Below, piece by piece: positions 1 to 64,000 of a stretch of 64,000 bases of DNA; position 1 is the stretch's first letter, and every line of letters begins with the position of its first letter. A program made the position numbers and the translations under genes. The notes below the pieces were generated by a model. It worked only from the letters and a program-made list of their open reading frames with translations, was not told the DNA's origin and searched no databases. The stretch is from Mariniflexile gromovii (GTDB lineage: Bacteria > Bacteroidota > Bacteroidia > Flavobacteriales > Flavobacteriaceae), in the NCBI RefSeq assembly GCF_017814435.1, contig NZ_JAGJCB010000002.1, forward strand, positions 124,001 through 188,000. Reading direction: 5' to 3'.

Positions 1-640
1 CTCTGTTTATTAAAGAATATGCGTTTTGAATGGTTTTCATTCGTGGTAAACTGTGGTGTTTAGATTCTTCTAGATAGCGCATGGTGCCCCAAGCTTTTTC
101 GTTTGAAATACCAACGTGTTTGATTTTGCCCATTTTAATTTGTTCATCTAAACCATGAAGCACTTCATTAAAATTGTCTGTCCAACTATCGTTTGGATTA
201 TGTTTATAATCGCGTGTACTGAAGGTATTGGTTTCGCGCTCTGGCCAATGTATTTGGTATAAATCAATATAATCGGTTTGGAGGCGTTTCAACTCATTAT
301 CTACAGCTTCTTTTATGGATTTTGAAGTTATTCCAGTCGTTCGAATATGCGCGGTATAGTCGCTTGGGCGTCCTACAATTTTGCTTGCTACAACCACTTT
401 ATCTCGATTGCCTGTTTTTTTCAACCAAGTGCCTATAATTTTGCTTGTAGCGCCTTGCGTTTCTGGACTTGCTGGTACTGGGTACATTTCGGCAGTGTCT
501 ATGAAGTTAACTCCGTTCTCAAAGGCATAATCTAGTTGTGCATGTCCTTCGGCTTCGGTGTTTTGGTTGCCCCAAGTCATAGAACCTAGGCATATTTTAC
601 TAACTTTTATATCGGTTTTTGGTATGGTGGTGTATTTCAT
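1..640 (-). CDS. Aldo/keto reductase, partial (C-terminus beyond window)
   Basis: The frame opens at the ATG complement at 638-640 (MKYTTIPKTDIKVSKI) and runs off the left edge, so about 213 N-terminal residues are visible. Family landmarks are the strand-1 sequence followed by CLGSMTWG, the active-site DTAEMYP (Asp and Tyr), a Lys in VVVASKIVG and the His in YQIHWP, which together form the Asp-Tyr-Lys-His tetrad of NADPH-dependent aldo/keto reductases. The insert with NTFSTRDYKHNPNDS after the His resembles the Tas-type subgroup. A cytoplasmic carbonyl reductase is expected; the substrate cannot be told. It is transcribed leftward and is separated from the OmpA gene by a terminator. Confidence 0.9.
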   Translation of the reverse strand, partial: MKYTTIPKTDIKVSKICLGSMTWGNQNTEAEGHAQLDYAFENGVNFIDTAEMYPVPASPETQGATSKIIGTWLKKTGNRDKVVVASKIVGRPSDYTAHIRTTGITSKSIKEAVDNELKRLQTDYIDLYQIHWPERETNTFSTRDYKHNPNDSWTDNFNEVLHGLDEQIKMGKIKHVGISNEKAWGTMRYLEESKHHSLPRMKTIQNAYSLINR

Positions 641-718
641 TTTTAGATTGTTAGACTGCTTAGATATTTAGATTACTAGACAGTTCTTTATGTTTTTAAA
701 TAAGATGTTAAAGATAAA

Positions 719-754
719 AAAACCTTTCAAGTTTAATTATACTTGAAAGGTTTT
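719..754 (-). terminator. Rho-independent terminator downstream of the OmpA lipoprotein gene
   Basis: Perfect 14-bp arms (719-732 and 741-754, core ACCTTTCAAGT) with an 8-nt loop. On the minus strand the stem is followed by a T-rich run, so it should end transcription from the OmpA gene at 813-1772. Confidence 0.75.
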
Positions 755-781
755 AAAATTATTATAAACATTTATTAGTAG

Positions 782-801
782 ATTCCTGCCTTCGCAGGAA
801 T
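782..801. repeat. Short palindromic repeat (REP-like)
   Basis: ATTCCTGC-CTTC-GCAGGAAT is a perfect 8-bp stem with a 4-nt loop, followed by TGACA. Read on the minus strand it begins GTCATTCCTGCGAAGGCAGG. The same GTCATTCC...GGAATCT layout recurs at 23679-23703. It lies between the OmpA stop codon and the terminator. Confidence 0.7.
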
Positions 802-812
802 GACAAAAAAAA

Positions 813-1772
813 TTAATTATCTTTTAATAATTTTGAAAGCTCGTCTAACTTTGGTGTTAAAATAACTTCGATACGACGGTTTTTTGCTCTTCCTTCTGGC
901 GTGTCGTTGGTGGCAACTGGTGCAAACTCACCACGGCCAGCGGCGGTTAAGTTTTCGGCATTTATAGAGGCGTTTTCGCGTAAAATATTAACGATGGCGG
1001 TGGCGCGTTTGGTTGATAAATCCCAGTTGCCCACTATTTGCCCACTGCCTTGATACGGTACGTTATCGGTATGTCCTTCAATTAAAATGGCGATATCCGG
1101 GTTGTTTGCCAAAACATTTCCTAATTGCTGTACGGCTCTACGTCCTTCGGTACCCACGGCCCAACTTCCAGAACTGAACAATAATTTGTTTTCCATTGAA
1201 ACGTACACTTTCCCATCGCGCTGCTCTACGGTTAAACCTTTGCCTTCAAAATCGGTTAAAGCTTTAGAAATAGCGTCTTTTAAGGCTGTCATAGCCGCAT
1301 CTTTATCGGAAATCACTTTTTCAAGTTCTGCTACTCGGTTTGAACGGTCTTGTAATTGTTTTTTAAGATTTTCCAATCGTTGGTTTTCATCTGCTAGGGC
1401 TTGCTCTTTAGCTTCTAACTGCGCTAATAACTCTCTGTTTTTTTCAGAGTTGGCACTAATTGAGGCTGAACTGTTTTTTTCTAAAGCATCGTAAGATGAT
1501 TTAAGTGCCTCCAAATTTGCTTTGGTTGCATCGTAATCACTTTGTAATTTATTACGTTGCGCCAAGGTTTCTGAATAGTCTGCCCTTAGTTGTTTCAACT
1601 CGTTTTCAGCTTTTGTTTTATCGAAAAGCAAATCTTCATTTTCGTCCGAAAGTTTTCTATTAGCTTGTTTTAAATTGGCGTATTTATTTTCTAAATCTTT
1701 ATAAATTTTAGGCGAAACACATGAGGTTACAAGTATTAATGCTAGTGCGATTAAGGAAATTCTTTTTATCAT
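813..1772 (-). CDS. OmpA-family peptidoglycan-binding lipoprotein with coiled coil
   Basis: 319 residues. The N-terminus has a lipoprotein signal peptide (ALILVTSCVSP, Cys 18). Residues about 25-165 are a long Lys/Glu/Leu-rich heptad region, predicted coiled coil. The C-terminal OmpA domain (about 185-310) carries ILIEGHTDN and the NRRIEVIL ending typical of peptidoglycan (diaminopimelate) binding. The likely role is to tether the outer membrane to the cell wall from the periplasm; no beta-barrel is present. It resembles the YiaD/Pal type with an added coiled-coil spacer. It is followed by a REP-like palindrome and a terminator. Confidence 0.88.
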   Translation of the reverse strand: MIKRISLIALALILVTSCVSPKIYKDLENKYANLKQANRKLSDENEDLLFDKTKAENELKQLRADYSETLAQRNKLQSDYDATKANLEALKSSYDALEKNSSASISANSEKNRELLAQLEAKEQALADENQRLENLKKQLQDRSNRVAELEKVISDKDAAMTALKDAISKALTDFEGKGLTVEQRDGKVYVSMENKLLFSSGSWAVGTEGRRAVQQLGNVLANNPDIAILIEGHTDNVPYQGSGQIVGNWDLSTKRATAIVNILRENASINAENLTAAGRGEFAPVATNDTPEGRAKNRRIEVILTPKLDELSKLLKDN

Positions 1773-1813
1773 TTTTTTTTGATTTCTTTATGGGTTGAGT
1801 TATAATACTGGGT

Positions 1814-2578
1814 TTAATTTTCTATTTCTAATAAAATGGGACAATGATCGCTATGAACTGCATCCGACAATATAACGGCTCTTTTAATCTTTTCTTGCAT
1901 TGTATTTGAAACCATGGCATAATCTAATCGCCAACCTTTGTTGTTGGCCCGAGAGTTGGCTCGGTAACTCCACCACGTATATTGATGGGGTTCTTTGTTT
2001 AAATGACGGAAAGAATCGGTAAATCCGTTATTTATAAATGCGCCTATCCATTTACGTTCGGCTGGTAAAAACCCAGAAACGTTGCTCAAGCCTTTCGGGT
2101 TGTGAATGTCGATTTCTTCATGGCAAATGTTGTAATCGCCACAAATAATTAAATTAGGTATTTCGGATCTTAGAGTAGTAATGTATTCTTGAAACATATC
2201 CATGTATTCAAATTTATGGCCTAATCGCGCATCATTGGTTCCTGAAGGCAAATACAAACTCATTACTGAAACACCATCAAAATCGGCCCTAAGGTTTCTA
2301 CCTTCAAAATCCATGGAAGCAATTCCTGTGCCATATTCTACATGATTTGGTTTTATTTTACTTAAAATGGCAACACCACTATATCCTTTTTTTTGAGCAC
2401 TAAACCAATAATTGTAATTGTAACCTGCTTCAACGAAAATATCTAAATCCAATTGCTCTTTTAAAGCCTTAATTTCTTGTAAGCAAATAACATCGGGATT
2501 AGCACTTTTTAACCAATCTATAAACCCTTTATTTAATGCTGCACGAATACCATTTACGTTGTATGAGATTATTTTCAT
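1814..2578 (-). CDS. xth: Exodeoxyribonuclease III (AP endonuclease family 1)
   Basis: 254 residues, normal length for the family. The catalytic motifs are in order: YNVNGIRAALNKG near the N-terminus, LQEIKA (metal-binding Glu), YLPSGT, GDYNICHEEIDIHNP (Asp/Asn), RLDYAMVS and the C-terminal SDHCPI (catalytic Asp-His). The enzyme incises abasic sites and removes 3' blocks in base-excision repair in the cytoplasm. It lies 41 bp downstream of the OmpA gene start on the same strand. A long hairpin repeat occupies its upstream region. Confidence 0.95.
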   Translation of the reverse strand: MKIISYNVNGIRAALNKGFIDWLKSANPDVICLQEIKALKEQLDLDIFVEAGYNYNYWFSAQKKGYSGVAILSKIKPNHVEYGTGIASMDFEGRNLRADFDGVSVMSLYLPSGTNDARLGHKFEYMDMFQEYITTLRSEIPNLIICGDYNICHEEIDIHNPKGLSNVSGFLPAERKWIGAFINNGFTDSFRHLNKEPHQYTWWSYRANSRANNKGWRLDYAMVSNTMQEKIKRAVILSDAVHSDHCPILLEIEN

Positions 2579-2596
2579 TTACTTTGTTTTTATGAG

Positions 2597-2727
2597 GAGG
2601 CTGTCTGAAAAGTGTAATTCTTTGTCATATTGAGCTTGTCGAAATATTTTAAATTATTGATAATCATTATCGGTTTCGACATGCTCAACCTGACAAAGTG
2701 AATATAATACACTTTTCAGACAGCCTC
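2597..2727. repeat. Long two-arm hairpin repeat element (family with 40808-40938)
   Basis: Outer arms 2597-2616 and 2708-2727 are perfect 20-bp inverted repeats starting GAGGCTGTCTGAAAAGTGTA. Inner arms (2620-2644 and 2671-2695) pair over 25 bp with 3 mismatches. A second copy of the same outer motif with the same layout lies at 40808-40938. A separate perfect palindrome with 10-bp arms (AACTCGTTTT) follows at 2728-2749. The element sits between two divergent genes, so it is not simply a terminator. Confidence 0.85.
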
Positions 2728-2857
2728 AACTCGTTTTAAAAAACGAGTTAATTTCAGCTAAAATAAATAATGCGTTACTTTTACACTATTATTTTATAGC
2801 ACTTTTAACGAAATCTATTAACAAAATATTTTAAACTATTTGAAGTTTAAGTATGTA

Positions 2858-5800
2858 ATGAAGTTTATAACCTGCCTTTTTGTTTTTTTTATTGGATTTT
2901 GTGGTATGTCGCAGAATCCGGTTTCAAACTATAGAACTAAAAAAGTTGCTGTAAACGATTCTATTGTAATAGATAGCGTAAGTATCAATTCAAACTACTT
3001 TTCAATTAAAACAAAATACAATACGGTTATAGATTCTTCTTTTTATAGGGTTGATTTTAAAAAAGCCCTTTTAATATTTGTACAACCTGTTGAAACCGAT
3101 TCCATCATCATCAATTACTTAAAATATCCCGAGTTTTTAACTAAAACATACCAGCAATTAGACGACAAAATTATTGTTAAGAACACCGACAACCTTCAAA
3201 AGCTTTATCAACTCTCACAACCTAATGATTCTAAAAATTACATTCCTTTTGATGGGTTAACAACTTCGGGAAGTATCTCTCGCGGAGTTACCATTGGAAA
3301 CAATCAAAACTCTGTTTTAAATAGCGAACTGGATTTACAAATTTCAGGGAAATTGAGTGAAAAAGTATCGCTTCGAGCTTCCATTCAAGATGCCAATATC
3401 CCACTGCAAGAAAGTGGATATAGCCAACGACTGGATGAATTCGACCAAGTTTTTATTGAATTGTATAGCGACCAATGGAACATTCGTGCAGGTGACATTG
3501 ACTTGCAAAATACCGATTCTTACTTTGCTAACTTTTCTAAACGCGTACAAGGATTGTCTGTAAACGTGAAATTGGGCGATGAAGATGCACAAACCAATGT
3601 ATTTGGTGCTGGCGCTTTGGTGCGTGGGCAGTTTACCAGAAGCACCTTTAAAGCTCAAGAAGGCAATCAAGGTCCATACAAATTGCAAGGGCAAAATGGC
3701 GAATTATTCGTGCTTATAGTGTCTGGTAGTGAAACCGTTTACGTCAATGGTATTGTGGCGCAACGTGGTGAAGATAAAGATTATATTATCGATTATAATG
3801 CGGGTGAAATTATATTCAACTCCACCTTCCCCATGACGTCTGAAATGCGTATTACCGTCGATTATCAATATAGCGAACGCAACTATTCGCGCTTAGTGGC
3901 ATATGGTGGTGGGCGGTTTGAAAGTCAAAAATTGAATATTGGGGTTTCTGTGTATTCTGAAAATGATGCTAAAAACCAACCCTTACAACAAAATTTATCG
4001 GAAGCACAAGTACAAATTCTAACAAATGCTGGAGATGATAGAACGCAAATGGTAGCGCCTTCAGAAGTTTTAGAATCCTATAGCGATAATAGAATTTTGT
4101 ATAAAAAAGAACTTATTGGTGGGGTTGAAGCTTTTGTATTTTCTAACAATCCGGATGACACACTATATCGTGTTACGTTTTCACAAGTGGGTGCCAACCA
4201 AGGCGATTACGTTTTACAAAGCAGCAATGCCATTAATAATATTTATGAATATGCTGGCACTTTACAAGGTAACTACGCACCCATTGTTCAATTGATTGCG
4301 CCAACAAAACTTCAAATAGCGGTTGTTAACGGAAACTATACCCCAACCGAAAAAACCGATGTTGGTTTTGAAATAGCCGCCAGCAAAAACGATTTAAACC
4401 TGTTTTCAAGTTTAGACGATGGCAACAATAATGGGTTTGCAGGTAAACTTAAAGTATCTCAAGACCTTATTGAAAATGACAGTTTATGGAATTTGAACGT
4501 GTTTGCCGATGGCGATTTCATTCAAAAGAACTTCAAAACCATTGAGCGTTTGTATAATGCTGAATTTAATAGAGATTGGAACTTAGATGATACCTCTTCA
4601 ACCTCAAACATCATACTTGGCAACCAATCCTTAATTACATCTGGATTGCGTTTAAACCATGCTAAAAAAGGATTTGCTACCTATCAATTTGAACATTTGG
4701 GTTATTCTGAAAATTTTAATGGTAACCGACATGTTTTCAATGCCAACTTAATGCTTCATAAATTTAGAATTGCATCGTATTCCAGTTTTTTAAATGCCAC
4801 TTCCAACACCAATACCTCCACATTTTTAAGATCTTCAAATACTGTTGCCTATAGTATGGAAAAAAGTTGGCTGGGAACTAAATTGGCCATTGAAGACAAC
4901 GAACAAAAAACTGTTGACACCCAAGAATTGACTGATTTAAGTCAGAAATTCAAATCATACGAAGTATTTTTTGGCGTGGGCGATAGCACCAAAATTTTCA
5001 CCGAAATTGGGTACAAAAACCGCGTGAACGACAGTATTCGAAACAACCAACTACAAAAAGTAAATACTTCAAATACTTTTTATTTAGATACACGTCTGGT
5101 TCAAAACACAAATACGAATTTATCGCTTTTCGCCAATTACCGAACTTTAAAAAGTGCTGATGAAGGTATCGATGATGAAAAATCCATCAACTCCAGATTG
5201 CAGTTCAACCAAAAATTATTCAAACAACTTGTACAATGGAATACGCTTTTTGAAACCAATTCTGGAACCTTGCCACAACAAGATTTTACCTATGTAGAAG
5301 TAGAACCCGGACAAGGAACCTATACGTGGATAGATTACAATGAAAACGGCATACAAGAATTGGAAGAGTTTGAAATAGCCCAATTTCAAGACCAAGGCAA
5401 ATACATTCGGGTGCTTTTACCCAACCAAGTTTACATAAAAACGCATCAAAACAGGTTGAGTCAAACCTTAACTATCAATCCGTCGCAATGGTCGGTTAGT
5501 GAGAATAAAACCCAAAAGTTCTGGTCGCATTTTTACAACCAAACCAGTTATTTGGTAGATAGAAAATTAAAACGTAAAGGAAGTGGTTTTAATTTGAATC
5601 CGTTTGAAAGCGACGAAGAAAACCAATTAGGATTGCAATTAAATTTCAGAAACGTGCTGTTTTTCAATAGAGGGAAGCAACATTACACCACATCGTACAC
5701 CTTTCTTTCAAACAGAACCCGCAACATTCTATCTATTGGGTTTATTGAAAACGGACTGAAAAGCCATCAGTTTAACTTCAACCATAAAATTGCTCAAAGC

Positions 5801-6277
5801 TGGTTAATAACCTTGCAATCTGATTTTGGAACCAATGAAAGTTTGAGTGAAAATTTTGTAAGCAAGAATTATAATTTTGATGAAAGCCGCTTCAACCCTA
5901 AACTATCGTATTTATTTAATGATAATTCCAGGTTTGATATCTTCTACCAACATGCCAGCAAAGAAAATACCATAGGTGGTTTAGAAACCTTAAACCAACA
6001 AAAATACGGCACCTCTTTTACGTTTGCAGGCAGCCCAAAAAACTCCATAATAGGTGAGTTTAACTTTTTCTCCAATACCTTTGAAGGCAATGCGAACACA
6101 CCTGTTTCCTACCAAATGTTGGAAGGTTTACAACCCGGAAAAAACTTTACTTGGAGTTTGTTGGCACAGAAAAAACTAACCGATTTTTTAGACCTAAACC
6201 TAAGTTACTTTGGAAGAAAAACCGAAACCAGTAGAACCATTCATACGGGAACAGTTCAATTGAAAGCTTATTTTTAA
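2858..6277 (+). CDS. Very large outer-membrane protein of unknown function, possible beta-barrel with SprA-like motifs
   Basis: 1139 residues from ATG 2858. A TTG at 2840 is in frame, but the ATG gives a clean signal peptide (MKFITCLFVFFIGFCGMSQ). The N-terminal third has short beta-repeats and the motif DYIIDYNAGEIIF (about residue 312). The middle and C-terminal parts are rich in alternating aromatic/polar strands, and the protein ends in a strand closing with Phe (QLKAYF), as outer-membrane barrels do. At about residue 825 is a calcium-loop-like DYNENGIQELEEFE. Both motifs recall segments of the gliding/T9SS translocon SprA, but the protein is under half that size. I do not recognise a named family; a transport or surface role is only inference. 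Confidence 0.7.
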   Translation: MKFITCLFVFFIGFCGMSQNPVSNYRTKKVAVNDSIVIDSVSINSNYFSIKTKYNTVIDSSFYRVDFKKALLIFVQPVETDSIIINYLKYPEFLTKTYQQLDDKIIVKNTDNLQKLYQLSQPNDSKNYIPFDGLTTSGSISRGVTIGNNQNSVLNSELDLQISGKLSEKVSLRASIQDANIPLQESGYSQRLDEFDQVFIELYSDQWNIRAGDIDLQNTDSYFANFSKRVQGLSVNVKLGDEDAQTNVFGAGALVRGQFTRSTFKAQEGNQGPYKLQGQNGELFVLIVSGSETVYVNGIVAQRGEDKDYIIDYNAGEIIFNSTFPMTSEMRITVDYQYSERNYSRLVAYGGGRFESQKLNIGVSVYSENDAKNQPLQQNLSEAQVQILTNAGDDRTQMVAPSEVLESYSDNRILYKKELIGGVEAFVFSNNPDDTLYRVTFSQVGANQGDYVLQSSNAINNIYEYAGTLQGNYAPIVQLIAPTKLQIAVVNGNYTPTEKTDVGFEIAASKNDLNLFSSLDDGNNNGFAGKLKVSQDLIENDSLWNLNVFADGDFIQKNFKTIERLYNAEFNRDWNLDDTSSTSNIILGNQSLITSGLRLNHAKKGFATYQFEHLGYSENFNGNRHVFNANLMLHKFRIASYSSFLNATSNTNTSTFLRSSNTVAYSMEKSWLGTKLAIEDNEQKTVDTQELTDLSQKFKSYEVFFGVGDSTKIFTEIGYKNRVNDSIRNNQLQKVNTSNTFYLDTRLVQNTNTNLSLFANYRTLKSADEGIDDEKSINSRLQFNQKLFKQLVQWNTLFETNSGTLPQQDFTYVEVEPGQGTYTWIDYNENGIQELEEFEIAQFQDQGKYIRVLLPNQVYIKTHQNRLSQTLTINPSQWSVSENKTQKFWSHFYNQTSYLVDRKLKRKGSGFNLNPFESDEENQLGLQLNFRNVLFFNRGKQHYTTSYTFLSNRTRNILSIGFIENGLKSHQFNFNHKIAQSWLITLQSDFGTNESLSENFVSKNYNFDESRFNPKLSYLFNDNSRFDIFYQHASKENTIGGLETLNQQKYGTSFTFAGSPKNSIIGEFNFFSNTFEGNANTPVSYQMLEGLQPGKNFTWSLLAQKKLTDFLDLNLSYFGRKTETSRTIHTGTVQLKAYF

Positions 6278-6325
6278 AGTTAAATATACCCCAAGGTTTT
6301 GAAAACCTTACAGATATTAAAACTT

Positions 6326-7249
6326 CTAAAAGTTTAGTTGATCTATTTTTTTAAAAACGGATATGATAACCTTTACGGCCTCAATATAAAATTCTGGTTG
6401 GATATTCTCATAATCATCAGTTGGTTTGTGGTAATCTTCATGGTCGTCAACACCAAAATACAAGAATGGAATGCCTTTTTTATGAAAGTTAGCATGATCG
6501 GAAGCATAGGTCCAATTGTCTTTCCAGTTACCTTCATCATGACCTGCTAAAAAATTTATTTTTTTGGAATAGCTGTGGTTTGTAACAACTTGTTTCAAAG
6601 TTTCGTTATGAACTGTGCCAACTGCAAACAATTCGTTGGTATCGCTTCGGCTAATCATGTCCATATTCAGGTTTACCATAATTTGTTTAAGAGGAATAAT
6701 GGAATGATTCACAAAGTATTTAGACCCTTGTAATCCCAATTCTTCGGCATCAAAAGCCGCCAAAATAACCGAATGTTTTGGGGGATGGGTTCTAAAATAT
6801 TCAGCAAAACTAAACAGGGCACTGGTACCTGAAGCATTATCATCTGTACCATTAAAAATGTTTCCATTTTTAACACCTTCATGGTCGTAATGCGCACTAA
6901 CAACAATATATTTATGTGGGTATGTTGTTCCTTTTATATATCCTAAAACATTTTTACCTTCATAGCGCTTACCAGCTTCGGTAAACGAAAAGGACTGTAA
7001 ATAGTCTTTTCCTAAAGGCAAAACATCAAATAACATAAACTGATTGATAATGTACTTTTCAGCCTTTAAAGCACCATTTGTTCCTGTTCTTCTGCCCTCA
7101 AAAGCATCAGATGATAATGTTTTTATATGTTGAAGCAACATCGTTTCAGAAAACAATGACGCATTAGGAATATCATGGTTTATGGTTTGTGCATCACACG
7201 GTATGCCCAAAAGATATACCAATACAAATAGGCATAGCGTTTTTTTCAT
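6326..7249 (-). CDS. Secreted M28-family zinc aminopeptidase
   Basis: 307 residues with a signal peptide (MKKTLCLFVLVYLLGIPCDAQ). The M28 metal ligands are visible in order: SAHYDHEG (His, Asp), NGTDDNASGTSAL (bridging Asp), DAEELGLQGS (catalytic Glu-Glu), NMDMISR (Asp) and DDHEDYHKPTDDY (final His). It should be a two-zinc exopeptidase acting in the periplasm or outside. Its single domain makes it a minimal member, without PA or transferrin-receptor domains. It is convergent with the large outer-membrane protein and has its own promoter motif at 7268-7275. Confidence 0.92.
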   Translation of the reverse strand: MKKTLCLFVLVYLLGIPCDAQTINHDIPNASLFSETMLLQHIKTLSSDAFEGRRTGTNGALKAEKYIINQFMLFDVLPLGKDYLQSFSFTEAGKRYEGKNVLGYIKGTTYPHKYIVVSAHYDHEGVKNGNIFNGTDDNASGTSALFSFAEYFRTHPPKHSVILAAFDAEELGLQGSKYFVNHSIIPLKQIMVNLNMDMISRSDTNELFAVGTVHNETLKQVVTNHSYSKKINFLAGHDEGNWKDNWTYASDHANFHKKGIPFLYFGVDDHEDYHKPTDDYENIQPEFYIEAVKVIISVFKKIDQLNF

Positions 7250-7267
7250 TTTTAAGAATTAAGCAAC

Positions 7268-7275
7268 CAAATCTA
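7268..7275 (-). promoter_or_regulatory. Bacteroidota -7 element (TAGATTTG) upstream of the M28 peptidase
   Basis: Minus-strand TAGATTTG matches the Bacteroidota consensus TAnnTTTG and lies 18 bp upstream of the start codon. No clear -33 TTTG was seen at the right distance. Confidence 0.45.
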
Positions 7276-7282
7276 AATAAAA

Positions 7283-7304
7283 AACCCAAGCAAAAGCCTG
7301 GGTT
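7283..7304 (-). terminator. Terminator of the sdhCAB operon
   Basis: Arms AACCCAAGC (7283-7291) and GCCTGGGTT (7296-7304) pair with one mismatch; on the minus strand the stem is followed by TTTTTTAT. It lies 28 bp past the sdhB stop codon. Confidence 0.65.
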
Positions 7305-7331
7305 CTATTTATTATCGATGAAAGGTAGGTT

Positions 7332-8075
7332 TTAAGACAAACTCGCTTTCATTAACTCTCTATTCATACGAGCGATATTATCTAACGAAATGCCTTTTGG
7401 ACATTCAATTTCGCAAGCACCGGTGTTGGTACAGTTTCCAAAACCTTCCAAATCCATTTGTGCCACCATGTTACGAACACGATCTGCAGCTTCAACTTGT
7501 CCTTGAGGCAACAACGCATATTGCGATACTTTTGCTCCAACAAACAACATAGCAGATGAGTTTTTACACGTAGCTACACAGGCACCACAACCTATACAGG
7601 TTGCTGCATCCATAGCTTCATCGGCAGCATGTTTAGAAATTGGAATAGAGTTGGCATCCTGTGTGTTTCCTGAAGTATTTACAGAAATATATCCTCCAGC
7701 CTGTTGGATACGCTCAAAAGAGCTTCTATCTACTACTAAATCTTTTATGACTGGAAATGCAGTTGCTCTAAATGGTTCAATAGTTATAGTATCACCATCT
7801 TTAAACATACGCATGTGTAACTGACAGGTTGTTACGCCTCTATCCGGACCATGTGCTTCACCGTTAATGTACATAGAACACATACCGCAAATACCCTCAC
7901 GACAATCGTGATCGAAAGCCACTGGTTCTTCGCCAGTATTTACCAATTGCTCATTCAAAACATCCATCATTTCAAGAAAAGACATATGTTCTGAAATATC
8001 AGTTACTTTATAATCGACCATTTGACCCTTTGATTTTGAGTCTTTCTGTCTCCAAATTTTAAGTGTTAAATTCAT
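7332..8075 (-). CDS. sdhB: Succinate dehydrogenase/fumarate reductase iron-sulfur subunit
   Basis: 247 residues. The N-terminal ferredoxin domain binds [2Fe-2S] through CREGICGMC and a later Cys (VTTC). The C-terminal domain binds [4Fe-4S] and [3Fe-4S] through [11 protein letters not shown] and [14 protein letters not shown]. The subunit passes electrons from the flavin of SdhA to quinone at the membrane anchor. It is the last gene of sdhCAB, 10 bp after sdhA. The organisation and sequence type match the Bacteroidota type-B complex with one membrane subunit. Confidence 0.96.
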
Positions 8076-8085
8076 AATGTCTTTC

Positions 8086-10098
8086 TTATTTGTATGAACG
8101 TTGTTTTAGTTCAATATCTTTAAACTCTAATATTTCTTTATGTAAAACGGCATCGGCAGGTTCGCCTTTGTATTCCCAAGCAGCTACGTAAGCGTAATCT
8201 TTATCATTACGTTTAGCTTCACCTTTTTGTTCACCATCCAATTCAACCGATTCTTCTCTAAAATGACCACCACAAGATTCGTTTCTATTAAGAGCATCTT
8301 TAGCGAATAACTCACCTAGCTCTAGAAAATCGGCTACACGACCCGCTTTTTCCAATTCAGGATTCATTTCGTTTGCAGAACCAGGTACTTTTACATTTTT
8401 CCAGAAATCTTCACGTAAAGCTTTAATTTCCGTCATCGCTTCTTTTAAACCTTGCTCGTTACGAGACATACCGCATTTATCCCACATAATTTTTCCTAAC
8501 TTTTTGTGGTAATAATCTACAGAGTTCGTTCCCTTATTGTTTATGAAGAAATTGATTCTATCGGTTACTTCTTTTTCAGCTTCCTCAAATTCTGGTGTGT
8601 TGGTTGGAATTTTACCAGTTCTAATTTCGTTAGATAAGTAATCCCCAATGGTATATGGTAATACAAAATATCCATCTGCCAGTCCTTGCATTAAGGCTGA
8701 AGCACCAAGTCTATTTGCACCATGCTCAGAGAAATTAGCTTCACCAATACAATACAACCCATCAACTGTGGTCATTAAGTTGTAATCTACCCAAACTCCT
8801 CCCATGGTATAATGGGTTGCAGGGTAAATCATCATTGGCGTTTCGTATGGGTTCTCATCAACGATTTTCTCATACATTTGGAATAAGTTTCCGTATTTCT
8901 CTTCAACAATGGCTTGACCTAATTCGTATATTTTAGCATCCGAAGGATTTTCAATATTTTGAATTTTAGCTTGCGTTTTTCCATAACGCGTAATTGCCGA
9001 AGCAAAATCTAAAAATACAGCTTCACCAGTAGCATTCACTCCATAACCAGCATCGCAACGCTCTTTAGCAGCGCGAGATGCTACATCACGAGGTACTAAG
9101 TTACCAAATGCAGGATAACGACGCTCTAAGAAATAATCTCTATCTTCTTCTGCAATATCAGTTGGCTTTATTTTACGTTGTTGTAATGCTTTTGAATCTT
9201 CAATCTTTTTTGGAACCCAAATACGCCCATCGTTACGTAACGATTCAGACATCAATGTTAATTTCGATTGATAATCGCCTGAGCGTGGAATACATGTTGG
9301 GTGAATTTGCGTAAAGCAAGGGTTAGCAAAAAACGCACCTTTTTTATGTATTTTCCAAGCAGCAGTGGCGTTACTTCCCATAGCATTTGTTGATAGGAAA
9401 TATACATTTCCATAACCTCCAGTAGCTATTACAACAGCATGTGCCGAATGTCTTTCAATTTCACCTGTAACTAAATTACGAGCGATAATACCACGTGCTT
9501 TACCATCAATTTTAACAACGTCCAACATTTCGTGGCGGTTGAACATCTCAATTTTACCGCGAGCAATTTGTCTGTTCATAGCAGAATAAGCCCCTAATAA
9601 TAACTGTTGTCCTGTTTGACCTTTAGCATAAAAGGTTCTTGAAACCAATACACCACCAAATGAACGGTTATCTAACAACCCTCCATAATCACGTGCAAAA
9701 GGAACCCCTTGAGCCACACATTGGTCGATAATATTAGCAGATACTTCAGCCAAACGGTACACGTTGGCTTCACGCGAACGGTAATCGCCACCTTTTACAG
9801 TATCGTAAAACAATCTATATGTTGAATCGCCATCACCTTGATAGTTTTTAGCTGCATTAATACCTCCTTGAGCCGCAATAGAGTGCGCACGACGAGGTGA
9901 ATCTTGATAAGCAAATGCCTTTACATTATAACCTAGCTCTGCTAAAGTGGCTGCAGCAGACCCGCCAGCTAAACCAGTACCCACAACAATAATATCGATA
10001 TGACGCTTATTTGCAGGATTTACAAGATTGATATGATTTTTATAATCTGTCCATTTATCTTTTAAAGGACCGTGTGGTATTTTTGAATCTAATGCCAT
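8086..10098 (-). CDS. sdhA: Succinate dehydrogenase/fumarate reductase flavoprotein subunit
   Basis: 670 residues. The Rossmann FAD site is [19 protein letters not shown], and the flavin-linking His is in [15 protein letters not shown]. Substrate-site features include HPTCIPRSG and the [12 protein letters not shown] segment. It oxidises succinate to fumarate in the TCA cycle, on the cytoplasmic face of the membrane. The length is larger than proteobacterial SdhA (about 590) and typical for Bacteroidota/epsilon-type enzymes. It lies between sdhC (10 bp upstream) and sdhB. Confidence 0.97.
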
Positions 10099-10108
10099 AT
10101 ATCTGAGA

Positions 10109-10789
10109 TTAATGGTGATTTAAATGATGAAAAAGCGCAATAAATATGAAACCTAAAGGTATCGCTATGGAATAAATTCTACCAATGGTTTGCAAACGCT
10201 TTTTACGAATTGTGGAAGCACCCATAGATTGAAATGCCGAGGTAAAACCATGCAATAAATGCAATGCCAAAAACACAAAAGCCAAAACATAGGCCGCAAC
10301 TCTAATCGGGTTTTCAAATTTTACTTGCAGTTCATGAAAATAGCGATAACCATCAACAAGTTCATGTCCGCCAGTCCAGTCGCCCTTTATATATTTGGCG
10401 TTAATTTCTGGAAACCAGAAGTCAATAAAATGTAAAATGATAAACGCCAGAATAGCAATACCACTGTAAATCATGTTTCTACTCATCCATGTAGAATTTG
10501 CTGAACCATTGTTCTTCACGTAAGAAATAGTTCTTGCTTGTTTGTTCCTTATTTCTAAAATAAAGCCCATAACAAAATGGAAAACAACACCAAAAATCAA
10601 AATGGGCTGCATTACAAATTGAATTAACCAATTGGTTCCCATAAAGTGAGACACCTCGTTAAAAAGGTCGCCACTGAAAACTGATAAAAGGTTAATTGCA
10701 AAATGTTGAAGTAAGAAAAACATGAGGAAAAAAGCTGAAAGCGCCATGGCTACTTTTCTTCCGATTGAAGATTTAAAAAATCCGCTCAT
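10109..10789 (-). CDS. sdhC: Succinate dehydrogenase cytochrome b membrane anchor
   Basis: 226 residues with five hydrophobic helices, as in single-subunit type-B anchors that bind two b haems. His residues placed in the helices (for example [34 protein letters not shown]) are the likely haem ligands. It anchors SdhAB and holds the quinone site. First gene of the operon, with a strong Bacteroidota promoter 26 bp or more upstream. Confidence 0.93.
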
Positions 10790-10814
10790 TAGTTAATTTG
10801 TTAAGTATAGTTTA

Positions 10815-10846
10815 CAAATGTAATTTACAATAAATTCATAGGCAAA
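10815..10846 (-). promoter_or_regulatory. sdhCAB promoter (TTTG-N20-TACATTTG)
   Basis: On the minus strand a -33 TTTG (10843-10846) is followed after 20 bp by TACATTTG (10815-10822), an almost ideal Bacteroidota sigma-ABfr promoter. It is the best promoter match seen in the window. The 271-bp gap from here to 11061 is AT-rich and holds nothing else I can name. Confidence 0.7.
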
Positions 10847-11060
10847 AAGTTAAGCTGTAAAATTATAATTTAGAATAATTATAAGTAATAATACTTAGTT
10901 TTAAAAAATAGCCAATATATTCTTATTAAAAAGAAGAAAAAAAATAGAATTACACAACAAACGAAGTGTTTTATTAAATATTTAAAACCTTTAATGGTGT
11001 TTATAAAACTATTTACATTGGTTTTACCGTGTTTTACAACCACATTTTATTGAAAAAAAC

Positions 11061-12833
11061 TTAATCTATAAGTATTTTTTTTGTTATTTCTGCTCTATCG
11101 GAAACTATCTTAACAAAATACATGCCTTTAGAAGCTCCCAATAAATTAATTGTTTTGGTTCTAGATGCGTTAGACATATCGAATTGAGACACAAGTCTTC
11201 CTCTAAGATCATACACCACTACTTTATCTAAATTAACAAGACCAGTATTTTTTACGTAAAACTGACCATTAGATGGGTTTGGATATATATTAATGGCCGC
11301 ATTCAACTCTTCTTCTTCAACCCCTAAAGAACAAGGATGATTGGTCATTAAAGGCTGCGCGCACACCATTGAACTTGTACTTCTGCTTTGTATAGCATTT
11401 GCTGCAGTAATATTGCTAGCACCTAATACACGTTGCTCTTCAGAATTTGAAATAGCGTAGTTCATGACATCATTGGTATTGATAACATGACCTAACATAT
11501 GACCATGTCCTAATTCATGGAGCACATTACTTTCAAAATCATATTGAGAAATTCCGGTTGAATTGGTAGCTGAACTATAATTCCAATTAGTAGCATCATC
11601 AAAAACAACATCAAGCCCTGCCACGAACCAATTTAAATTTGTTCCTGTACCACACCCACTTAAATAATAAGTACACCTTCCTAATTCATTAGGCCCCAAT
11701 TCAGCTCCATTATCAAACCGAATAACGTTAACACCATCTGAATCAGCAACATCTACAGTAGTTGTTGCTCCAATAATCCAATTAATCCCTGTGGTGCATC
11801 GCCAGGTATCAAAAGCCCTTAGAAAAGCAGCTTTAGCATTAGCATTATTATTAAAATCCGTAAACATTTGCAGTGTATATCCCCCTGAACTATTTTCATT
11901 GGCATGTTGAATCCTGTAAGCAACAGTACCTCCTTCTTGAGTTACATTGATTTCTGAATAAGTAATAGTTAAAATAGAAGAAGACATCGCACTGGAAGCA
12001 CTGGCATCTGTTACCATAATTTGCCCAGTACCAGCTTCTGAAGGAATCTCAACTGTAATTTGAGTGTTATTCCAAGTCAATATTTGTGTATTTAAAGCAT
12101 CAACAAAAGTAGCCCCTCCATCATCTGCATTTCGAAAAGAGACCTTTCCTTTTGTACTTCCAAAACCAGTCCCATTAATGGTTAAAATACTTTTTGTACC
12201 AGCGGTAGAAGTTGTTGGCGTAAAAGTTATTGAACCTGGAACAAGTGCAACTTTACTTTGTGATGATTTTAAAAGTGTTGACTGCACAGTAAAATCAGAC
12301 AGTTCAATATAATTTGATTTTGTATAACTCATTATCTCATTATAAAAAGCAGAAGCTATTCCTTGTTTTTTATTAAAAGTATTAACAGCCACATTATCAT
12401 ATAAATTATACTTATAAAAACCTTGAGAAGACCCATAAGGCTTATACTGTTTTATTGAAGATTTTTCATTCAATTTCATTACAACATTACTGTTATACAA
12501 TGTAAACACACCCAAATCCCCATTATTTAACTTCAAACTTGGACTTACAATTTCAGCAGATAATCCTACAGTTCCTCCAGGGGTTATCACTTCTATAGTC
12601 GCCAATGTTTCTCCTTTAAAAACTTTATAAACATAAATAGTATTAGAAGTGTAGATATGTTTATTTTCAGCATCCCAAAAAGATTTTTGTGAAATCACCT
12701 TCCCTTCCACTACTAAGCTTGAATTTTCAATTTGTGTTTTTAATGAAACTTCTTTTAACATCAATTGAGCAAATATTACCTGAAAATTACTTAGTCCTAT
12801 AGCTAGAAAAATCAACAAATAATTCTTTTTCAT
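11061..12833 (-). CDS. T9SS-exported matrixin-like metalloprotease with IPT/TIG domain
   Basis: 590 residues: signal peptide (1-22), an N-terminal region with GTVGLSAEIV, an IPT/TIG immunoglobulin-like domain at about 196-292 (GTGFGSTKGKVSF), a metzincin-type protease domain at about 320-500, and a type IX sorting domain from about 518 (IYPNPSNGQFYV) ending LIGASKGMYFVKI-like with a C-terminal KKILID. The zinc site is HELGHGHMLGH (residues 439-449) with a Met-turn DVMNY. The first, second and third His match metzincins, but position 8 of the motif is Met, not the usual Gly. Export to the cell surface through the type IX system is expected. Substrate unknown. Confidence 0.85.
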   Translation of the reverse strand: MKKNYLLIFLAIGLSNFQVIFAQLMLKEVSLKTQIENSSLVVEGKVISQKSFWDAENKHIYTSNTIYVYKVFKGETLATIEVITPGGTVGLSAEIVSPSLKLNNGDLGVFTLYNSNVVMKLNEKSSIKQYKPYGSSQGFYKYNLYDNVAVNTFNKKQGIASAFYNEIMSYTKSNYIELSDFTVQSTLLKSSQSKVALVPGSITFTPTTSTAGTKSILTINGTGFGSTKGKVSFRNADDGGATFVDALNTQILTWNNTQITVEIPSEAGTGQIMVTDASASSAMSSSILTITYSEINVTQEGGTVAYRIQHANENSSGGYTLQMFTDFNNNANAKAAFLRAFDTWRCTTGINWIIGATTTVDVADSDGVNVIRFDNGAELGPNELGRCTYYLSGCGTGTNLNWFVAGLDVVFDDATNWNYSSATNSTGISQYDFESNVLHELGHGHMLGHVINTNDVMNYAISNSEEQRVLGASNITAANAIQSRSTSSMVCAQPLMTNHPCSLGVEEEELNAAINIYPNPSNGQFYVKNTGLVNLDKVVVYDLRGRLVSQFDMSNASRTKTINLLGASKGMYFVKIVSDRAEITKKILID

Positions 12834-12877
12834 AATACATGTTTTTGTTAAAATCTGGTTAAAAAACGAGGTAATAC

Positions 12878-12885
12878 CAAATATA
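12878..12885 (-). promoter_or_regulatory. Bacteroidota -7 element upstream of the T9SS protease
   Basis: Minus-strand TATATTTG, 44 bp upstream of the start codon; no clear -33 box. Confidence 0.4.
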
Positions 12886-13004
12886 ACAAATTTTTACACA
12901 TGATTTAAGTAGTTTTGTTACTTAATACTTAAATTATAATCATTTTGAAAATATCAAATCTTGTTTGATACAGGATTGATTTTCAGCGAATTTAAAATTG
13001 TCAC

Positions 13005-14297
13005 ATGAAATATTTACCTATAAACTCTTCACTTTTTATTAACAACAGAAAAAACTTTACTGCAAAAATGAAGCCTAGCAGTTTGGCTGTTTTTAATTCT
13101 AATGACATATATCCGATAAGCGCCGATAGCACCATGCCTTTTCAACAGCATCGTGATATTTTTTACTTAAGCGGCGTAGACCAAGAAGAAAGCATTTTGG
13201 TTTTGTTTCCCGATTGCCCAAAAGAAAAACATCGTGAAATTTTATTTCTTAAAGAAACCAATGCCCATATTGCTGTTTGGGAAGGAGAAAAGCTTACCAA
13301 AGAAGCAGCTTTTAAAACCAGTGGCATAAAAACGGTATATTGGCTTCAAGACATGGAGAAAATCATGTTTGAATTAATGACGCAGTGCGATACGGTATAC
13401 ATAAACACCAACGAACACTACCGAGCCAATGTTGAAACCGAAACCCGCGAAGACCGTTATACCAAATGGCTAAAAGACAAATACCCAGCACACAGTGTTG
13501 CTAAAAGTGCGCCTATTTTACAACGCCTTCGCTCGGTTAAAAACCCTATTGAAATTGATCTAATCCAACAAGCGTGCAACATTACCGAAAAAGGATTTCG
13601 ACGTGTTTTAAATTTTGTAAAACCGGGTGTTTGGGAATATGAAATTGAAGCGGAACTGATGCACGAATTTTTGCGTAACCGTTCTAAAGGATTTGCATAT
13701 ACCCCTATTATCGCTTCAGGAAACAACGCCAATGTGTTGCATTATATTGAAAACAACAAACAATGTAAAGCAGGTGATTTAATTTTATTTGATACCGCTG
13801 CTGAATATGCAAATTATGCCAGTGATTTAAGTAGAACCATTCCTGTTTCCGGAAGATATTCCGATAGACAAAAAGCCGTTTACAATGCCGTTTTAAGGGT
13901 GAAAAATGAGGCCACTAAAGTATTAACCCCAGGAACTATTTGGGCTGATTACCATGTTGAAGTAGGCAAAATAATGACTTCAGAATTATTAGGCTTAGGT
14001 TTGTTGGACAAGGCAGATGTGCAAAACGAAAACCCCGATTGGCCTGCTTACAAAAAATACTTTATGCACGGAACAAGCCACCATATGGGATTGGACACGC
14101 ATGATTATGGTATTTTAACAGAACCGATGCAAGCCAACATGGTTTTTACCGTAGAACCTGGCATCTATATTCCTGAAGAAGGCTTTGGCATTCGATTGGA
14201 AGATGATGTGGTCATTCAAAAAACCGGCGAGCCTTTAAATTTAATGAAAAACATTCCTATTGAAGCTGAAGAAATTGAAGATTTAATGAATTCATAA
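13005..14297 (+). CDS. pepP: Xaa-Pro aminopeptidase (aminopeptidase P, M24B)
   Basis: 430 residues: an N-terminal creatinase-like domain (1-170) and the pita-bread catalytic domain. The five metal ligands are seen in LILFDTAAEY, ASDLSRT, MHGTSHHMGLDTHD, FTVEPGIY and IRLEDDVV. It removes N-terminal residues preceding proline, in the cytoplasm. It is monocistronic, followed by a strong bidirectional terminator. There is no signal peptide. Confidence 0.94.
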   Translation: MKYLPINSSLFINNRKNFTAKMKPSSLAVFNSNDIYPISADSTMPFQQHRDIFYLSGVDQEESILVLFPDCPKEKHREILFLKETNAHIAVWEGEKLTKEAAFKTSGIKTVYWLQDMEKIMFELMTQCDTVYINTNEHYRANVETETREDRYTKWLKDKYPAHSVAKSAPILQRLRSVKNPIEIDLIQQACNITEKGFRRVLNFVKPGVWEYEIEAELMHEFLRNRSKGFAYTPIIASGNNANVLHYIENNKQCKAGDLILFDTAAEYANYASDLSRTIPVSGRYSDRQKAVYNAVLRVKNEATKVLTPGTIWADYHVEVGKIMTSELLGLGLLDKADVQNENPDWPAYKKYFMHGTSHHMGLDTHDYGILTEPMQANMVFTVEPGIYIPEEGFGIRLEDDVVIQKTGEPLNLMKNIPIEAEEIEDLMNS

Positions 14298-14302
14298 AAA
14301 AG

Positions 14303-14330
14303 AAAAGGGCTGTTTAAAAACAGCCCTTTT
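14303..14330. terminator. Bidirectional terminator between pepP and aspartate kinase
   Basis: Perfect 13-bp arms with core AAAAGGGCTGTTT and a 2-nt loop, flanked by A-runs and T-runs. It lies between two convergent genes and can serve both. Confidence 0.85.
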
Positions 14331-14356
14331 TGCGTACAACACTAAAGTTTTGCAAT

Positions 14357-15679
14357 TTACAGAGTGACTAATTCAAATAAATAATCGTTTAGTTTTTGCA
14401 GCGTATTAATCTTATTTTTGGTATCAACCAAAAGTGAAATATTGTTATTGCTTCCTCCGTAGGAAATCATTCTTATTTTTACATCTTGTAGTATTTGGAA
14501 CAATTTGTGTGTTTCTTGGTGGTTTACAACCGAATGCCCAACCAAACAAATAATACTTTGGTTTTTATCAACCTCAATGGTCGCAAATTTTTCTAATTCT
14601 ACTAAAATTTTGTCTAAGTTTTTATCATCATCAATAGTTAAAGACACAGCAACTTCCGATGTTGTAATCATATCTATAGACGTTTCATAAACTTCAAAAA
14701 TCTCAAACACCTTTCTTAAAAAACCGTGCGCTTGTAGCATTCTGCCAGATTTTATTTTAATAGCAGTAATACCATCTTTAGCAGCCATGGCTTTCACACC
14801 ACTTTCAGAATGATCGTTATTAATTAAAGTTCCATAAGCCTCTGGATTCATGGTGTTCTTTAATCGCACTGGGATATTTAAAAATCTAACTGGTGTAACC
14901 GTTTGCGGGTGTAAAATTTTAGCTCCGAAATATGCTAATTCTGCCGCTTCATCAAATGATAAATTTGAAATTGGCCTTGTATTCTCAACATATCTTGGGT
15001 CGTTATTATGCATCCCATCAATATCAGTCCAAATTTGTACTTCTTCAGCGTTAATAGCAGCACCAATAATAGTTGCTGTATAATCGCTTCCACCTCGTTG
15101 AAGGTTAGAAATAACACCCTTATCATCTAAACAAATAAATCCTTGTGTGATGTAAATTTGAGCATCTTCAGCCTTAGCAAACGTGGTTTTAAAATGTTCT
15201 TTAATATAATCTAAATCAGGGTCTTTAGCAGCATCAATACGCATAAAGCTTAATGCAGGCAATAATGCTGAACTTACACCTTCTTGATTTAAATAGCTAT
15301 TCACCATATAAGTTGAAAGCAACTCACCTTGGGCCACAATTTGATTTTCTAATTCTACAGCATATGGCTTAGCTGTACAGGCAACCAATAAATCAAAAAC
15401 ACTTGAAACGTATGCTTTTACATCCTTATTTAAAGAAGCATCGCTTAACAGGTTATCTATTACTTTGATATATGTTTCATGAAGCGCATTGATTTTATCA
15501 ACAGCCTCATGTGCTTCATTGTCTGCAATATGTTTTGAAATAGCAACTAACTGATTGGTGGTACCAGACATAGCCGATAATACAACAATCTTTTTTTCTC
15601 CGTCGTTAATAATATTTTTAACGTTACATATATTTTCAATCGATCCTACCGAAGTGCCACCGAATTTTAATACTTTCAT
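14357..15679 (-). CDS. lysC: Aspartate kinase (monofunctional)
   Basis: 440 residues. The kinase domain begins MKVLKFGGTSVGS and contains LQRGGSDYTATIIG and IWTDIDGMHNNDP (aspartate and ATP sites). C-terminal tandem ACT domains (about 300-440) would bind the feedback amino acid. It phosphorylates aspartate at the entry to lysine, threonine and methionine synthesis. No homoserine dehydrogenase domain is fused. It is divergent from an ACT-like protein at 15816. Confidence 0.94.
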   Translation of the reverse strand: MKVLKFGGTSVGSIENICNVKNIINDGEKKIVVLSAMSGTTNQLVAISKHIADNEAHEAVDKINALHETYIKVIDNLLSDASLNKDVKAYVSSVFDLLVACTAKPYAVELENQIVAQGELLSTYMVNSYLNQEGVSSALLPALSFMRIDAAKDPDLDYIKEHFKTTFAKAEDAQIYITQGFICLDDKGVISNLQRGGSDYTATIIGAAINAEEVQIWTDIDGMHNNDPRYVENTRPISNLSFDEAAELAYFGAKILHPQTVTPVRFLNIPVRLKNTMNPEAYGTLINNDHSESGVKAMAAKDGITAIKIKSGRMLQAHGFLRKVFEIFEVYETSIDMITTSEVAVSLTIDDDKNLDKILVELEKFATIEVDKNQSIICLVGHSVVNHQETHKLFQILQDVKIRMISYGGSNNNISLLVDTKNKINTLQKLNDYLFELVTL

Positions 15680-15785
15680 ACTTTTTATAAGCTAAATCGT
15701 TTATCTAATTGATTCATTTGATATCAATTAGGCAGCGAATGTATAACTCCTAAGCCTAAAAAAGATATTTATTAAAAAATATGTT

Positions 15786-15793
15786 TATTTTTG
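15786..15793 (+). promoter_or_regulatory. Bacteroidota -7 element upstream of the ACT-like protein
   Basis: TATTTTTG, 22 bp before the start codon at 15816, matching TAnnTTTG. It is followed by GCACATATTG; no clear -33 box. Confidence 0.45.
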
Positions 15794-15815
15794 CACATAT
15801 TGTTAAATAATTAAC

Positions 15816-16472
15816 ATGAAGACTGTATCAAACTGTGTAGAAGACATTTTAATCACACAACCTTATTTAGAAGAAGCTCTTTCCAGAAACATCATAAATT
15901 TCAGTGCTTTGGCCATTGAGCTGACCGAACCTATTAGCAAAATGCTGAAAAAGGATGTAAAACCTGGTGCTATTATGATGGCATTAAGACGCTATAACCC
16001 GCCACCAGCATTATCAAATAGTGTGAAAATGAAAAAATTCATGCAGAATTTGGGCGATATTACGGTACGTTCAAACCTTACGGATTTTACCATAAAAAAT
16101 TCTGAAACCATAATCGACAATCATGCCAAAATTTTAGATAAAATCAATCAAGAATCTAAATTATTCTACACGTTTACCAGAGGAATACACGAAAGCAACA
16201 TCATCATTTCAAGCAGCTTAAACGACTTTATCAAAGAAAATTTAAAAAACGAAAGTTTTATAGCTATTCAAGACGGACTTGCAGCAATTAGTGTAAATCT
16301 TCCGCAAGACAACTCCAAAATAGCAGGATTATATTATCAATTTTTTAAGCGTTTAGCTTGGGAAGGCATTGTACTTTACGAGGTAATTTCTACAACCAAC
16401 GAATTTACCATTTTAGTTGAAGATGAATTTGTAGACAAAGCCTTTACGGCTATAAAAAAGGTGAAAGCTTAG
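15816..16472 (+). CDS. Conserved protein with C-terminal ACT-like domain
   Basis: 218 residues, soluble, no signal peptide. The N-terminal half is helical (NIINFSALAIELTEPI), with ALRRYNPPP at about residue 66. The C-terminal 75 residues (FIAIQDGLAAISVNLPQ ... GIVLYEVISTTNEFTILVEDE) have the beta-alpha-beta pattern and wording of the second ACT domain of aspartate kinases. It has no kinase domain. It may sense an amino acid and act on aspartate kinase or another partner; that is inferred from the divergent lysC neighbour. The next gene, a hydrolase, begins 20 bp downstream. Confidence 0.65.
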   Translation: MKTVSNCVEDILITQPYLEEALSRNIINFSALAIELTEPISKMLKKDVKPGAIMMALRRYNPPPALSNSVKMKKFMQNLGDITVRSNLTDFTIKNSETIIDNHAKILDKINQESKLFYTFTRGIHESNIIISSSLNDFIKENLKNESFIAIQDGLAAISVNLPQDNSKIAGLYYQFFKRLAWEGIVLYEVISTTNEFTILVEDEFVDKAFTAIKKVKA

Positions 16473-16491
16473 TTTTAAATTGTTTTTGAAT

Positions 16492-17271
16492 ATGACATTA
16501 CCATATAAGGGCATCCAAATAAATTATACAGACACAGGAAAAGGACACCCTGTGGTTTTACTTCACGGATTTTTAGAAAACCTGACCATGTGGGATGCTT
16601 TCATTCCTGAACTGAGCAAAAACAACCGAGTTATTTGCATTGCTTTATTAGGACATGGAAAAACCGGATGCTTAGGCTATGTACACACCATGGAACTTAT
16701 GGCGGAAGCTGTTGAAGCCGTTTTAAACCATTTAAAAATTGCACAATCCACTATAATTGGGCATTCTATGGGTGGTTATGTGGCGCTCGCTTTCGCTGAA
16801 AAAAACCCAGAAGCTTTAAAAGGATTGTGCTTAATGAACTCGACGGCATTAGCAGATACGGAGGAAAAAAAGCAAAACAGAGACCGTGCTATTGTAGCTG
16901 TAAAACAGAATTATAAAACCTTTATTAGAATTGCCGTAAATAATTTATTCAGACCAAAAAACAGAATTGCTTTTTCTGAAAAAATAAAAGACATTATCAA
17001 TGAAGCACTACAAACACCTTTACAGGGCATTGTTGCAGCTTTAGAGGGTATGAAAATTAGAGAAGATAGACAACACGTTCTCCAATCATCTAACTTTAAT
17101 AAAATGATGATTATCAGCAAAAAAGACCCTGTTTTAGATTACGAAACACTCATTAACCAAACCAAGAACAACAATGTTAAAGTCGTTGAATTTCCAGATG
17201 GACATATGAGCCATATTGAAAATGAAAGCGATTTCCTAAGCACGATAGTGCATTTCATCGAAAATATATAG
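16492..17271 (+). CDS. Alpha/beta hydrolase
   Basis: 259 residues from ATG 16492; a TTG 12 bases upstream in frame is a weaker start. The oxyanion-loop motif is LLHGFLENLTMWD, the nucleophile elbow GHSMGG (Ser 92), the acid probably in KKDPVLDY and the His in DGHMSHIE. It looks like a MenH/BioH-sized cytoplasmic esterase or C-C hydrolase. The substrate cannot be predicted. It follows the ACT-like protein closely and is probably cotranscribed. Confidence 0.85.
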   Translation: MTLPYKGIQINYTDTGKGHPVVLLHGFLENLTMWDAFIPELSKNNRVICIALLGHGKTGCLGYVHTMELMAEAVEAVLNHLKIAQSTIIGHSMGGYVALAFAEKNPEALKGLCLMNSTALADTEEKKQNRDRAIVAVKQNYKTFIRIAVNNLFRPKNRIAFSEKIKDIINEALQTPLQGIVAALEGMKIREDRQHVLQSSNFNKMMIISKKDPVLDYETLINQTKNNNVKVVEFPDGHMSHIENESDFLSTIVHFIENI

Positions 17272-17329
17272 CGTTTTGACGATTTATGTGGTTTTTTTAT
17301 TTACTTTTATTGTCCAAACAATATAAATC

Positions 17330-17596
17330 ATGAAAAAAACCACAACCAAACAAGCATTCATCCCAAAGATGTATTGCAACCTTTTCGGGCATGATTATCA
17401 AGTAACTAAAAAGGTTACTTATCATGTAAAAGAGTACACTTGCTCACATTGCAAAAAACAATTAACGACAAGCAGTAACGGAAGTTTAATTGAATTAACT
17501 CCAAAATTTAAAGAAATTAATGCCATTTTAGAACGCATTCACAACTCAAGGATGGAACGTTCAAAGGAAAAAAGAATCGTTTCGTCGATTTACTAA
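17330..17596 (+). CDS. Small Cys-containing protein, tandem copy 1
   Basis: 88 residues. It contains NLFGHDYQVTKKVTYHV then CSHCKKQLTT and a helical tail (EINAILERIHNSRM). A Cys near the N-terminus (residue 16), a His in FGHD and the CxxC could bind one metal, like a minimal zinc ribbon. The layout CxxFGHD...CxxC recalls the short DUF1660-type proteins found in phages; that is a resemblance, not an assignment. A paralogue follows 71 bp downstream. The N-terminal 14 residues are basic. Confidence 0.7.
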   Translation: MKKTTTKQAFIPKMYCNLFGHDYQVTKKVTYHVKEYTCSHCKKQLTTSSNGSLIELTPKFKEINAILERIHNSRMERSKEKRIVSSIY

Positions 17597-17667
17597 TATG
17601 TTTTAAAAATTTCTGATTCATTTTCTATAATTTAATGGTCCCTTAAGTAGCTAATTAAAATATATTA

Positions 17668-17916
17668 ATGAAAAAAATCCCTTGTCTGGTATTCGGGCAT
17701 GATTTTAAAGTAACCCGTAACGTTACTTATCATGTTAAAGAATACGCATGTAAAACGTGTAACAAACAACTTACCACAAATAGCAGTGGCCACTTGACAG
17801 AATTAACACCTCAGTTTAAAGAAATTAACGATGTGTTAGAGCGCATTCATAAAAAACGCATTTCTAAAAACAATCGCAAAAAAATTAAAAGTGATTTACT
17901 AGTGTTTAGCCATTAA
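17668..17916 (+). CDS. Small Cys-containing protein, tandem copy 2
   Basis: 82 residues, paralogue of the preceding gene: CLVFGHDFKVTRNVTYHV, CKTCNKQLTT and the helical tail LERIHKKRISKN align almost without gaps. It starts directly at the first Cys region, lacking the basic leader of copy 1. The Cys/His pattern (C5, GHD, CxxC) is fully kept in both, which argues both are functional. Its 3' end overlaps the convergent thiL gene by 11 bp. Function unknown. Confidence 0.7.
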   Translation: MKKIPCLVFGHDFKVTRNVTYHVKEYACKTCNKQLTTNSSGHLTELTPQFKEINDVLERIHKKRISKNNRKKIKSDLLVFSH

Positions 17917-18946
17917 AGTTTTTCCAACCTTGTGCTTTAATAGGTATTCTACTATCGCCTCTGGTTACTAAATGCATGCCATCATTTGCTTCCTTCATAT
18001 AACCAATAACACTAAAATTAGGGTTTGCTTGTATTTTAGGAAAATCGTCTTGGGAAATTGTAAACAACAATTCATAATCTTCACCGCCGTTTAAAGCAAC
18101 GGTTGTACTATCAATATTAAATTCCTCACAGGTTGAAATCACTTGTGGGTCTAACGGAATTTTATCTTCGTACAAATCGCAACCTACATTACTTTGTTTG
18201 CATAAATGAATAATTTCAGATGACAAACCGTCACTTATATCAATCATAGAAGTAGGTTTTACATCTAAATCTTTCAGCAATTTAATAATATCTTTTCGTG
18301 CTTCAGGTTTCAATTGACGCTCAATAATATAAGTATAAGGCTCTAAATCAGGCTGATTATTTGGGTTCACTTTGTAAACTTCCTTTTCGCGTTCAAGCAC
18401 CTGAAGCCCCATAAAAGCAGCACCTAAATCGCCGGTAACAACTAGCAAATCTTTAGGTTTTGCACCACTTCGGTAAACTTCATCTTCAGCTTCACCAATA
18501 GCAGTTATAGAAATTAAAAGTCCTGTGTTAGAAGATGTGGTATCGCCACCAACTACATCAATATTATATATTTTTGCAGCAGTTTCAATACCGGCATAAA
18601 TATCCTCTAGTGCTTCCACTGGAAATCTATTGGATACGGCAATAGAAACTGTAATTTGTGTTGCCTTTGCATTCATTGCATACACATCCGATAGGTTTAC
18701 AACAACTGCCTTATACCCTAAATGTTTTAGTGGCATGTAACTTAAATCGAAATGCACGCCTTCCACCAACAAATCGGTAGTAAGAACAATTTTTTTGTTT
18801 TCAAAATTTAAAACAGCGGCATCATCGCCTATTCCCTTAATAGTTGAGCTGTGATTTATCTTAAAATTTTTGGTTAAATGGTCTATCAATCCAAATTCCC
18901 CAAACTCGCTTAATGGTGTACGTTGCTGGTTTTTATCTTCTATCAT
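17906..18946 (-). CDS. thiL: Thiamine-monophosphate kinase
   Basis: 346 residues. Characteristic motifs: IGDDAAVL, TTDLLVEGVHF, LSDVYAMNAKA, VVGGDTTSS, VTGDLGAA, DISDGLSSE and GGEDYELLF. It phosphorylates thiamine monophosphate to thiamine diphosphate, using a metal site formed by the Asp-rich loops. It stands alone, without other thiamine genes nearby. The only good promoter motif lies so close to the start codon that the mRNA may be nearly leaderless. Confidence 0.95.
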   Translation of the reverse strand: MIEDKNQQRTPLSEFGEFGLIDHLTKNFKINHSSTIKGIGDDAAVLNFENKKIVLTTDLLVEGVHFDLSYMPLKHLGYKAVVVNLSDVYAMNAKATQITVSIAVSNRFPVEALEDIYAGIETAAKIYNIDVVGGDTTSSNTGLLISITAIGEAEDEVYRSGAKPKDLLVVTGDLGAAFMGLQVLEREKEVYKVNPNNQPDLEPYTYIIERQLKPEARKDIIKLLKDLDVKPTSMIDISDGLSSEIIHLCKQSNVGCDLYEDKIPLDPQVISTCEEFNIDSTTVALNGGEDYELLFTISQDDFPKIQANPNFSVIGYMKEANDGMHLVTRGDSRIPIKAQGWKNFNG

Positions 18947-18950
18947 AGTG

Positions 18951-18958
18951 CAAAAATA
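18951..18958 (-). promoter_or_regulatory. Bacteroidota -7 element directly upstream of thiL
   Basis: Minus-strand TATTTTTG ends only 4 bp before the ATG, so transcription would begin at or within a few bases of the start codon. Confidence 0.45.
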
Positions 18959-19127
18959 AGAAGCTTATTGATATAAACCTTCATGCTTTGGTTAATAAAA
19001 ATTCAAATTATCAAACTAAATATTAAAAAAACACAAGTATTCGCGCATTTTTTAATCAATAAGAAAAACCTATAAAACTATATGCTAATATAATGTTAGG
19101 TTATATGGAAATCCATGACTTATATTG

Positions 19128-19135
19128 TATATTTG
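19128..19135 (+). promoter_or_regulatory. Bacteroidota -7 element of the suf operon
   Basis: TATATTTG, 67 bp before the sufA-like start codon, in a 256-bp AT-rich intergenic region. No TTTG at -33. No Fur- or IscR-like palindrome was recognised. Confidence 0.5.
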
Positions 19136-19202
19136 CAACCTATTTAGAAGTCGTCTTAATAAAAATAGTCATTAAAACGCATCTAAATCTAATAAAAAAC
19201 AT

Positions 19203-19532
19203 ATGATAAAAGTTTCTGAAACAGCTAAGAAAAAAGTTATCGAACTTATGCAAGAAGATGGCTTTAACCCTGCTACCGATTTTGTGCGTGTAGGCGTTAA
19301 AAGTGGCGGTTGTTCTGGGCTATCTTACGATTTAAAGTTTGATAAAGAAAATAAAGAAGATGATAAAGTATTTGTAGACAATGATGTTAAGATTATTGTA
19401 GACAAAAAAAGTTTCCTGTACCTAGTAGGAACTACTTTAGAATACTCAGGAGGATTGAACGGTACTGGGTTTGTATTTAATAATCCAAATGCAAATCGCA
19501 CATGTGGTTGCGGTGAAAGTTTCTCACTTTAA
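19203..19532 (+). CDS. sufA: Fe-S cluster assembly A-type carrier (HesB/IscA/SufA family)
   Basis: 109 residues. The three conserved Cys are present: GGCSGLSY and the C-terminal pair CGCGESF. It carries or delivers Fe-S clusters to target proteins. It is the first gene of the suf cluster, 37 bp before a four-helix-bundle gene and upstream of sufB. The name sufA is by context; IscA or ErpA would fit the sequence equally well. Confidence 0.9.
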   Translation: MIKVSETAKKKVIELMQEDGFNPATDFVRVGVKSGGCSGLSYDLKFDKENKEDDKVFVDNDVKIIVDKKSFLYLVGTTLEYSGGLNGTGFVFNNPNANRTCGCGESFSL

Positions 19533-19537
19533 GTTTA

Positions 19538-19952
19538 TAAAGTAGAAAGTAAAAAAGTTTTAAAGTAGATGGCTAAGTTTAATTCTTTTGAAGAAATAAT
19601 ATCATGGCAAAAGGCAAGAGAATTAAACAAAGATATTTACAACTTAACAAAAGAAAATAAATATTTCAATGCTGATTTTGGTTTAAGAGACCAAATAAGA
19701 CGGTCAAGCATTTCAATTTCTTCAAACATAGCTGAAGGTTTTGAAAGAGAAACAACAAAAGAGTTCATTCGCTTTTTATATATTGCAAAAGCTTCCTCAG
19801 GAGAGTTTCGCTCGCAATTATATTTAGCTTTTGATATAAATTATTTAAGTTCAGATGAATTTGAAAAATTAAAGTTAAAAGTAAATGAAGTTTCAAAGTT
19901 AATTAGTGGTTTAATTAAATACCTGAATTCAACTTTATAACTTTCTACTTTA
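19538..19952 (+). other. Inverted-repeat-bounded cassette holding a four-helix-bundle gene
   Basis: Left arm 19538-19559 and right arm 19931-19952 pair over 22 bp with 2 mismatches; the outer 13 bp (TAAAGTAGAAAGT) are perfect. The right arm includes the stop codon of the enclosed gene. The whole unit (415 bp) fills the spacer between sufA and sufB. The same layout surrounds the other four-helix-bundle gene at 50174-50579. Confidence 0.75.
19569..19940 (+). CDS. Four-helix-bundle protein (S23/IVP family)
   Basis: 123 residues, helical throughout. The family signature [21 protein letters not shown] (residues about 38-58) is present in form, followed by the ARAS-like stretch [20 protein letters not shown]. 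Members are known from intervening sequences within 23S rRNA genes and are related to the Avd accessory protein of diversity-generating retroelements; the molecular role of stand-alone members is not settled. This copy lies inside the suf operon in the same direction, and is framed by inverted repeats. It is unrelated to Fe-S assembly as far as can be seen. Confidence 0.88.
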
Positions 19953-19969
19953 CAACATTAATACTAATT

Positions 19970-21418
19970 ATGAATAAATATACTGAAGACGATTTAAGGG
20001 AAGAACTTAAAACCAAGGAATACGAATACGGATTTTATACCGATATAGAATCTGACACATTTCCTGTGGGTTTAAATGAAGATATTGTTCGTGCTATTTC
20101 CCATAGAAAAGAAGAGCCAGAATGGATGACCGAATGGCGCTTAGAAGCCTTTCGTGCTTGGGAAAAAATGATTGAACCAGAATGGGCTAATGTACATTAC
20201 ACCAAACCAGATTTTCAAGCCATTTCGTACTACTCAGCACCAAACAGCAAGCCTAAATACAATAGTTTAGATGAAGTAGACCCAGAGTTATTAGCAACAT
20301 TTGCTAAACTTGGCATCTCTTTAGACGAGCAAAAGAAACTATCTGGTGTTGCTATGGACGTGGTGGTAGACTCCGTTTCTGTAGCTACAACTTTCAAGAA
20401 AACTTTAGGTGAAAAAGGCATCATTTTTTGCTCTATTTCTGAAGCGTTGCGTGAGCATCCAGATTTAGTTAAAAAATACATCGGTACCGTTGTGCCACAA
20501 AAAGACAACTTTTACGCCGCTTTAAACTCGGCTGTATTTAGTGATGGAAGTTTCTGCTACATTCCAAAAGGCGTTAAATGCCCCATGGAACTTTCTACTT
20601 ATTTTAGAATAAACCAAGCAGGAACAGGACAATTTGAAAGAACCTTGGTTATTGCCGATGAAGGTAGTTACGTTTCTTATTTAGAAGGTTGTACTGCACC
20701 TAGTCGTGATGAAAACCAATTACACGCAGCCGTTGTAGAGCTTATAGCTTTAGATGATGCCGAAATAAAATATTCAACCGTTCAAAACTGGTATCCAGGA
20801 AATGCTGAAGGTAAAGGTGGTGTGTTCAATTTTGTAACCAAACGAGGTTTATGCGAAAAGAACGCTAAAATTTCTTGGACACAGGTTGAAACTGGAAGTG
20901 CTGTTACTTGGAAATACCCATCTTGTGTATTGAAAGGTGATAACTCGGTTGGTGAGTTTTACTCTATTGCAGTAACAAACAACTACCAACAAGCCGATAC
21001 GGGAACGAAAATGATTCATTTAGGTAAAAATACCAAATCGACCATCATTTCTAAAGGTATTTCAGCAGGAAAATCTCAAAACAGCTACCGCGGATTGGTA
21101 AAAATTAGTCCGAATGCCGATAACGCCCGTAACTTTTCGCAATGCGATAGTTTGCTAATGGGTAACGAATGTGGTGCACACACCTTTCCGTACATTGAAG
21201 CTAAAAACAAATCGGCTAAAATAGAACACGAAGCAACCACTAGTAAAATTGGTGAAGACCAAATTTTCTATTGCAACCAACGTGGAATAGATACCGAAAA
21301 AGCGATTGCATTAATTGTAAACGGTTTCAGTAAAGAAGTATTAAATAAACTTCCTATGGAATTTGCTGTAGAAGCTCAAAAACTATTGGAAATTAGTTTA
21401 GAAGGCTCGGTAGGATAA
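19970..21418 (+). CDS. sufB: Fe-S cluster assembly scaffold subunit SufB
   Basis: 482 residues, typical length. The N-terminal helical region is followed by the right-handed beta-helix core with the family stretches [30 protein letters not shown] and the C-terminal [16 protein letters not shown]. The conserved C-terminal Cys (SQCDSLLMG region) and Glu are present. With SufC and SufD it forms the SufBC2D scaffold on which clusters are built in the cytoplasm. It is separated from the sufA-like gene by the four-helix-bundle cassette. Confidence 0.96.
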
Positions 21419-21445
21419 AATAAAAAACAACAAAATTCAAATAAC

Positions 21446-21498
21446 AAATTCCAATAGAAATAACTCTTGTGGGATTTGGAATTTAAAAATTGGAATTT
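21446..21498. repeat. Inverted repeat in the sufB-sufC spacer
   Basis: Perfect 10-bp arms AAATTCCAAT (21446-21455) and ATTGGAATTT (21489-21498), with an additional internal TTGGAATTT at 21477. It would form a stem in the polycistronic mRNA just before the sufC start. Confidence 0.65.
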
Positions 21499-21510
21499 CA
21501 AATAAATAGT

Positions 21511-22263
21511 ATGTTAAAAATTGAAAATTTACACGCAAGTGTTGAAGATAAAGCCATTTTAAGAGGCATTAATTTAGAAGTTAAAGCTGGAGAAGTTCAC
21601 GCTATTATGGGGCCAAACGGTTCTGGAAAAAGCACATTAGCTTCTGTAATTGCTGGAAAGGAAGAATATGAAGTAACCGAAGGAGATATCACATTTAACG
21701 GTGAAGACATTCATGAATTAGCTGCTGAAGAGCGTGCTCACAAAGGTGTGTTTTTATCCTTCCAATATCCTGTTGAAATTCCAGGCGTTTCGGTAACAAA
21801 CTTCATGAAAACTGCTATTAACGAAACACGAAAAGCCAAAGGATTGGAAGACATGCCTGCTAAAGATATGTTGAAGTTAATCCGCGAGAAATCGGAACTA
21901 TTGGAAATTGATAGAAAGTTTTTATCACGTTCTTTAAATGAAGGCTTTTCAGGTGGTGAAAAGAAGCGTAATGAAATTTTTCAAATGGCTATGTTAGAAC
22001 CTAAATTGGCTATTCTAGATGAAACCGATTCTGGTTTGGATATCGATGCACTGCGTATTGTTGCCAATGGTGTAAACAAACTTAAAAGCAAAGACAACGC
22101 GGTTATTGTTATTACGCATTACCAACGTTTGTTAGATTATATCGTTCCAGATTTTGTACACGTACTTTATAACGGACGTATCGTAAAATCGGGCGGAAAA
22201 GAATTAGCGCACGAGCTTGAAGAAAAAGGATACGACTGGATTAAAGAAGAAGTGAACGCTTAA
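21511..22263 (+). CDS. sufC: Fe-S cluster assembly ATPase SufC
   Basis: 250 residues from ATG 21511 (MLKIENLHAS). A TTG 21 bases upstream is in frame but lies inside an inverted repeat. Walker A is GPNGSGKST, the ABC signature FSGGEKKR and Walker B LAILDETDSGLD, with the H-loop His in VITHYQRL. This ABC-type ATPase has no membrane partner; it drives conformational change of SufB/SufD during cluster assembly. Confidence 0.96.
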   Translation: MLKIENLHASVEDKAILRGINLEVKAGEVHAIMGPNGSGKSTLASVIAGKEEYEVTEGDITFNGEDIHELAAEERAHKGVFLSFQYPVEIPGVSVTNFMKTAINETRKAKGLEDMPAKDMLKLIREKSELLEIDRKFLSRSLNEGFSGGEKKRNEIFQMAMLEPKLAILDETDSGLDIDALRIVANGVNKLKSKDNAVIVITHYQRLLDYIVPDFVHVLYNGRIVKSGGKELAHELEEKGYDWIKEEVNA

Positions 22264-22273
22264 AAATAAGTTA

Positions 22274-22339
22274 AAAGTAAAAAGTTTTTAAAGTTTAAAA
22301 GTTACACGCATTCAACTTTTTACTTTCAAACTTTTAAAC
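22274..22339. repeat. Double inverted repeat in the sufC-sufD spacer
   Basis: Perfect 13-bp arms AAAGTAAAAAGTT (22274-22286) and its complement (22314-22326), overlapping a second pair, GTTTAAAAG (22293-22301) with 22331-22339. The first arm resembles the TAAAGTAGAAAGT arm of the four-helix-bundle cassette 2.7 kb upstream. Confidence 0.65.
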
Positions 22340-22355
22340 ATTTCAACTCAACAAA

Positions 22356-23669
22356 ATGGATTTAAAAGAAAAATTAACAGCATCCTTTTTAGCATTCGAA
22401 AATCAAGTAGATACGGATACCTACGTACACGATGTTAGAAACGAAGCCATCAAAATATTCGAAGAAAAAGGCTTCCCTACCAAAAAGGAAGAAGCTTGGA
22501 AATACACCTCTTTAAACAGCGTTTTAAAAGAAGACTACAGCGTTTTTCCAAAAAAAGAAAACGCCATAGAATATAACGATGTAAAAAAATATTTCATCCA
22601 CGATATCGACACTTTTAATGTGGTGTTTATTGACGGAAAATATTCTTCGCACCTTTCGCAAACTACGCACGACGGATTGGACGTTTGCTTAATGTCATCC
22701 GCATTAACAAAACCAAAATACCGTTTAATTATTGAAAACTATTTCAATAAGGCAGCTACTAAAGACAGCTTGCCTTCATTAAACACAGCTTTTTCAAGCG
22801 AAGGTGCCTACATTCATATTCCAAAAAACAAACTGGTTCAAAAGCCTATTCAAATCATTTATTTTTCAACAGGTAACGAAGCAGCAACCATGTTGCAACC
22901 GCGTAACCTAATTGTGGTTGATGAGAATTCGCATGTACAAATCATTGAGCGTCACCAAAGTTTAACCGATAACCCTGTTTTAACCAACAGCGTTACAGAA
23001 ATTTTCACTAACAAACGCGCCATTGTCGATTATTACAAAATTCAAAACGACAACCAAAGCGCTACACTTATAGACAATACTTTTATTAAACAAAAGCAAG
23101 AAAGTGTTGCTTCGGTGCATACTTTTGCATTTGGCGGTAAATTGGTACGTAATAATTTGAATTTCTACCAAACAGGCGAACGTATCGAATCTACCCTAAA
23201 AGGTGTTACCATTATTGGCGACAAACAACATGTAGATCACAATACATTAGTTCACCATATTGAACCAAATTGCGAAAGCCATCAAGATTACAAAGGTATT
23301 TTTGGCGAAAACTCTACAGGTGTTTTTAACGGAAAAATCATCGTTGAAAAAGAGGCTCAAAAAACCAATGCTTTTCAAGCCAATAACAACATTTTAATAA
23401 GCGACAAAGCAACCATAAACACCAAACCCCAGCTAGAAATTTTTGCTGATGATGTAAAATGTTCTCACGGTTGCACCATTGGTCAATTAGACGAAAGCGC
23501 CATGTTTTACATGCGTTCGCGCGGAATTCCAGAAAAAGAAGCCAAGGCACTTTTAATGTACGCCTTTAGTAACAATGTGTTAAGCTCGGTTAAAATCCCT
23601 GAAATTAAACAACGTATTACTAAAATTATCGCCAACAAATTAGGCGTTAATATTGGTTTCGACCTATAA
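22356..23669 (+). CDS. sufD: Fe-S cluster assembly protein SufD
   Basis: 437 residues, a paralogue of SufB with a shorter N-terminus. Family features are KKEEAWKYTSL near residue 46, a beta-helix core with GIFGENSTGVFNGKI and the C-terminal CSHGCTIGQLDESAMFYM and RGIPEKEAKALLMYAF. It pairs with SufB in SufBC2D and helps acquire iron. Next gene: sufS. Confidence 0.96.
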   Translation: MDLKEKLTASFLAFENQVDTDTYVHDVRNEAIKIFEEKGFPTKKEEAWKYTSLNSVLKEDYSVFPKKENAIEYNDVKKYFIHDIDTFNVVFIDGKYSSHLSQTTHDGLDVCLMSSALTKPKYRLIIENYFNKAATKDSLPSLNTAFSSEGAYIHIPKNKLVQKPIQIIYFSTGNEAATMLQPRNLIVVDENSHVQIIERHQSLTDNPVLTNSVTEIFTNKRAIVDYYKIQNDNQSATLIDNTFIKQKQESVASVHTFAFGGKLVRNNLNFYQTGERIESTLKGVTIIGDKQHVDHNTLVHHIEPNCESHQDYKGIFGENSTGVFNGKIIVEKEAQKTNAFQANNNILISDKATINTKPQLEIFADDVKCSHGCTIGQLDESAMFYMRSRGIPEKEAKALLMYAFSNNVLSSVKIPEIKQRITKIIANKLGVNIGFDL

Positions 23670-23678
23670 AAATATATT

Positions 23679-23797
23679 GTCATTCCCTCGAAAGGGGGAA
23701 TCTCATGATGTTTTAATTATATTTTTTTGAAGCTAATCCCGCTTTCGGCAGTCGCTCTCTGCGAGGAGCTCCAACAAATGCCTCAATCGGGGCTAAA
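23679..23797. repeat. Composite intergenic repeat between sufD and sufS
   Basis: Two parts. 23679-23703 is a REP-like hairpin of the GTCATTCC...GGAATCT type, similar to 782-801. 23731-23797 is GC-richer than its surroundings, begins AGCTAATCCCGCTTTCGGCA, and ends in CGGGGCTAAAC, partly complementary to its beginning. The base composition stands out against the AT-rich suf genes. Confidence 0.6.
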
Positions 23798-23806
23798 CAT
23801 AAACCC

Positions 23807-25021
23807 ATGTTCAACGTAGAAACCATTCGAAAAGACTTCCCCATTCTTTCTCGCAAAGTAAATGGTAAACCTTTGGTGTATTTTGATAATGCAGCAACCT
23901 CACAAACCCCACAACAGGTTATTGATGTTATTGTAGATTATTATTCAAATTACAACGCGAATATTCACCGTGGCGTGCATAGTTTAAGTCAAGAAGCTAC
24001 CGATAAATACGAACAAGCCCGACAAAAAATCCAAAATCATTTCAATGCAAAACATGCGCACGAAATTATATTCACATCGGGTACAACGCATGGTATCAAT
24101 TTAGTTGCTAACGGTTTTTCATCACTATTAAAAAAAGACGATGAGATAATTGTTTCAGCATTGGAGCATCACAGTAACATTGTACCATGGCAAATGCTTT
24201 GCGAGCGTTCTGGAGCTACTTTAAAAGTCATTCCCATGAACCAAGAAGGCGAATTGGTAATGACCGAATACGATAAATTACTATCCAAAAACACCAAACT
24301 TGTTTTTGTAAATCATATTTCAAACGCCTTAGGCACTATCAATCCTATTGAATATATCATTGAAAAAGCGCACCAAGTAGGTGCTGCCGTTTTAATTGAT
24401 GGCGCACAATCTTGTCCTCACATAAAACCCGATGTTCAAGCTTTAGATGTCGATTTTTATGTAGCTTCAGCACACAAAATGTGCGGACCAACAGGCGAAG
24501 GCATGTTGTACGGAAAAGAAAGTTGGCTAAAAAAACTACCGCCTTACCAAGGTGGTGGCGAAATGATAGCCGAAGTAACCTTTGAGAAAACCACGTATGC
24601 CGATTTACCTCATAAATTCGAAGCTGGAACCCCAAACATTTGTGGCGGTATCGCTTTTGGAGCCGCTATCGATTATATGAACGCTATTGATTTTGATGCT
24701 ATTGCCAAATACGAACACGAACTTTTAGAATACGCCACAAAGCAATTATCTCAAATTGATGGATTAAAATTCTACGGTACTTCAAAGCATAAAACGTCCG
24801 TTATTTCTTTTAATTTAGAAGGCATTCACCCATACGACGTTGGAACTATTTTAGATAAATTAGGAATTGCTGTTCGAACGGGTCATCATTGTGCGCAACC
24901 TATTATGGATTATTATAAAATTCCAGGAACGGTTCGTGCTTCTTTTGCTTTTTACAACACCAAAGAAGAAATTGATATTTTTGTTTCTGGTGTTAAAAAA
25001 GCAAAAATGATGCTTTCTTAA
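23807..25021 (+). CDS. sufS: Cysteine desulfurase SufS
   Basis: 404 residues. The PLP Lys is in YVASAHKMCGPTGEG, the HHSN motif occurs as ALEHHSNIVPW, and the catalytic Cys in RTGHHCAQP. The short loop after RTGHHC marks a type II (SufS) enzyme, which needs SufE to accept the persulfide. SufE is encoded 2.2 kb downstream. It supplies sulfur from cysteine to SufBC2D. Confidence 0.96.
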   Translation: MFNVETIRKDFPILSRKVNGKPLVYFDNAATSQTPQQVIDVIVDYYSNYNANIHRGVHSLSQEATDKYEQARQKIQNHFNAKHAHEIIFTSGTTHGINLVANGFSSLLKKDDEIIVSALEHHSNIVPWQMLCERSGATLKVIPMNQEGELVMTEYDKLLSKNTKLVFVNHISNALGTINPIEYIIEKAHQVGAAVLIDGAQSCPHIKPDVQALDVDFYVASAHKMCGPTGEGMLYGKESWLKKLPPYQGGGEMIAEVTFEKTTYADLPHKFEAGTPNICGGIAFGAAIDYMNAIDFDAIAKYEHELLEYATKQLSQIDGLKFYGTSKHKTSVISFNLEGIHPYDVGTILDKLGIAVRTGHHCAQPIMDYYKIPGTVRASFAFYNTKEEIDIFVSGVKKAKMMLS

Positions 25022-25185
25022 ATAAATCTATTACGCTTTACATCTTTATTTTTTAATTTCATTTTGTTATTTATTTAACAAATACCTATGTTTTGTCAAA
25101 TAAATAACAATTTTATTGCTAAAACTTTAATTTTCTTTCAATTTTTTTTTATATTCAGATCGACTAATTCAAATATATTTAAAAA

Positions 25186-26262
25186 ATGAAAAAATTACTT
25201 TTAAGCATGGCCACTTTAGCCTTGCTAATTACTGCATGTAGTGACGAATCAAAAGAAGCCCCACTGCAAGAACAACAAATTGATATGAGCGATTTTTATG
25301 TCTATACAGAAAGTAGCGAAAATTTAAGTTCTAAATCCGTTAACTCTAACAAAAATTACACTTCATGCTATACCATGGAAGTATTAAACAAGCTACTAAT
25401 TGAAAATCCAGGATTAGAAAAAAAAATGTATGACATTGAATTTCATACAAGAAAATTTATTAATGCAAAAGGAAAACCTACCAATCCTGGTGGAGGCAAT
25501 AACGGTGGTTCTGATACAGAAGAAGATATTGATGTGCTACCTATTGATGATGGTTTAGGAACCGTTAATATTCCCGTGTATTTTCATATTGTACTGCCAA
25601 ATGCCAACGATGTAACCAACTCGCAAATACAATCTCAAATGAGTGTATTAAACAGTGATTTTAATAGTTCTAACACAAACCAATTACCTTCGGGCGCTAC
25701 CAATTTTGTGAACGATGCTACCACTACTAATATCAACTTTACTTTAGCCGGTACTTACAGATATAATAACAGTACTGCATCTTGGGGAACCAATAATGCG
25801 GTAAAAGCTGCCTACCCTCCTATCACACCAGAAACCCATTTAAATGTTTGGGTTTGTAATATTGGTGGCGGTATATTAGGATATGCACAATTCCCGGGAG
25901 GTAATTCAAATACAGATGGGGTTGTTTTATTGCATTCTAGCTTGCCAGGTGGCTCTGCTGCTCCTTATAATTTAGGCAGAACAGCAACCCATGAAGTTGG
26001 ACATTATTTAAACTTACGCCATATCTGGGGTGATGGAAGATGTAAGCAAGATGATTTCGTTTTAGATACCCCATCATCTGATGGTGCTAATTACGGATGT
26101 CCATCTTATCCAACCATTAATTGTAAATCTACAGACATGACCATGAATTATATGGATTACACAAATGATAGCTGTATGTACATGTTTACAGATGGCCAAC
26201 GCAATAGAATGCGCGCTCTTTTTACCACAGGTGGTGCAAGAGCAACCATGGCTGGCAATTAA
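25186..26262 (+). CDS. Secreted M43-type zinc metalloprotease, lipoprotein
   Basis: 358 residues. A lipoprotein signal ends in LLITACSDE (Cys 18). After a variable linker with GGGNNGG the protease domain starts at about 125. The zinc motif is HEVGHYLNLRH (269-279), with Met-turn region MNYMDY; this fits the pappalysin/cytophagalysin group. A surface or outer-membrane protease is expected. It has its own terminator and sits within the suf cluster without functional connection. It has no T9SS sorting domain. Confidence 0.9.
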   Translation: MKKLLLSMATLALLITACSDESKEAPLQEQQIDMSDFYVYTESSENLSSKSVNSNKNYTSCYTMEVLNKLLIENPGLEKKMYDIEFHTRKFINAKGKPTNPGGGNNGGSDTEEDIDVLPIDDGLGTVNIPVYFHIVLPNANDVTNSQIQSQMSVLNSDFNSSNTNQLPSGATNFVNDATTTNINFTLAGTYRYNNSTASWGTNNAVKAAYPPITPETHLNVWVCNIGGGILGYAQFPGGNSNTDGVVLLHSSLPGGSAAPYNLGRTATHEVGHYLNLRHIWGDGRCKQDDFVLDTPSSDGANYGCPSYPTINCKSTDMTMNYMDYTNDSCMYMFTDGQRNRMRALFTTGGARATMAGN

Positions 26263-26286
26263 AAACCGATAATTTTATTCAAATAT

Positions 26287-26315
26287 AAAAAGACGCCAAC
26301 TTTGGCGTCTTTTTT
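26287..26315 (+). terminator. Terminator downstream of the M43 protease
   Basis: Stem AAAAAGACGCC/GGCGTCTTTTT with a short loop and a T-run, 24 bp past the stop codon. Confidence 0.8.
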
Positions 26316-26343
26316 GTATGTTTAAAATCATTAACGATACAAC

Positions 26344-27117
26344 ATGAAATTAATACTTATTTTTTTAAGCCTATTTGCTGTAAAAACCTGTGACAACACA
26401 CAAAATAACATGACTGCGCAAAACACGACGCTTAGTGGCGTTTACCATATTAATTCTTTTTCAGATTTAAACTTAAACGACCATATTCTTACCATTGCCT
26501 TTGATGAAGAAACCAAACAAGTTTCCGGATTTTCTGGCTGTAATAGATTTTCTGGAACGTATACTGTAAACAAAAATTCCATAACAATGGGTCCGTTGGC
26601 CTCTACCAGAATGTTTTGCGACACTTCCAAAAACAACATAGATACCAAACTATTGGAGTTACTTGCAAAAGTAGATACTTTTAAAACCAACGGCGATTTT
26701 TTAAGTTTAGCTTCAAATAACAATGTTCTAATAAATGCCGATAAAACACAAAAAGAAGATGAGCCTATTAGCTTTGAATACGTTGCGCATTCAAGGGGAA
26801 CATTTAAGCATATTATTATCAGCAAAAAACAAATTTCCATTCAAAATAATAGAGGCGATGCTTCCATTTTAAAAAACATCAATAAAACACATTGGAACAC
26901 CCTATTAAAAGCTTTAAAACCTATTGACATTGAAAATATCCCAAACCTAAAAGCGCCTTCTGAAAACCGTTTTTTTGATGGCGCCGCTATTGCCAACTTG
27001 AAAATCACATACGAAGGCAAAACTTATGAAAGTCAAAGTTTCGATCATGGAAATCCACCCAAAGAAATAGCACAACTTGTTAAAGAAATGCTATCAATTT
27101 CAGAAAACATTGAATAG
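26344..27117 (+). CDS. META-domain protein, probable lipoprotein
   Basis: 257 residues. A hydrophobic leader (LILIFLSLFAVKTC) ends in a Cys that may be lipidated. Residues about 28-115 are a META/HslJ domain (VSGFSGCNRFSGTY, MGPLASTRMFC). The C-terminal 120 residues form a second beta-rich domain (FEYVAHSRGTFKHIIISKKQ) that I cannot name with confidence. Probably periplasmic or outer-membrane attached; function unknown. Located between the M43 protease and sufE. Confidence 0.8.
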   Translation: MKLILIFLSLFAVKTCDNTQNNMTAQNTTLSGVYHINSFSDLNLNDHILTIAFDEETKQVSGFSGCNRFSGTYTVNKNSITMGPLASTRMFCDTSKNNIDTKLLELLAKVDTFKTNGDFLSLASNNNVLINADKTQKEDEPISFEYVAHSRGTFKHIIISKKQISIQNNRGDASILKNINKTHWNTLLKALKPIDIENIPNLKAPSENRFFDGAAIANLKITYEGKTYESQSFDHGNPPKEIAQLVKEMLSISENIE

Positions 27118-27153
27118 CAACATTTCTTGTTGTATTTTTGCTATATAATTTGA

Positions 27154-27228
27154 TGTCAGGTCGAGCGCACTCGAGACCTCAATTTGTTTTACATATAGAA
27201 ACAACCTCTCGACTGCGCTCGTGGAGAC
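27154..27228. repeat. REP-like inverted repeat with TCGAGCGCA core upstream of sufE
   Basis: The first arm starts GTCAGGTCGAGCGCACTCGA and the second, at about 27205-27228, is its near complement (CTCTCGACTGCGCTCGTGGAGAC). The arms are GC-rich in an AT-rich region. It ends 18 bp before the sufE GTG start. A decayed relative (CGACTGCGCT) occurs at 51800. Confidence 0.7.
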
Positions 27229-27246
27229 AACTATAAAATTTTAAGA

Positions 27247-27669
27247 GTGAGTATTGAAGATATACAAAACGAAATAATAGACGAATTCTCAATGTTTGAA
27301 GATTGGGAAGAACGCTACCAATATATGATTGATTTAGGGAAAGATTTACCCCTAATTGACGACCAATACAAAACCGACAGCAACATTATAAAAGGTTGTC
27401 AAAGTAAAGTTTGGGTACATGCCGAAATGCAAGACGATAAAATAGAATTTACGGCTGATAGTGATGCCATCATTACCAAAGGTATTATTGCTATTTTAAT
27501 ACGTGTGTTTTCAAACCAACATCCAAAAGATATTATTAATGCAGATATGGGTTTTATTGATAAAATTGGTTTAAAAGAACATTTATCGCCTACCAGAGCA
27601 AATGGTTTGGTGAGTATGATAAAACAACTTAAAATGTATGCTATTGCGTACCAAACACAGTTAAAATAA
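27247..27669 (+). CDS. sufE: Sulfur acceptor protein SufE
   Basis: 140 residues, starting with GTG. The active-site Cys lies in IKGCQSKVWV (about residue 57), which receives the persulfide from SufS and passes it to SufB. Length and the YMIDLGKDLP and ANGLVSMIKQLK regions fit the family. It begins a second suf transcription block with the DUF59 gene 63 bp downstream. Confidence 0.95.
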   Translation: MSIEDIQNEIIDEFSMFEDWEERYQYMIDLGKDLPLIDDQYKTDSNIIKGCQSKVWVHAEMQDDKIEFTADSDAIITKGIIAILIRVFSNQHPKDIINADMGFIDKIGLKEHLSPTRANGLVSMIKQLKMYAIAYQTQLK

Positions 27670-27732
27670 GTTTATTTGTTGATACATTTCGAATAAACAC
27701 CTCAACAAATAAACAATTAAACATTAGAAAAA

Positions 27733-28056
27733 ATGAGCGAAACAATTGATACTACCGAATTAGGTGAAAAAATAGTAAACGTACTTAAAACCATTTACGA
27801 TCCAGAAATCCCTGTAGACATCTACGAATTAGGATTGATTTATGATGTATTTGTAAATGAAGATTACGACGTAAAAATTTTAATGACCTTAACAACCCCA
27901 AACTGTCCTGTAGCAGAAACATTGCCTATGGAAGTTGAAGAAAAAGTAAAGTCTTTAAACGACGTGAAATCTGCTGAAGTTGAAATTACTTTTGATCCCC
28001 CTTGGACACAAGATTTAATGAGTGAAGAAGCAAAACTTGAATTGGGAATGCTATAA
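27733..28056 (+). CDS. DUF59/MIP18-family Fe-S assembly protein (SufT-like)
   Basis: 107 residues. The motif DPEIPVDIYELGLIYD and TTPNCPVAETLP (conserved Cys) mark the DUF59 family, which supports Fe-S maturation in Suf-only bacteria. It follows sufE closely. A single-domain protein without an ATPase partner fused. The role is supported by family knowledge and position. Confidence 0.9.
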   Translation: MSETIDTTELGEKIVNVLKTIYDPEIPVDIYELGLIYDVFVNEDYDVKILMTLTTPNCPVAETLPMEVEEKVKSLNDVKSAEVEITFDPPWTQDLMSEEAKLELGML

Positions 28057-28074
28057 GTTTAATCAACACATTTA

Positions 28075-28588
28075 TTGAGACAATTTATCATACTCATATT
28101 ATCGCTATCCTTATTCAATTCTAATTCACAAGAAAAGTTCAATTTAGAGGATGTACTAAAAACAAAAAGAAGCGATTTAATTATTATGAAAATCAGCACA
28201 TATCTTAGTAAAAAATCTAAATATGGAGAAAAGGCAGATAGATTAAATCCATCTCAAAAAATATTTTTGTTGATTGACAGTTTAGAGAGTGAAATAAATA
28301 ATGGTGGTTTCAATCAATTCTATTTTAACTCTAGTGGAAACTTTAGTCACGAAACAGTAGAAGCCCTTCTTCAAATAGGAGCAACTAAAAGTTGAAACAG
28401 CAAATTCTAAATTCCCTAATGGAGTCGTTCCCAAAAATTGGTCTGAAAGACAAGACATTTCATTAAAAATTGATGAAGATGTTGAACTATGGAGTGAACA
28501 AGACGAAGCATATTATAAATATGAAGACAATATTACTGAACTACTAGTTGCCTTTATAATTAATAATAAAACTGATTTTAAAAATTAA
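28075..28588 (+). pseudogene. DMP19-like (DUF4375) exported protein, frameshifted
   Basis: The first part (28075-28395, TTG start) encodes a hydrophobic leader (RQFIILILSLSLFNSNSQ) and the family motif EINNGGFNQFYFNSSG, then stops at TGA after GATKS. Shifting by one base at the A4 run 28387-28390 opens a second frame that continues the domain: VETANSKFPNGVVPKNW to YYKYEDNITELLVAFI, ending at TAA 28588. One extra A would explain it, by mutation or sequencing error. No ATG was found for the first part. It sits between the DUF59 and DUF2480 genes. Confidence 0.8.
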
Positions 28589-28595
28589 ACCAATA

Positions 28596-29102
28596 ATGGC
28601 AGATGAAATTATAAATCGCGTTGCGAACAGTGTTTTGGTTACTATCAACCTAGAGGATTATTACCCTAAAGGCCAGCGTATCTTGTTTGATATTAAAGAT
28701 TGGCTATTTGAAGGTTTCGTTTTACGGGAAAAAGATTTTAGAAACCAAGTAGCCGAATACGATTGGTCTCAATATCAAGATTCGTATGTAGCATTAACTT
28801 GTAGTACCGATGCTATTATACCAGGTTGGGCGTATATGCTCATTAGTTTACACCTAGAACCATTTGCAAAAAAAGTAGTTATTGGTAATTTGGAGCTTTT
28901 AGAAACTTCCATTTATCAAGATATTTTAAATGACTTAGATGTTTCGGAATTTGAAAACAAACCCCTCATAATAAAAGGCTGCTCAAAAAAACCGGTGCCT
29001 CAAAATGCTTACATCATGCTTGCTTCAAAATTAAAGCCTATTGCAAAATCTATTATGTATGGAGAAGCTTGTTCTTCGGTGCCTCTTTTCAAAAAAAAAT
29101 AA
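28596..29102 (+). CDS. DUF2480 family protein
   Basis: 168 residues, soluble. The family wording is visible: ADEIINRVANSVLVTINLED, LREKDFR, YDWSQYQDSYVAL, IIPGWAYMLI and the repeated terminal form PQNAYIMLASKLKPIAKSIMYGEACSSVPLFKK. The family is restricted to Bacteroidota, as far as I know, and often lies by the suf genes. The function is not known. The conserved Cys (CSTDA, KGCSKKP, GEACSS) could bind a metal or cluster, which is my inference. Confidence 0.88.
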   Translation: MADEIINRVANSVLVTINLEDYYPKGQRILFDIKDWLFEGFVLREKDFRNQVAEYDWSQYQDSYVALTCSTDAIIPGWAYMLISLHLEPFAKKVVIGNLELLETSIYQDILNDLDVSEFENKPLIIKGCSKKPVPQNAYIMLASKLKPIAKSIMYGEACSSVPLFKKK

Positions 29103-29175
29103 TATTAATTGTGACTTTGCAATAAAAAGCGTGTCTAATCTGTAATAATTCTAATACGCAAATTGATAATATAAT

Positions 29176-29183
29176 TATATTTG
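29176..29183 (+). promoter_or_regulatory. Bacteroidota -7 element upstream of the DUF3078 protein
   Basis: TATATTTG followed by CAACC, 25 bp before the start codon. The same TATATTTGCAACC string precedes the suf operon at 19128. No clear -33 box. Confidence 0.5.
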
Positions 29184-29208
29184 CAACCATTCTATAAACA
29201 AAAAAGAA

Positions 29209-30135
29209 ATGAAGAAAACACTTTTATTATTTGCATTGTTTATTGGTATTACCACCATAAACGCACAGACGAAAGAAGAACTTGAAGCTCAAAAAGCCGA
29301 AAAACAAGCTGCTGGAAATGCTTTATTAGGCGAAGCAAAAGCTATTCAAGCCAAAATAGATGCCTTACCAGGCTGGAGAGTTGGAGCATTTGGTACTATT
29401 GGCGGTAGCTTATCTAACTTTAACAAATGGTATGCACAAGGTGCGCCAAACAACTCATCGGGTAATATTGGATTTACTTTTAATGGTCATGCCAACTTAA
29501 TTCAAGAAAAATTCTTTTGGAGAAATGCATTGACTACCAATTTAAATTGGGTGAAATTAGATGATAAAGATGACCCAGCAGATGATGACAGTTTTAGACC
29601 TACTACCGATGTTTTTAATGTTACATCTTTATACGGAAGAAACATTACCAAAAAATTAGCGGCTTCTGCTTTAATGGAATATAGAACAACGCTTTTAGAC
29701 AACTTTAACGACCCAGGTTATTTAGATTTAGGTATTGGTGCTACTTGGACGCCTATTGATAATTTAATTGTGGTAATTCACCCTTTAAACTACAACTTTG
29801 TGTTTAGCGATGGTGATACTGTATTTGAATCCTCTTTGGGTGCAAAAATTGTAGCGGATTATACCAGACAAATTGGTGCCATAAACTTTAAAACAAACTT
29901 ATCTATGTTCCAAAGTTATAAAAGTAGCGACTACTCTAACTGGACTTGGAGCAACTCATTTAGCTACACACTTTGGAAAATGATTGGAGTTGGTTTTGAT
30001 TTTGGTTTAAGAAGCAACAAACAAGAAGCTTTAAATTATGCCTTAGCTCAAACACCTCCTACTGCAACAGGTTTTGATGATGTAGATAACGATTTACAAT
30101 CTTATTACACTATTGGATTAAGTTATAAGTTTTAA
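29209..30135 (+). CDS. DUF3078 family outer-membrane protein
   Basis: 308 residues. Signal peptide MKKTLLLFALFIGITTINAQ, a short Glu/Ala/Lys-rich helix (20-50), then a beta-rich region starting PGWRVGAFGTIGGSLSNFNKW and ending YTIGLSYKF with the C-terminal Phe of outer-membrane barrels. It matches the DUF3078 family. The role is unknown; a porin-like or structural protein is plausible. Confidence 0.85.
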   Translation: MKKTLLLFALFIGITTINAQTKEELEAQKAEKQAAGNALLGEAKAIQAKIDALPGWRVGAFGTIGGSLSNFNKWYAQGAPNNSSGNIGFTFNGHANLIQEKFFWRNALTTNLNWVKLDDKDDPADDDSFRPTTDVFNVTSLYGRNITKKLAASALMEYRTTLLDNFNDPGYLDLGIGATWTPIDNLIVVIHPLNYNFVFSDGDTVFESSLGAKIVADYTRQIGAINFKTNLSMFQSYKSSDYSNWTWSNSFSYTLWKMIGVGFDFGLRSNKQEALNYALAQTPPTATGFDDVDNDLQSYYTIGLSYKF

Positions 30136-30155
30136 TTACAAACTTTTGATATATA

Positions 30156-30187
30156 CAAAAACGCACATCATTAGATGTGCGTTTTTG
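30156..30187. terminator. Bidirectional terminator between DUF3078 and PBP1A genes
   Basis: Perfect 14-bp arms CAAAAACGCACATC (30156-30169) and complement (30174-30187) with a 4-nt loop, between two convergent genes. Confidence 0.85.
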
Positions 30188-30189
30188 TT

Positions 30190-32448
30190 TTAATTATCCT
30201 TATTTCCTTTGAATTTTCGTTGCTTCTTTTTACTGGTGAAAAGCCTTTTGAAAAATCCATCGCGCTTTTCTTCCTTACAATCTAAATCGTTAATAACCTC
30301 ATCGGAAGCTCTTTCAAAATGGCTTTTTGTAATGTTATTGTAATTGGAATCTTTATTTAATTTCGAATAGAATTTTGCAAAAATAGGCAATGCAGAATTA
30401 GCTCCTTGCCCCATGCCTGTGGTTTTAAAACCAATAGATTGGTTATCGTTCCCTACCCAAGTAACCGTTACTAAATTTGGGGTGATGCCCACAAACCACC
30501 CATCTTTATTATCTTGAGTGGTACCTGTTTTACCCGCCATGTCATTAGTTAGATTATATGAGGTTCTCAATCTGTAAGCTGTACCCGAATTAACCGTTGA
30601 TTTCATTATTTCAAGCATGACTTGACGTGTATAATCATTAAAAGCAGGTTCTGTTTCTTTTGGTTTAAAAGACGCAATTACCTTTCCATTCCTATCTGTA
30701 ATTTTTGTAATGCAAAATGGTTTAACAGGTTTACTATTATTCACATAGCTAGCATACGCACCCGTGAGTTCTTTTAAATTAATTTCGGTAACACCCAATG
30801 CTATAGAGGGTAAATTGGGCAATTCTTTTTTAATTCCTAATTTTTTAACTTGCTCCAAAACCTTAGGTATCCCAACTTCATTCAGCACCTTTACCGCAAT
30901 GGTATTTACTGAATTGCTTAATGCCATTTCTAGATTGTAATTGGTATAAGGATCTTCCGTTTCACCTCCAGAATTGGATGGCGTCCAATTGTTATAATTA
31001 CTATAAGTTACCTCCGCTAATGAAAAATAGGTACAAGGTTTCATACCGTTTTCAATAGCAGCCGTATAAACAAACGGTTTAAAAGTGGAACCTACCTGAC
31101 GTTCGCTTTGCGATACATGGTCATATTTAAAAAAGCGGTAATCCGTACCTCCAATATAAGTTCTTATGGCACCTGTTTTGGGTTCGATGCTCAACATACC
31201 TGTATTTAAAAATTTCAAATAGTACTGTAAACTATCTAAAACACTTATTTTCTGAATGGTATCTCCTTTCCAATGAAATAACTCCGTATTGCGTTTTACG
31301 GAAAGTGAATCATGAATTTGCGTATCAGACAACCCAGCTTCCTTAAATTTTTTGTATTGAGATGTTTTCTTTAAAGCACTTTCAATAAGTTTTTTATTGG
31401 TTTTCCAAGGTGCATAGTTCCCATAGGATGCTTCAAACTCTTTTTGTAAAATGGTAAGATGCTCTTTCATGGCTTCTTCTGCCAACTCTTGCATTCCCAT
31501 ATCTAAAGTGGTGTGAACTATCAAGCCATCACGATATAAATCATAAGGCTCGCCATTGGGGTTTTTAATAGAATCTAAAATTACAGCCAATTCTTTTTTT
31601 ACCTGTTCTCTAAAGTAAGGTGCTACCCCAACATCATGATTAAAGGATTTGTAATCCAATCCCAAAGGTTTTTTTGCATAAAAATCTGCCGAATCTTGCG
31701 GCATATTACCATATTTAACCATTTGATTAAGCACAACATTACGTCTGTTTAAACTGCGTTCTGGGTTCAATCTGGGGTTATAATAATTGTTCGCTTTTAA
31801 AGACCCCACCAATGTTGCGGCTTCATCTTTTGTAAGCTGAAAAGCTGGTTTATTAAAAAATTTACGTGCGGCACTTTCTATACCGTAAGTGTTATCTGAA
31901 AAAGGAACCGTATTGAAATACATGGTAAGGATCTCTTTTTTGGAATAAATGGCTTCTATACGTTCTGCAATGATGGATTCACGAAACTTATTGATGACCA
32001 TACTGAAAAACCTGTAATTATTCCTGCCGTATAGATTTTTTGCGAGTTGTAAGGTTATGGTACTTCCGCCACCAGCAGATTTATCTCGTAGTAGAATGCT
32101 TTTTACAAAAACGCGCATCAAACTTACATTATCAATACCGTTATGCTCATAAAAGCGAACATCTTCCGTAGCCACTAAAGCATCAATAAGGTGTTTAGGG
32201 AAATCTTCATATTTTAAAGGCTGCCTATCATAGATATAATACTTGCCTATAAGTTTCCCTTCCTGATCTAAAACCTGAGTTGCTTCTTCTTGTTTAATGG
32301 AACTTAATTCAGTACTTGTTGGCACTTTTCCAAAAACCCCTAAATAAATGCTAATATAAAGCCCAAGGAAAAAAATTAAGATGGAGGCTAAAACTACAAG
32401 CCCCCATTTTATCCATCTATTTTCCAGTAATCTTTTTAATAGCGCCAT
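30190..32448 (-). CDS. Penicillin-binding protein 1A (bifunctional transglycosylase/transpeptidase)
   Basis: 752 residues. One N-terminal membrane helix (about 15-35). The glycosyltransferase-51 domain has ATEDVRFYEHNGID and GGSTITLQLAKNLY. The transpeptidase domain has the active-site STFK in VGSTFKPFVY, SNSVN and KTGTTQDN. It polymerises and crosslinks peptidoglycan in the periplasm. The cytoplasm-independent tail is Lys-rich (LFTSKKKQRKFKGNK). It lies 12 bp after hflX on the same strand, so both probably share a transcript. Confidence 0.94.
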   Translation of the reverse strand: MALLKRLLENRWIKWGLVVLASILIFFLGLYISIYLGVFGKVPTSTELSSIKQEEATQVLDQEGKLIGKYYIYDRQPLKYEDFPKHLIDALVATEDVRFYEHNGIDNVSLMRVFVKSILLRDKSAGGGSTITLQLAKNLYGRNNYRFFSMVINKFRESIIAERIEAIYSKKEILTMYFNTVPFSDNTYGIESAARKFFNKPAFQLTKDEAATLVGSLKANNYYNPRLNPERSLNRRNVVLNQMVKYGNMPQDSADFYAKKPLGLDYKSFNHDVGVAPYFREQVKKELAVILDSIKNPNGEPYDLYRDGLIVHTTLDMGMQELAEEAMKEHLTILQKEFEASYGNYAPWKTNKKLIESALKKTSQYKKFKEAGLSDTQIHDSLSVKRNTELFHWKGDTIQKISVLDSLQYYLKFLNTGMLSIEPKTGAIRTYIGGTDYRFFKYDHVSQSERQVGSTFKPFVYTAAIENGMKPCTYFSLAEVTYSNYNNWTPSNSGGETEDPYTNYNLEMALSNSVNTIAVKVLNEVGIPKVLEQVKKLGIKKELPNLPSIALGVTEINLKELTGAYASYVNNSKPVKPFCITKITDRNGKVIASFKPKETEPAFNDYTRQVMLEIMKSTVNSGTAYRLRTSYNLTNDMAGKTGTTQDNKDGWFVGITPNLVTVTWVGNDNQSIGFKTTGMGQGANSALPIFAKFYSKLNKDSNYNNITKSHFERASDEVINDLDCKEEKRDGFFKRLFTSKKKQRKFKGNKDN

Positions 32449-32460
32449 ACTTGGTTTTAT

Positions 32461-33672
32461 CTAATTCATATCTTCGTAGTCGGGGTACAAAAATTTGTTA
32501 TAAGGAAAACGTGTGATATGAATTTCGCGAACCTCATCGTAAACACGTTTTTTAAAATCTTCTAAATTTTCTTTATTCAATGCCGAAATAAACAAAGCGT
32601 TATTGCCCACTTTACTCATCCAAGTGCTTTTCCACTCATTAAGCGTGTAGTGTTTTGTACTGCGTGTTGTTTCTAAATCATCCGTATCTAAAGGTTCTGC
32701 TTTATAGGCATCAATTTTGTTAAATACCATAATGGTTGGTTTATCGGCACTTTTAATTTCACCTAAAATCTTGTTTACCGACTCGATATGCTCTTCAAAA
32801 TTAGGATGCGAAATATCAACCACATGCAACAGTAAATCGGCTTCCCGAACCTCATCAAGCGTCCCTTTAAAGCTTTCCACCAATTGGGTAGGCAACTTTC
32901 TAATAAATCCAACGGTATCACTCAATAAAAACGGTAAATTTTGAATTACTACTTTTCTAACGGTGGTATCTAAAGTGGCAAACAATTTGTTTTCGGCAAA
33001 CACATCGCTTTTGCTTATTACATTCATTAACGTCGATTTTCCAACATTCGTATAACCCACCAATGCTACACGCACCATGGCGCCACGGTTACCACGTTGG
33101 ACTGACATTTGCCTATCAATGGTTTTTAATTTTTCTTTTAGCAATGAAATTTTATCGCGTACAATACGTCTATCAGTTTCAATTTCCGTTTCACCAGGAC
33201 CACGCATACCAATACCCCCTTTTTGACGCTCAAGATGCGTCCACATACCTCGTAAACGCGGTAATAAATATTCGCATTGCGCCAATTCCACTTGCGTTCT
33301 AGCATAACTGGTTTGGGCACGCTGTGCAAAAATATCGAGGATTAAATTGGTTCTATCTAGAACCTTACAGTTAAGAATTTTGCTAATGTTGCGTTCTTGG
33401 GCAGACGATAATTCATCATCAAAAATAGCTGTTCCCACTTCATGCTCTTCAATATACTTGCGAACATCTTCAATTTTTCCCGTACCTATAAACGTTCTTG
33501 GGTCGGGTCTTTCCATTTTTTGGGTAAAACGTTTCACCACCTCACCACCTGCTGTGTAGGTTAAAAACTCCAACTCATCTAAATATTCACGAGATTTAAC
33601 TTCGTCTTGTTCTTTAGTAATAACACCTATTAAAACGGCTTTTTCTAAAGTAATATCTTTCTTTTCTAACAT
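32461..33672 (-). CDS. hflX: Ribosome-associated GTPase HflX
   Basis: 403 residues. The N-terminal HflX domain contains the glycine-rich loop GGIGMRGPGETEIETDRR. The G domain follows: GYTNVGKST (G1), SDTVGFIRKLP (G3) and FNKIDAY (G4). HflX binds 50S subunits and helps rescue stalled ribosomes. Gene pair with PBP1A is conserved-looking in spacing but without obvious link. The promoter motif TAACTTTG lies 18 bp upstream. Confidence 0.94.
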   Translation of the reverse strand: MLEKKDITLEKAVLIGVITKEQDEVKSREYLDELEFLTYTAGGEVVKRFTQKMERPDPRTFIGTGKIEDVRKYIEEHEVGTAIFDDELSSAQERNISKILNCKVLDRTNLILDIFAQRAQTSYARTQVELAQCEYLLPRLRGMWTHLERQKGGIGMRGPGETEIETDRRIVRDKISLLKEKLKTIDRQMSVQRGNRGAMVRVALVGYTNVGKSTLMNVISKSDVFAENKLFATLDTTVRKVVIQNLPFLLSDTVGFIRKLPTQLVESFKGTLDEVREADLLLHVVDISHPNFEEHIESVNKILGEIKSADKPTIMVFNKIDAYKAEPLDTDDLETTRSTKHYTLNEWKSTWMSKVGNNALFISALNKENLEDFKKRVYDEVREIHITRFPYNKFLYPDYEDMN

Positions 33673-33689
33673 AATATAAACGTAATAGG

Positions 33690-33697
33690 CAAAGTTA
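33690..33697 (-). promoter_or_regulatory. Bacteroidota -7 element upstream of hflX
   Basis: Minus-strand TAACTTTG, 17 bp before the start codon. The rest of the 227-bp divergent gap is AT-rich with a small palindrome at about 33762-33775 (CGTAAATTTTTACG). Confidence 0.5.
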
Positions 33698-33899
33698 CAT
33701 AATTGCTTTTACTTTCATTTTTATATTTTTAATCCAAATGCATTAATTGAGTATTAAACTACGTAAATTTTTACGATGTAAGACATTAATAATTTTTAAT
33801 GCCTTCTAAAAGTGAAAAGTATGGAGCTCTTCCAACTTTTTTATAGAATATAATAGATAATGTTATGGTGTTTTATATTTTTAGTCATTATTATATATT

Positions 33900-34868
33900 A
33901 TGACCGACTTCTACGAAGATACACCCATACGCCATGACTTACAAACCATAGCATTTTATAATCTTGAAAATTTGTTCGATATTTATGATGACTCCAGAAC
34001 AAACGATAATGATTTACTTCCTATTTCCGTAAAAAAGTGGACACCAAAACGCTACGATAATAAGCTTCGGAAGTTAAGTTTTGCCATTTCTAACATTGGA
34101 AAACAGGAAACGGGCAAGCATCCTGCTATTGTGGGGTTGGCAGAGGTTGAAAACTCCAAAGCCATTGAAGATTTAATTAGCTATAAGCATTTGGAAAACT
34201 GCAATTACGGTTATGTACATTACGATTCTTTAGATGAACGCGGTATTGATGTAGCTTTGATATACGATACCACAGCCTTTGAGGTAACACATTCTGAAGT
34301 ATTTAGAATTCATTTGATTGATGCCTTAGGCATACCAGATTATACAAGAGATATTTTATTGGTTTCCGGTTTTTTAGATGGCGAAGCTATCCATGTGATT
34401 GTGAACCATTGGTCGTCTAGACGTGAAGGTGAAAGAGAAACCGAGCCTAAACGTATGGCCTCATCACATAAAGTTACTGAAATCATTGCCAATTTACGTT
34501 TAGAAGATGCCGAGGCCAAAATTATTGTTATGGGCGATTTTAACGACGACCCATCCAGCAAGAGCATTAAAAATCTAGTTGAAGTTGCAAACCTTTATAA
34601 CCCAATGGAAACCTTGCGTTCTTTTAGCAGGGGGACCACCATGCACAATCGTCAATGGAATTTATTTGACCAAATAATTTTCTCTACTAATTTTTTTGAC
34701 AAAACACCCAACAAGTTTGAATTTGAAACCGCTAATATTTTTGATGAAGACTTTTTAAAAAGCTTTAACGGAAAGTTTAAAGGAAGCCCCTTTAGAACCT
34801 ATATAGGTAAAAAATACCAAGGCGGATATAGCGACCATTTTCCAGTGTACGCTATTTTTAAGAAGTAA
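33900..34868 (+). CDS. Endonuclease/exonuclease/phosphatase family protein without signal peptide
   Basis: 322 residues. Motifs: IAFYNLENLFD (metal Asn/Glu), VGLAEVENS, VNHWSSRREGE (His), VMGDFNDDP (Asp/Asn) and YSDHFPVYA (catalytic Asp-His). It is a paralogue of the 39728 gene, but lacks the signal peptide, so it is predicted cytoplasmic. Its stop codon abuts, without overlap, the stop codon of the convergent membrane protein. Substrate (nucleic acid or phosphoester) unknown. Confidence 0.9.
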   Translation: MTDFYEDTPIRHDLQTIAFYNLENLFDIYDDSRTNDNDLLPISVKKWTPKRYDNKLRKLSFAISNIGKQETGKHPAIVGLAEVENSKAIEDLISYKHLENCNYGYVHYDSLDERGIDVALIYDTTAFEVTHSEVFRIHLIDALGIPDYTRDILLVSGFLDGEAIHVIVNHWSSRREGERETEPKRMASSHKVTEIIANLRLEDAEAKIIVMGDFNDDPSSKSIKNLVEVANLYNPMETLRSFSRGTTMHNRQWNLFDQIIFSTNFFDKTPNKFEFETANIFDEDFLKSFNGKFKGSPFRTYIGKKYQGGYSDHFPVYAIFKK

Positions 34869-35246
34869 TTAAGCAGCTTGATAAAGCACAAATGCCAACA
34901 TAAGCGCACCTAATGGCAGCAACAAAAGCAACCATATGTTATACTTTGGACTTGCTTTTTTATTCATTTTGGCATTTATCATCATGCGTTTTTTGCCTGT
35001 GTATTGCATCCAATTTTTAAAAAACACAAACCCTGAAACCAAAACAAAGAGTGTCCACGCTTTTTCTTTGCTCATGGTAGTCATATTCATTTGATTGAAA
35101 AACTTAGCAAACAACACCCCTAAAAGCAATAATAAAGCGCATTGCAATATCGAAACATAAGCCATAGCAATGCTATTCGATTTTTGTTTGTATTTGGGTT
35201 TGAAATAAGTAAATATGCTGTAGAATACGGTATCGAAGGTGTTCAT
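34869..35246 (-). CDS. Small integral membrane protein of unknown function
   Basis: 125 residues with three hydrophobic segments (about 28-48, 64-82, 103-123) and basic loops (KKRMMINAKMNKK). I do not recognise a family. The positive loop between helices 2 and 3 suggests it is cytoplasmic. The gene is convergent with the endonuclease-like gene, with stop codons touching. It stands alone, with its own terminator-free 3' end. Confidence 0.7.
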   Translation of the reverse strand: MNTFDTVFYSIFTYFKPKYKQKSNSIAMAYVSILQCALLLLLGVLFAKFFNQMNMTTMSKEKAWTLFVLVSGFVFFKNWMQYTGKKRMMINAKMNKKASPKYNIWLLLLLPLGALMLAFVLYQAA

Positions 35247-35331
35247 TTTTTTACTTGGCTAATAACTATTTTATCTAGGTAAATGTACTCATTATCTCAA
35301 TATCATTTCAAAAACAAAAAACAGCTAAATG

Positions 35332-35359
35332 AAAAAGACCACTAAAAAGTGGTCTTTTT
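35332..35359 (-). terminator. Terminator of the TonB receptor-DUF5689 operon
   Basis: Perfect 12-bp arms AAAAAGACCACT and complement with an AAAA loop, 25 bp past the DUF5689 stop codon. Confidence 0.8.
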
Positions 35360-35384
35360 TATTATTTTCAAAATGGTTATAAAA

Positions 35385-36740
35385 TTATTTTGCAACCACT
35401 TTTACATTGTCTACTTCATAAGTTGCAGATGCCGATGTTGTTGAAGTGTATTTAAACGCCACAAACAAATTACCTCCTGCGGCTGCAGATACATCTATAT
35501 TTCCAGAATCCGTCCAAGTCCAACTACCACTTGACAACGTTGCTGAAATAGGCGACCAAGTACCGCTTGTGGTTGGGTTGCTACCAGGTACATAATTTGT
35601 ACTCATATAAACCTCAAGCACATTACCTGTGAAGTTTTTAGCTGTTTGAAAAGTTAGGATAGCTCCGGTAACGTTTGACAAATCGATAGCTGGTGTAATT
35701 AACCAATCTTCATTCGCTTTATTGCCACTAGCATAACCAGACATAGCAGCACATTTACCTGGGTTTCCATAATTGTTAGATTGCCAAACTTGAGCTCCAG
35801 TTACACTGTAAGCAGTCCAAGTTGTAAAATTAGTTTCAAAAGTTTCAACAAATAATGGGTCGCAACGGTTACCGTCCATAACGACATCATCGGTAGAGTT
35901 TAAGTTAATTACTAAATCGTAACCATCATATGTTTTATTAATAATTCCTGAAATAGTTCCTTTTCCGTTAGTAGGCAAAATGATATTTTTAAAAGATGCA
36001 AAGGTGCTAGATTCTAAGATGAATTCTGAAGAATCGCTGCAACTTTCAATAGGTCTTTGAGAATCAAAATCATCTGTAGGATCTATATAAGGTTGTCCTG
36101 CCAATCCTATTGGAAATTGTACATCCAATAATTTTACAAACATACCTATGTGAGCTTCTGTAATTTGCGACAAGCTCAATTCTTTAGGAACCAAAGTTTC
36201 AGTTGTAGTAGATCGGAATAAATGATCTGGAATTTGGTTAGCTGTCATAGCTAAAACATCATTATCAAACGTATCAAACTTACCTCCAATAGTTATAACA
36301 TCATCGCCCGTATTGGTTTCACCTATATATAATCCTTTTAAGTAAATATAAACCTCTCTACCTTTGTTGAATTGATTATAAGTATCCACTTGGTTTAAAA
36401 CCACTTTAAGGGTTGACGTTGGATTTGTAGGGCTGTCTTGAATAAAGAATTCTTTATAAAAATTGCCTGTTTCATCACTTGAAGATACATAACCTTTTAC
36501 GGCAATCTCAGACGTTATTTGAGTTGCTTCATATTGCACAAAATTGCTTTTTACTTGGGCAATGGTTTGTAATTGCACCTGTCCATTGTCTATTTTAGCC
36601 AATAATTTTTTCAAACCTTCATTTTCATCGTTACCTAAGCTAGTAGGTACTGTAAAGTCGTCATCTTGAACACACGATTGGATAGTAAAACTAGCTACTA
36701 CAGCAACCATTAACATTAAAATTTTATTTATATTTTTCAT
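35385..36740 (-). CDS. DUF5689 lipoprotein with C-terminal carbohydrate-binding-like domain
   Basis: 451 residues. A lipoprotein signal ends in FTIQSCVQDD (Cys 23). Residues about 45-290 are DUF5689, an OB-like domain (VKGYVSSSDETGNFYKEFFIQD, GREVYIYLKGLYIG). Residues about 300-451 form a choice-of-anchor/MAM-like beta-sandwich (TNFTTWTAYSVTG, NEDWLITPAIDLS). It is probably the surface partner of the TonB receptor 39 bp upstream. Together with the divergent secreted nuclease-like gene it looks like a capture system; the ligand is unknown. Confidence 0.88.
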   Translation of the reverse strand: MKNINKILMLMVAVVASFTIQSCVQDDDFTVPTSLGNDENEGLKKLLAKIDNGQVQLQTIAQVKSNFVQYEATQITSEIAVKGYVSSSDETGNFYKEFFIQDSPTNPTSTLKVVLNQVDTYNQFNKGREVYIYLKGLYIGETNTGDDVITIGGKFDTFDNDVLAMTANQIPDHLFRSTTTETLVPKELSLSQITEAHIGMFVKLLDVQFPIGLAGQPYIDPTDDFDSQRPIESCSDSSEFILESSTFASFKNIILPTNGKGTISGIINKTYDGYDLVINLNSTDDVVMDGNRCDPLFVETFETNFTTWTAYSVTGAQVWQSNNYGNPGKCAAMSGYASGNKANEDWLITPAIDLSNVTGAILTFQTAKNFTGNVLEVYMSTNYVPGSNPTTSGTWSPISATLSSGSWTWTDSGNIDVSAAAGGNLFVAFKYTSTTSASATYEVDNVKVVAK

Positions 36741-36779
36741 GATACTATGTTTTTAATATTTTATTTTTCTTATTCTTTT

Positions 36780-39590
36780 TTAAAACCTTAGGTAAAAGTT
36801 AACGAAATAATTGGCACCACGGGCGTACCAATATTTATTTCCGAATACTCGGGTTGGGTTTGCATTATCATCTCTTAACTCGCGATAATTAGCATTTCTT
36901 CCTTGTTCAAAACCACCTGTTTTATATTCTTTATCTAAAAGGTTTCCAACACTGGCAAAAAAGCCCACGTATTTATCGCCAATTTTCCAAGATTTTCCAC
37001 CTACCAGGTTTATTACCATATAGTCTTCAAACTTTTCTTGTTTTAGAAGTTCTCTAGCAACATCTTCATCATATTCATTAAACGGCAATCCATCGACATC
37101 TTTATAGAAGAAATCGCTTCTTGATTTTGGACTTACATCAATGTATGTATTTGCAAAAAAATTAGCTGTTGCACCAAACCACCAGTAGTCTGGATCGCGA
37201 TATTCAAAACCAACTGAATAAGCACTTTGAGGGCCACCTGCTACTTTATAATTTTTAAGGTATGATATACCTGTTTTTCCTGAGGTATTTACTATATCAC
37301 CTCCTTCTTGGGCATCAATAAAATTCTCTGAAGTTGACGTTGAGTAAAATATAGGGTTATTATCATACGTATAATCTCCCACAGAAGCAGCTCCCTTTAA
37401 TTTGATAGTGGGCGTTACTTGTGCTTCAATACCTAATTCACCTCCAATATGTCTTTTATCAGCACCTGCAATTATTTCTTGTATAAATCCGGTAGAACTT
37501 CCTTGTGTAAAGAAGAAAGCAATTTCGTTAGCATCTTCAATCATTGTATAAAAACCTGTTAATTTGGCTTTAACTATGGGAGATCTAAAAATATAACTAG
37601 CATCAATTGAAGTTATCTTCTCTTCAGTAAGGTTTATATTTGGGTTTTTAATGCCATTTATAACACCTATATAATCATGACTTTCTCTAGAATTGGTATA
37701 TGTATTTCTTACCGTAGGTGCTTGGGTTATATAACCTGCATTAACATCTAATAAATGTTTTCCGGTAATTTTATAGGTAAAACCCGCTTTAGCTCCAACA
37801 CCTGTAAAATCTAATTTATCGCCCTTACCATATGAGTTATCCTTTTCTACACCATTTTGAATGGTAATTTGATTTCCATTTTTGTAAAGTCCCTCCCTTT
37901 GATAATCGGTTTTTGTTAAACTACCAGATACATAAAAATCAATCTTATTGTACTTAAATTGAGCTTGTGCATACCCCGATAACTCATTGGCTGTAATATT
38001 ATAATTATATTTAAATTTATCGCCTTCAAAAGCTACGTAATCAGGGTCTAACTCATTATAGGCATTATTGCTAAAGTTATCTACGTTTAAAACTCCATTG
38101 GTACTTCCTAACAAGTCCATAACCTCGGCAAAATTTTTAGATTCCAATTTTTTATAGTTAATAGATGCATTTACTATAATATTTTGATTGATTTCCGAAT
38201 TTAAAATGGTGTTTAACGTAAGTTGATTGTCATCGTTTCTGTCTTCATACAATACATAAGCGGCGTTTGTGCCCGTAGCATTGTTTGTGAGGTTGGCATC
38301 GTAAAGCCTGTTCCAATCAATTTGACCATCATTTAAAAAAGCTTGTTCTGCTTCATAAGCTCCTGCTAAATCATTATCGTATAAGTAATCGCTTGGTAAT
38401 TTTTGGTAGTAGGTTGGACTTGGGTTTGCACCTCCAGCATAATCTAACCTGCTATTTCCTATTTGACCAAATTGGTAACCAACGTTTGTGTTCAACTTCG
38501 TTTTTTTAGTAATATCCCAATAGTGGTTTAACATTAGGATAGGCTCTTCCACTTCTTTGATACGCGAATTGCGTTTTTCTCCATCTTGATACCCCCAATA
38601 ATCGTTGTATTTGATGCCTTTTAAATCATACACTTCTTGAGTATTTGGCGATGATTTTCCACGTCTGTTTGGTGCATAAATAGAGGTAAAGTTTAAACTG
38701 TGTTTTTCTCCAAATTGCTTTTCTAAAGAAACAAAAAACGAGTTTGAATCGTAAAACGTGGCATCTTGATATCCTTCGTTACCCCAACGTCTAGACAACA
38801 TAATGGCCATAGACCATCCGTCTTTCATCAAGCCCGTTGCATAACTTGCCATGGCTCTATTGGTATAACTTCTGTTTGAAGACGAATACGTTATTTGACC
38901 GCCTTCGCGAAAAACAGAAGCTCGTGTATTCATATTGGTGGTTCCTAAAATACCTCCAAAATTATAAGCCGATGGGGTTAAGCCTGCAGTTAATTCTTGG
39001 TTTCTAACAACATCGTTCAATCCGCCCCAATTGCTCCATTGTGGCCTACCATCATATACTTTGTTCATTTCAATTCCATTAATTAAAACAGAACCGTTTT
39101 CAGAATCTAAACCTCGCATTCTAAAAAACGAAGAGCTAAACTCGAAAGCTGCTGTACGTTGAAATACATCCATGGAAGATGATAAAAGTCCTGAAATATT
39201 GTCTGAACCACTTGTATCGTCGTTCAATTCATCATCAGAAAGTGTAACGGTAAACAAATCTTGAGAACTTGAAGCATCAAACTCCAATGTCATATCAGTG
39301 ATGTTTACGGTTCTAGTTTCGTTTACAACTATAGGGTACCTTTTTGTAATATATCCTATTTTTGAAATTTTTAAAACCTGCTCGCCCAATGGTACATTTG
39401 CTGAAAATACAAAGGTTCCCTTAGCGTCGGTTTGTGTAGTTTGGTTTGTTTCCTCAATGGTAACAGAAACGTCTGGAATAGGTTCAAAAGATGCGGCATC
39501 CTTCACACTACCTTTAATGATGGTTTGTTGTGCAAAAACAGTAAAAATTGAAAACATTCCGAACAAAGAAATGAGTAATCTTTTTTTCAT
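36780..39590 (-). CDS. TonB-dependent receptor with carboxypeptidase-like N-terminal domain
   Basis: 936 residues: signal peptide (1-20), a carboxypeptidase-regulatory-like domain (about 22-105: IIKGSVKDAASFEPIPDVSV), a plug (about 130-240: MRGLDSENGSVLINGIEMNK), and a 22-strand barrel ending YFVNFYLRF. The N-terminal extension is typical of Bacteroidota receptors, although a full SusC signature is not seen and the partner is DUF5689, not SusD. It imports a ligand across the outer membrane with energy from TonB. Confidence 0.93.
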   Translation of the reverse strand: MKKRLLISLFGMFSIFTVFAQQTIIKGSVKDAASFEPIPDVSVTIEETNQTTQTDAKGTFVFSANVPLGEQVLKISKIGYITKRYPIVVNETRTVNITDMTLEFDASSSQDLFTVTLSDDELNDDTSGSDNISGLLSSSMDVFQRTAAFEFSSSFFRMRGLDSENGSVLINGIEMNKVYDGRPQWSNWGGLNDVVRNQELTAGLTPSAYNFGGILGTTNMNTRASVFREGGQITYSSSNRSYTNRAMASYATGLMKDGWSMAIMLSRRWGNEGYQDATFYDSNSFFVSLEKQFGEKHSLNFTSIYAPNRRGKSSPNTQEVYDLKGIKYNDYWGYQDGEKRNSRIKEVEEPILMLNHYWDITKKTKLNTNVGYQFGQIGNSRLDYAGGANPSPTYYQKLPSDYLYDNDLAGAYEAEQAFLNDGQIDWNRLYDANLTNNATGTNAAYVLYEDRNDDNQLTLNTILNSEINQNIIVNASINYKKLESKNFAEVMDLLGSTNGVLNVDNFSNNAYNELDPDYVAFEGDKFKYNYNITANELSGYAQAQFKYNKIDFYVSGSLTKTDYQREGLYKNGNQITIQNGVEKDNSYGKGDKLDFTGVGAKAGFTYKITGKHLLDVNAGYITQAPTVRNTYTNSRESHDYIGVINGIKNPNINLTEEKITSIDASYIFRSPIVKAKLTGFYTMIEDANEIAFFFTQGSSTGFIQEIIAGADKRHIGGELGIEAQVTPTIKLKGAASVGDYTYDNNPIFYSTSTSENFIDAQEGGDIVNTSGKTGISYLKNYKVAGGPQSAYSVGFEYRDPDYWWFGATANFFANTYIDVSPKSRSDFFYKDVDGLPFNEYDEDVARELLKQEKFEDYMVINLVGGKSWKIGDKYVGFFASVGNLLDKEYKTGGFEQGRNANYRELRDDNANPTRVFGNKYWYARGANYFVNFYLRF

Positions 39591-39646
39591 ACTTTAATTT
39601 AAAGTTATAGGTTCGATGTTATTAAATAATATAAATTTAATAGCCG

Positions 39647-39654
39647 CAAATTTA
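39647..39654 (-). promoter_or_regulatory. Bacteroidota -7 element for the TonB receptor operon
   Basis: Minus-strand TAAATTTG, 57 bp before the start codon of the receptor gene. It shares a 137-bp divergent region with the secreted endonuclease-like gene. No clear -33 box. Confidence 0.45.
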
Positions 39655-39727
39655 CATTATTTCTAATTAATATTTACTTTTGGCTTATATTTTGTAACCA
39701 AAATAACATTAACGTAACATTTCACTA

Positions 39728-40783
39728 ATGAAAAACATTAAATTTCATTTTTTAATCTTCTTTTTGTGCTTCATAGCACAGGTTAACGCACAAGACAAAA
39801 AGGTATATAAAATACATACCATTGCGTTCTATAATTTAGAAAACTTGTTTGACCCTGTGGATGACCCTACTAAATTTGATGAAGCAAGCCCTATTATGGA
39901 ACTAAACATAAACAGGGAAGGGATCTACAAGAAGAAAGTGAAAAACATGGCAAGTGTTTTAGCCGATATTGGAAAAGAAGACACCAACAACGCTCCAGCT
40001 ATTATTGGCGTTTGCGAAGTTGAAAACAGAGAGGTTTTGGAAGATGTTGTAAACGACACTTTACTAAGAGATAAAGATTATGGCATTGTACACTACCACT
40101 CGCCAGACGCCAGAGGTATTGATGTGGCCCTATTGTACCAGAAAAAGCTTTTTACACCCATTTCTACAAGTACCCATGAATTGAAAATATTTGACGACCA
40201 AACCAGAAAACGTGTTTATACCAGAGACCAACTGTTAGTGAGTGGTGAATTGGAAGGCGATTTGATTCATCTTATAGTAAACCATTGGCCTTCTAGAAGT
40301 GGTGGAGAAGCTAGAAGCAGACCTAAACGTGTTGCAGCTGCCAAATTAACTAAGCGTTTAGTCGATTCGTTGCAATCTATAGACCCTTATGCTAAGGTTT
40401 TTGTTATGGGCGATTTGAATGACGACCCAACCAATGAAAGCGTTAAAAAGGTTTTAAAAACTGAAAAAAATAAAGACAAAGTAGGACTTAAAGGTATTTA
40501 CAACCCTTATGAAAACTATTTTAAAGACGGTTTGGGCACTACGGCCTATAGGGATGCTTGGAGTTTATTTGACCAAATAATGTTTACAAAACCATTGCTT
40601 GAAAAAGATTATTCGTCTTTTAGGTTTTACAAATCTGGGATTTACAATAAAAACTATTTAATTGAAAAAGCTGGCGCTTATAAAGGCTACCCAAAACGTA
40701 GTTGGAGTTATGGTGGGTTTACCGATGGCTATAGCGACCATTTCCCTGTGTATGTGTACCTTGTAAGGGAAGTTGCCAATTAA
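39728..40783 (+). CDS. Secreted endonuclease/exonuclease/phosphatase family protein
   Basis: 351 residues with a signal peptide (FHFLIFFLCFIAQVNAQ). The motifs repeat those of its paralogue: IAFYNLENLFDP, IIGVCEVENR, VNHWPSRSGGEARSR, VMGDLNDDP, YSDHFPVYVY. It is predicted to cleave DNA/RNA or phosphoesters outside the inner membrane. It is divergent from the TonB receptor-DUF5689 operon, an arrangement that would join extracellular cleavage to uptake. That link is inference from position. Confidence 0.9.
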   Translation: MKNIKFHFLIFFLCFIAQVNAQDKKVYKIHTIAFYNLENLFDPVDDPTKFDEASPIMELNINREGIYKKKVKNMASVLADIGKEDTNNAPAIIGVCEVENREVLEDVVNDTLLRDKDYGIVHYHSPDARGIDVALLYQKKLFTPISTSTHELKIFDDQTRKRVYTRDQLLVSGELEGDLIHLIVNHWPSRSGGEARSRPKRVAAAKLTKRLVDSLQSIDPYAKVFVMGDLNDDPTNESVKKVLKTEKNKDKVGLKGIYNPYENYFKDGLGTTAYRDAWSLFDQIMFTKPLLEKDYSSFRFYKSGIYNKNYLIEKAGAYKGYPKRSWSYGGFTDGYSDHFPVYVYLVREVAN

Positions 40784-40807
40784 TTTCCGTTATATATAAA
40801 AACAAAA

Positions 40808-40938
40808 GAGGCTATCTGAAAAGTATCAACAAGTGTCATTCTGAATTCATTTCAGAATCTTAACTCGTTGATAATAAATATTTGTTAGAAACTGAAACAA
40901 GTTCAGTTTGACAATATATAGACTTTTTAGATAGCCTC
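40808..40938. repeat. Long two-arm hairpin repeat element, second copy
   Basis: Outer arms 40808-40824 (GAGGCTATCTGAAAAGT) and 40922-40938 pair with one mismatch; an inner pair (TGTCATTCTGAATTCATTTCAG and its near complement) lies within. The outer arm is 16/17 identical to that at 2597. It lies between convergent genes, with A-rich and T-rich ends, so it may also act as a terminator here. Confidence 0.8.
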
Positions 40939-40955
40939 TTTTTTTATGCTAGTTT

Positions 40956-41393
40956 TTAAGCTAACCAGATGCTCCAAGGGATTCTTGATAAAAGCAATAC
41001 CAACGCAATGGAATAGAAAACAGCCAATGGTTTTAATTTTGCTTTTGAAGTTAACTTCTTTTTATGTTTTGAATAACCAATGGTAATTAAAGCTACAGCT
41101 ATTATATTTACTAACGGGTGTTCTACCAAATATAATCGTGACAGGGAGTCTTTCATTACCCCACCGCCTAATTCGCTCCATAATTCAAACCTAGGTGACA
41201 CAAAATAAAGCACCAAGCCAATAAGCAATTGAATATGAGACACAATTAAAGTGAATAATGATATTCTAAAATCTTTAGCTTCATATTCTTTGTCTCCAAA
41301 TACTTTTATTAAGGCATTTATAACCGCAATAATTAACACTAAAAGCACTAAGTAAGCCCAATAAGAATGTAGCTTTAATACAACATTGTACAT
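40956..41393 (-). CDS. Small four-helix membrane protein (cytochrome-b-like)
   Basis: 145 residues with four hydrophobic helices. His residues occur near helix ends (LKLHSYWAYLVL, VSHIQLLIGL, VEHPLVNIIA), a pattern that could bind haem. The name cytochrome B is often used for relatives in flavobacteria, but I see no clear proof. Located at the inner membrane. It has its own promoter motif at 41421. Confidence 0.7.
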   Translation of the reverse strand: MYNVVLKLHSYWAYLVLLVLIIAVINALIKVFGDKEYEAKDFRISLFTLIVSHIQLLIGLVLYFVSPRFELWSELGGGVMKDSLSRLYLVEHPLVNIIAVALITIGYSKHKKKLTSKAKLKPLAVFYSIALVLLLSRIPWSIWLA

Positions 41394-41420
41394 GAATTAT
41401 GTTTTTAAAAGTTTATAGCA

Positions 41421-41428
41421 CAAATGTA
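41421..41428 (-). promoter_or_regulatory. Bacteroidota -7 element upstream of the small membrane protein
   Basis: Minus-strand TACATTTG, 27 bp before the start codon, the same octamer as in the sdh promoter. Confidence 0.5.
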
Positions 41429-41446
41429 ATAATTTAAAACATAAAA

Positions 41447-41470
41447 AAACCGCTTCAATAGAAGCGGTTT
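41447..41470 (-). terminator. Terminator of the TonB receptor at 41496
   Basis: Stem AAACCGCTTC/GAAGCGGTTT with a 4-nt loop, followed on the minus strand by a T-run. It lies 25 bp past the receptor stop codon. Confidence 0.8.
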
Positions 41471-41495
41471 GATGTAATATTATAATGAGATAGGA

Positions 41496-44042
41496 TTAGA
41501 AATTATAACGCATGCTAAAATTCCATGTTCTACCGTAACCAAATCTACCTGTATTTGATGTATTGATACCTTTCCAGTTTTCAGAAGGATTAGACGAAGC
41601 TGCGGTATTACCGAAAACAGATTCTAAATAAAGTTCATCAGTAACATTATAAATGTTCACACGGAATTGTAATGATTTAGTATCATTTTCACCTAATAAC
41701 ATTTTATATGATAAACCAGTATCTAAAGTATTATATGATGGCATTTTTAATGCTCCAGAACCAGCACCGATATTTGAATACAAATTGTTGTACATATTCC
41801 AGTTAGCATCAATACTAAATCTTGGTAAAAACTCGTATCTACCAGAAACACCAGCTGTGAATTGTGCAGCACCACCAACTTTTTCACCATCTAATGGAGC
41901 TACTCTGGTTGTTAATTCGGTATCTGAAATATCGTCACCATCGTTGTTGAATGCTGTTATAAATCCATCTCCAACAAACTCCCAATCTCCTACTGAAACA
42001 AATCCGTTTAAGTCCAAATTATCTAAGGGCTTGGTCATCAACTCCAATTCTACACCCATATGCACTTCCTTAACCCCTCTTGTTTGGTAACTAATAAACG
42101 CATTGCCTACCTGCCCATTACTATTTACAATAGTTCTATTGTCCCAAGTTGTGTGGTATAAGTTTACATTAGCTTTCACTTTATCACCTCCCAATTGGTA
42201 ACCTGCTTCGAAACCTGTTATTTTTTCATTTTCAACTACTGGATCCAATAGCGCATTGCTTCCTCTATCATTTTGAAATAAGAAACTATGGAATGGCTGG
42301 CGAGAATAATACCCTGCATTTACAAACACTTTATTGAAATCATTTAAGCTGTATCCTGCACCTCCTTTAACATTAAAACCTGGGTTATTTACTTTTTCAG
42401 ATTCATCAGCTTGCCCTATTGCAGATGCATTTAAATACTCTGTTCTAACATGCGATTGTGTAGAAATAGCTCCTTGAAAAAATGCTGAAAAACTATCGTT
42501 TGTGTACTCTAATTGTCCAAATACGCCACCATAGTTAATTTGCTCTTCATAGTCATAGCCAAATCGCTCTTCATGGTCTGTATTTGGATTAAAGAATACA
42601 GTCCATGGATTTATTCCTCCTTCTTCAGTTAATTGATAACTTCCGCTATAACCACTTGTTGCATTAACAGAACTTATACTAATAAACTCTCTTACATCTC
42701 TAAAGTGTATTCCGTTATAAAAACGCACGTCTGCACCCACATTAAGATTTAAGTTCTCACTTAATTGATTGTTATAGTTCGTTACTAACCCGTACCAATT
42801 ATGATTATTATTAGAGCCTCTTGCATAGGTTAAATTACCTCCAGAAGTAATAGCTTGTGCAAAGCTACCTCTACCCATAGAACCATAAAGTACAGTAGAT
42901 AAAGATGAATTATCATTAATGTCCAAATCCCAGCTTACGTTAGCCACTGGTTTATGGTAAATGTTTCTACCACCTGGATACTTACCGCTTTGTAATAAGT
43001 TTTTACTATTTACACCGCTAAAATTCCATGAATTGTATTTTCTACCATTATCTAAAAACGACTTGATAGAACCACTGCCTGCTGCTGCATGCCATTGAGG
43101 CGCGCCAGTTAACAAGAAATTAAATGTATTATTTTCATTCGGCTTATAACCAACAGAGAAAAAATAAGTCTGCCCTTGTCCGTCGGTATCTTCTACATAA
43201 CCTTCACCTTGCCAGTGACCAAGCAAAGCCGAAAAAGACCAACCTTTTTCATTTACACCTGTAGAATAATAGGCTGTAGTTTTTGTATAATTATCATTAG
43301 CAATCATTTGCTGCAAAAAACCTCCTTCTCTTCTGTCAATAGTTTTTGTAACAATATTGACCGTACCTCCAACTGATGAGATTGCTAATTTAGAAGCACC
43401 TAAACCTCTTTGCACCTGTACCGCATTGGCAACATCCAGTACTCCAGACCAGTTAGACCAGTACATTTTACCATCTTCCATCCCATTAATTGGCTGTCCA
43501 TTTAATAAAAATGCTGTATTGGTTTGGTCAAACCCTCGTAAAAACATTTGACCATCTCCAAAACCACCAGCTTGAACCGATTGTACAGAAGGCGTTGATT
43601 TTAACAAATCTGGTAAATCGAAATTTCCAGCTTTTTCTTGGATTTGGCTAGCTTTAATTGTTGAAACCGCAATTGGCGTTTCTCTACCTTCAGCCAAATC
43701 GATAATTCCAGAACCAATAATTACAATTTCATCAAGTGAATTATCAGGAGTTAATTTAATGTTACCCAAATTAGTATTTCCAGTAAATTTTAAAGTAACT
43801 GAACTGTAACCAACAAAGGAAATAACAATTTGACCGGTAGTTGTAGTAGTTTCTAATTTAAACTTACCATCAAAATCGGAAGAAACACCATTAGTGGTTC
43901 CTTTTTCAACAACATTCGCTCCTGGTAGCGGCGAATTAAGTTCGGCATCCACAATAGTACCCGTTATAGTACCTTGAGCCATCAAAACTGTAGAAAACAA
44001 TAACACTACAGCCATCAATAAAAATTGAGTAGTTTTTTTCAT
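41496..44042 (-). CDS. TonB-dependent receptor, second
   Basis: 848 residues: signal peptide (1-22, ending STVLMAQ), a carboxypeptidase-like domain (24-105: TITGTIVDAELNSPLPGANV), a plug (about 120-235 with FLRGFDQTNTAFLLNGQPINGM) and a barrel ending TWNFSMRYNF. A single gene with its own promoter motif and terminator and no SusD-like partner, so the ligand may be iron-chelate-like or unknown. It is more similar in layout than in sequence to the 36780 receptor. Confidence 0.92.
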   Translation of the reverse strand: MKKTTQFLLMAVVLLFSTVLMAQGTITGTIVDAELNSPLPGANVVEKGTTNGVSSDFDGKFKLETTTTTGQIVISFVGYSSVTLKFTGNTNLGNIKLTPDNSLDEIVIIGSGIIDLAEGRETPIAVSTIKASQIQEKAGNFDLPDLLKSTPSVQSVQAGGFGDGQMFLRGFDQTNTAFLLNGQPINGMEDGKMYWSNWSGVLDVANAVQVQRGLGASKLAISSVGGTVNIVTKTIDRREGGFLQQMIANDNYTKTTAYYSTGVNEKGWSFSALLGHWQGEGYVEDTDGQGQTYFFSVGYKPNENNTFNFLLTGAPQWHAAAGSGSIKSFLDNGRKYNSWNFSGVNSKNLLQSGKYPGGRNIYHKPVANVSWDLDINDNSSLSTVLYGSMGRGSFAQAITSGGNLTYARGSNNNHNWYGLVTNYNNQLSENLNLNVGADVRFYNGIHFRDVREFISISSVNATSGYSGSYQLTEEGGINPWTVFFNPNTDHEERFGYDYEEQINYGGVFGQLEYTNDSFSAFFQGAISTQSHVRTEYLNASAIGQADESEKVNNPGFNVKGGAGYSLNDFNKVFVNAGYYSRQPFHSFLFQNDRGSNALLDPVVENEKITGFEAGYQLGGDKVKANVNLYHTTWDNRTIVNSNGQVGNAFISYQTRGVKEVHMGVELELMTKPLDNLDLNGFVSVGDWEFVGDGFITAFNNDGDDISDTELTTRVAPLDGEKVGGAAQFTAGVSGRYEFLPRFSIDANWNMYNNLYSNIGAGSGALKMPSYNTLDTGLSYKMLLGENDTKSLQFRVNIYNVTDELYLESVFGNTAASSNPSENWKGINTSNTGRFGYGRTWNFSMRYNF

Positions 44043-44073
44043 AATAAAGATTAATTAATTGAATTAGTCGCTG

Positions 44074-44081
44074 CAAAATTA
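44074..44081 (-). promoter_or_regulatory. Bacteroidota -7 element upstream of the second TonB receptor
   Basis: Minus-strand TAATTTTG, 31 bp before the start codon; no clear -33 box. Confidence 0.45.
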
Positions 44082-44142
44082 CGTATTAATATCGCATAAT
44101 TATTATGTAATTGTTAACATATCAGATTCTTACTGTATAAAC

Positions 44143-44179
44143 AAAAAAGCATTTATAATTTTCATATAAATGCTTTTTT
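44143..44179 (-). terminator. Terminator downstream of pgi
   Basis: 14-bp arms AAAAAAGCATTTAT (44143-44156) and complement (44166-44179), 30 bp after the pgi stop codon. Confidence 0.75.
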
Positions 44180-44209
44180 TTAAGAATATTATTAAGAATT
44201 TACTGTTAT

Positions 44210-45829
44210 TTAAGACATTTTCTTGTAATGATCCAATAAATTTTGAGTTGATGAATCATGGCTATTACTTGCGCTATTGTTAAATTCTTGTAAAATTTTA
44301 CTAGCTAATTGCTTGCCTAATTCTACACCAAATTGGTCGTAACTAAATATGTTCCAAATAATGCCTTGTACAAATATTTTATGCTCGTACATTGCTATTA
44401 ATTTACCTAAACTTTCTGGTGTTAACTTGTTAATAAATATTGTATTTGTAGGTTTATTGCCTTGGAATACTTTAAAAGGTTTTAAGGTTTCTGAAGCTCC
44501 TTCGGCCAACACCTCTTGTTCTGTTTTTCCATTTAACAATGCTTCGGTTTGTGCTAAAAAGTTAGACATCAATTTATCTTGATGGTCTTGGTTTCCGTGT
44601 AACGATTTTGTAAAACCAATAAAATCGGCAGGAATCAATTTAGTCCCTTGGTGTATTAATTGAAAGAAAGCATGCTGCGAATTGGTTCCTGGTTCTCCCC
44701 AAATAATAGTTCCTGTTTGGTAATCTATGGGGTTGCCATTTCTATCAACACTTTTACCATTACTTTCCATAATACCTTGTTGAAGATACGTAGCAAATTG
44801 ATTTAAGTATTGTGAATACGGAATAATGGCTTCACTTTCAGCTTTAAAAAAGTTATTATACCAAACGCTGATCAATGCTAAAACAACAGGGATGTTGGTT
44901 TTAAAATCTTCATTTTTAAAGTGCTCGTCCATTTTATTGGCACCTTGCAACAAGCTATCAAAATTCTTATATCCAACAGCTAAACTAATGGTTAAACCAA
45001 CAGCGCTCCATAATGAAAAACGACCGCCAACCCAATCCCACATGGGAAAAATATTGTTTTCATCTATACCAAAAGCTTTTACATTTTGAATATTGGTTGA
45101 AACCGCCACAAATTGTTTAGCAATTGCTTCTTCGTTAGCCGATTTTAAAAACCATGCTTTCAACGTATTGGCGTTTGAAAGTGTTTCTTGTGTTGTAAAC
45201 GTTTTTGAAACAATTACAAAAAGTGTTGTTTCTGGGTTTAGCTTTTTAATAACTTCGTTTACGTGGTCGCCATCTACATTGCTCACAAAATGAGTTGTTA
45301 GGTGATTTTTGTAGTATTGAAGTGCATCTACAACCATGGCCGGACCTAAATCGGACCCACCAATACCAATGTTTACTACATCGGTAAATGCTTTTCCTGT
45401 AAAACCTTTAAGTTCGCCATTTACTACTTGATTGGTAAACGCTTCTATTTTTTGTTTTACGGCATATACTTCGGGCATTACATTCACGCCTTCTACCTTA
45501 AAATTGGCATCTTTTGGTGCGCGTAAAGCAGTATGTAATACGGCACGACCTTCGGTTTCATTTATTATTTCCCCAGAAAATTGACTTTTAATGGCATCTT
45601 TCAATTTTACCTCATCGGCCAATTCCAACAGATACTTTAAAGTTTCCTCAGTAATCCTGTTTTTGGAAAAATCTACATAAAAATCATCCCATTTAATCGT
45701 GAATTTATTTGCCCTGTCTTTATCTTGAGCAAACAAATCTTTCATATGATTGTTACTAACTTTATTAAAATGCTCTTGAAGTTTTTTCCAAGCATTTGTT
45801 GTTGTTGGGTTGATGGTTGGTAGTGCCAT
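44210..45829 (-). CDS. pgi: Glucose-6-phosphate isomerase
   Basis: 539 residues. Signatures: [48 protein letters not shown] and [16 protein letters not shown]. It interconverts glucose-6-phosphate and fructose-6-phosphate in glycolysis and gluconeogenesis. It is the last gene of a leftward operon, 3 bp after the M23 peptidase gene. Confidence 0.96.
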
Positions 45830-45832
45830 AAT

Positions 45833-47110
45833 TTATTCTTTTTGAGTTACAGTAGTTTTTACCTCTTTTTCCTTTGAATCATCAAAAATAGGTAGCGCAT
45901 CTAATTTAAGCTTTATTGGTCTGATAAAATTCAAATAATCGCCTTTTAAAGATTCTGCGATAGGTTCTGATTGTGATAATTTTTCTTTGAATGGATCTAC
46001 CTGTTTCCCATTCTTCCAAAAGCGGTAGCACACGTGCGGACCTCCAGTGTTTCCGGTCATTCCTATCCAACCAATCACATCGCCTTGTTTTACGTGTTGC
46101 CCAACTCTAACTTTTCGTTTTTGCATGTGCAAATATTGGGTTTCGTAAGTGCTATTATGCCTGATTTTTACATAATTACCATTACCCCCTTTATATTGCG
46201 ATTCGGTAACCGTTCCGTTTGCGGTGGCTAAAATGGGAGTTCCAATAGGCGCAGCAAAATCGGTTCCTTTATGAGGGCGTAACGCAAAACCATAGTAAGC
46301 AATGCGTCTGTTTAAGTTATATTTAGATGATATTCTACTGAATTGCACAGGTGCTTTTAAGAAGGCACGACGCAAATCTTTAGCGGCTTCATTGTAATAT
46401 TCATGTATGTTTTTAATAGAATCTGTTCGATACCTAAAGGCATAATATGGCGTATTTTTATGATTAAAAACTACAGCTTTTACTTTATGTACACCTGCAT
46501 AAATAGTGTCATCAATATATTTATCAGTGTAAATTACTTTATACGAATCGCCCTTTTGAAGTCTTGTAAAATCAATAGTCCACGCATAAATTTGTTCGGC
46601 CAACATGTTGGTTAAAATAGGACTGATGCCTTTTTTATCCAACTCTTGGGAGATGCTGCTATTTAAAACGCCTGTAACCGATTTTTCAACATATTTAATG
46701 GGCTTTCTACTGGTATAAGCGTGAATGGAATCTTGAAAACTTATAACAACAAATTCTTCTTGATTGGGTTGATAAATGAAATGTTTGGGAATTTCCAAAG
46801 TGTCTTTAGAACAAAGCAAAGTGTAGGGTTTTCCTATTTGAAGGCGTCTGATATCGAACGTATCTCTTGCTTTTTCTGCTATTGAAAAAATTCTTGGATA
46901 ACCAATTTTGTTACGCTCTAAAATAACACCAAAACTATCACCACTTCTTACGGTATCTCTCTTTACAACAAAATCGCTTAAATTAAAACCAAACTCGTAA
47001 ATGTCGGCAGGCTTTTCTACAACTACAACTTCTTCAACTGGCTGCTCTTTTTCTTTACACGCAATAATGCTTAATAATGCCAATAAAACTACTAAATATT
47101 TACTCCCCAT
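45833..47110 (-). CDS. M23-family cell-wall peptidase, lipoprotein, with variant zinc site
   Basis: 425 residues if started at 47110 (MGSKYLVVLLALLSIIACKE), which gives a proper lipoprotein signal; an upstream in-frame ATG at 47188 would add 26 residues with no signal. The C-terminal M23 domain (about 265-375) has HKGTDFAAP (His 280, Asp 284) and GGPHVCYRFW, where the usual HxH is HVC (His 359, Cys 361). The preceding part holds beta-rich LysM/opacity-like regions. It is predicted to trim peptidoglycan crosslinks in the periplasm. It overlaps the upstream TDO gene by 19 bp. Confidence 0.88.
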   Translation of the reverse strand: MGSKYLVVLLALLSIIACKEKEQPVEEVVVVEKPADIYEFGFNLSDFVVKRDTVRSGDSFGVILERNKIGYPRIFSIAEKARDTFDIRRLQIGKPYTLLCSKDTLEIPKHFIYQPNQEEFVVISFQDSIHAYTSRKPIKYVEKSVTGVLNSSISQELDKKGISPILTNMLAEQIYAWTIDFTRLQKGDSYKVIYTDKYIDDTIYAGVHKVKAVVFNHKNTPYYAFRYRTDSIKNIHEYYNEAAKDLRRAFLKAPVQFSRISSKYNLNRRIAYYGFALRPHKGTDFAAPIGTPILATANGTVTESQYKGGNGNYVKIRHNSTYETQYLHMQKRKVRVGQHVKQGDVIGWIGMTGNTGGPHVCYRFWKNGKQVDPFKEKLSQSEPIAESLKGDYLNFIRPIKLKLDALPIFDDSKEKEVKTTVTQKE

Positions 47111-48009
47111 TCTTCTATTTCTTGCTTTGTCCATAAGTCCGGAAAAAATATTCTTTTTTGATACTTTGGATGCATGTATTTTACCCATTCACTTCCTCCT
47201 GTTGCTTCAGCGGTTTTTCCGCCAATATTTAAATAATGATTTGCTGTATTATAATGCGCCATAACCCATTTGATGTTTACCGTATAATCAAAATGGCGCA
47301 TGGCGTTAATTAACTCTTTGTCTTCCCTGGCTTCTTTAGGAAGTTCTTTAAATTTAGAGTATAAATTATTTGTGCTATAAAACTGGGCAAATCTAATAAA
47401 TTCGCCTTTATATCTTTCTTCAAAAACTGTTAATGTATAACTTTTTTTGCCTGTTTTATAATTCTTTCCAGCGGCTTGCCAATATAAATGCTCGAAAGCG
47501 TTTTCATAGGAAGAATTTCTATCGATTGTATCTCTGAATCGTTTGTCTATTAAGTTTATCAATTCAGTAGAAGCAAATTCAATTTTTCTGTATTGGGCGC
47601 TTTGAAACCCGCTTGCTGGTGTTAATGTTGCTCTAAATTTGTTGTATTGATCGACGTCCATACCATCTTTCATAATGCTGAATGAAGAAGTAAGCATATC
47701 AAAATAACGGCTGATGCGCATGAGTTTAGAGGTAAACAATTCAACGGTTAGCTCTTTGCTTTTGGCCACTTGATCTATTTCAACAAGTACCATTTTAAAC
47801 AACAACTCATTTATTTGATGGTATATGATGAATACCATCTCGTCTGGAAAAACGGTGCGTTGTATTTGAAGGTTCAACAAGGCATCCGTTTGAATATAAT
47901 CCCAATAGTTTATGGGCTTACTGTGCAATAAGCCTTCTAAATAGGCATCTAAATCTTGGTCTATTGCCTCGTATTTATCCTTAAGTTGGTCGTTTATTCT
48001 AGATTTCAA
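47092..48009 (-). CDS. Tryptophan 2,3-dioxygenase
   Basis: 305 residues. Family stretches: NYWDYIQTDALLNLQ, PDEMVFIIYHQINELLFKMVL (conserved His), TPASGFQSAQYRKIEFA and the C-terminal HYLNIGGKTAEATGGSEW. The haem enzyme opens the indole ring of tryptophan, first step of the kynurenine route. It lies in a DUF3108-TDO-M23-pgi operon; no other kynurenine genes are present in the window. Confidence 0.93.
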   Translation of the reverse strand: MKSRINDQLKDKYEAIDQDLDAYLEGLLHSKPINYWDYIQTDALLNLQIQRTVFPDEMVFIIYHQINELLFKMVLVEIDQVAKSKELTVELFTSKLMRISRYFDMLTSSFSIMKDGMDVDQYNKFRATLTPASGFQSAQYRKIEFASTELINLIDKRFRDTIDRNSSYENAFEHLYWQAAGKNYKTGKKSYTLTVFEERYKGEFIRFAQFYSTNNLYSKFKELPKEAREDKELINAMRHFDYTVNIKWVMAHYNTANHYLNIGGKTAEATGGSEWVKYMHPKYQKRIFFPDLWTKQEIEEWGVNI

Positions 48010-48017
48010 AATGTCTT

Positions 48018-48800
48018 TTAATTATCAACAACTATTTTAAAAGGGTGTTTTAATCCTTTGAAAGCTTCTAAATCGGCACGCAGAGAACCTACTCTTAAAT
48101 CTGCCTTAATACGCAAAGGTATTTTATTTTTATCTTTTGACACCCAAAGTGTTAAACTTTCTTCTTCTTTAAAAACCCGACCTGCCATAACATAGGGCCT
48201 GAATTTTAACGACTCTACTTTTCCAAAATCGGTATCAATAATTTCTGTACCTAAATATTGTAATTTGAACCCGTAATTTTCTTCATCAAAAAACATATCG
48301 GTACGTATCTCATCACCAACTTTTAAAGTATTAATATTGATTTTATTACGCAAATAATAATACGTTGACACCATATCTTGAATATTAGGCTTGGTATCGT
48401 AAACAGCTTTGGTTTTGTGTTTTTTATCGTTAACGTATGCTTTATTGTTGTTTTGGTCAAATTCTACTTCCAGATCTTTTGTGTGGCCACCCTCATCTAT
48501 ATTCCTAATAAATTTATAAGGAAGTAGTGTTGTTCTATCAAAATAGCTTTCATAACGGTCTTTCACTTTAAAAAACCATTTTATCATACCAGATGTCCAA
48601 CCTTTACCAACTACATGGTACACGTCTTTATTATTAAGCTTGGTTTCTTTCACACTAAGGGAAGCGTTTCCAGCTGTTAGAAAACCACTATAGCTCATTT
48701 TAAACTGGAACCATTCACCATCACCAAACGCCGATTCCTGTTGTGCAAAGGTTATTTGTGTGATTATTATTGCCGTTATTATAAGTAGTATCTTTTTCAT
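48018..48800 (-). CDS. DUF3108 family periplasmic protein
   Basis: 260 residues with a signal peptide (LLIITAIIITQITFAQ). The mature protein is beta-rich, with YSGFLTAGNASLSVKE, GWTSGMIKWFFKVKDRYES and SLTLWVSKDKNKIPLRIK, which matches DUF3108. The family is found in cell-envelope contexts but its function is unsettled. First gene of the four-gene operon, 8 bp before the TDO gene. Confidence 0.85.
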   Translation of the reverse strand: MKKILLIITAIIITQITFAQQESAFGDGEWFQFKMSYSGFLTAGNASLSVKETKLNNKDVYHVVGKGWTSGMIKWFFKVKDRYESYFDRTTLLPYKFIRNIDEGGHTKDLEVEFDQNNNKAYVNDKKHKTKAVYDTKPNIQDMVSTYYYLRNKININTLKVGDEIRTDMFFDEENYGFKLQYLGTEIIDTDFGKVESLKFRPYVMAGRVFKEEESLTLWVSKDKNKIPLRIKADLRVGSLRADLEAFKGLKHPFKIVVDN

Positions 48801-48944
48801 CTTGTTGGGGTAATTGTAATTAAATTCTTGAATTACATATTTATGTTATTTAATAGGGATTTGCAATTACTGTTCCAAAAATAAAAAAATAACTTAAACT
48901 GTTTGTATTTATTAAGAAGACCATTACGTTAATTTGTTACAAAA

Positions 48945-48979
48945 AAAAAGAGCCATCATTTAAAATGATGGCTCTTTTT
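48945..48979 (-). terminator. Terminator of the hmgA-hpd operon
   Basis: Perfect 15-bp arms AAAAAGAGCCATCAT and complement with a 5-nt loop, followed on the minus strand by a long T-run. 7 bp past the hpd stop codon. Confidence 0.88.
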
Positions 48980-48986
48980 ATAAAAA

Positions 48987-50147
48987 CTAAAGAGTACCTC
49001 TATTGGCTTGTTCACGCTCTATGGATTCAAAAAGTGCTTTAAAATTTCCTGCACCAAAACCTCTTGCACCCATGCGCTGGATGATTTCGAAGAATAACGT
49101 GGGCCTGTCTTCTACTGGTTTTGTGAAAACTTGCAATAAATAGCCCTCTTCATCGGCATCAATCATGATACCCAAACTTTTTAGTGTTTCGATATCTTCA
49201 CGCAATTCATGATTATGTTCGTGTAAACGTTCAGGAACTGCTTTATAATAAGCTTCGGGTGGGGTTGACAAAAACTCGACGCCTCTTGATTTTAGTTGGC
49301 TCACGGCTTTAATAATATCATCGGTTGCTACAGCTATATGCTGCACGCCTGCGCCTTCGTAAAAATCGAGATATTCTTCAATCTGAGAACGCTTTTTCCC
49401 TTTTGCGGGCTCGTTTATTGGGAATTTTATGCGTCCGTTGCCATTACTCATTACCTTGCTCATTAATGCTGAATATTCGGTATGGATTTGCTTATCATCA
49501 AATGATAGAAAGTTTTCAAAACCCATAACATCTTCATACCATTTTACCCAAGTATTCATTTGCCCCCAACCTACATTACCTACCATGTGGTCTATATATT
49601 TTAAACCCACAGGTTCTGGATTGTATTCAGATTCCCATTTTCTAAAACCTGGTAAAAATGTACCCTTATAGTTTTTACGCTCTACAAACATATGTACCGT
49701 TTCGCCATAGGTATAAATACCTGCACGTACTACTTCGCCATGTTCATCTTTTTCAACAACGGGTTCCATATATGATTTTGCACCTCTACTGGTGGTTTCT
49801 TGATATGCTTTTTTTGCATCTTCAACCCAAAGCGCAATGACTTTTACGCCATCGCCATGTTTAACTATGTGCTTGTTTATAGGTGATTTGCTGTTTAAAG
49901 GCGTAGTAAGAACTAACCTTATTTTATCTTGTTTAAGCACATAACTTACTTGGTCTTTTGAACCTGTTTCCAAACCTTTATAGGCATATGATTGAAAACC
50001 AAATGCTGTTTTGTAAAAATGCGCCGCTTGTTTGGCATTGCCCACGTAGAATTCTACATAATCGGTTCCTAGAAGTGGCAAAAAATCTTGTGCCCCTTCG
50101 AATATTTTTTCTAAACCGTAGTTTACTGTTTTTATGTTTTTACTCAT
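48987..50147 (-). CDS. hpd: 4-Hydroxyphenylpyruvate dioxygenase
   Basis: 386 residues, two vicinal-oxygen-chelate domains. The C-terminal half carries the Fe ligands (DHMVGNVGWG, GVQHIAVATDD, and Glu in LFFEIIQRMGARGFGAGNF). It converts 4-hydroxyphenylpyruvate to homogentisate, the substrate of HmgA encoded upstream. Between hmgA and hpd lies an inserted four-helix-bundle gene. It is the last gene of the operon. Confidence 0.96.
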   Translation of the reverse strand: MSKNIKTVNYGLEKIFEGAQDFLPLLGTDYVEFYVGNAKQAAHFYKTAFGFQSYAYKGLETGSKDQVSYVLKQDKIRLVLTTPLNSKSPINKHIVKHGDGVKVIALWVEDAKKAYQETTSRGAKSYMEPVVEKDEHGEVVRAGIYTYGETVHMFVERKNYKGTFLPGFRKWESEYNPEPVGLKYIDHMVGNVGWGQMNTWVKWYEDVMGFENFLSFDDKQIHTEYSALMSKVMSNGNGRIKFPINEPAKGKKRSQIEEYLDFYEGAGVQHIAVATDDIIKAVSQLKSRGVEFLSTPPEAYYKAVPERLHEHNHELREDIETLKSLGIMIDADEEGYLLQVFTKPVEDRPTLFFEIIQRMGARGFGAGNFKALFESIEREQANRGTL

Positions 50148-50173
50148 TTTTTGAATTTTTGAAAAGAGAAATT

Positions 50174-50579
50174 AGAATATAGAAGAAAGACTTTTAGAGC
50201 TTATTCTGAAAGCTCATAGTCATTTTTTGAAATTCTTCAATTTTTTCTTCAAGTTTCATTAGTGCTTCTCTTGTTATATAATTTCTTTTGAATGCTATTA
50301 TTAATTGTGTTTCAAGTTCAAATGAAGAGCCTAGAGATATATCAATAAAATGGGAAAAAGATTTATCTGTTCTAGACGAACCTTCTGCAATGTTACTTGG
50401 AATGGAAATTGAACATCTACTAATTTGTGAAATCAATCCAAATTTTTCATCTTTAGGAAAGTCACTTATAATCTCATAAACGTCATCAACTATTTCAATA
50501 CCTAGTTTCCATATCTTTAAATTCTTATAATTGTGTCTTATTCTTTTATCCATTTTCTTTATTCTAGCTTCTATATTCT
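50174..50579 (-). other. Inverted-repeat-bounded cassette, second copy
   Basis: Arms AGAATATAGAAG (50174-50185) and its perfect complement (50568-50579) enclose a four-helix-bundle gene, 406 bp in all. The upstream arm begins 15 bp before the ATG and the downstream arm starts 9 bp after the stop codon. The geometry is nearly that of 19538-19952, while the arm sequence differs (both contain TAGAA). It fills the hmgA-hpd spacer. Confidence 0.7.
50194..50553 (-). CDS. Four-helix-bundle protein (S23/IVP family), second copy
   Basis: 119 residues from the ATG complement at 50551-50553 (MDKRIRHNYKNLKIWKLG). An in-frame ATG at 50604 would add 17 residues (MAFLNRRIENIEARIKK) and cross the inverted repeat and the hmgA end, so the shorter start is preferred. 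The signature FGLISQISRCSISIPSNIAEG is present in form, followed by SFSHFIDISLGSSFELETQL. Same family as the gene at 19569, with clearly diverged sequence. It lies in the same direction as hmgA and hpd. Confidence 0.88.
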   Translation of the reverse strand: MDKRIRHNYKNLKIWKLGIEIVDDVYEIISDFPKDEKFGLISQISRCSISIPSNIAEGSSRTDKSFSHFIDISLGSSFELETQLIIAFKRNYITREALMKLEEKIEEFQKMTMSFQNKL

Positions 50580-50591
50580 CGATTCTTCTAT

Positions 50592-51749
50592 TTAAGAAAG
50601 CCACGATTTATGATAATCGTCATCGGCAATTTTCATACCTTCTTCTGTTACCATAAGTGGTTTAAACGTATCTACCATAACTGCTAGTTCATCGGTTTTG
50701 GTTTTTCCTATGCTACGCTCGGTAGCTCCTGGATGTGGCCCATGCGGAATACCTGCAGGATGTAGCGAGATATGACCCGCTTCAACATCGTTTCTGCTCA
50801 TAAAATCGCCATCTACGTAATACAGCACCTCATCACTATCTATATTGCTATGATTGTATGGCGCGGGGATGGAAAGTGGATGGTAATCGTAAAGTCGTGG
50901 TACAAAACTACACACCACAAAGGCATCGGTTTCAAAGGTTTGATGCACTGGTGGCGGTTGGTGGATGCGCCCCGTTATGGGTTCAAAATCGTGAATGGAA
51001 AAGGCATACGGGTAATTATAACCATCGTACCCTACTACATCAAACGGGTGCGATGCGTACACCATTTCTATAATATCATTTTGTTTTTTTACTTTTATTA
51101 GGAAGTCGCCCGTTTCGTTATAGGTTTCTAGTTCTTGTGGCTTTCGGATATCACGTTCACAATATGGCGCATGTTCTAATAATTGCCCAAACCAATTACG
51201 GTAACGTTTTGGTGTGTAAATAGGGCGGCGAGATTCAACAATAAACAGCCTATTCGCTTCCGTATCAAAATCTATTTTATAAATAACACCTCGTGGCACC
51301 AACAAATAATCGCCGTATTTAAAATCGAGATTCCCTAACATGGTCCTTAGTTTTCCCGAACCTTTATGGATGAAAATCAATTCATCAGCATCGGTGTTTT
51401 TATAAAAATAATCTTGTTTTCTTTGAGTAGGTGCCGCTAAAATAATGGCACAATCTTTATTGACCAATACTGTTTTTCGGCTTTCTAAATAATCGCGTTC
51501 TGGTTTTATTTGAAAGCCTTTCAACTTATACGACTGTATGTTGTTTGCCTTGGCTATTTTAGGCGCTACACTGTATTGTTTTTTTATTTCTTTTACTTGC
51601 GTGGGTCGTTGTTCGTGGTAGCTATTTGTATACATACCATCGAACCCAATGGTACCAAATAACTGCTCGGAATACAAACTGCCATCGGATTTTCTAAATT
51701 GGGTATGGCGTTTGCGCGGAATGTTTCCTAATTTATGATAAAAAGGCAT
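50592..51749 (-). CDS. hmgA: Homogentisate 1,2-dioxygenase
   Basis: 385 residues, a cupin-type enzyme, shorter than the about 430-residue eukaryotic form. Recognisable stretches: PFYHKLGNIPRKRHTQFRK, ELIFIHKGSGKLRTM, YHPLSIPAPYNHSNID, DEVLYYVDGDF and SLHPAGIPHGPHPGA, with the His/Glu iron ligands in the last two. It opens the ring of homogentisate to maleylacetoacetate in tyrosine degradation. First gene of the operon; fumarylacetoacetase is not in the window. Confidence 0.93.
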   Translation of the reverse strand: MPFYHKLGNIPRKRHTQFRKSDGSLYSEQLFGTIGFDGMYTNSYHEQRPTQVKEIKKQYSVAPKIAKANNIQSYKLKGFQIKPERDYLESRKTVLVNKDCAIILAAPTQRKQDYFYKNTDADELIFIHKGSGKLRTMLGNLDFKYGDYLLVPRGVIYKIDFDTEANRLFIVESRRPIYTPKRYRNWFGQLLEHAPYCERDIRKPQELETYNETGDFLIKVKKQNDIIEMVYASHPFDVVGYDGYNYPYAFSIHDFEPITGRIHQPPPVHQTFETDAFVVCSFVPRLYDYHPLSIPAPYNHSNIDSDEVLYYVDGDFMSRNDVEAGHISLHPAGIPHGPHPGATERSIGKTKTDELAVMVDTFKPLMVTEEGMKIADDDYHKSWLS

Positions 51750-51783
51750 ACTTTAAAAATTTAAAAGTTAAAAGTATTATGTT

Positions 51784-51791
51784 CAAAGTTA
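51784..51791 (-). promoter_or_regulatory. Bacteroidota -7 element upstream of hmgA
   Basis: Minus-strand TAACTTTG, 34 bp before the start codon. It overlaps a hairpin-like stretch (ACCCCTATCGACTGCGCTAA) that looks like a decayed REP element of the 27154 type. The rest of the gap to 51977 is plain AT-rich sequence. Confidence 0.45.
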
Positions 51792-51977
51792 ACCCCTATC
51801 GACTGCGCTAAGGGTAGCATTGAACTAAAAATCAATTACATATAAAGATACAATAAAGTAAGCTTATTCAGGATTTCTCTTGATAAGGAAGTGCAGAAAT
51901 AGTAATAAGTCTTGCCAAAAATGTTGCATAACCTAACAAATATCGTGAAAAAATTACGGAGAATGTTTAAGAATTTG

Positions 51978-54209
51978 TTAAAACCAGAAACCAACATTAA
52001 AAAACCAATAGCTCTGGTTTCCTTCTGGTGAATAGCTGTATTTAGCCTGAATAGGCCCGATAAAGGTTTCGATGGCGTAACCTAAAGCGTAACCTCTGTA
52101 ATCTGGAAGCGTAAACCATTCGCCTGTTTCAAAAATATTATCATCAACATTTGCCCAGTTCCCTTCTAGAGTAATGTGATGTTTTTTAAACAATTGATAA
52201 TCGGCAGTTAAAGATGCCTTTACAAAACTGTTCCCCGTAAGGGAAATATAATCGTACCCCACGAATGGAATAAAGTTATTTATTAAATTATTGCCATTGC
52301 CTCCCAATGCAAAATCTAAAGCTTGGGTAGATCTATCTCCAATTTTAAAGCCACCTCCTGTTTGTACATTAAACGCTAATTTGTTTGAAACACTAAAAGC
52401 ATACCCCATATTTGCCTTTGCCAATGAAAAGTTTTCAAAAGTTTCGTTAAAACTGGATGCGTATATATACATGTGCAAATCGCCATCAAAATACACACCA
52501 CTACTTGGGAAATATTTATTGTTGTAAGTATCTAATCTTAATCCACCAAAAACACTTAAATAATCGGTACTTTCGAAAACAAACCGATTGGTTTGGTTAT
52601 TGGTTGTAAGTGTTTCTGTTTTTATTTCCAACCGCTTATGCTCTAAACCAGCACTTAAAGCAAAATCTTTTCTAAATAAGGTTTGTACATACATTTGATT
52701 GGTTTGATCTTGTAATTTCGCATCTATCTTATTCAATCCAGTACTAGTTAATTGTGCATCGTCTAGCAAGAGGCTTGCGCTAATATCTTTATTAAATTGA
52801 TGGTATCTAGACCTTAACCCGATACTCCAATAGAAACCATTATCTATAAAATATTCGAAATTATAACGTACGTTATCGCCTAAAATAAGATCTAAAGACG
52901 CCACATCGTTATCAAACAGCCATCTCTTTTTAGTAAAATTAACCAAAGCGGCACTTTTGTACAAATCATCAAAATGCACACCCAGTTTTAAAAAGGTCGT
53001 AGTTTTAGTTTCATTTAAATTAGCAATTAAATCGTACCCCTCTTTGTCTTCACTTCTATTTAATTTGTACTCAAAAGAATCGAAGTTATTTGTAGCTACC
53101 AAATTATTAATGCCGTTATTGAACCTTTCATAACTGATTTTTTCATTGTTTTTTAATTTCAGCTTACCTAAAACATAGGCCCTGGTATATTTTTCATTTC
53201 CTTTTATAACTATATTGTTAATAGTAATACTATCGTTTACAGCACAATTAACTTTTTGTTTTGATGCTATTTGATTTCTTCGAACCAATCTTTTTAAAAC
53301 ATTAGCTTTTTCAACAGTTGCCTGTTTACCATTTTCAATAATTTTTGAACCTTCACTAAATGATACTACCGAATAGTCCTTTATATCTGGTTTAATATAA
53401 ATATCGGTTTTCTTAATCTTCAATTTCATATCGTTGATGGTCCTGAAATTGTTTATTTGAACCAACACATCTAGTGCCGATGCTAATTCTTCTCTAGTAG
53501 CCAATCCATCTTGTACATCTACTCCAATAATTACGTCCATGCCTTTGGAGCGCAACTCATCTACGGGGTAATTGTTAACCACACCACCATCAATTAGAAC
53601 TTGACCGCCAATGTTAACCGCCTGAAATAATGAAGGCAACGCACCACTTGCCATCATGGATTGGGCTAAATTACCCGAATCCAACATGACTGCTTGCCCT
53701 GTTTCCACATTGGTAGCAATACAAAAAAATGGTATGGGCAACTCGCTAAAATTATTAATTTCACTGACATGCAACGTGAGTTTTGAAAATAAGCTATAGG
53801 TATTTTGACCTCTTGATAATGCTGAAGGTAATTTAATTTTAAAATTTTCGAACGGCAATGTTATGGCATACTTTTCAGAATTATCACGCTCATAAAATGC
53901 TTTCGAATCTCTTGGTAAATCGTCGTTTATTAAGTTATCAAAATCAATAACCCTAAAAATGGAATCGAGTTGATTACCTGTATAACCAGAAGCATAAAGC
54001 GCTCCAATAATAGCACCCATGCTTGTTCCTGCCACATAATCTACTTTTACACCAAGACTGTCAATGACTTTTAACACACCAATATGCGCCAACCCTTTGG
54101 CACCACCTCCACTTAGTACTAAACCAACTTTAACCCCGTCGTTTTCCGTGTCTTGAGAAATTCCCTCAAAACAAACAAAAAACAGCATTAAGGTTAAAAT
54201 ATATTTCAT
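51978..54209 (-). CDS. Patatin-like phospholipase fused to a BamA-type beta-barrel
   Basis: 743 residues. Signal peptide (1-18). The patatin domain (about 25-220) has GGGAKGLAHIG, the nucleophile GTSMGAIIGA and the dyad Asp in DGGVVNNYP. A POTRA-like segment (about 320-395: SITINNIVIKGNEKYTRAY) and a 16-strand BamA/Omp85-like barrel ending NVGFWF follow. This PlpD-like architecture makes a type Vd-like outer-membrane protein whose lipase domain may act in the periplasm or at the surface. It sits 18 bp after uvrC on the same strand. Confidence 0.93.
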   Translation of the reverse strand: MKYILTLMLFFVCFEGISQDTENDGVKVGLVLSGGGAKGLAHIGVLKVIDSLGVKVDYVAGTSMGAIIGALYASGYTGNQLDSIFRVIDFDNLINDDLPRDSKAFYERDNSEKYAITLPFENFKIKLPSALSRGQNTYSLFSKLTLHVSEINNFSELPIPFFCIATNVETGQAVMLDSGNLAQSMMASGALPSLFQAVNIGGQVLIDGGVVNNYPVDELRSKGMDVIIGVDVQDGLATREELASALDVLVQINNFRTINDMKLKIKKTDIYIKPDIKDYSVVSFSEGSKIIENGKQATVEKANVLKRLVRRNQIASKQKVNCAVNDSITINNIVIKGNEKYTRAYVLGKLKLKNNEKISYERFNNGINNLVATNNFDSFEYKLNRSEDKEGYDLIANLNETKTTTFLKLGVHFDDLYKSAALVNFTKKRWLFDNDVASLDLILGDNVRYNFEYFIDNGFYWSIGLRSRYHQFNKDISASLLLDDAQLTSTGLNKIDAKLQDQTNQMYVQTLFRKDFALSAGLEHKRLEIKTETLTTNNQTNRFVFESTDYLSVFGGLRLDTYNNKYFPSSGVYFDGDLHMYIYASSFNETFENFSLAKANMGYAFSVSNKLAFNVQTGGGFKIGDRSTQALDFALGGNGNNLINNFIPFVGYDYISLTGNSFVKASLTADYQLFKKHHITLEGNWANVDDNIFETGEWFTLPDYRGYALGYAIETFIGPIQAKYSYSPEGNQSYWFFNVGFWF

Positions 54210-54227
54210 GTGTTAATTTTGAATGTT

Positions 54228-56021
54228 CTATTTATTATGGTAGTAATTATATATTTTTTCAGCTCTAGATACTCCAACAACCGGTTCTAACTCATCTAAT
54301 TTTGCATTGGCAACACGTTTTACCGATTTGAAATGTTTTAATAAATCTACAATCGTTTTTTCGCCTATGCCAGGAATTGTTTCCAACTCTGTATTTAATG
54401 CACTTTTACTACGTTTATTTCTATGGTGTTCTATACCAAAACGGTGCGCTTCATTTCGTAATTGTTGTATGACTTTTAGCGTTTCGCTTTTTTTATCTAA
54501 ATATAATGGAATTGGATCGTTTGGGTAGAATAATTCTTCCAAACGCTTTGCAATTCCGATGATTGCTATTTTTCCTCTTAAACCCAACGCATCCAAACTT
54601 TTTAAGGCTGATGATAATTGCCCTTTGCCTCCATCTATAATGATGAGTTGTGGTAATGATTGTTCCTCGTCCAACATGCGTTTATAACGCCGGTATACCA
54701 CTTCTTCCATCGAAGCGAAATCGTCTGGACCTTCTACCGTTTTAATATTAAAATGGCGGTAATCTTTTTTACTGGGCTTTCCGTTTTTAAAAACCACACA
54801 AGCAGCAACGGGGTTGGTTCCTTGTATGTTCGAGTTATCAAAACATTCTATATGTCGTGGTTCTTCATGCAATCTTAAATCGGCTCTCATTTGTGCCATA
54901 ATACGGTTGGCGTGTCTATCAGGATCTACAATTTTATCCTGTTTGAACCTTTCCATCCGATAATATTTAGCATTTCTAAGCGATAAATCCAATATATGTT
55001 TTTTATCGCCCAATTGTGGCACGGTTACTTTAATGCCTTCACCCAACTCCACTTTAAAAGGCACGTATATTTCTTTTGATTTCGAATGAAAACGCTGACG
55101 AATTTCTGTAATTGCCAACTCTAACAACTCAACATCCGTTTCATCCAATTTTTTCTTAATTTCCAAAGTATGCGAACGAATGATGGACCCGTAAGATAAC
55201 TGTAAAAAATTGACATACCCATAACTTTCGTCGCTCATTATGGAAAATACATCTACATTGCTGATTTTTGGGTTTACAATGGTAGATTTTGCTTGGTAAT
55301 TTTCAAGAACCTCAATCTTTTCCTTAATTTTTTGAGCTTCTTCAAAACGCATGTCTTCAGCATATTGCTTCATTTGAAGCTTGAACTGCTGCAACGAATC
55401 TTTAAAATTTCCTTTTAAAATTTCTTTGATATCCTTAATGTTCTCGTTGTATTCCTGTTCGGTTTCCAAACCCTCGCAAGGGCCTTTACAATTTCCTAAA
55501 TGAAACTCTAAACACACTTTATACTTGCCTGCTTCAATTTTATTTTCAGCTAAATCATAATTGCAATTTCGCAACGAATACAGCCCTTTTATTAAATCCA
55601 ACAGGGTATGAACCGTTTTCATGCTGGTATAGGGGCCAAAATATTCCGAGCCATCCTTAAAAACACGGCGGGTAGAAAACACTCTAGGGAAACGCTCGTT
55701 TTTTATACAAATCCAAGGGTACGATTTGTCGTCTTTCAGCATTACATTATACTTGGGCTGATACTTTTTAATAAGGTTGTTTTCTAGCAACAAGGCATCA
55801 GTTTCAGTATCTACCACAATATGCTTTATGGTGTCAATTTTTTTCACCAGCACACGCGTTTTACCATTATCGTGCGTTTTTGTAAAATAACTACTAACCC
55901 GTTTCTTTAAATTTTTGGCTTTTCCAACGTAAAGAATAGTGCCATCAGCATCATAATACTGGTACACCCCTGGTTGATTTGGTAAGGTTTGTAATTGTAT
56001 TTCTAAAGTAGGTTTATCCAT
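54228..56021 (-). CDS. uvrC: Excinuclease ABC subunit C
   Basis: 597 residues. GIY-YIG domain at the N-terminus (QPGVYQYYDADGTILYVGKAKN), then the UVR motif (EDMRFEEAQKIKEKIEVLEN), the RNase H-like endonuclease domain (IECFDNSNIQGTNPVAACVVF, IIDGGKGQL) and C-terminal helix-hairpin-helix (IPGIGEKTIVDLLKHF). It makes both incisions in nucleotide-excision repair. Upstream lies a 116-bp divergent gap to the retropepsin-like gene. Confidence 0.96.
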   Translation of the reverse strand: MDKPTLEIQLQTLPNQPGVYQYYDADGTILYVGKAKNLKKRVSSYFTKTHDNGKTRVLVKKIDTIKHIVVDTETDALLLENNLIKKYQPKYNVMLKDDKSYPWICIKNERFPRVFSTRRVFKDGSEYFGPYTSMKTVHTLLDLIKGLYSLRNCNYDLAENKIEAGKYKVCLEFHLGNCKGPCEGLETEQEYNENIKDIKEILKGNFKDSLQQFKLQMKQYAEDMRFEEAQKIKEKIEVLENYQAKSTIVNPKISNVDVFSIMSDESYGYVNFLQLSYGSIIRSHTLEIKKKLDETDVELLELAITEIRQRFHSKSKEIYVPFKVELGEGIKVTVPQLGDKKHILDLSLRNAKYYRMERFKQDKIVDPDRHANRIMAQMRADLRLHEEPRHIECFDNSNIQGTNPVAACVVFKNGKPSKKDYRHFNIKTVEGPDDFASMEEVVYRRYKRMLDEEQSLPQLIIIDGGKGQLSSALKSLDALGLRGKIAIIGIAKRLEELFYPNDPIPLYLDKKSETLKVIQQLRNEAHRFGIEHHRNKRSKSALNTELETIPGIGEKTIVDLLKHFKSVKRVANAKLDELEPVVGVSRAEKIYNYYHNK

Positions 56022-56137
56022 TAACGTAAAGGTAATTATTTTAATTTTTTATTGATAAAATACGCCTGTATAAATCTGTTAAACTTTTGAAGCTACCTAA
56101 CTATTCGTTACATTGCAGCACATTTTAAAACCATAAA

Positions 56138-56563
56138 ATGAACAAAAAAGTAATTGGTAGAGTTGATAAAATAGATTTCCCTAAATTGGGTCTATTCAAT
56201 ATTGATGTTAAAGTTGATACGGGCGCTTATACATCTACCATTCATTATGATGAAATTATTGAAGAAAACAACACGTTACGATGCGTTTTTAACAGTGATA
56301 AGCATCAAAATTTTGGAAAAACCGAGATTGTTTTTAACGAATACTCAAGTACCGTTGTAAAAAGCAGCAACGGATTGAAAGAAAACCGATATAAAATAAA
56401 ATCTGAAGTCATTTTTTTTGGAAAGACCTATAAGATTAACCTAACTTTAAGCACACGTAATGACATGAGGTTTCCTGTGCTAATTGGCAGGCAATTTTTA
56501 AAACGGAAATTTCTAGTTGATGTAGATTTAGAAAACGTTTCCTATAACACAAAACTCCTATGA
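56138..56563 (+). CDS. Retropepsin-like protease of the ATP-dependent zinc protease family (RimB-like)
   Basis: 141 residues. The active-site-like motif [12 protein letters not shown] (residues about 25-36) and the C-terminal [10 protein letters not shown] fit the PF05618 retropepsin-like family. It overlaps rimK by 4 bp (ATGA), so translation is coupled. Family knowledge: RimB proteins of Pseudomonas rim operons belong to this fold and trim glutamates from ribosomal protein S6. That this gene does the same is inference from its neighbour. The name of zinc protease is historical. Confidence 0.85.
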
Positions 56564-57441
56564 ACATAGTTATATTATCAAGAAATTCTAATCTATATTC
56601 AACCGACCGACTTGTTGAAGAAGGTGAAAAACGAGGCCATAAAGTTGAAGTGATAGACCCCTTAAAATGCGATATTATTATTGAAAGGGAAAAACCAACC
56701 ATATATTACAAAGACCGCTATTTAGATTATGTTGATGCCGTAATTCCTAGAATTGGCGCCTCCATTACCTTTTACGGGTGTGCAGTGGTAAGGCAGTTTG
56801 AAATGATGAATGTGTTCACCATCGCAACGTCTGATGCCATACAGCGTTCTAGGGACAAGCTGCGTAGTTTACAGCGTTTAAGTAAAGCCGGAATTGGCAT
56901 GCCAAAAACCGTTTTCACCAATTACTCACGCGATGTTGAAGAAGTGATAGAACACGTTGGCGGTGTACCCGTTATTATAAAATTACTGGAAGGCACACAA
57001 GGTTTGGGGGTTGTTTTAGCTGAAACCAAAAATGCTGCAGAATCGGTTTTAGAAGCTTTTAATGGTTTAGAAGCCCGTGTTATCGTTCAAGAATTTATAA
57101 AGGAAGCTAAAGGTGCCGATTTACGCGCTTTAATTGTTGATGGACAAGTGGTAGGCGCCATGAAACGCCAAGGGAAAGAAGGTGAATTCCGTTCAAACTT
57201 ACACCGTGGGGGTTCAGCCCAAGTTATAAAACTAGATGAGCAAGAATTAAAATTGGCCATGAACGCATCGCGTGTTCTTAAACTTCCTGTTTGCGGGGTT
57301 GATATGCTGCAATCGGCACGTGGACCGTTGCTTTTAGAAGTAAATTCTACACCCGGTTTAGAAGGTATTGAAGAAGCTACAGGTAGAAATATTGCCAAAA
57401 GCATCATCACGTACATTGAAAAAAACAGACACCAGCGTTAA
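56560..57441 (+). CDS. rimK: ATP-grasp ligase, RimK family (S6 glutamylation)
   Basis: 293 residues. ATP-grasp features: [66 protein letters not shown] and the metal-binding [14 protein letters not shown]. These match RimK, which adds glutamate residues to the C-terminus of ribosomal protein S6. The upstream protease overlaps the start codon, and a deacylase-like gene follows 17 bp downstream, forming a three-gene unit. Confidence 0.93.
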
Positions 57442-57458
57442 AATAAATTAGGTTTCGT

Positions 57459-58430
57459 ATGACTTTAGTGAACAATATTTTAACTATTCTAGACACCAAA
57501 ATATACCCCGGCGAAAGCAAAGAAATTGATTTTGATGTTGCCAATCTTCACACCTCATCCCCCGTAAACGTTCCCATTATTATTGAACGCGCTAAAAAAC
57601 CAGGGCCTATCGTGCTGTTCACTGCAGGCATTCATGGTGATGAAGTAAATGGTGTTGAAATTGTTAGGCAACTCATAGCCAGTGGCATTAACAAACCAAA
57701 AATTGGCACCATTATTTGCATTCCCGTCATCAATGTTTTTGGATTTATAAACTTAAAACGTGAGTTTCCCGATGGCAGGGATTTAAACCGTGTGTTTCCG
57801 GGTACGGTTGATGGCTCTTTGGCCAGTAGGGTTGCCCATAAACTCATACACGATATTGTGCCCTGTGTAGATTGTATTATCGATTTTCATACTGGTGGTT
57901 CCGGACGTTTTAACGCACCTCAAATACGTATTTCAAAAGAAAACAGACATCTTAACGAGTTGGCTAAGGTTTTTGCTGCACCCTTCGTTTTGTATTCTAA
58001 AAACTTAAATAAATCGTTTAGAAACAGCTGTTACAAATTAGGAAAAGCCATGTTGCTTTTTGAAGGCGGTAAATCGTTTCACATAGATGAGAATATTACC
58101 AACCATGGCGTTAATGGCTCAAAACGTGTTTTAAAACATTTAGGAATGCTAAACTCGCAAGCTAAAGCTACTAAACCAAAAAAAGACACCGTTTTTATTA
58201 ATGAAAGCCGCTGGCAACGTGCTAGCTTTTCAGGTATGTTTAGAGCCACTATTGCCATTAGCAGCCATGTAAAAAAAGGCGATGTTTTAGGATACATAAC
58301 CGACCCCTATGGCAAATTAAACCAAGCCGTAAAAGCCCAAAACTCAGGATATATCATTAATGTGAACGAATCGCCCATTGTTTACCAGGGGGATGCTTTA
58401 TTTCATATTTCCACAAAACTTAAACGATAG
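57459..58430 (+). CDS. Succinylglutamate desuccinylase/aspartoacylase family metalloenzyme
   Basis: 323 residues. The zinc-binding motif AGIHGDEVNG (His, Glu) and later IDFHTGG (His) fit the M14-like AstE/AspA fold, with RDLNRVFPG as the family Arg/Asn stretch. The C-terminal part carries a barrel-like domain (RATIAISSHVKKGDVLGYITD) with a lipoyl-like look. Family members cleave N-acyl amino acids, and other M14 relatives remove glutamate chains. The rimK context suggests a role in undoing glutamylation. The true substrate is unknown. Confidence 0.85.
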   Translation: MTLVNNILTILDTKIYPGESKEIDFDVANLHTSSPVNVPIIIERAKKPGPIVLFTAGIHGDEVNGVEIVRQLIASGINKPKIGTIICIPVINVFGFINLKREFPDGRDLNRVFPGTVDGSLASRVAHKLIHDIVPCVDCIIDFHTGGSGRFNAPQIRISKENRHLNELAKVFAAPFVLYSKNLNKSFRNSCYKLGKAMLLFEGGKSFHIDENITNHGVNGSKRVLKHLGMLNSQAKATKPKKDTVFINESRWQRASFSGMFRATIAISSHVKKGDVLGYITDPYGKLNQAVKAQNSGYIINVNESPIVYQGDALFHISTKLKR

Positions 58431-58436
58431 AAACAC

Positions 58437-59000
58437 ATGCTTAAAGCCGAATTACGGAAAAAATATAAAAAGCTTCGTAATGCGTTGTCAATAAACCAAA
58501 TTGACGATTTAAGTATAGCTATTGCCAATCAACTTTTAAAATTACCTATTTGGGAACATGCATTCTATCATGTTTTTTTAGCTATTGAAGAACAAAAAGA
58601 AGTAAATACCGATTATATTCTGAATATCCTTTCGGGAAAAGATAAGCATATTGTTATTTCTAAAAGTGATTTTGAAACGGGTTTAATGACAAACTTTCTT
58701 CTAACCGATAATACCGTTATTAAAAAAAACAGTTACAACATCCCTGAACCTGTTGATGGTATTGAAATTTCCAACGATAAAATAGAAGTTGTTTTTATAC
58801 CACTTTTAGCTTTTGATGAACAAGGAAACCGTGTGGGATATGGCAAAGGTTTTTACGACCGTTTTTTAGCCAATTGCAAACCCGAAACCATTAAAATTGG
58901 ATTGTCTTTTTTTGAAGCTGAAAATGAGATTACTGATATTTTTGAAAGTGATGTTAAATTAAATTATTGCGTAACGCCCGAGATGGTTTATAAGTTTTGA
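58437..59000 (+). CDS. 5-Formyltetrahydrofolate cyclo-ligase
   Basis: 187 residues. It begins LKAELRKKYKKLRNAL and carries the family motifs FIPLLAFDEQGNRVGYGKGFYDRFL. It converts 5-formyl-THF to 5,10-methenyl-THF with ATP hydrolysis. The start lies 6 bp after the preceding stop codon, so it is the last gene of the four-gene operon. Its 3' end overlaps the convergent gene by 13 bp. Confidence 0.93.
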   Translation: MLKAELRKKYKKLRNALSINQIDDLSIAIANQLLKLPIWEHAFYHVFLAIEEQKEVNTDYILNILSGKDKHIVISKSDFETGLMTNFLLTDNTVIKKNSYNIPEPVDGIEISNDKIEVVFIPLLAFDEQGNRVGYGKGFYDRFLANCKPETIKIGLSFFEAENEITDIFESDVKLNYCVTPEMVYKF

Positions 59001-60880
59001 CTCTCACAATTATCACAATACGTTTTTCGTAAATATTCATTCTCTAACAATTGGAAAGTAACCCCACCGTTATCTACAGAATTAAACAATTTACAAAAAC
59101 GCTCTTTATTCATATCATAAGCATTCAACAAAATGGTTCGATAATTGGTTTGTTTGGTTAGTTCTTTATCTATTAAAGTTAGGTTTAAATAATAGAACAA
59201 TAAATCTTCATCTATATCAATACTTCTTGACTTACGCTCTAACAATTTTACGGCTAAATTGGAATTTCCATACAGACTAAAAAACTGTGCTAAACTTAAA
59301 TAATCATAATTAGATAAAGTGAAGTTCTTATAGTTATCGTTCACATAATCGATAGCCTTATCTTTATTATCAAAATCTCGGTTTTTCATAAATTTATCGG
59401 CAATAACGATATAGAAATTCACCATCATTCTTGAAATAAGCGATTTATCAATACCATATTTCTTCAAATCATTAATATCCTTTACAATTTGAGACTCATC
59501 AACATTAATACCATTATTCTTCCATAGTTTTATCTCCATGGCTACTAAGTTGTATCTTACGTTAGCATCTTTAGGTACTATCTTCTCAATCTCCAATAAT
59601 TCTTTATAAGCAATTAAGGTTAACCTCTCATCTAATAAGCATTTATAAGAAGCATTTTTATTGAGAAATTGTGCATATTTTTTATGCATGGGAATGATCA
59701 TATCTTGAATATTCGTAATGGAAGCTTCTTTGGTTCTCATTTTTTCAAAAATTGAATTTTGAAGCTCTTTAGCAACATCAAGTTTTCCATCGGTAATAGA
59801 TTTGTTGAAATCTGCTATTAAATTTTGAATAGATTCACCCTTACGTATAACTTTTTTCTCTAATTCTAATTCTACAACCGCTTTTCTATGTTTTTTCAAA
59901 ATAGGTTCTAATTCATTCGCCACAGTTCCAATAACGATGTCTCTAATCTCATTTTTATCGAGCGACCTTAAATACTCATATTTATTACCCTCTATATCAT
60001 TGAAAAATTCTACCCAGTTATCTAATGAGGCAACTGTTGTTTTAATAGTTGGTTTTTGATATGCTTGTAAGGCAGCAATCATATTTTTTGCACGTTGTTC
60101 TTGCAATTGTGCATTCCTATCCGATGAGCCTTCAATGGATGAATATGCCTTAATATCCAATGCTTTTATATCAAAATCTGTCGATTTTAAAGTATCATAA
60201 ATTGGTTTTATATCCGATGAAGAAAAACTCGATTTATTTTTTTCAAAAGGGATGATAAACTTTAATTTTTTATTTTGGATGGAAGACTTTTCACTGGTTG
60301 ATCGGATTTGTTTAGTTTCATAAGACAGATAATCTAAATACATTCCCATATCCAATAAATCCCAAGAATAGTATTCCAAATCATACGTTACGTAGTATTG
60401 ACAAAGATTCTTTTTGCCTAAAAACAGAATGTTATATTCTAACTGTTCATTAAGAAGTCCGCTAGGTATTTTACCAACTTTTACCCTAAATTTATTTTGT
60501 TCCCTGGGCTCTAAACCACTTTTTAATCCTTCAGAATAAATGGGTTTAAGCAATTGCCCTTTTATTTGGTTTTTATTAATAGTTGCTATATTGCAGTTAT
60601 ACCTGTTTTTCAAAACTACGTCTATAGCCATACCATCATCTGGATTTTTAAACACCGTATAGAACCAATTTTTATCGTTTACTTCAAAATAAAGATTGTC
60701 ATTTTCTCTAACTATGGAATACCTTACTTCTTTTGGTTTTTGACGAAAAGCCTGAATACACTCTTTACATTTTTCATCTCTGTCGCTGGCATTAAAAACA
60801 ATATCAAAAGTATTTTGAGACAAAACCATGTTTGATCCTAACAGTAAACATGTAATTAGTAGTAAATATTCTTTTTTCAT
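58988..60880 (-). CDS. Exported OmpA-like protein with helical C-terminal half
   Basis: 630 residues. Signal peptide (LLLITCLLLGSNMVLSQ). The N-terminal beta-rich region starts with a CKEC pair (residues about 37-40). Residues about 206-275 contain an OmpA-like segment (IIPFEKNKSSFSSSDIKPI, AYSSIEGSSDRNAQLQEQRA). After that the protein is helical with TPR-like spacing (EELLEIEKIVPKDANVRYN). It ends with a CDNC pair. I do not recognise the full family; a periplasmic envelope protein is likely. The Cys pairs at both ends suggest disulfides or metal binding. Confidence 0.7.
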   Translation of the reverse strand: MKKEYLLLITCLLLGSNMVLSQNTFDIVFNASDRDEKCKECIQAFRQKPKEVRYSIVRENDNLYFEVNDKNWFYTVFKNPDDGMAIDVVLKNRYNCNIATINKNQIKGQLLKPIYSEGLKSGLEPREQNKFRVKVGKIPSGLLNEQLEYNILFLGKKNLCQYYVTYDLEYYSWDLLDMGMYLDYLSYETKQIRSTSEKSSIQNKKLKFIIPFEKNKSSFSSSDIKPIYDTLKSTDFDIKALDIKAYSSIEGSSDRNAQLQEQRAKNMIAALQAYQKPTIKTTVASLDNWVEFFNDIEGNKYEYLRSLDKNEIRDIVIGTVANELEPILKKHRKAVVELELEKKVIRKGESIQNLIADFNKSITDGKLDVAKELQNSIFEKMRTKEASITNIQDMIIPMHKKYAQFLNKNASYKCLLDERLTLIAYKELLEIEKIVPKDANVRYNLVAMEIKLWKNNGINVDESQIVKDINDLKKYGIDKSLISRMMVNFYIVIADKFMKNRDFDNKDKAIDYVNDNYKNFTLSNYDYLSLAQFFSLYGNSNLAVKLLERKSRSIDIDEDLLFYYLNLTLIDKELTKQTNYRTILLNAYDMNKERFCKLFNSVDNGGVTFQLLENEYLRKTYCDNCESQNL

Positions 60881-60961
60881 TTAAAGAGTGATTGAGAGAA
60901 ATTTATGCTAAAATAAATACTTTTGAATAATAAACACTTAAATAATATCTTTTTTTAACAC

Positions 60962-61582
60962 CTATTTCTTAGGAAACGCCTTCTTATTGAACACAATAAG
61001 CATGATAAATCCGGTACTAATGGCCATATCGGCAATATTAAAAACAGGTTCAAAAAAATTAAAACGCTTACCTCCACCTATGGGCAACCATGTAGGCAAA
61101 TCAACTTCAAACAAAGGAAAATAAAGCATATCTACTACTTTTCCGTGCAATAAAGAATCGTAACCGCCAGCTTCTGGCAAAAAGGTTGCTACTTGGTTAA
61201 AACTATCACCAAACAAGATGCCATAAAATACAGAATCTATAATATTTCCCAAAGCACCTGCAAAAATTAAGGCAATAGCTAGTATTAATATTTTCGATGC
61301 TTTTTTTCTAGTGGCGTCAAACAACCAATAACCTATACCAAAAATAGCTACAATTCTAAATACCGTTAAAAATATTTTAGCGGAACGGTCTGAAATAAAA
61401 GAGGCAAAATCGCTAATTTTTGTTCCCCATGCCATACCATCGTTTTCTATAAAATAGATTTGGAACCAACTAAAAACCTCTATGTTTTCTTGAAGTTTGA
61501 AATGTGTTTTTATATATATTTTACTTATTTGATCGATAAGTAATATGATGACAATTATTATTATTGATTTTTTTAGGGACAT
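60962..61582 (-). CDS. lspA: Lipoprotein signal peptidase
   Basis: 206 residues, four membrane helices. The catalytic Asp residues lie in GNIIDSVFYG and FNIADMAIS, with NDGMAWG and the ALIFAGALGNIID stretch of the family. It is longer than E. coli LspA (164), owing to inserted residues between about 130 and 165, a common feature in Bacteroidota. It cleaves prolipoproteins at the inner membrane. The DksA-like gene and ileS lie upstream on the same strand, a frequent ileS-lspA neighbourhood. Confidence 0.95.
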   Translation of the reverse strand: MSLKKSIIIIVIILLIDQISKIYIKTHFKLQENIEVFSWFQIYFIENDGMAWGTKISDFASFISDRSAKIFLTVFRIVAIFGIGYWLFDATRKKASKILILAIALIFAGALGNIIDSVFYGILFGDSFNQVATFLPEAGGYDSLLHGKVVDMLYFPLFEVDLPTWLPIGGGKRFNFFEPVFNIADMAISTGFIMLIVFNKKAFPKK

Positions 61583-61642
61583 GAAATTAATTACGAATTA
61601 CAATTTTGGAATTACGATTGATTACGCTTTGCTAAAATAAAA

Positions 61643-61667
61643 AACGCCTCAAAAAATGAGACGTTTC
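61643..61667 (-). terminator. Terminator between the DksA-like gene and lspA
   Basis: Arms AAACGCCTCA and TGAGACGTTT (one G-U pair) with a 5-nt A loop; a T-run follows on the minus strand. It suggests that lspA is partly separated from the ileS transcript. Confidence 0.65.
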
Positions 61668-61689
61668 AAATATATCATTTAAAATAAAA

Positions 61690-62070
61690 TTATTGCATGT
61701 TTTTAGCTTCAATACTTAAAGTAGCATGAGGCACTAATTTTAAACGTTCTTTAGCAATTAATTTACCCGTAACCCTACAAACACCATAGGTTTTATTTTC
61801 TATTCGGATAAGTGCATTTTTTAAATCACGTATAAACTTTTCTTGTCTAATAGCTAATGCAGAATTTGATTCTTTGCTCATTACTTCGCTACCTTCATCA
61901 AACGCTTTAAACGTAGGCGAAGTATCTTCTGTACCATTACTATGGTCATTCATGTACGCACTTTTAATAAGCTCTAAATCGTGCTGTGCTTTTACTATTT
62001 TCTCTTGAATTAGCGCTTTAAACTCGGCTAAATCTTTATCTGGATATCTTACGTTTAAATCTGAACTCAT
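61690..62070 (-). CDS. TraR/DksA-family protein lacking the Cys4 zinc finger
   Basis: 126 residues. Coiled-coil N-terminal half (QEKIVKAQHDLELIKSAY) with acidic residues at the tip region, then ALIRIENKTYGVCRVTGKLIAKERLKLVPHATLSIEAK in form, the DksA C-terminal fold. Only one Cys is present in the whole protein, so the usual zinc finger is gone; this degenerate form is common in Bacteroidota as far as I know. It may still bind RNA polymerase and modulate transcription. It lies 4 bp after ileS. Confidence 0.88.
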   Translation of the reverse strand: MSSDLNVRYPDKDLAEFKALIQEKIVKAQHDLELIKSAYMNDHSNGTEDTSPTFKAFDEGSEVMSKESNSALAIRQEKFIRDLKNALIRIENKTYGVCRVTGKLIAKERLKLVPHATLSIEAKNMQ

Positions 62071-62074
62071 AATC

Positions 62075-64000
62075 TTAATGTTTTTGTATAAATAATTTAG
62101 TATTTACATCATCAAATGCAATGTCTATACCATTTTCTAATTTATCAATAATTTGAAGGTCTTCAGTTAGTGTTTCTGCTTTAATATACGAAATATTTGT
62201 GTTTATAGCTGTAACTATTTGAACATCATTTTGTAATTTAACATCTATTCGGTCTGTTACCTCAAAACCTGAATCTTTTCGTAAATTTTGAATACGATTT
62301 ACAAGTTCTCTGGCAACACCTTCCATTTTTAAATCTTCAGAAATGGTTACATCTAAAGCAACGGTTAAATTACCTTCGTTTGCCACCAACCAGCCTTCAA
62401 TATCTTGTGACGTAATTTCTACATCTTCTAGGGCTAAAGTTATATTTTTTCCATTAACTTCAATATCCAAAACGCCATTTTGTTCGATTTTGTTAATATC
62501 TTCTGCCGAAAAGTTAGTAACTGCTCCAGCAATGGCTTTCATGTCCTTTCCAAAACGTGGCCCCAGGGTTTTAAAGTTCGGTTTTATTTGTTTTACCAAG
62601 ATATCTGAAGCTTCTTCTAAAAGTTCAATTTCCTTTACGTTTACTTCATGTTTTATTAAATCGGAAACCGCTAAAATCTCTTCCTTTTGCTGTTTACTAG
62701 TTACAGGAATCATTATTTTTTGAAGTGGCTGACGAACTTTAATCTTTTCTTTGGCTCGAAGCGATAATACCAAAGACGAAATGGTTTGTGCCGCTTCCAT
62801 TTTGCGCTCCAAACTCTTATCTACAACCGAAGCGTCATATTTTGGAAATTCTGCTAAATGCACACTTTCAAACATTTCTTTTTGGGTGGCTGCATTTAAA
62901 TCTAAATACAATCTATCCATAAAGAATGGTGCTATGGGCGCGCCTAACTTCGCAATAGTTACCATACATGTATAAAGTGTTTGGTATGCCGAAATTTTAT
63001 CTTGCCCATAATCGCCCTTCCAAAAACGTCTTCTACATAAACGCACATACCAGTTACTTAGGTAATCTTGTGTGAAATCTGAAATAGCGCGTGCTGCTTT
63101 TGTTGGTTCGTACTCCGCATAAAACGCATCAACTTTTTTAATTAATGTGTTTAATTCTGAAAGGATCCATCTATCAATTTCTGGGCGTTCATTTATAGCA
63201 ATTTCCGCTTCACTATAATTGAAACTATCCAAATTTGCATATAGCTGAAAGAACGAATACGTATTATAAAGTGTTCCGAAGAATTTACGTTTTACTTCTT
63301 CAACACCTTCCAAATCGAATTTTAAATTATCCCAAGGGTTGGCATTCGAAATCATGTACCAACGTGTAGCATCGGCGCCATACGTTGTCAAGGTTTCAAA
63401 AGGATCGATGGCATTCCCTAAACGCTTGGACATTTTTTGTCCGTTTTTATCCAACACCAATCCGTTAGACACCACGTTTTTATAGGCAACCGAATCGAAC
63501 ACCATGGTTGCAATAGCATGCAGTGTATAGAACCAACCACGTGTTTGGTCAACCCCTTCTGCAATAAAATCAGCTGGATAAGATGTGCCTTTATTAATTA
63601 AATCTTTGTTTTCAAACGGGTAATGCCATTGTGCATACGGCATGGAACCGGAATCGAACCAAACATCAATCAAATCACTTTCGCGTTTCATTGGCTTTCC
63701 GGAAGCCGAAACCAACACGATGTCATCCACAATGTTTTTATGCAAATCGATTTTTGCATAGTTCTCTTCAGAATTGTTCCCAACTTCAAAATCTTCAAAA
63801 ATAGCTTTTGAAAGCACACCTGCTGAAACTGCTTTTTGCATCTCCTTTTTCAACTCTTCAACAGAACCGATACAGATTTCCTCTTTACCATCTTCGGTTC
63901 TCCAAATTGGTAATGGAATGCCCCAGTAACGAGACCGCGATAAATTCCAATCGTTGGCATTTGCTAACCAGTTTCCAAAACGACCTGTACCCGTTGCTTT
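62075..64000 (-). CDS. ileS: Isoleucyl-tRNA synthetase, partial (N-terminus beyond window)
   Basis: The frame is open to the right edge, so the 642 C-terminal residues are visible; the first codon seen is Lys. The extreme right reads GRFGNWLANANDWNLSRSRY, then YWGIPLPIW (class I tail of the editing/catalytic core), then WFDSGSMPYAQWHYP and the KMSKR motif (QKMSKRLGNAIDP). The C-terminal anticodon-binding region is present and the gene is followed 4 bp later by the DksA-like gene. It charges tRNA-Ile. No internal defect is seen. Confidence 0.96.
   Translation of the reverse strand, partial: KATGTGRFGNWLANANDWNLSRSRYWGIPLPIWRTEDGKEEICIGSVEELKKEMQKAVSAGVLSKAIFEDFEVGNNSEENYAKIDLHKNIVDDIVLVSASGKPMKRESDLIDVWFDSGSMPYAQWHYPFENKDLINKGTSYPADFIAEGVDQTRGWFYTLHAIATMVFDSVAYKNVVSNGLVLDKNGQKMSKRLGNAIDPFETLTTYGADATRWYMISNANPWDNLKFDLEGVEEVKRKFFGTLYNTYSFFQLYANLDSFNYSEAEIAINERPEIDRWILSELNTLIKKVDAFYAEYEPTKAARAISDFTQDYLSNWYVRLCRRRFWKGDYGQDKISAYQTLYTCMVTIAKLGAPIAPFFMDRLYLDLNAATQKEMFESVHLAEFPKYDASVVDKSLERKMEAAQTISSLVLSLRAKEKIKVRQPLQKIMIPVTSKQQKEEILAVSDLIKHEVNVKEIELLEEASDILVKQIKPNFKTLGPRFGKDMKAIAGAVTNFSAEDINKIEQNGVLDIEVNGKNITLALEDVEITSQDIEGWLVANEGNLTVALDVTISEDLKMEGVARELVNRIQNLRKDSGFEVTDRIDVKLQNDVQIVTAINTNISYIKAETLTEDLQIIDKLENGIDIAFDDVNTKLFIQKH

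Follow-up and report, generated by a model that had tools for sequence, protein, structure and literature searches.

An S23-family cassette bounded by inverted word arrays in the suf operon of Mariniflexile gromovii, a candidate mobile element of operon spacers

The window that we analyzed, a 64,000-nucleotide stretch of the Mariniflexile gromovii genome (NCBI RefSeq assembly GCF_017814435.1, contig NZ_JAGJCB010000002.1, positions 124,001 to 188,000), carries between the Fe-S assembly genes sufA and sufB a short cassette in which an inverted repeat encloses a gene of the S23/IVP family (Table 1). All three genes lie on the same strand. The original prediction had described the enclosed gene as S23/IVP-like with 123 residues, the repeat as 22 bp long with 2 mismatches and the right arm as overlapping the stop codon of the gene (19938-19940), and we found all of this to be so; the complementarity extends to 31 nt in each arm. 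Both arms are built of a short word in tandem. AAAGT occurs on the left side at 19539, 19546, 19554 and 19562 (spacing of 7, 8 and 8 nt), with the last copy just beyond the arm, and ACTTT occurs on the right side at 19932, 19940 and 19947, followed by a degenerate ACATT at 19955 (spacing of 8, 7 and 8 nt). The inverted repeat is not a product of chance, as the alignment score of its arms (21) was reached in 0 of 500 mononucleotide shuffles (maximum, 19), and 0.4% of the pairings with the arms of other S23 loci equaled it. The long stem with the gene as its loop, also foreseen, was recovered in the predicted RNA fold of the cassette, where the arms pair in the minimum free energy (MFE) structure (z = -4.4). 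There was no Rfam match in the window, PADLOC models of anti-phage defence retrieved 0 families at E <= 0.001, and the profile search of the cassette gave PF05635 and a weak bAvd match only, with no catalytic domain. A search of 464 kb of the source genome (the window plus L172-L191) with ARAGORN yielded no tRNA gene.

Table 1. Positions of the two S23 cassettes of the window and of the host-operon neighbors of the first.
Feature	Position	Strand	Evidence or remark
sufA-type Fe-S assembly gene, upstream host-operon neighbor	19203..19532	+	PF01521, TIGR00049
Left arm	19529..19559 (core 19538-19559)	+	84% complementary to right arm
S23/IVP four-helix-bundle gene, 123 aa	19569..19940	+	PF05635, TIGR02436, AF2, PDB 2GSC and 2RLD
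Right arm	19931..19961 (core 19931-19952)	+	Inverted words; overlaps S23 stop codon
sufB, downstream host-operon neighbor	19970..21418	+	NF008773/TIGR01980
Second cassette, 3' arm region (bounds by eye)	50161..50193	-	
Second S23 gene, in a co-directional spacer (neighbors hmgA-hppD-like by eye)	50194..50553	-	Profile match
Second cassette, 5' arm region (bounds by eye)	50554..50600	-	

The protein encoded in the suf spacer matched the 23S_rRNA_IVP family (PF05635) at 2.3e-37 and 127.9 bits (cut-off, 33.8) and the 'four helix bundle protein' family (TIGR02436) at 127.3 bits (cut-off, 24). The AF2 model of the monomer is a four-helix bundle (pLDDT 96.6), and Foldseek aligned it with the S23 structures 2GSC (TM 0.78-0.87) and 2RLD (TM 0.78-0.82) and, more distantly, with Avd (4DWL) and a DGR complex (8UB7). 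The dN/dS ratios of S23 genes ranged from 0.06 to 0.18 (14 of 17 pairs, those with finite dS), which indicates that the protein is under purifying selection. A relative from Xanthomonas crystallised as a homopentameric ring, and the introduction of the same source gives the function of S23 proteins as unknown (PMC4990558).

Genes of this family populate many operons. The M. gromovii genome contains 12 PF05635 matches, some of them degenerate, and at least one match was present in 41 of 60 genomes (the source genome and its relatives), with up to 22 per genome among the matches listed. The main set comprised 141 loci from these genomes, about 11 listed matches (hand count) being left out; two loci wanted a called flank, and 139 had both neighbors. 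In 133 of the 139 the S23 gene is located between two co-directional genes, with median gaps of 53 and 48 bp, compared with 197 of 343 genes (57%) in a control region of 400 kb from the source genome; this region, which contains one S23 gene and its neighbors, also supplied the 73-gene control used below. Co-directional flanks were equally found at 73 of the 80 loci closest to the window protein and at 28 of 30 loci of a second subfamily (CAGT, see below), the remaining two being at contig edges. These counts indicate that S23 genes sit in sense orientation in operon spacers, an arrangement that is widespread and real among the relatives. The host operons of the source genome, with proteins named by eye, include suf, groES-groEL, atpA-atpG, ftsW-murG, hisH-hisA, prfA-pyrF and scoA-scoB. 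The cassette is, therefore, not specific to suf. The original prediction was right about the kind of element: an S23 gene arranged as a cassette in the spacer of an mRNA. The second cassette of the window (50161-50600, minus strand) has its own inverted arms, built of another word.

The 80 loci retrieved with the window protein have their nearest members in Marixanthotalea marina (93%) and Confluentibacter (91-94%). sufB is present at 53 of them, 21 in the sufA-sufB spacer and 32 others; gene sizes suggest that many of the latter are sufC-sufD or sufB-sufC spacers. The suf subfamily, thus, keeps largely to its own operon, which a free transposon would not do. One locus (L281, from a MAG record of Rhizobium sp. 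Q54) encodes an S23 protein 65% identical to that of the window, which was unexpected among Bacteroidetes matches. Published descriptions of flavobacterial S23 genes include one in F. columnare between the genes for guanylate kinase and an adenylyltransferase, listed under phage elements in the part of the paper available (PMC5524665), and one among the differentially expressed genes reported in the accessible text on F. psychrophilum (PMC5787105). In the openly accessible literature, a body of work that leaves subscription papers largely outside, we found neither S23 cassettes of operon spacers nor words specific to an S23 subfamily described.

Arms similar to those of the suf cassette bound many of the other S23 genes. 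Across the 139 loci, the complementarity score of the 5' and 3' flanks averaged 18.3 for own pairs versus 9.7 for cross pairs. The own pair fell within the top 5% of cross pairs at 100 loci, within the top 1% at 46 and above all of them at 22, with 39 loci outside the top 5%. The flanks of the 73 control genes had no such complementarity (own, 11.21; cross, 11.21). By eye, the arms are tandem words in many loci, and the 5' arm has more G than C in 79 of 99 loci (fewer in 13, equal in 7). Taken as a set, these comparisons indicate that a word of 7-8 nt, in inverted arrays, delimits the S23 cassettes.

The word itself follows the protein. For 79 pairs (68 loci) with at least 55% protein identity, taken from different spacers and genomes, the 5-mer similarity of like arms was 0.191, against a mean of 0.095 and a maximum of 0.134 in 5000 permutations. 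Over all pairs the word-protein correlation was weak (r = 0.081; null sd 0.027, null maximum 0.093 of 2000), as computed from the 113 of 133 co-directional loci with both flanks of at least 20 nt, 102 of which had proteins of at least 80 aa. The coupling must then hold inside subfamilies and, by these comparisons, is visible only above about 50% identity. In the suf subfamily the word is AAAGTY. We counted its AAGTY part at 73 of the 80 closest loci, leaving out the 7 without two co-directional called neighbors. The 5' flanks contained 177 copies on the sense strand versus 11.9 in shuffled flanks (maximum, 29) and 5 versus 5.3 on the antisense strand, and the 3' flanks contained 125 antisense copies versus 15.2 (maximum, 28) and 45 sense copies versus 12.0 (maximum, 22). 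The commonest spacings were 7 (77 cases) and 8 (45). In 125 other S23 loci the same word was mildly raised (5' sense, 42 versus 31.3; 3' antisense, 53 versus 26.4). Two loci with about 54-55% protein identity, from MAGs labelled Nitrospira (L313) and Thermoflexus (L323), labels that may be wrong, retain the AAAGTY core in both flanks; it is absent as AAGTY from the flanks of L320, labelled Proteobacteria, where the MAG label may likewise be wrong.

A second subfamily, represented by 28 of 30 loci in five spacer groups (L332 and L339 are the same loci as L110 and L142 of the 139-locus set, as L279 is L121), carries CAGT in the same layout: 117 sense copies in the 5' flanks versus 5.8 (maximum, 14) and 129 antisense copies in the 3' flanks versus 4.6 (maximum, 11), with 3 and 7 copies, respectively, on the opposite strands. 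In the converse counts, AAGTY occurs only 6 and 6 times in the CAGT subfamily, and CAGT 16 and 7 times in the 73 suf-type loci. These counts indicate that word identity is coupled to the S23 protein subfamily. Words of other subfamilies noted by eye include GAAGAC, AGAATCA and others. At one site (G362:C1:3462055-3462814) two matches of the CAGT subfamily follow one another head to tail with about 50 bp between them, a possible tandem cassette.

Occupancy of the spacers is sporadic. An S23 gene was present in 3 of the 30 sufA-sufB loci examined (the source genome, G001 and G012), and coordinates and neighbors indicate more sufA-sufB copies in G040, G042 and G053. The other 27 loci have spacers of 7-109 bp and no S23 gene; among them are those of 4 of the 5 remaining genomes of the genus. 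Empty sites, for which the original prediction had proposed to look, were, thus, observed, but they gave no exact insertion edges, as the empty spacers of the same genus (48-109 bp) are by eye unrelated sequences, some with other hairpins. We based the insertion comparison on the atpA-atpG pair rather than on sufA-sufB. Aligned between the stop of atpA and the start of atpG, arms included, the cassette of the source genome (G000) is identical to that of G002 at 447 of 455 aligned bases (98.2%), whereas the 600 bp flanking it on each side are 83.0% and 81.0% identical. In the tree, G002 falls outside the other five genomes of the genus, and G001, G003, G004 and G005 are nearer to G000, with modest support (85/78). 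A cassette this similar between flanks this divergent, in genomes that are not sisters, argues that the atpA-atpG cassette moved between species as a block, in one clean case. Both S23 copies are broken, by an internal stop codon in G000 and with a 1-nt alignment gap in G002.

The highest identity between S23 copies in unrelated spacers was 85% aa among 249 proteins (L271, suf, versus L272, non-suf; L274 versus L276). No copies above 85% were found in two unrelated spacers in that set, and the maximum in the first 141 loci was 77%; therefore, no very recent jump was caught. In 37 same-spacer pairs, which are non-independent, third-position identity of S23 was above that of both neighbors in 27, between them in 8 and below both in 2. 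The 85% identity between unrelated spacers and the 27 of 37 pairs slightly favor movement. A Y1 transposase was considered as a general mover and rejected, as Y1_Tnp is absent from the S23-rich genomes G032, G033, G004, G029 and G007. At the atpA-atpG site of G003 there is a gene-less hairpin made of the AGTTATGAGT word of the atpA-atpG cassette. Gene-less hairpins were also seen by eye at atpA-atpG in several other genera, and others, picked by eye, occur in co-directional spacers of the source genome.

The reading that we prefer, to which we give about an even chance on the strength of these sequence comparisons, is that the suf S23 gene belongs to a mobile operon-spacer cassette bounded by inverted arrays of its subfamily's word, and that the S23 protein recognizes its own arrays. 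The arms are word arrays whose word depends on the protein subfamily, and this points to the S23 protein as what recognizes them. The four-helix bundle would most likely bind its words at the DNA or single-strand level, with the arrays as the ends of the element. The cassette would be exchanged between species as a block with its arms and would settle in sense orientation in the spacers of transcribed operons, and loss of the S23 gene could leave a gene-less word hairpin, the probable origin of the hairpins described above. Word recognition would, in this scheme, serve persistence or mobility.

The original prediction had instead seen in the arms an RNA stem around the S23 gene, cut by RNase III and splitting the sufA-sufB transcript. 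Selection for RNA pairing is expected to favor G.U over A.C mismatches. The arms had 134 G.U versus 179 A.C mismatches in 99 loci and 42 versus 49 in 55 loci, or 174 versus 227 in the combined 153 loci, one duplicate locus having been removed. We read this lack of a G.U excess as evidence against selection for an RNA stem. Nor would an RNase III-cut stem lead one to expect that the word changes with the protein subfamily, and the claim that the arms are kept for RNase III thus found no support in these data. The predicted pairing of the arms in the MFE structure speaks for an mRNA intervening element, as do the 23S rRNA intervening sequences (IVSs) with an S23 open reading frame of the same anatomy, described in the available text as cut by RNase III (PMC4990558), yet we consider this explanation improbable. 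The evidence points, rather, to word recognition by S23 and a mobile cassette.

Somewhat less unlikely is an operon-resident autoregulator, in which an S23 ring would bind the word repeats that the RNA leader carries just before the S23 start codon, tuning itself and the next gene, and the 3' array, as an anti-word, would pair with this leader. TRAP binds repeats in this way. The placement of the words, 5' of the S23 gene in sense orientation and 7-8 nt apart, the purifying selection on S23, the fidelity of the subfamily to the suf operon and a fold resembling Avd, a component of a reverse-transcriptase ribonucleoprotein (8UB7), are all consistent with such a role. However, the 3' array of the CAGT subfamily equals the 5' array in strength (129 versus 117), the arm mismatches show no G.U preference, one subfamily is spread over unrelated operons, and occupancy of the spacers is sporadic. 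The arrays could also be passive, with slippage and template switching yielding low-complexity inverted repeats in spacers and S23 as a neutral passenger. The gene-less word hairpins of the source genome would fit this scenario, and so would the tandem heptamers of some Bacteroidetes spacers (PMC4679880, in the part consulted). Yet the AAAGTY core persists at about 54-55% protein identity (L313, L323), dN/dS is low (0.06-0.18), the word is coupled to the subfamily and control genes lack flank complementarity; this explanation is already disfavored and, in our estimate, very improbable.

Extending the mobile-cassette reading to the whole family, we suggest tentatively, and with more doubt than confidence, that S23/IVP proteins could form a large family of rings that read words. 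Each subfamily would travel with inverted arrays of its own 7-8-nt word as a sense-oriented mobile element of operon spacers, perhaps mobilized as RNA or as a single strand, and the rRNA IVSs would be a special case. Movement at this level would account for the marked sense orientation and for operons in which several spacers are occupied. If the mobile cassette is real, suf, groE and atp are among the operons that host a mobile element adapted to intercistronic spacers. The coupling of word and subfamily gives S23 proteins specific candidate ligands that are directly testable, and it offers a way to explain one class of inverted repeats, those of low complexity in the operon spacers of flavobacteria.

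The cassettes share traits with several known systems. REPIN/RAYT systems consist of a REP-associated Y1 HUH transposase gene flanked by short inverted repeats, together with gene-less intergenic hairpins. S23 genes are similarly flanked by short inverted repeats, and gene-less hairpins exist, but the protein encoded between the repeats is a four-helix bundle instead of a Y1 HUH transposase, and the words are 7-8-nt tandem units that vary among the copies of one genome. The fold of the model resembles DGR Avd (4DWL and 8UB7 in Foldseek), whereas the score against the bAvd HMM (PF22296) is below threshold (21.2 bits; cut-off, 40). The 23S rRNA IVSs of Leptospira, Coxiella and others carry an S23/IVP open reading frame between complementary ends and occur sporadically, according to the accessible text of PMC4990558. 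S23 cassettes share both features; unlike the IVSs, they lie in mRNA spacers of protein operons (here between sufA and sufB, not inside an rRNA helix), reach 22 per genome among the matches listed and have arms that are subfamily-specific word arrays. Tandem TAACTGA heptamers have been described in spacers near start codons of some Bacteroidetes (MacGregor, 2015; PMC4679880, as far as its text was available). They resemble the S23 words as tandem heptamers in spacers and differ in being direct repeats rather than inverted arrays; the term S23 is absent from the text of that paper.

Some spacers carry what appear to be decaying cassettes or other elements. The sufA-sufB spacer of G001 (L014) has an orthologous cassette in which S23 is frameshifted by eye and the arm words are still present. 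At the groES-groEL spacers of G003 (L195) and G001 (L197), a palindromic element with CGTCAT...ATGACG ends accompanies a seemingly decayed S23 gene (by eye), and the 3' remnant of the S23 cassette is likely still there. Lastly, hairpins rich in G and C, of the form CCCCTTT...GGGG and dissimilar to the S23 words, occur at L017, L225 and L226 in spacers of suf and atp.
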